A stretch of 15,625 nucleotides of DNA from Nitrospiraceae bacterium. GTDB lineage: Bacteria; Nitrospirota; Nitrospiria; Nitrospirales; Nitrospiraceae. This document shows positions 1-15,625 of this stretch, piece after piece (the first letter of the stretch is position 1; the number at the start of each line of letters is the position of its first letter). The notes below the pieces were generated by a model that saw only the letters and a list, made by a program, of their open reading frames with translations, did not search any database and was not told the origin of the DNA. A program made the position numbers and the translations under genes. The DNA lies in NCBI GenBank assembly GCA_005800255.1, contig SYGW01000039.1, positions 1 to 15,625 on the forward strand, in the 5' to 3' direction.

Positions 1-945
1 ATGGCCGTGTTCGAGCGGGCCACGAAATCCGTCGTCTTCATTTCAAACACCGCGATTCAGCGGGACCCCTGGTCGTTCAATCTCTTCGAAGTCCCGCAGG
101 GGTCCGGTTCCGGATTCGTGTGGAACAAGCAGGGACATATCGTCACCAATTTTCATGTCGTCTACGGGGCGAATTCGATCACCGTCACGCTGGCGGATCG
201 GACGGAACACAAGGCCACGCTCATCGGCGCCGATCCCGATCACGATGTGGCGGTGCTGCAGATCCGCGCGTTGGAAGAGGCGCTTCCGCCCCTCGCAGTC
301 GGGACCTCGCGGGATCTGCGAGTCGGGCAGAAGGTCCTGGCGATCGGGAATCCCTTCGGGCTCGACCATACGTTGACGACCGGCGTGGTGAGCGCCTTGG
401 GGCGGACGATCAAGTCTCTGTCGAACCGGACGATCGAAGGAGTCATCCAGACCGATGCCGCCATCAATCCTGGAAACTCAGGCGGGCCGCTGCTGGATAG
501 CGCCGGACGTGTGATCGGGGTGAACACACAGATCATGAGTCCCAGCGGGGCCTTCGCGGGAATCGGCTTTGCCGTTCCGGTGGACACGGTCAACCGTATC
601 GTGCCGGAGCTGATCAAGTACGGCAAGCTTATCAGGCCAGGGCTCGGAGTCTCGCTCGTGCCGGATGCGATGGCTAAGCGGTGGGGGATCAAGGGGCTGA
701 TTATCGGCAAGGTGTCGCCAGGCAGCGGAGCGGAGCAGGCAGGTTTGAAGGGCGCGCGCGAGTCCTCCTCCGGGCGTGTGGAATTGGGCGACATCATCCT
801 CTCGGTCGATGGCAAGCCAGTCGGGACTCTGGACGAACTGATGGATGCGATGGAACGGCACAAGGTCAACGACCGGGTTATGGTCGAAATCCTGCGGGGA
901 ACCAGCAGGGAACGGGTTTCCGTGACCCTCCAAGCCGTCAATTAA
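1..945 (+). CDS. htrA: HtrA/Deg-family trypsin-like serine protease with one PDZ domain (5' end probably outside the window)
   Basis: A periplasmic or membrane-anchored quality-control protease is the expected role. The chymotrypsin-type domain covers about residues 1-205 and shows the full catalytic triad: His52 in TNFHVV, Asp82 in HDVAVL and Ser160 in GNSGGPL. A single PDZ domain follows (about 212-310), with the insert and the GRVELGDIIL-type strand seen in plant/cyanobacterial Deg1-like proteins. The frame is open from base 1. The ATG there may be the true start, but no signal peptide or membrane anchor follows it, and family members usually have 40-100 more N-terminal residues, so the real start is probably upstream of the window. 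The gene ends 77 nt before the proteasomal ATPase gene on the same strand. Whether the two are co-transcribed is unknown. Confidence 0.93.
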   Translation: MAVFERATKSVVFISNTAIQRDPWSFNLFEVPQGSGSGFVWNKQGHIVTNFHVVYGANSITVTLADRTEHKATLIGADPDHDVAVLQIRALEEALPPLAVGTSRDLRVGQKVLAIGNPFGLDHTLTTGVVSALGRTIKSLSNRTIEGVIQTDAAINPGNSGGPLLDSAGRVIGVNTQIMSPSGAFAGIGFAVPVDTVNRIVPELIKYGKLIRPGLGVSLVPDAMAKRWGIKGLIIGKVSPGSGAEQAGLKGARESSSGRVELGDIILSVDGKPVGTLDELMDAMERHKVNDRVMVEILRGTSRERVSVTLQAVN

Positions 946-1022
946 GGGGGTGACGTGAGTAGCGGCAATCCATGATGTCGCTATGCTAGGATTGCTCATC
1001 TGTTCCGCATGGAGGACCACTG

Positions 1023-2780
1023 ATGAGCGACCGTCGACCCACTGGACCACAAGACCAAGACTTCAAGGGGAAGCCGGAGGAGGGTGCGAATCCCTCGATG
1101 CGCATGGGCTCAGACCCGCTTGAGCTGATTGAAGAATGTCTCGCTTCATTCCCCGACAGTGACCCACGCCAGAAGATCCTCTACAAACTGCGTCATGCCG
1201 TGACTCTCGGTCAGGCGGCGCAGCAACAGCGGGAAGTTGAATTTAAAAAAGCCACGGACGTGATCGCGAAGCTCGTCGCGCCGGCCAATCGGATCGGCAC
1301 CCTGCTTGAGGTGCCGGGCGAAGGCCTGGCCAGGATCCTGGTAGGGGGCGCTGAGTACTATGCCAGCGTCGATCCCAGAGTGCAGGCTGACGAGCTGAAG
1401 ATCGGCGCACAGATTCTGGTCAACGAAGCCTTTGCGGTCATTAAGATCTTGGGTTATGACCGGAATGGCCCAGTGTTGAAAGTCGTGGAAGCCTTGCCGG
1501 ATGGGCGGCTTCGGTTCGAGCAGGAGATGGGCCGGCAGGTCTTGATCCTCCAACGGTCGAGCGATCTGCTCGGGGTGGACTTGAAGGCAGGCGATGAGGT
1601 GCGGATCGAGCCCAGTCTCCATGTGGCGATCGAAAAGTTGGAAGACAAACAATCCAAGCTCCACCTCCTGGACGAGGTCCCCACCGTGACCTGGGAGCAG
1701 ATCGGCGGACAAACGGAGGCGATTGCCGCCATCAAGAAGGCGATCGAGTATCCCTTGCTCCATGCGGACACCTTTCAGCGCTTTAAGTTTACTCAGCCGA
1801 AGGGTTTTTTATTGTACGGGCCTCCCGGTTGTGGCAAGACCTTGATCGGCCAGGCTGCTGCCGCCAGCCTCGCCAAGCTGGCGGGGGAGGCGAGCCAGGC
1901 GACGGCCGGCGCCAAGGGCGATAAGCCGCCGGTGACTCGCGGAGCTTTCCTCCATATCAAGGGGCCGGAAATTCTGAACATGTGGCTGGGAGAATCGGAG
2001 CGGATGGTCAGGGATCTCTTTGCCCAGGCCCGCGCTCGCAGGAAGGAAGGGGCGCTGCCCTTTATTTTCATCGATGAAGCGGAGTCGGTGCTTGGGACGA
2101 GACGGGCCTCTCGGTCCTTTAATATCTCTAGCACTCTCGTGCCGATGTTCTGTTCCGAGATGGACGGGATCGAGTCGCTGCAGGATGTGGTGATCATTCT
2201 GGCCTCGAACCGGCCTGACCTGATTGACCCGGCAGTGCTCAGGCCAGGGCGTATCGATCGCAAGATCAAAGTGAGCCGCCCTAATCGTGACTCGGCTGCT
2301 GCGATTTTGAACGTCTATCTGACGGAGGACCTGCCGCTGGACCGGCAATGGATCGATCAGCACGGCGGGGACCGGAAGAAATCCTGCGCCGACCTCATCG
2401 ACCATGCGCTTCCCGCGATCTTCTCGCGCGTCGATGAGAACCGGCTCCTCTCGATCAGGCTCAGAAGCGGACAGAATAAGGTGCTCTATCGGGGCGATCT
2501 GATCAGCGGCGCGATCCTGTCTTCCATGGTGCAACGGGCGAAGGAGCGGGCCATCGACCGGATGATTGCGGCAGGTGCGGACGAGCCAGGCGGCATGACT
2601 CTGGAGGACCTGGTGAGCTCCGTCCATGCAGAGTTCCGGGAGGGCGAGATGTTGCCGCCGGACGATGCAGCGGAAGAATGGCTCAAACTCCTCGATCACC
2701 ATCCGGAGCAGGTCGTCGGAGTCTCCTCGTTCCGGAGAGGGCGGCAGTCCGAAGAAAAGTTGATTGGACAGATTATCTAA
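1023..2780 (+). CDS. arc: proteasome-activating AAA ATPase ARC (Mpa homologue)
   Basis: Hexameric cytosolic ATPase that recognises modified proteins, unfolds them and threads them into the 20S core. The 585 residues contain an N-terminal helical, coiled-coil-like stretch (about 45-85, the Pup-binding part in mycobacterial Mpa), two OB-fold interdomains (about 88-205) and an AAA module. That module has Walker A GPPGCGKT (266-273), an aromatic pore loop NMWLGESE (319-326), Walker B FIFIDEAE (347-354) and the RPGR arginine-finger region (407-410). A good RBS (GGAGG at 1011-1015, 7 nt spacing) supports the start. Mycobacterial Mpa ends in GQYL, whose penultimate Tyr helps dock on the alpha ring; here the end is GQII, without Tyr. 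It is the first gene of the arc-dop-ubact-prcB-prcA-pafA order, which fixes its role even though AAA proteins are common. Confidence 0.96.
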   Translation: MSDRRPTGPQDQDFKGKPEEGANPSMRMGSDPLELIEECLASFPDSDPRQKILYKLRHAVTLGQAAQQQREVEFKKATDVIAKLVAPANRIGTLLEVPGEGLARILVGGAEYYASVDPRVQADELKIGAQILVNEAFAVIKILGYDRNGPVLKVVEALPDGRLRFEQEMGRQVLILQRSSDLLGVDLKAGDEVRIEPSLHVAIEKLEDKQSKLHLLDEVPTVTWEQIGGQTEAIAAIKKAIEYPLLHADTFQRFKFTQPKGFLLYGPPGCGKTLIGQAAAASLAKLAGEASQATAGAKGDKPPVTRGAFLHIKGPEILNMWLGESERMVRDLFAQARARRKEGALPFIFIDEAESVLGTRRASRSFNISSTLVPMFCSEMDGIESLQDVVIILASNRPDLIDPAVLRPGRIDRKIKVSRPNRDSAAAILNVYLTEDLPLDRQWIDQHGGDRKKSCADLIDHALPAIFSRVDENRLLSIRLRSGQNKVLYRGDLISGAILSSMVQRAKERAIDRMIAAGADEPGGMTLEDLVSSVHAEFREGEMLPPDDAAEEWLKLLDHHPEQVVGVSSFRRGRQSEEKLIGQII

Positions 2781-2880
2781 AGACGTGAAGCGTGAGGCGT
2801 GAGAGGTGAAAGGTGTAGATCTTCCGTTTTTGATTTGGACGATTTCCCTCGTTTCACGTTTTACCGTTCACGTCTAACGA
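2781..2880. repeat. imperfect inverted-repeat element between arc and dop (copy 1)
   Basis: The gap between arc and dop is filled by a low-complexity element of GTGA/CGTGA units on the left and their complements on the right. The outer arms AGACGTGAA (2781-2789) and TTCACGTCT (2867-2875) are perfect 9-bp complements, and weaker complementarity continues inward (GGTGAAA against TTTCAC). The right arm TTCACGTCTAACGA recurs almost unchanged before prcB (4673-4691). Read as RNA, the arms could form a long stem with G-U pairs between the arc stop and the dop start. No clear Shine-Dalgarno sequence precedes dop, so the element forms the whole dop leader. It looks like a dispersed REP/MITE-like intergenic repeat; that class is inference. 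Confidence 0.7.
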
Positions 2881-2883
2881 ATT

Positions 2884-4410
2884 ATGCGACTTTTTGGGAT
2901 CGAAACAGAGTATGGGATCACGAGGGAAGACCAGGAGGCGGTCGATCCGGTCGTGGAGTCGATGGAGCTGGTGCGGGCCCATCTGACTGCCTCCTTCGAG
3001 CGGCGCTGGGACTATGGGGGGGAAGATCCTCATGAGGATGCGCGGGGATTCCGGGTCCTAGGCCTGCAACAGGACAAAGAAGAAGACGAGTTCGCCAAGG
3101 TCGATGCCCATCGGCCTTTTTCGTTTCATGAGATGAAGAGCGATCTGGTCCTTCCGAACGGAGCCCGTTTCTACAACGACCATACGCATCCTGAATATTC
3201 CACGCCGGAATGTCGGACGTTGAAAGATCTCTTGGCTCATGACCGGGCCGGGGAGCGGATCGCCCAGAGGGCGGCGGAGCGCCGCAACCAGGTGCTGGGC
3301 GGCTCTTCGGTACAGCTCTACAAGAACAACACGGACTTCCACGGCCATAGTTACGGTTGTCACGATAACTATCTCGTCTCACGTTCGATCCCCTTTCCCG
3401 CCTTGACGGCCGGCCTGCTGCCCTTTCTGGTCAGCAGACAGATCATTGCGGGGGCAGGCAAAGTCGGGGTGGAGGGGCAAGAGAGCGGCTTCGTGCCTGG
3501 CTCCTATCAGCTTTCTCAGCGGGCCGACTTTCTGGAGACGGATCTGAGCGTCGATACGATGCACAACCGGCCGATCCTGAATACGAGGGACGAGCCCCAT
3601 GCGGTGCGGGAGAAATACCGGCGGCTCCACCTCATCATCGGCGATGCCAATATGTGCGAATATGCCACGGCCTTGAAAGTCGGGACGACGCAGTTGGCTC
3701 TGGAGTTGATCGCGCGAGGGGCTGCCCCGGTGTTTGAATTGGAACAGCCGGTCACGGCGGTGAAGCAGTTGTCTCGCGACCAGAATTTGAAGGCCACGGT
3801 CCGTCAGAAGAACGGCAGTACGATTACAGGCCTGGATATTCAAGAGCAGTATTGCCTCGCGGCCCAGAAATATTTAGCCGGGGCCGATGCCGAGACCGAT
3901 TGGGTCTTGCGCGAATGGTCCGCGACGTTAGGGTTGCTGGCCGGTGATCGGCGGCACCTGGTCGGGAAGCTCGATTGGATCACCAAGCTCTGGCTGCTGG
4001 AAACGTTTATGCAGGAAGAGAAGCTTAGCTGGGAGGACCCCTGGCTGGCGAGTTTGGACTTGGAGTACCATAATATAAATCCTGAGCGCGGGCTTTTTCT
4101 GGGGCTGGAGTCAGAGGGGAAGGTTTGGCGGATGACCTCGGAACAGGACATCGAGTCTGCCTTCGTGGCCGGCCCGGTCGATACGAGAGCCGGCATTCGC
4201 GGCCTCTGCATCAGACGGTTTCCGGATCAGATCAAGTCGATGCAGTGGGAGCGGATTCAGTTCAGCGGGGGGCTGCTTCCGCGAACGTTGGAGATGGGCG
4301 ATCTCTTCGAACCGGAGGCTGTGCAAGCCTGTGCGCAGCTCTTCGAGCGAGCGGCATCCCCGGTGGATGCGCTGACCGCATGGAATAGAGAAAAGGAGTG
4401 CCGATCATGA
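2884..4410 (+). CDS. dop: Dop: deamidase/deconjugase for the ubiquitin-like modifier
   Basis: Member of the Dop/PafA carboxylate-amine ligase-like family. In actinobacteria Dop deamidates the C-terminal Gln of Pup and cleaves Pup from substrates; here the substrate would be UBact. The 508 residues start with the family signature GIETEYG (5-11, nucleotide/Mg-binding glutamates). The long charged Dop-loop region lies at about 40-80. The conserved catalytic-region Asp is Asp99, in FYNDHTHPEYSTPEC. KNNTD (147-151), YGCHDNY (157-163), NTRDEP (233-238) and GDANM (253-257) follow. The Dop loop and the gene order (between the ATPase and the modifier) mark this paralogue as Dop and not the ligase. The start is set by the N-terminal motif; no good RBS is visible, because a repeat element abuts the ATG. 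Its TGA overlaps the modifier gene's ATG (ATGA). Confidence 0.95.
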   Translation: MRLFGIETEYGITREDQEAVDPVVESMELVRAHLTASFERRWDYGGEDPHEDARGFRVLGLQQDKEEDEFAKVDAHRPFSFHEMKSDLVLPNGARFYNDHTHPEYSTPECRTLKDLLAHDRAGERIAQRAAERRNQVLGGSSVQLYKNNTDFHGHSYGCHDNYLVSRSIPFPALTAGLLPFLVSRQIIAGAGKVGVEGQESGFVPGSYQLSQRADFLETDLSVDTMHNRPILNTRDEPHAVREKYRRLHLIIGDANMCEYATALKVGTTQLALELIARGAAPVFELEQPVTAVKQLSRDQNLKATVRQKNGSTITGLDIQEQYCLAAQKYLAGADAETDWVLREWSATLGLLAGDRRHLVGKLDWITKLWLLETFMQEEKLSWEDPWLASLDLEYHNINPERGLFLGLESEGKVWRMTSEQDIESAFVAGPVDTRAGIRGLCIRRFPDQIKSMQWERIQFSGGLLPRTLEMGDLFEPEAVQACAQLFERAASPVDALTAWNREKECRS

Positions 4411-4598
4411 ACTACAGCTCAATGCCGGAACGCCGCGAAGGACCAGGCAATCCGATGCCGAAGGCTCCGAGTCCGTCCGAGGAGGGGGGACCGAAGAGGC
4501 CTGAGACCGGGTCGCCGGACAAAGACAATTTGCTCAAACGTATGAGGAAGGTGGATCCGAAGCAGGCAGAGCGGTATCGGCAACGGACGGGACAGTAA
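4407..4598 (+). CDS. ubact: UBact: Pup-like ubiquitin-type protein modifier ending in Gln
   Basis: Small (63-residue) intrinsically disordered modifier expected to be joined through its C-terminus to target lysines by PafA and to carry targets to the ARC-proteasome. The first 40 residues are rich in Pro, Gly, Glu, Ser and Lys. A charged, probably helical segment follows (about 40-60, KDNLLKRMRK then QAERYRQR), and the protein ends Arg-Thr-Gly-Gln. A C-terminal Gln implies deamidation to Glu by Dop before ligation, as for mycobacterial Pup. It differs from Pup in ending TGQ rather than GGQ, which fits the UBact family described for Nitrospirae. Start: ATG at 4407, overlapping the dop stop by 4 nt, with AAAAGGAG at 4391-4398 and 8 nt spacing. 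An in-frame GTG at 4398 is possible but lies inside that RBS. Lys19, 30, 39, 44, 47 and 52 are possible self-conjugation sites. Confidence 0.93.
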   Translation: MNYSSMPERREGPGNPMPKAPSPSEEGGPKRPETGSPDKDNLLKRMRKVDPKQAERYRQRTGQ

Positions 4599-4691
4599 AA
4601 GCGTAAAAAGTAAAAGGTGAAACGTGAGAGCTGCGGACGGCGATATGCATAGGCTCGCTGTCGATCACGTTTTACGTCTCACGTCTAACGA
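4599..4691. repeat. imperfect inverted-repeat element between ubact and prcB (copy 2)
   Basis: A second element of the kind found before dop. Its left part consists of GTAAAA/GGTGAAACGTGAGA-type units (4601-4630). Its right part TCACGTTTTACG...TCACGTCTAACGA (4665-4691) nearly matches the right arm of copy 1 (2853-2880). The left part matches the reverse complement of the right part at about 15 of 20 positions in the best alignment, so a stem-loop is possible. It ends directly at the prcB RBS (GAGGTGA, 4690-4696). The inner segment (4631-4660) is not shared with copy 1, so only the arms are conserved. Confidence 0.68.
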
Positions 4692-4698
4692 GGTGAAA

Positions 4699-5472
4699 AT
4701 GGGGATGCAAGGGGATTTTTTTCAGCTGTTGAAAGAGCAGGGCTATACGCTTGGCACACCGGCGACGGTGGGGGACGGTCATGCGCTCACGAATGCCACG
4801 ACGATTCTAGCCTTCAAGTATAGGGATGGCGTGCTGGTGGCGGGAGACCGTCGCGCGACCGCCGGCAATATGGTGATGTACGACCGCACGGACAAGGTGC
4901 TGGAGATTGACCGATACAGTGTGATGGCGATTGCCGGAGTCCCTGCGACCGCCTATGAAATGGTGCGGGTCCTGGAACATTCTTTCAAATATTACCGGAG
5001 AACGCAGCTCCAGGAATTGAGTTTTGACGGCAAGCTGCGTGCCATCTCTAAACTCCTGAAGGACAATGTGCCTGCTGCTTTGGCCGGGACCGGCGCGGTC
5101 GTGCCGGTATTCGCCGGCTACGATCTGGAGCAGGGCTCGGCCAAGATCTATTTTTACGACATCCTCGGGGCGGAATTCGAAGGGGTGGAATATGCCGTGT
5201 CCGGGTCCGGGTCCCCGACGATCCGGGGCATCCTGCATTATCTGAATACCTGGGGCGATCAGCCCCTCAATCAGCTGCCGGAAGAGCAAGCCATGGTGCA
5301 GGCCTTGCGATTGCTCACCAGCGCGGCGGAATTCGACTCGGCAACCGGCGGCGTGAACCGGGAGGCGAGTCTCTATCCCGTGATCAAGCTGATTACAGGA
5401 GCCGGTGTGCAGACGATTCCTGATGCGACCTTGAAACCCCTCTACGAATCACAGGTGGTGCGCTATGTATGA
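4699..5472 (+). CDS. prcB: 20S proteasome beta subunit (catalytic)
   Basis: Forms the two inner proteolytic rings of the core particle. The precursor has a propeptide of about 33 residues, removed autocatalytically to expose Thr34 (NA|TTILAFKY). Counting that Thr as 1, the catalytic Asp17 (GDRRAT) and Lys33 (TDKV) fall at exactly the family spacing, so the enzyme should be active. SGSGS and DSATGG motifs of bacterial beta subunits are present further on. Start: the frame is open further upstream (GTG at 4624), but that would translate the intergenic repeat. ATG 4699 follows GAGGTGA closely, and ATG 4705 (protein starting MQGDFF) is the other reasonable choice. The gene overlaps prcA by 8 nt, consistent with stoichiometric production of both subunits. 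Confidence 0.95.
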   Translation: MGMQGDFFQLLKEQGYTLGTPATVGDGHALTNATTILAFKYRDGVLVAGDRRATAGNMVMYDRTDKVLEIDRYSVMAIAGVPATAYEMVRVLEHSFKYYRRTQLQELSFDGKLRAISKLLKDNVPAALAGTGAVVPVFAGYDLEQGSAKIYFYDILGAEFEGVEYAVSGSGSPTIRGILHYLNTWGDQPLNQLPEEQAMVQALRLLTSAAEFDSATGGVNREASLYPVIKLITGAGVQTIPDATLKPLYESQVVRYV

Positions 5473-6295
5473 AGAACCCTATCGCTGGGTCGAAGCCGTC
5501 GGCAATCGCCGCCAGTATCTGGATGAGCAGTTCAAGCAGGGGAGTCCGGTCGTGGCCCTGACCTATGAGGGCGGTATCCTTCTGGTCACGGTGAGCAAGG
5601 GGACCCCGAAGCTCTACGAGATCTACGACCGGCTGGCCTTGGGCGGAATGGGGCACCCCACCGATTTGGAAAAGCTGCGTTTCAGCCTGCTCGAAATGGC
5701 ACATGTCGAGGGGTTCAACCGTTCGCCCTCTGATGTCACTGGCTCGCGATTGGTGAAGTATGGCATTGCTCCGGTCATTAAACAGGCCTTCGAGGAAGTC
5801 TATAAGGCGCCGTTCATCGTGCGTATCCTGGTGGCAGAGTTGGGGCAGAAGCCGGAGAAGGATGCGCTCCTGACGATCAACTACGATGGCACTTTCGAAG
5901 AATCGACCGGCTGCGCGGTCCTGGCTGCCACGTCTGCTGCCCAGACGAAGATGACGGCTTATCTCAAGGAGCAGCAGTCTGCGATGTTATCGTTGGAGCA
6001 GGCGCTGGATTTGGCCTTGCGGGCCTGGGCCATCGGTTCCCTTGCCCATCAACAGGAAGAGTCGGACCAACGGGCCGAGACTGAGTCATCCGCAAGCGGA
6101 GCCGGCGCAGCGGTCGTTGCGATTCCCAACGTCGACGTGCTGAGGGAACATGTGCGGAACATTGCGGGAGGCCGGACGATCGAATGTGCGGTCCTTGAGC
6201 GGCAGGCTCCCGGCACCTCCAAGTACCGTTCGCTCAAGCCAGCCGATTTGTCACGGCTGTTGCCGAAGGCCCTTCAATCAGTCGTGGCGAACTAA
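5465..6295 (+). CDS. prcA: 20S proteasome alpha subunit
   Basis: Forms the outer rings that gate the core particle and provide the pockets where the ATPase C-termini dock. The 276 residues begin with the N-terminal gate helix region and then the conserved strand GSPVVALTYEGG (about 26-37). LYEIYDRLALGGMG (about 50-63) is characteristic of alpha subunits. There is no N-terminal catalytic Thr. After the core fold ends (about residue 190) there is a Ser/Ala/Glu-rich linker (about 195-215) and a tail of about 60 residues, so it is somewhat longer than mycobacterial PrcA (about 248). The ATG lies 8 nt inside the end of prcB, with AGGTGGT a few nucleotides upstream. The stop is separated from the pafA ATG by one base (TAAGATG). 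Confidence 0.93.
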   Translation: MYEEPYRWVEAVGNRRQYLDEQFKQGSPVVALTYEGGILLVTVSKGTPKLYEIYDRLALGGMGHPTDLEKLRFSLLEMAHVEGFNRSPSDVTGSRLVKYGIAPVIKQAFEEVYKAPFIVRILVAELGQKPEKDALLTINYDGTFEESTGCAVLAATSAAQTKMTAYLKEQQSAMLSLEQALDLALRAWAIGSLAHQQEESDQRAETESSASGAGAAVVAIPNVDVLREHVRNIAGGRTIECAVLERQAPGTSKYRSLKPADLSRLLPKALQSVVAN

Positions 6296-6296
6296 G

Positions 6297-7781
6297 ATGT
6301 TGAACCGTATTTTCGGGCTGGAAACCGAATACGGACTCTTGGTGAATGAAGACCAGCCGGACCATTCTCCCACCTGGTTTGCCCACAAGATTCGCGACCA
6401 TCTCTTTCATGTGCAACGGCGCGGCGTTCTGGATCTGCACCATCGGGGGCATGATGAACCGCCCGGCAACGGGGGATTTCTCACCAACGCCGGGCGCATG
6501 TACCTGGACATGGGCCATCTGGAATGGGCCTCGCCGGAATGTGAATCGCTCGGCGATGCGGTGGCGGCCGACCGGGCTGGCGATCAGTTGCTGCAGGATG
6601 CCGTTCACGAACTCAGTCTGGCCGACCAGGTGTCCTTGATCAAGAACAATGTGGACCATGACACCGATGCGACCTTCGGGTCGCACGAGAACTACCTTGT
6701 GCCGCGAGGCTTCCCATTTACCAGGCGCGGGCTCGGACCCTTCGTGACTTTCCTGGTCACCAGGCAGATCTTTACCGGAGCAGGACGTGTCGGCATGGCC
6801 GGCCCGCAGGACGCCTGGATTCAGATGGATCGGCTCATCGTGCCGCGTGGGGCGAACCTGCGGCATGGGCAGCAGCCTGCCATGCCGTTCCAGATCTCTC
6901 AGCGGGCCGATTATATCGTGAACGACTTTTTCGAATGGGTGCAGCAGAATCGCGCCATCGTGAATACCAGAGATGAGCCTCTGGCAGACCCGAATCAATA
7001 CCGCCGCATTCATCTGTTGCTGGGCGATTCGAACATGGCCGAGGTCGCGACGGCCTTGAAGTTGGGCACGACGGGCCTGGTCCTGCAATTGATCGAAGAG
7101 GGGCATGCGCCGAAGGGTCTGGAGCTCCATGAGCCGGTCGAAACGATGCAGGAGCTGTCGCAGGATCAGGAGCGGCAATGGATCGTTAGGTTGCAATCGG
7201 GGAAGACGATCTCCGCGATCGATATTCAGGAAGCCTTTCTCGCGGCGGCGCAGGAACATTATCGAGGGCAGGACGACGAAACCGATTGGGTGCTCGATCA
7301 ATGGGAAGCGGTGCTGCGCGATCTTCGCGGGGACTATACGAAGCTGGTGGGCCGGGTCGATTGGGCCTCGAAACTCTGGCTGCTGGAAACCTTTCGCGAG
7401 GCGGAGCAGCTGACTTGGGCCGATCCGGCGCTGAAGAGCCTTGATCTGGAGTATCACAACCTCCATCAAGGCAAGGGGCTCTATTATGGTCTGAAGGAAG
7501 AGGGGAAGGTTCCGCGGCTCACGACTGACAAGGCGATTGCTTTAGCGATGGACCATCCACCCCGCAATACGAGGGCCTTTGGACGGGGTGAACTGGTGCG
7601 GCATTTATTGGCTGCGGGACTTCCGGTTGAGGCGGCCGGGTCTCCGCTGGATGCGCGGTTTTCCCCCTCCTATGTGATCAATTGGTCGATTTTCCAATTG
7701 CGCGGGCAGGAACCCTTTCCCATGCCGGATCCGTTTAAGACCTACGCGAAGGAAGTGCGGACCTATCTTCAGACTGCCTGA
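6297..7781 (+). CDS. pafA: PafA: ligase that conjugates the ubiquitin-like modifier to proteins
   Basis: Would phosphorylate the C-terminal Glu of UBact with ATP and join it to a substrate lysine. It is 494 residues long and paralogous to the dop product. Signature GLETEYG (7-13) is at the N-terminus and Asp71 (MYLDMGHLEW) sits at the position of the catalytic-region Asp. KNNVD (116-120), GSHENYL (128-134), SQRADY (201-206), NTRDEP (223-228) and GDSNM (243-247) follow. It lacks the Dop loop and closes the operon, as PafA does in actinobacteria. Two departures from mycobacterial PafA are visible. The Asp loop is one residue shorter and reads GHLEW where PafA has GSHPEY. About 24 extra residues lie between GAG (161-163) and SQRAD, including an Arg/Gln-rich stretch. 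The ATG is 1 nt after the prcA stop with no strong RBS, so translational coupling is likely. The 3' end overlaps the convergent hydrolase gene by 13 nt. Confidence 0.94.
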   Translation: MLNRIFGLETEYGLLVNEDQPDHSPTWFAHKIRDHLFHVQRRGVLDLHHRGHDEPPGNGGFLTNAGRMYLDMGHLEWASPECESLGDAVAADRAGDQLLQDAVHELSLADQVSLIKNNVDHDTDATFGSHENYLVPRGFPFTRRGLGPFVTFLVTRQIFTGAGRVGMAGPQDAWIQMDRLIVPRGANLRHGQQPAMPFQISQRADYIVNDFFEWVQQNRAIVNTRDEPLADPNQYRRIHLLLGDSNMAEVATALKLGTTGLVLQLIEEGHAPKGLELHEPVETMQELSQDQERQWIVRLQSGKTISAIDIQEAFLAAAQEHYRGQDDETDWVLDQWEAVLRDLRGDYTKLVGRVDWASKLWLLETFREAEQLTWADPALKSLDLEYHNLHQGKGLYYGLKEEGKVPRLTTDKAIALAMDHPPRNTRAFGRGELVRHLLAAGLPVEAAGSPLDARFSPSYVINWSIFQLRGQEPFPMPDPFKTYAKEVRTYLQTA

Positions 7782-8785
7782 TCGTTTTTTTCGCCTGTTC
7801 TGATCGATTCGACGATGCGGTTTTCCACCCAAAATCTGTCCTCATTGCTCCGCGCCCCCTGAATGAATCCGCAGTGGCCGCCATAGTGGGGAGCTGCCAG
7901 CCTGATGAGGGGGTTCCGCTTGATGGCCGCGAGGCCGAACATCGAATAGGGAATAAAGGGATCGTCCTGTGCTGTGACGATGGTAGTCGGCACGGCAATC
8001 TTTTCCAGCACGTGCCGCGATCCCGCGCAATCGTAGTAGTCCGGCCCGCTGGCGTAGCCTCCATCCGGGGCCGTGTACCGGTGGTCGAACTCGCTGATGA
8101 TGTGGATGCGGTCCAGCTCTGTGAGGTCCCATCTCCCTGGAAAGAGCGCCGCCTTGCGTTTCATGCGCGCTTTGAGCTTGGTCAGGAAATGATAGTGGTA
8201 GAGCCAGTTGCGAGGCTCTTCCAAGGCTTTGGCACATTGGGTGGGATCGATATTCGGACAGACCGCGATCGTTCCGGCCAGCGCTGCTTCCGACGAGCCG
8301 AGTTCCCCTGCCGCTTTCAGGACGAGATTCCCTCCCATCGAATAGCCGACCAGCCAGATACGGGTGAGTCGATCTAGGTTCGCCAATTCCTGGACGATGG
8401 CTCGATAGTCCTGGCTCAAGCCGCTGTTGTAGAGGGTCGGCGTCAGCCGTTCGGTGCCGCCGCAGGTCCGCTGGTTGAGGCGGACGACGTTCATCCCCGC
8501 GCGATAGGCCTTCGCGGCGATCCCCTGCATGTAGTGGGACTCGCTGGAGCCTTCCAGTCCATGCACGAGCAGCAGAGTTTGGCAGCCTGTCCGGTCCGGC
8601 TGCCAGTGGCAGAAGCCGAGCAGCTGGGTCTTGGGATCGGTGGTGAAGAGCCGTGATTCAGCCGGTATCTCGTCCAGGAGCGTCGGGCGCGGCCAATAGT
8701 CTGGAACGATTGTCATGAGGTGCTGGTTGCGGAGCAGGGTTGCCGGTGTGAACCCGCGCCAGTTGGGTGCCATAGAGGCTATCAT
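7769..8785 (-). CDS. YheT-family alpha/beta hydrolase
   Basis: Predicted serine hydrolase of the YheT/ABHD-type family (esterase-like, physiological substrate unknown). Visible features in the 338 residues: an N-terminal cap-like part with NQHLMTIVP (about 20-28), the oxyanion-loop motif HGLEGS (75-80), the nucleophile elbow GYSMGG with Ser149, an acidic residue in QDDPF (Asp274 or Asp275), and His304 in YGGHCGF. These give a complete Ser-Asp-His triad in the right order. The start at 8785 has GGAAGA 7 nt upstream; a second in-frame ATG at 8773 lacks a good RBS. No signal peptide is seen. The gene runs towards pafA and their coding ends overlap by 13 nt. It probably has no functional link to the proteasome operon beyond adjacency. 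Confidence 0.92.
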   Translation of the reverse strand: MIASMAPNWRGFTPATLLRNQHLMTIVPDYWPRPTLLDEIPAESRLFTTDPKTQLLGFCHWQPDRTGCQTLLLVHGLEGSSESHYMQGIAAKAYRAGMNVVRLNQRTCGGTERLTPTLYNSGLSQDYRAIVQELANLDRLTRIWLVGYSMGGNLVLKAAGELGSSEAALAGTIAVCPNIDPTQCAKALEEPRNWLYHYHFLTKLKARMKRKAALFPGRWDLTELDRIHIISEFDHRYTAPDGGYASGPDYYDCAGSRHVLEKIAVPTTIVTAQDDPFIPYSMFGLAAIKRNPLIRLAAPHYGGHCGFIQGARSNEDRFWVENRIVESIRTGEKNDQAV

Positions 8786-8851
8786 ACAGAATCTTCCATG
8801 GCTCCGCAGGATGAGCGGTGAGCCTGTGGCGAAGCGGATGGTGGATCGATG

Positions 8852-8890
8852 AAAACGACAAAGGCCTTCGAGAGAGGTCTCGAAGGCCTT
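8852..8890 (-). terminator. strong intrinsic terminator after tRNA-Asn
   Basis: A perfect 13-bp stem AAGGCCTTCGAGA (8861-8873) / TCTCGAAGGCCTT (8878-8890) with a 4-nt loop lies 7 nt past the tRNA 3' end. On the - strand it is followed by TGTCGTTTTC (8860-8851), a moderately T-rich tail. It would end the tRNA transcript before the hydrolase gene, whose start is 66 nt further on. Confidence 0.85.
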
Positions 8891-8897
8891 GCGATGG

Positions 8898-8972
8898 TGG
8901 CTCCCCGGGCAGGAGTCGAACCTGCGACCAGCCGGTTAACAGCCGGCTGCTCTACCACTGAGCTACCGGGGA
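8898..8972 (-). tRNA. tRNA-Asn (anticodon GUU), CCA encoded
   Basis: Read on the - strand, the 75-nt gene has a perfect 7-bp acceptor stem TCCCCGG/CCGGGGA with discriminator G and an encoded 3' CCA. The D arm is GCTCAGTGGTAGAGC. The anticodon stem GCCGG/CCGGC encloses the loop CTGTTAA, giving anticodon GTT. The T arm contains GGTTCGACTCC. A single-gene transcription unit is suggested by a -10-like box upstream and a strong terminator downstream. Confidence 0.98.
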
Positions 8973-8997
8973 ATGAGACCGCCATGTCGGACTGCGT

Positions 8998-9003
8998 ATT
9001 CTA
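8998..9003 (-). promoter_or_regulatory. possible -10 box for the tRNA-Asn gene
   Basis: TAGAAT on the - strand, ending 26 nt before the tRNA 5' end, a normal distance for a tRNA promoter with a short leader. No convincing -35 hexamer is found at 16-19 nt upstream (the sequence there is a C-run), so this remains tentative. Confidence 0.4.
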
Positions 9004-9073
9004 GCAAAAGATTTCGGCGTGGGGGAGACTTTTTTTGATGGGCGCAGCGCTAATTCTGTTGAGCGTTGCTCCG

Positions 9074-9343
9074 CTAGACGTCAAACTCCTGGGTTTCGTC
9101 CTCGTCTGAACTCGCATCCGTATTGCCTGTCGCGACAGAGGCGTAGTGTTTGGCCCAGGTCAGATACAGATTCCCGCTGTCGCGCATGGTGTCGGCGGCT
9201 TTGACGAGCGTCTGTGCCAGGTCAGGGTCCTTTCCGCTGGCATGGATATCAGCGGCACGTCGTTCGAGCGCTTTGGGGTACTCGTTGATCAGTCCGGCAA
9301 TTTCTTGTAGGAGCTCCAGGATGATATTGTCTTCAGTTTCCAT
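9074..9343 (-). CDS. small acidic hypothetical protein (89 aa)
   Basis: Not recognised as a named family. The protein looks mostly helical (ILELLQEIAGLINEYPKALERRA, then DPDLAQTLVKAADTMRDSG) and ends in a strongly acidic tail (DASSDEDETQEFDV). It has no cysteine, signal peptide or membrane segment. An upstream in-frame ATG at 9394 would read through the por-operon terminator hairpin. The ATG at 9343 has GGAGAGG 6 nt upstream and is the better start. It lies just after the por terminator on the same strand, so it may be read from its own promoter or by readthrough. Function unknown. Confidence 0.72.
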   Translation of the reverse strand: METEDNIILELLQEIAGLINEYPKALERRAADIHASGKDPDLAQTLVKAADTMRDSGNLYLTWAKHYASVATGNTDASSDEDETQEFDV

Positions 9344-9368
9344 CTGTTCCCTCTCCAGCGGTACCAAC

Positions 9369-9399
9369 AAAAAACCCCATAGCGCAGGCGCCATGGGGT
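9369..9399 (-). terminator. intrinsic terminator of the por operon
   Basis: On the - strand the sequence reads ACCCCAT (9399-9393), a 12-nt loop, ATGGGGT (9380-9374), and then a run of six T (9374-9369). That is a GC-rich 7-bp stem followed by a U-tract, 31 nt past the porD stop. It separates the operon from the small acidic-protein gene. Confidence 0.85.
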
Positions 9400-9429
9400 C
9401 TTGCGCGGGAGACCCGCTACACGAAACGA

Positions 9430-9708
9430 TTATCCTTGGTAGGCTTGCCCAAGGGCGGCGGACTCGCCCTTATGAGCGATCAGCTGCCCCGTAGCGCTGA
9501 CGGCCTGCATATTGATGGCATTGTGCTTTGCCGCATCGCAGACGATGACGCAGAGCTCACAGCCCTTACAACGGTCGATGGTGACTTCTGCAACCATCTT
9601 GCCCGGGTTCAGGTCCAGGCAGTTGGCCTCCGGACAATACATAATGCAGAGGCGACATCCCTTTTTCGCCACGCATTTCTCATCGATGACTTGCGCCACG
9701 TTATACAT
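9430..9708 (-). CDS. porD: 2-oxoacid:ferredoxin oxidoreductase, delta (ferredoxin-like) subunit
   Basis: Electron-transfer subunit of 92 residues with two [4Fe-4S] sites. Site one is Cys12-x5-Cys18-x2-Cys21-x3-Cys25-Pro, with a wider first spacing than the classical CxxCxxCxxxCP. Site two is Cys47-x2-Cys50-x2-Cys53-x3-Cys57, with Asp after the last Cys where Pro is usual. Cys30 is an additional cysteine. It would pass electrons between the catalytic core and free ferredoxin. AGAAGGAA about 9 nt upstream supports the start. It is the last gene of the operon, 23 nt after porG, followed by the terminator at 9369-9399. Confidence 0.92.
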   Translation of the reverse strand: MYNVAQVIDEKCVAKKGCRLCIMYCPEANCLDLNPGKMVAEVTIDRCKGCELCVIVCDAAKHNAINMQAVSATGQLIAHKGESAALGQAYQG

Positions 9709-9731
9709 GCAAGCGGGTTCCTTCTCTCTCG

Positions 9732-10439
9732 TTAAGCGGCCATGGCAGGATTGCCGACTCGTAGCTCATACTTATGCTCTTCGGCCCATTTGCTGGCGAT
9801 GTCATAGGCGGCCTTTACGGTGGCCAGGTTCTTGGCCAGCAACATTTCCTTTTTAGCGAACTTCTTCTTGATCGCTTCATCCAGGGACGCAGTCCCGCCT
9901 GAGGCGACGAACTTCTTCCCGAACCGCTCCTGCAAGGCGCCGTCCAGGGCTTCCATGGAGACACACTTGGTGATGCCGGAGACTGCTCCGATCATCGACA
10001 TATTCGTCGAGAGCTCGGTGCCGGCCACTTCGATTGCGAGCTCAGTGCCCGCGATGTAGAACAGGGAGACGTTTAAGTCCTTCAGTCGCTGCACGTCCTC
10101 GTCAGACAACAGATTCTGGTCGGAGTTGATGATGACGAGGCCGCCTTCTTTCACGCCGGAGTAGAAGGGCATTGTGTAGCTTTTCCCCATCGTGATGACC
10201 TGGGGGTGGAATACCTGGATGACGTCGGGGAATACCAGTTCGCCGCGGTCGTAGATTCGCTCGATGCCGATCCGACAATAGCTTTCCGCCGGCGCCATGC
10301 GCTTTTCGGCGCCGAAGAAGGGATTGGAGATCGAGAACTTGCCGTCGCGGTTGGCCGCCATGGCCATGACATGCGCGGCGGTGACGGCGCCTTGTCCGCC
10401 TAATCCCGACATCCGGATGTTCAGTCTTTTCTTGATCAT
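9732..10439 (-). CDS. porG: 2-oxoacid:ferredoxin oxidoreductase, gamma subunit
   Basis: Gamma subunit of the pyruvate/2-oxoglutarate:ferredoxin oxidoreductase superfamily (235 residues, slightly longer than the usual 180-200). The N-terminus has the family motif SGLGGQGAVTAAHVMA (11-26). Residues 42-58 (FGAEKRMAPAESYCRIG) match the conserved region that contacts the rest of the complex. It ends with a charged helical segment of about 40 residues. AAGGAG 8 nt before the ATG supports the start. It lies between porB (24 nt) and porD (23 nt), consistent with one transcript. Confidence 0.93.
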   Translation of the reverse strand: MIKKRLNIRMSGLGGQGAVTAAHVMAMAANRDGKFSISNPFFGAEKRMAPAESYCRIGIERIYDRGELVFPDVIQVFHPQVITMGKSYTMPFYSGVKEGGLVIINSDQNLLSDEDVQRLKDLNVSLFYIAGTELAIEVAGTELSTNMSMIGAVSGITKCVSMEALDGALQERFGKKFVASGGTASLDEAIKKKFAKKEMLLAKNLATVKAAYDIASKWAEEHKYELRVGNPAMAA

Positions 10440-10463
10440 GATCGTCTCTCCTTCAGAATCGGA

Positions 10464-11369
10464 TTAGGCACCTTGAGCGGCGAGCTGCTTGGCCGCGGCC
10501 TTCTTTTCTTTGTCCTTGGCGGCCATCTCTGCCAGGAGTTGCTTGGCCGGTTCGCTGATGTATTCTTTGTAGGCGAAGCGCTCGGTCGGCTTCTCCGAAT
10601 CCCGCATTTCTTGCAACCCTTCCATGCTGTTCTTCCCGATTTCGAGGATGCAGGGCGTATAGAGCTGGAGATAGGTCGGGCCGATTTCGCGCGCGATCAT
10701 GACCGCGTTCTTGATGACCTTTTCGATCAGGGACGGCTTGCTGACGGTGCATTGGACCACGTAGTGGCAGCCCGATTCGCGAGCGATTTCCGGCAGACGG
10801 ACCTTGTCGAAGAGTTTTCCGACTGGCGCCATCTTGGCCACGAAGCCCTTCTGCATCAGACCGCTCTCCTGGCCGCCCGTGTTGGCGTACAGTTCGTTGT
10901 CGAAGCAAATCGTGGTGAATTTTTCCTGGCGGAACCAGGCTTGGAGCGTCATGTCGAGGCCGATATCGACGGTGGCGCCGTCGCCGGCCAGCACGACCAC
11001 GTCTTTCGTCCGGCCCGGGAAGCGGACGCTTAAGGCGCGTTTCAAGCCGGAGGCGATAGCGTTCTGGTTGCCGAAGAGGGAGTGGATGTTATGCACGGCC
11101 ACCATGGGGAACACCAGGCTGGTGCAGCCGGTGGAGCCGACCATGACAGTGTCTTCCGGGCTAGGCAAGGAGGCCAAAATGTAGCGGAAGGCCATGGATT
11201 CCGGGCAGCCGGCGCAGAGCGAATGTTGCTCGATCAACTCCTTGCTATTGCCGATGTCTTTCCAGCCCCGGTCTTCCTTGCCGTAGGTCGCGCTCTTGAC
11301 CAGGTCTTGATAATCGGACGGCATGATGTCGTACAGGTCTTCAGAAATACTGATACGTTCCTTGCTCAT
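10464..11369 (-). CDS. porB: 2-oxoacid:ferredoxin oxidoreductase, beta subunit (thiamine-diphosphate and Fe-S binding)
   Basis: Carries the thiamine diphosphate site and the proximal [4Fe-4S] cluster. Cys52 and Cys55 (LCAGCPE), Cys81 (STGCTS) and Cys240 (YTPCIL) match the four-cysteine spacing of known pyruvate:ferredoxin oxidoreductases. The ThDP/Mg motif runs from GDGATVDIG (129-137) to DNELYANTGGQ (157-167). The C-terminus ends in a Lys/Ala/Glu-rich tail (about 275-301). A strong RBS (GAGGAGG, 5 nt spacing) precedes the start. The active-site set is intact, so a working enzyme is expected; pyruvate and 2-oxoglutarate specificity cannot be told apart with certainty. Confidence 0.95.
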   Translation of the reverse strand: MSKERISISEDLYDIMPSDYQDLVKSATYGKEDRGWKDIGNSKELIEQHSLCAGCPESMAFRYILASLPSPEDTVMVGSTGCTSLVFPMVAVHNIHSLFGNQNAIASGLKRALSVRFPGRTKDVVVLAGDGATVDIGLDMTLQAWFRQEKFTTICFDNELYANTGGQESGLMQKGFVAKMAPVGKLFDKVRLPEIARESGCHYVVQCTVSKPSLIEKVIKNAVMIAREIGPTYLQLYTPCILEIGKNSMEGLQEMRDSEKPTERFAYKEYISEPAKQLLAEMAAKDKEKKAAAKQLAAQGA

Positions 11370-11431
11370 GATGGCCTCCTCAATACGTGCGGCTTATTTA
11401 GGGCGTGTCCTGCTTGCTTGCTTCGAACGGA

Positions 11432-12640
11432 TTAGCCGCGGCTGGCCATCGACATGGTGCGCATGCCAAGCAGCGTCTTGATTTCGGAAACGATGATTTC
11501 CGGTGGCATCGTCATGCCGCCGCAGACGTGCGGGCCTGCATGGACCCGTTCGCTGTTCGGGATGGTGGCTTTGATTTCCTTGGCCAGCCACCCAGTTACA
11601 TTGAACTCTGGGACGATGATGTGTTTGGCGTTCTTCGTTGCTTCACGGATTTCTTCACCCGGCCATGGCCGCAAGACCTTGACCTTGACCAGTCCGCAAC
11701 GGATACCTTCGTCTTCGAGGAGCCGAATGGCCTCGCGGCCCTGTGAGACGGCCGTGCCGGAGGCGACGATGATGACGTCGGCGTCGGTATTTTCCGTTTC
11801 GATCAGTCCGTTCAGCCACTTGATCGTGTGTTTGCGGGACCGTTCCACCGCCGCCCAGACTTCTTGCTGCCAGGAGGCGTGGGTGGCGTAGCTGATGTAG
11901 TTGCTCTTCATGACGAATGGATCGCGCATCATTCGGACCGGTGGACATTCCATGTCCATGCAGGGCACAGGCGAGCGGTAGGGGTCATAGGGAGGCAGGC
12001 ACATGTCTGCCGGGGTCAAGTTGATCACGTCCTTGGTGTGCGTGACGAAGAACCCGTCGCAGCAGAGCGCCAAGGGAAGGTGCACATCCGGCTCTTCCGA
12101 GACCATATAGCCCTTGAGGATCCAATCAAAGAAGTCCTGTGCGGTTTCCGCATGCCAGACGAGCATGCCGGTATTCAGCAGATAGGCGATTTCGAGGGTG
12201 TCGGGCTGAATCGAGAGCGGCGAATTGATGCCGCGGCAGGTGACGATCATCTGGATCGGCAACCGCGCGCCGGACCACATCGGAAAGTTTTCCATCGCGC
12301 GCATCGTGCCGGGGCCCGCGGTCGTCGTAAAGACGCGTGCGCCGCCGAAGGCGGCTCCCGCGCATTGCGACATGACGGCGAATTCGCTCTCGCCGCGGAA
12401 GTAGTCGCCGATGTAGCCTTCGGCAAAGAGTTCGCCGATCAAGGCGGCCGCTTCGCTCTGCGGGGTAATCGGGTAGGCGATCATCACGTCGCAGCTGGCT
12501 CGCCGGAGGGCTTCCTTGATAACTTCGCTCCCTGTGTAGAACGAGGGCGTGCGTGGCGCCTCGTTCATCATCTTCCAGGTGTCGGTAAAGGTCTGCCCTT
12601 TTTTGTTTTTTGTGCCGATGACCGAGTGTGTGTCTGCCAT
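11432..12640 (-). CDS. porA: 2-oxoacid:ferredoxin oxidoreductase, alpha subunit
   Basis: Substrate-binding and pyrimidine-binding subunit (402 residues). Motifs include YPITPQSE (56-63), GESEFAVM (83-90) and TTTAGPGT (105-112). The C-terminal half is the transketolase-C-like domain (about 275-390; DVIIVASGTAVSQGREAI, then VKVKVLRPWP). Length and layout match stand-alone PorA-type alpha subunits and not single-chain PFORs. AAGGAGA 7 nt before the ATG supports the start. porB follows after 62 nt. Together with PorB, G, D and E it would catalyse reversible CO2-fixing 2-oxoacid synthesis with reduced ferredoxin, a key step of the reductive TCA cycle in Nitrospira. Confidence 0.95.
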   Translation of the reverse strand: MADTHSVIGTKNKKGQTFTDTWKMMNEAPRTPSFYTGSEVIKEALRRASCDVMIAYPITPQSEAAALIGELFAEGYIGDYFRGESEFAVMSQCAGAAFGGARVFTTTAGPGTMRAMENFPMWSGARLPIQMIVTCRGINSPLSIQPDTLEIAYLLNTGMLVWHAETAQDFFDWILKGYMVSEEPDVHLPLALCCDGFFVTHTKDVINLTPADMCLPPYDPYRSPVPCMDMECPPVRMMRDPFVMKSNYISYATHASWQQEVWAAVERSRKHTIKWLNGLIETENTDADVIIVASGTAVSQGREAIRLLEDEGIRCGLVKVKVLRPWPGEEIREATKNAKHIIVPEFNVTGWLAKEIKATIPNSERVHAGPHVCGGMTMPPEIIVSEIKTLLGMRTMSMASRG

Positions 12641-12680
12641 GGTTCGGTCTCCTTTCGCATTCGTGAGAACTTCAAACGGC

Positions 12681-13316
12681 TTAGTTTGAGGCTCCGCTCT
12701 TGGCTGACGTCAGCCGTGGTTTGACTGTGCCTTTCAACTTCTTCACCCACTCGGCCAGTTTCATGATCTTTTCGACCGATGCGTCGCGGAGGGAGAGCAT
12801 TGCGTCCTCATGGCCGGCTTGCGCGCACATGGCAATCGTGTAGCAGGAAGTGCCGCCACGAATGATTTTGAGCGCTAGGTTCGCCTGGTGGCAATGGACC
12901 CCGACGAACATGCAGCAATCGATTTTATTGTGCCAGATGGTCAGGTTCGGGTGGTTGGGATTGATTTCGACTTCAGGATTGATCTTGGGGTATTTGGGGC
13001 GGTAGTCCGGCATCGGGATCAGCATGGGTGTTTGCCCCGGCTGCACGCATTCTTTCAGTGTGTTGTAGAGGTGCCGGACAGCGGTGGCCTTTTTGGCCGC
13101 TTTCTCATTCCATGCCCACAGGACCAAGGGACCGGGGAAAATAGTCGGCACTTTGGCCATGAGGAATTGCTTCGCCGCTTCTTCGTATGCCTTTTCCTCT
13201 GGGACGATGACACCGTTGATGTGAGCTTCCCCAGGGTTTGGCAAGTAAATGCCCATGCTTGCGGCCGCTGGAGGAAGAAAATGTTCTGGGCCTGGAACGA
13301 CACGATACTGAGTCAT
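12681..13316 (-). CDS. porE: 2-oxoacid:ferredoxin oxidoreductase, epsilon subunit (CODH beta/ACS epsilon-like)
   Basis: Accessory fifth subunit of 211 residues, found in the O2-tolerant enzymes of Aquificales such as Hydrogenobacter and in Nitrospira. Its middle part (about 55-165, WAWNEKAAKKA to CYTIAMCAQAG) resembles the carbon monoxide dehydrogenase beta/acetyl-CoA synthase epsilon family, including DCCMFVGVHCHQANLALK (133-150). Cysteines 90, 134, 135, 142, 158 and 164 are notable, but no standard Fe-S motif is seen, so cluster binding is not claimed. It is the first gene of the operon, 40 nt before porA. GGAGAG 9 nt before the ATG supports the start. Its exact biochemical role is not well established in the family. 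Confidence 0.85.
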   Translation of the reverse strand: MTQYRVVPGPEHFLPPAAASMGIYLPNPGEAHINGVIVPEEKAYEEAAKQFLMAKVPTIFPGPLVLWAWNEKAAKKATAVRHLYNTLKECVQPGQTPMLIPMPDYRPKYPKINPEVEINPNHPNLTIWHNKIDCCMFVGVHCHQANLALKIIRGGTSCYTIAMCAQAGHEDAMLSLRDASVEKIMKLAEWVKKLKGTVKPRLTSAKSGASN

Positions 13317-13541
13317 TGCGGCTTACTCTCCGGCAAGGGGTTAAGGAACGACAAATACAGGCTTTCTCATGATCTAGCGTTTCTGTACTCTAAGCTTTTT
13401 CCGGGTCACCCGCAACCTCGCAGAAGGCCCACCGATGCGAAATTTTGGGCTATCGAACTAGAGAGGCTTAGGCCTTTCGTCCTAACAATGCGGGCGTTGG
13501 CGGCGGGCGCCAATCACGGCAGCATAGCGTCGGTTATTAAC
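13317..13541 (-). promoter_or_regulatory. long 5' leader of the por operon
   Basis: About 225 nt lie between the predicted transcription start and the porE ATG, with no convincing coding region. Possible hairpins on the - strand are TTAGG/CCTAA around ACGAAAGG, and CGGG-TGA-CCCG. The pairings GCCCA/TGGGC and CGCA/TGCG overlap and exclude each other, as in attenuators. No known riboswitch consensus was recognised and no U-tract terminator follows these hairpins. A regulatory role is inference only. Confidence 0.4.
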
Positions 13542-13547
13542 TTGGGT

Positions 13548-13577
13548 ATTATAAGATTGGCTCTTTTGTCCTGTCAA
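13548..13577 (-). promoter_or_regulatory. consensus sigma-70-type promoter of the por operon
   Basis: On the - strand TTGACA (13577-13572) is followed after 18 nt by TATAAT (13553-13548). Both hexamers match the consensus at all six positions, which is unusual in a GC-rich genome. The predicted start is near 13541. No other gene on this strand begins before porE, so it most likely drives porEABGD at a high level. The 172 bp between it and the YciI gene stop (13578-13749) show no recognisable gene and no clear terminator. Confidence 0.85.
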
Positions 13578-13749
13578 ACTAGGCGTGAGGCTGCAGCTTG
13601 TTGCGGAATTATGCAGTCTGCGGCTGATTGTCGGCCTGTATTCAGTGTGTTATGCGGGGGCGTCCAATCGTTTGCGGCGCGAGCGAGTCTGTGCAAAGGG
13701 CTCCCGTTGTGCCAGTACGCTAACCGGCATACGACGGTGGGTCGTTGGC

Positions 13750-14028
13750 CTATTGTCCTTTGGGGAAGACTTGGGTGAAGGGGTGGACTTCGACCCGCTC
13801 AAACACGCCATGGACGGTATAGGGGTCTTCGTTGGCGAACTGTTGCGCCTCTTCCAGTGAGTCTGCCTCAATGACGATCAGGCTCCCGGTTTTATCTGTG
13901 AGTGGGCCTGCCAACACGACGCGGCCTTGCGCGTCGAGAGGCTCCATATTGGCGAGATGCGCCGGGCGATAGATTTTCCGTTTGGCCTCTCCGTCGGGAC
14001 CGTCGAATCCGAGAATAACAAATTTCAT
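13750..14028 (-). CDS. YciI-family protein
   Basis: 92-residue alpha/beta protein of the YciI (ferredoxin-like fold) family. Conserved features are the N-terminal strand MKFVILGFDG, the segment RPAHLANM (residues 21-28) with His24, the strand GRVVLAGPLTD, and the family's Asp-Pro in NEDPYTVHGVF. Some YciI relatives are small hydrolases or dehalogenase-like enzymes, but the cellular role of most is unknown. The frame is open further upstream (ATG at 14169), but that would overlap the DUF2203 gene, and the homologous region begins at MKF. The RBS at 14028 is weak. The gene follows the DUF2203 gene by 28 nt, suggesting a two-gene unit. Confidence 0.88.
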   Translation of the reverse strand: MKFVILGFDGPDGEAKRKIYRPAHLANMEPLDAQGRVVLAGPLTDKTGSLIVIEADSLEEAQQFANEDPYTVHGVFERVEVHPFTQVFPKGQ

Positions 14029-14056
14029 GGATGTCTCGCGGGTGGGGGCGTTGCGC

Positions 14057-14470
14057 TCAGGCCAGGTCTTCGATCGGGGAGCGATCTTTATAGCCGGTGG
14101 TCGTTTCGTGCCACCAGCGCACTTCTTGTTCTCCGAGCTTCCAGCAGAGATAGACAACCCGGCCATCATGCAGATGGGGGAAGTCGCAGAGGCCGAGATC
14201 CAGATCCTTCACCAGGATGCTGAGCTCCTGAATCGCTTGGAGATTGGTGCTGACCTCTTGCAGGCCAGAAATATAGAGGTGTCCAACAGTGCTGCCACCG
14301 CCATAGTCAGACCTCGCGCTGGCCTTCCGGATCTCTTCCTTCGTGCGGGCCAGGACGGCCTTGGCCTGCTGGATCGAGATCAGTTTGGCGTTCAGCTGGG
14401 GGATCAGGCGGTTCGCCTCGGACAGCGTGAACATGCGCTCGTGTTGTTCTTGTTCGTTGTCGTGTTCCAT
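14057..14470 (-). CDS. DUF2203 family protein
   Basis: 137-residue protein matching the DUF2203 pattern: FTLSEANRLIPQLNAKL at the start (14-30), a helical middle, the core VKDLDLGLCDFPHLHDGRVVYLCWKLGE (87-114), and a WWHETTTGYKDR tail motif (119-130). Function is unknown. The Cys, His and Trp residues of the core are family features, but no catalytic role can be assigned. The ATG at 14470 lacks a close RBS, and the conserved domain only begins near a second ATG at 14434 (MFTLSEAN), so the start is uncertain. It is probably co-transcribed with the YciI gene downstream. Confidence 0.86.
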   Translation of the reverse strand: MEHDNEQEQHERMFTLSEANRLIPQLNAKLISIQQAKAVLARTKEEIRKASARSDYGGGSTVGHLYISGLQEVSTNLQAIQELSILVKDLDLGLCDFPHLHDGRVVYLCWKLGEQEVRWWHETTTGYKDRSPIEDLA

Positions 14471-14549
14471 AAGACCGCGGGCCCCTATTCAAGCTCTCCT
14501 CATTTAGCACACCATTCTTTTCTGCTGCAACCGCGGCGCCGGTTGGCGA

Positions 14550-14580
14550 GGGAGGGGCAAGGGAGAGGCAAGGGAGAGGA
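14550..14580 (+). repeat. G-rich tract with tandem GGCAAGGGAGA units
   Basis: GGCAAGGGAGA occurs twice in succession within a purine-only-like tract. Four runs of at least three G (14550-14552, 14554-14557, 14561-14563, 14572-14574) have loops of 1, 3 and 8 nt, so a G-quadruplex could form on the + strand. It lies just upstream of the DUF2203 start (- strand) and of the rho promoter. Confidence 0.5.
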
Positions 14581-14612
14581 AAAGAGGCTGGTGAAAAAGA
14601 GCATGATTCCTG

Positions 14613-14641
14613 TTGACAAGGTGCGCCGCCCGCGTTATCCT
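14613..14641 (+). promoter_or_regulatory. sigma-70-type promoter for rho
   Basis: TTGACA (14613-14618), 17 nt, then TATCCT (14636-14641). The -35 box is perfect and the -10 box matches 4 of 6 positions with the key T, A and T. The next + strand gene is rho, about 330 nt downstream, so this would give rho a long leader. Confidence 0.7.
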
Positions 14642-14979
14642 CTGGCTAACATCTCAGCTCGGTTCAGTGTTCTCTCCACACACAAGACTCTCGGGACGCA
14701 TCTCGAAACAAGCCACAACTGCTCAAGTGATAGAGATGAATCAGCTCCGCATGAATTCCTGCTTTCGACAATATCCGCAGTTATGAGACAGAGTCGTACC
14801 CTGATTAGTGCCAGGCGCAAACCAGTAAGTCCTTCACAGGTTACCCTCTTTAGCTGACACACATACGATCGAGATCATCAACTATATTGCTATGCATTGA
14901 ATTTCCGGACAATTTCCCACGGTTCACCACGTGCGAGCGCTGCCAATGATGACGCAGCTGAGGGCTTGAGAGGATACTC
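14642..14979 (+). promoter_or_regulatory. rho leader region, no supported gene
   Basis: The interval from the predicted rho promoter to the rho start is AT-richer than the neighbouring genes. Its first part (about 14645-14730) is C-rich and G-poor on the + strand (CTCTCCACACACAAG, GCCACAACTGCTCAAG), the composition Rho prefers for loading. A weak hairpin (GCTGC/GCAGC, about 14940-14957) lies close to the rho RBS. In Escherichia coli rho is autoregulated by premature termination in its leader; a similar arrangement here is inferred and untested. Confidence 0.45.
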
Positions 14980-15625
14980 ATGACGCAAACAAAGGGGGAG
15001 GTTATGCATCTCGCGGAGCTGAAGCAGAAATCTATCGCCGATCTCAATGAGGTGGCGCGCGATCTGAAGATCGACGGCGCCCCGAACCTGCGCAAGCAGG
15101 AATTGATTTTCGCGATCCTGCAGGCGCAGACCGCAAACAACGGCGTGGTTTTCGGCGAGGGCGTGCTCGAAACGCTTCCCGACGGCTTCGGCTTCCTGCG
15201 TGCTCCCGATTCGAACTATCTTCCTGGCCCCGACGACATCTATATCTCCCCCTCGCAAATCCGGCGGTTCAATTTGCGCACCGGTGACACGATCTCGGGG
15301 CAGATCCGGCCCCCGAAGGAGAGCGAGCGGTATTTCGCGTTGCTCAAGGTCGAGAAGGTCAACTTCGAAGATCCTGAAGTGTCGCGCGACAAGATCCTCT
15401 TCGACAACCTGACCCCGCTCTATCCCGAAGAGCGCCTGAGCCTCGAGTTCGACCGTGAAGAATATTGCACCCGCGTCATGGAGCTCACGACCCCGATCGG
15501 CAAGGGCCAGCGCGGACTGATCGTCGCGGCCCCCCGGACCGGCAAGACGATGATGCTGCAGGCCATCGCCCGGGCCATTATCAAAAACCATAAAGAAGTG
15601 ACCTTGATCGTGCTGCTCATCGACG
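14980..15625 (+). CDS. rho: transcription termination factor Rho (5' part, cut by window end)
   Basis: RNA-dependent hexameric helicase that ends transcription. The visible 215 residues contain the Rho N-terminal helical domain ([29 protein letters not shown]). The cold-shock-like RNA-binding domain follows, with [36 protein letters not shown], and then the start of the ATPase domain with [19 protein letters not shown] (Walker A) and VLLID. Start: ATG 14980 follows GAGAGGA with 5 nt spacing. ATG 15004 (MHLAEL, the usual family start) has GGGGGAGG only 2-3 nt away, too close, so 14980 is preferred, adding eight residues. No stop codon occurs before the window edge. Confidence 0.96.

What the first reader, a model, noticed from the sequence alone, without database searches (positions are those of the whole stretch)
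1023..7781. Complete UBact-type modification and proteasome operon outside Actinobacteria
Seen: six adjacent genes in the order ATPase, deamidase/deconjugase, small modifier, beta, alpha, ligase, with all catalytic residues checked intact (PrcB Thr1/Asp17/Lys33, ARC Walker A/B, family motifs of Dop and PafA). Known: the mycobacterial mpa-dop-pup-prcBA-pafA locus has this order, and UBact has been described for Nitrospirae. Inference: a functioning tagging system in a nitrite-oxidiser-like bacterium whose targets are essentially unknown.
Basis: partly seen in the sequence, partly recalled or inferred. Interest (0 to 1): 0.8.

Follow-up and report, generated by a model that had tools for sequence, protein, structure and literature searches.

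The report
Nitrospira's second protein-tagging proteasome operon
This is the known UBact protein-tagging and proteasome operon of the nitrite-oxidising bacterium Nitrospira; most related genomes that have it also carry a second, Pup-type system, and the enzyme that should attach the UBact tag appears not to be the usual Pup ligase but a separately evolved relative.

Summary
In detail: ARC, Dop, UBact, PrcB, PrcA and a PafA-like gene lie at 1023-7781. The 63-aa protein passes the curated cut-offs of Pfam UBact and NCBIfam ubiq_like_UBact. As a UBact operon in Nitrospira it is of a described kind.

(1) Of 245 phylum genomes 84 encode UBact; 77 of those also encode canonical Pup, and 71 of the 77 give exactly four Dop/PafA-family matches (4 give five, 1 three, 1 two). 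All 22 second operons read in UBact genomes hold ARC, dop, prcBA and pafA, N. moscoviensis included. ARC of the Pup operon ends GHY[LF] (36 of 36 read); ARC of the UBact operon has no penultimate Tyr (0 of 41). (2) The UBact ligase does not group with PafA: UBact Dop and ligase together are split from Pup-system Dop and PafA (98-100% bootstrap, four careful trees). Holding all ligases together gives AU p 0.046, 0.019 and 0.053, so this is not settled. Its alpha-loop and the residues beside the catalytic Asp match neither family.

Best reading: a UBact system running beside a Pup system, possibly with an independently evolved ligase. All function is inferred.

The parts
1023..2780 (+). ARC-type proteasomal AAA ATPase (Mpa homologue), 585 aa; Walker A 1818-1841, Walker B 2061-2078; C-terminus GQII, no penultimate Tyr
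   Evidence: (TIGR03689 1.9e-126, under its cut-off)
2781..2883 (.). intergenic palindromic repeat between ARC and dop; folds as a long hairpin, z -5.8
   Evidence: (D10, I10)
2884..4410 (+). Dop (deamidase/deconjugase), 508 aa, with Dop-loop; catalytic-site Asp99 at 3178-3180
   Evidence: TIGR03688 1.8e-137, under its cut-off; 366 bits to 4b0r
4407..4598 (+). UBact modifier, 63 aa, overlaps dop by 4 bp; C-terminus RYRQRTGQ, Gln63 at 4593-4595
4599..4698 (.). second copy of the dispersed palindromic repeat, between UBact and prcB (4596-4698 folds with z -3.4)
4699..5472 (+). PrcB beta subunit, 257 aa with 33-aa propeptide; Thr1 codon 4798-4800, Asp17 4846-4848, Lys33 4894-4896
5465..6295 (+). 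PrcA alpha subunit, 276 aa, overlaps prcB by 8 bp; Lys in the K[LIV]xE[IVL]YD stretch kept
6297..7781 (+). PafA-like enzyme, 494 aa, putative UBact ligase; Asp71 at 6507-6509; divergent alpha-loop (residues 206-219, YIVNDFFEWVQQNR) at 6912-6953; no Dop-loop

Best explanation
It is the UBact conjugation-proteasome operon of a Nitrospira species, and probably one of two parallel tag-and-degrade systems in the cell. Inferred working: Dop deamidates the C-terminal Gln of UBact to Glu; the PafA-like enzyme uses ATP to join the gamma-carboxyl of that Glu to lysines of target proteins; Dop can remove the tag; ARC takes up the Pro/Gly-rich, presumably disordered N-terminus of UBact and threads the target into the PrcBA chamber, where Thr1 of PrcB cuts it. 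A second operon elsewhere in most related UBact genomes would do the same with canonical Pup and its own ARC, Dop, PrcBA and PafA. The UBact ligase is probably not a PafA orthologue but a paralogue that arose within the UBact lineage. Shown here: gene content, conservation, selection, co-occurrence of the two systems, distinct tags and ATPase tails, tree position. Inferred: every enzymatic step, the separateness of the two systems in the cell, and that the window's own genome (not held) has the second operon like its nearest held relative G001.
For: UBact profiles. Same gene order in the 40 loci with all six genes. dN/dS 0.02-0.12. In 245 phylum genomes, UBact and Pup together in 77, of which 71 give exactly four Dop/PafA-family matches, 4 five, 1 three, 1 two; Pup alone 36 (28 with two); UBact alone 7 (5 with two); no genome with a modifier lacks such matches. 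All 22 second operons read in UBact-carrying genomes hold ARC, dop, prcB, prcA and pafA. N. moscoviensis: UBact operon at 759-764 kb, Pup-type operon at 3352-3356 kb, pup at 3405 kb. G001, nearest to the window, has the Pup-type operon on C14 and pup on C26. ARC tails: Tyr penultimate in 0 of 41 UBact-type and 36 of 36 Pup-type. Tags: RTG[EQ] in 41 of 42 UBact loci, [KR]GG[EQ] in 43 of 43 Pup frames found by similarity, some of them the same gene in overlapping loci. Tree split UBact enzymes | Pup enzymes 98/97, 100/99, 100/99, 98/98.
Against: No conjugate, activity or expression has been measured. The AU test against a single ligase origin is borderline (p 0.046, 0.019, 0.053). ARC lacks the penultimate Tyr that docks Mpa on its 20S core, so coupling of this ARC to this core is not assured. 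One UBact operon (G252, L154) has no prcBA, so tagging without its own proteasome is possible. The match counts do not fit the simple two-per-tag rule in 6 of 77, 2 of 7 and 8 of 36 genomes, and one genome (G195) has a match and no modifier. The window's own genome is not held.
Confidence: 0.85

Rival explanations
1. The last gene is a true PafA orthologue: Dop and PafA split once, before UBact and Pup systems parted, and the UBact copy merely evolved fast.
For: It lacks the Dop-loop, as PafA does, and shares with PafA Phe at position 84, His/Tyr where PafA has His at 208, and Ile (Val in one of 15) at 209 (A. cellulolyticus Dop numbering). The AU test is borderline: p 0.046, 0.019, 0.053. Foldseek ranks the PafA-Pup complex 4bjr first.
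Confidence: 0.4
2. The PafA-like gene is not a ligase but a second deconjugase or a regulator, and UBact is attached by another enzyme, for instance the PafA of the Pup system.
For: Its Asp neighbourhood has the Dop length (DMGH[LIV]E in 15 of 15, one residue shorter than in 15 of 15 canonical ligases) and its alpha-loop lacks the TT pair that PMC7947786 reports as conserved in both Dop and PafA.
Against: UBact-only genomes exist with just two matches to the family (G164, one contig, 99% complete), so one of the two should be the ligase; it lacks the Dop-loop while the other has it. Asp71 is invariant in 27 of 27.
Confidence: 0.1
3. UBact tagging is mainly non-degradative, or the tagged proteins go to the Pup-type proteasome; the UBact ARC does not open the UBact core in the Mpa manner.
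For: No UBact-type ARC (0 of 41) has the penultimate Tyr of Mpa's GQYL (role of GQYL from passages of PMC8755798). G252 has UBact, Dop, ligase and ARC but no prcBA in the operon.
Against: prcB is present in 41 of 42 loci and has Thr1, Asp17 and Lys33 in 40 of those 41, the exception being the truncated L050. The Lys of the K[LIV]xE[IVL]YD stretch of PrcA is kept in 41 of 41. The UBact-type ARC tails end alike (II, VI, IV or IE in 40 of 41), which fits another docking mode.
Confidence: 0.15

Closest known systems
UBact system (Lehmann et al. 2017, BBRC 483:946; Pfam PF20513, NCBIfam NF033388)
   Same: Modifier family, gene order, host phylum. The paper itself is not in the library; it was seen only as a reference in PMC12751074, its content is recalled.
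   Different: Nothing I tested in the window departs from the family; what is added here is the co-resident Pup system, the ARC tails and the ligase's tree position.
Pup-proteasome system of Actinobacteria and of the second Nitrospirota operon
   Same: Six-part plan, order ARC-dop-tag-prcB-prcA-ligase (actinobacterial order recalled), Gly-Glu/Gln tag end.
   Different: Tag not alignable with confidence (hhalign probability 5%); ARC tail GHY[LF] against mostly II/VI/IE; ligase of another clade; in the genomes of families f1 and f2 that were looked at, the pup gene lies away from its operon.
Two systems L1 and L2 of Leptospirillum ferrooxidans (PMC3511204, Figure 2 legend)
   Same: Two complete copies in one genome, the tag of L2 lacking GGE.
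   Different: Reported there for one species; here both tags are found in 77 of 245 phylum genomes and in N. moscoviensis.
PafA and Dop of A. cellulolyticus, C. glutamicum and M. smegmatis (PMC7947786)
   Same: Fold and catalytic-site Asp.
   Different: PMC7947786 kept only the best Dop and PafA hit per genome (its Phylogenetic Analysis section), so a second pair would have dropped out of its single-duplication tree by design.

Membership tests
UBact modifier | match to PF20513 and NF033388 above curated cut-off | tested here: met
   73.9 bits (27.8) and 77.8 bits (35)
UBact modifier | C-terminal Gly-Glu or Gly-Gln | tested here: met
   ends RTGQ; 41 of 42 loci end RTG[EQ], the exception (L050) is broken
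UBact modifier | encoded beside dop and a pafA-like gene in relatives | tested here: met
UBact modifier | isopeptide conjugates to lysine | not testable with these tools
   needs mass spectrometry or in-vitro ligation
Pup (PF05639) | match to PF05639 | tested here: not met
   the window's 63-aa protein matches only PF20513 at E <= 0.001; UBact v. Pup profiles 5% probability
Dop | Dop-loop and Dop-type residues around the catalytic Asp | tested here: met
   loop present, DHTHPE in 15 of 15 UBact-type Dop
Dop | TIGR03688 above cut-off | tested here: not met
   459.1 bits against 492.3; PMC7947786 also found these two models not discriminative enough
PafA (orthologue) | groups with actinobacterial PafA in a tree | tested here: not met
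   but AU p against one ligase clade only 0.046, 0.019, 0.053
PafA (orthologue) | no Dop-loop | tested here: met
PafA (orthologue) | extra residue after the catalytic Asp (DxGxHPE) and PafA-type alpha-loop with TT | tested here: not met
   DMGH[LIV]E and F[FY][QE]WVQxNR in 15 of 15 UBact ligases; DTGCHPE or DVGSHPE in 15 of 15 canonical ligases
PafA (works like) | ATP-dependent ligation of the tag | not testable with these tools
   inferred from position, Asp71 and lack of a Dop-loop
ARC/Mpa proteasomal ATPase | AAA module plus tandem OB domains | tested here: met
   PF00004, PF17758, PF16450
ARC/Mpa proteasomal ATPase | C-terminal HbYX-like motif with penultimate Tyr | tested here: not met
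   GQII; 0 of 41 UBact-type ARCs
bacterial 20S proteasome | PrcB Thr1, Asp17, Lys33 | tested here: met

The most novel reading that the evidence does not exclude
The UBact ligase arose independently of PafA, by duplication of a Dop-like hydrolase inside the UBact lineage: a second natural hydrolase-to-ligase conversion, reached by loss of the Dop-loop and a new alpha-loop (F[FY][QE]WVQxNR) instead of PafA's TT-bearing one. Nitrospira would then run two separate tag-proteasome systems in one cell, with chemically distinguishable tags (TGE and GGE on lysine) and different ATPase-to-core docking.
Probability: 0.5. Interest if true: 0.7.

Novelty: new member of a known kind. Interest (0 to 1): 0.5.

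Why it matters
No target of UBact was named in anything I saw. Two tags in one cell that leave different tryptic remnants make it possible to ask, from existing or new Nitrospira proteomes, which proteins each system marks, and so why a nitrifier keeps two. If the ligase is a second invention, comparing it with PafA tests which features really turn a Dop-like hydrolase into a ligase, a question so far studied by mutating Dop (PMC7947786).

Tried and rejected

UBact-Pup homology: profile comparison gave 5% probability; left open.

UBact against solved structures: three weak hits, best E 0.0053; dismissed as chance.

Plasmids and phages as a source of comparators: two actinobacterial plasmid records and one unannotated faecal phage record; only the Nonomuraea PafA was used; no dop was found in the stretch fetched.

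A weak second UBact hit in G062 (26.1 bits, under cut-off) has no match to any of the window's genes around it (L049) and was dropped.

Rows dropped before counts: the 89 rows come from 22 UBact-type and 21 Pup-type loci picked by hand (5 Pup-type sequences without the start motif fell out) plus 8 actinobacterial proteins; the careful trees use 61 of the 89, and 50 of the 61. Planctomycete outgroup sequences were not obtained, so the trees are unrooted. Within the Pup side the union of actinobacterial and Nitrospirota Dop is weakly supported (77/49 and 67/33). A first list of Pup sequences was made with a pattern that required the GG[EQ] end; the tag-end count given in this report is, which did not require it. 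Distances between pup and its operon are for 23 genomes picked by eye among those with both on one contig.

Literature: searches. No listing or passage that I saw states that Nitrospira carries both systems or that the UBact ligase is not PafA; of the listed papers I read passages or named sections of PMC7947786, PMC3511204, PMC2588565, PMC8755798, PMC11354881 and PMC12751074 only, and the rest as listings. Lehmann 2017 was not found there, so 'new' is not claimed for co-occurrence. A look for UBact in PMC7203096 found none in the part held.
Full report
What is there. Six genes on the + strand at 1023-7781 encode ARC, Dop, UBact, PrcB, PrcA and a PafA-like enzyme. Dop and UBact overlap by 4 bp, PrcB and PrcA by 8 bp, and 1 bp lies between PrcA and the ligase; ARC-dop and UBact-prcB are separated by about 100 bp, each gap filled by a copy of a palindromic repeat. 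An HtrA-like protease lies upstream (1-945), an abhydrolase and a gene set that looks like a 2-oxoacid:ferredoxin oxidoreductase run the other way downstream. The nearest loci are Nitrospira MAGs (best 98% in the ligase; N. moscoviensis 81%).

Is it real. Both curated UBact profiles are passed with room. Of 147 genomes of the family 115 encode UBact, of 245 of the phylum 84; none of 14 control genomes does. In 42 UBact-type loci read, window included, 40 hold recognisable copies of all six genes (in one of them, L050, UBact and prcB are truncated into each other); one contig starts inside dop, one operon (G252) lacks prcBA. The order is the same in all 40 (passes 36 and flags four only because its script took an upstream-extended frame end for prcB; the 3' ends agree). 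dN/dS against two relatives is 0.02-0.12 in ten comparisons. PrcB keeps Thr1, Asp17 and Lys33 in 40 of 41 UBact-type copies, all but L050.

The second system. A search for Dop/PafA-family genes gave four matches in most UBact genomes where two were expected. Reading other loci showed a full second operon, ARC-dop-prcB-prcA-pafA, with about 33-43% identity to the window's ARC and Dop; all 22 such operons read in UBact-carrying genomes have all five genes. Canonical Pup is found in 113 of 245 genomes, once in each except G208 and G236, which have two matches. In the genomes of the window's family (f1) and its sister (f2) that I looked at, pup has left the operon: in 23 genomes picked by eye with both on one contig, it is 41 to 864 kb away, 41-58 kb in 17 of the 23. 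In loci read from families f3-f8, f10, f11, f18 and f19 it lies in the operon, before prcB. In N. moscoviensis pup lies between genes that look like recJ and a membrane pyrophosphatase (names by recall from the sequence).

Cross-tabulating the same 245 genomes: both modifiers 77, of which 71 give exactly four Dop/PafA-family matches, four give five, one three, one two; UBact alone 7 (five with two, two with four, G070 and G224, in which a Pup may have been missed); Pup alone 36 (28 with two, five with three, two with one, one with four); none with a modifier and no match; one (G195) with a match and no modifier. Matches can be gene fragments on broken contigs (as in G001). UBact alone includes G164, a one-contig genome. 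Most simply, each modifier brings its own pair of enzymes.

Two separate machines. ARC of the Pup operon ends GHYL (27) or GHYF (9) in 36 of 36; ARC of the UBact operon ends II (27), IE (8), VI (4), IV (1) or KN (1, G252) and never has the penultimate Tyr (0 of 41). GQYL with its penultimate Tyr is the main docking determinant of Mpa (PMC8755798, passages). UBact ends RTGE in 31, RTGQ in 10, and is broken in 1 of 42; Pup ends [KR]GG[EQ] in 43 of 43 frames found by similarity, some of them one gene seen in two loci. The window has CAG where two near relatives have GAA, so Gln and Glu interchange among close relatives, and Dop's deamidase step should be needed in some species and not in others. 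UBact and Pup cannot be aligned with confidence.

The ligase. The gene called PafA scores PafA and Dop models alike (322.5 and 322.7 bits) and solved Dop above solved PafA (255 v. 224 bits). In a quick tree of 89 proteins and careful trees of 61, the UBact Dop and UBact ligase together are split from the Dop and PafA of Pup systems, with 97 (SH-aLRT), 98/97 and 100/99 support. The split stands at 100/99 when the catalytic-site and alpha-loop columns are removed and at 98/98 without the longest lineages. Forcing all ligases together costs 23.1, 30.7 and 21.3 log units, AU p 0.046, 0.019, 0.053: against one origin, but not decisive. Gene conversion between neighbouring dop and ligase could also pull them together. 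In the 15 UBact ligases of the alignment the catalytic Asp stands in DMGH[LIV]E, where the 15 canonical ligases have DTGCHPE or DVGSHPE, one residue longer, and all 31 Dop have the shorter form; the alpha-loop reads F[FY][QE]WVQxNR in 15 of 15 and in none of the other 46. The Thr pair that PMC7947786 describes as conserved in both Dop and PafA is Val-Gln, while the Arg is kept (in the Dop of this alignment the second Thr is mostly Met). RDEPH is RDEPL, invariant in 27 of 27. Shared with PafA are the missing Dop-loop, Phe at 84, Ile (Val in one) at 209, and His (9) or Tyr (6) where PafA has His at 208. PMC7947786 (abstract, sections 5, 8, 13 and passages read) kept one Dop and one PafA per genome, so such second pairs were outside its single-duplication tree.

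How it most likely works. By analogy with pupylation: deamidation of UBact-Gln by Dop, ATP-dependent isopeptide formation by the PafA-like enzyme, removal by Dop, unfolding by ARC, cleavage by PrcBA. None of these steps is shown here. The weakest link is ARC docking without the penultimate Tyr; the PrcA Lys of the K[LIV]xE[IVL]YD stretch is present in 41 of 41 (that it is the pocket Lys is recalled).

What is known. UBact was named in 2017 (reference seen in PMC12751074; content recalled) and is a curated family. Pup conjugation in Nitrospirae was noted in 2008 (PMC2588565, passages), and two systems in L. ferrooxidans in 2012, one with a tag lacking GGE (PMC3511204, passages). So the window is a member of a known kind. 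I saw no statement about the ligase's separate position or the pairing of systems across Nitrospirota (searches, mostly seen as listings); the main UBact paper was not found in that library.

Verdict. Observation confirmed; interpretation partly supported; the operon itself is of a known kind. What would surprise a specialist is the possibly independent ligase and the paired systems, which can be tested with a TGE/GGE search of Nitrospira proteomes.

Noticed in passing
window 2781-2883 and 4599-4698: Two copies of a dispersed palindromic repeat fill the ARC-dop and UBact-prcB gaps and fold strongly (z -5.8, -3.4); similar copies occur in 5 of 12 relatives searched, up to 9 per genome, one of them about 100 bp upstream of the orphan pup in G010.
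   Followed up: partly
L154 (G252): UBact operon with ARC, dop, UBact and ligase but no prcBA; its ARC ends KN. A natural case of UBact without its own proteasome, if the MAG is right.
   Followed up: partly
L050 (G104), about 8000-8180: UBact runs at residue 59 straight into PrcB residue 65, losing the tag's end and Thr1; a deletion or an assembly gap.
   Followed up: no
L184-L194: Canonical pup lies away from its operon in the genomes of families f1 and f2 that were looked at, 41-58 kb away in 17 of 23 picked by eye, and within it in the other families read.
   Followed up: partly
L176 (G178), 4584-6259: Pup next to PafA with no proteasome genes found in the locus and one proteasome-family match in the genome, a MAG 77% complete: perhaps pupylation without a proteasome in Nitrospirota.
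   Followed up: no
window 1-945: HtrA-like protease gene upstream of ARC; a homologue lies in the fetched stretch in 19 of 40 complete UBact-type loci, though in two of these it is a distant one on the other strand.
   Followed up: no
MT835496.1, 43724-45079 (phage collection): An unannotated 159-kb faecal phage record holds a 34% homologue of the ligase, with two places in the record.
   Followed up: no
window 9430-13316, minus strand: Genes that look like a multi-subunit 2-oxoacid:ferredoxin oxidoreductase, kept next to the operon in close relatives; names beyond the ferredoxin-like subunit are recalled.
   Followed up: no
G164 (L160): A one-contig genome with UBact but no Pup match and only two Dop/PafA-family matches: a clean UBact-only organism.
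   Followed up: partly
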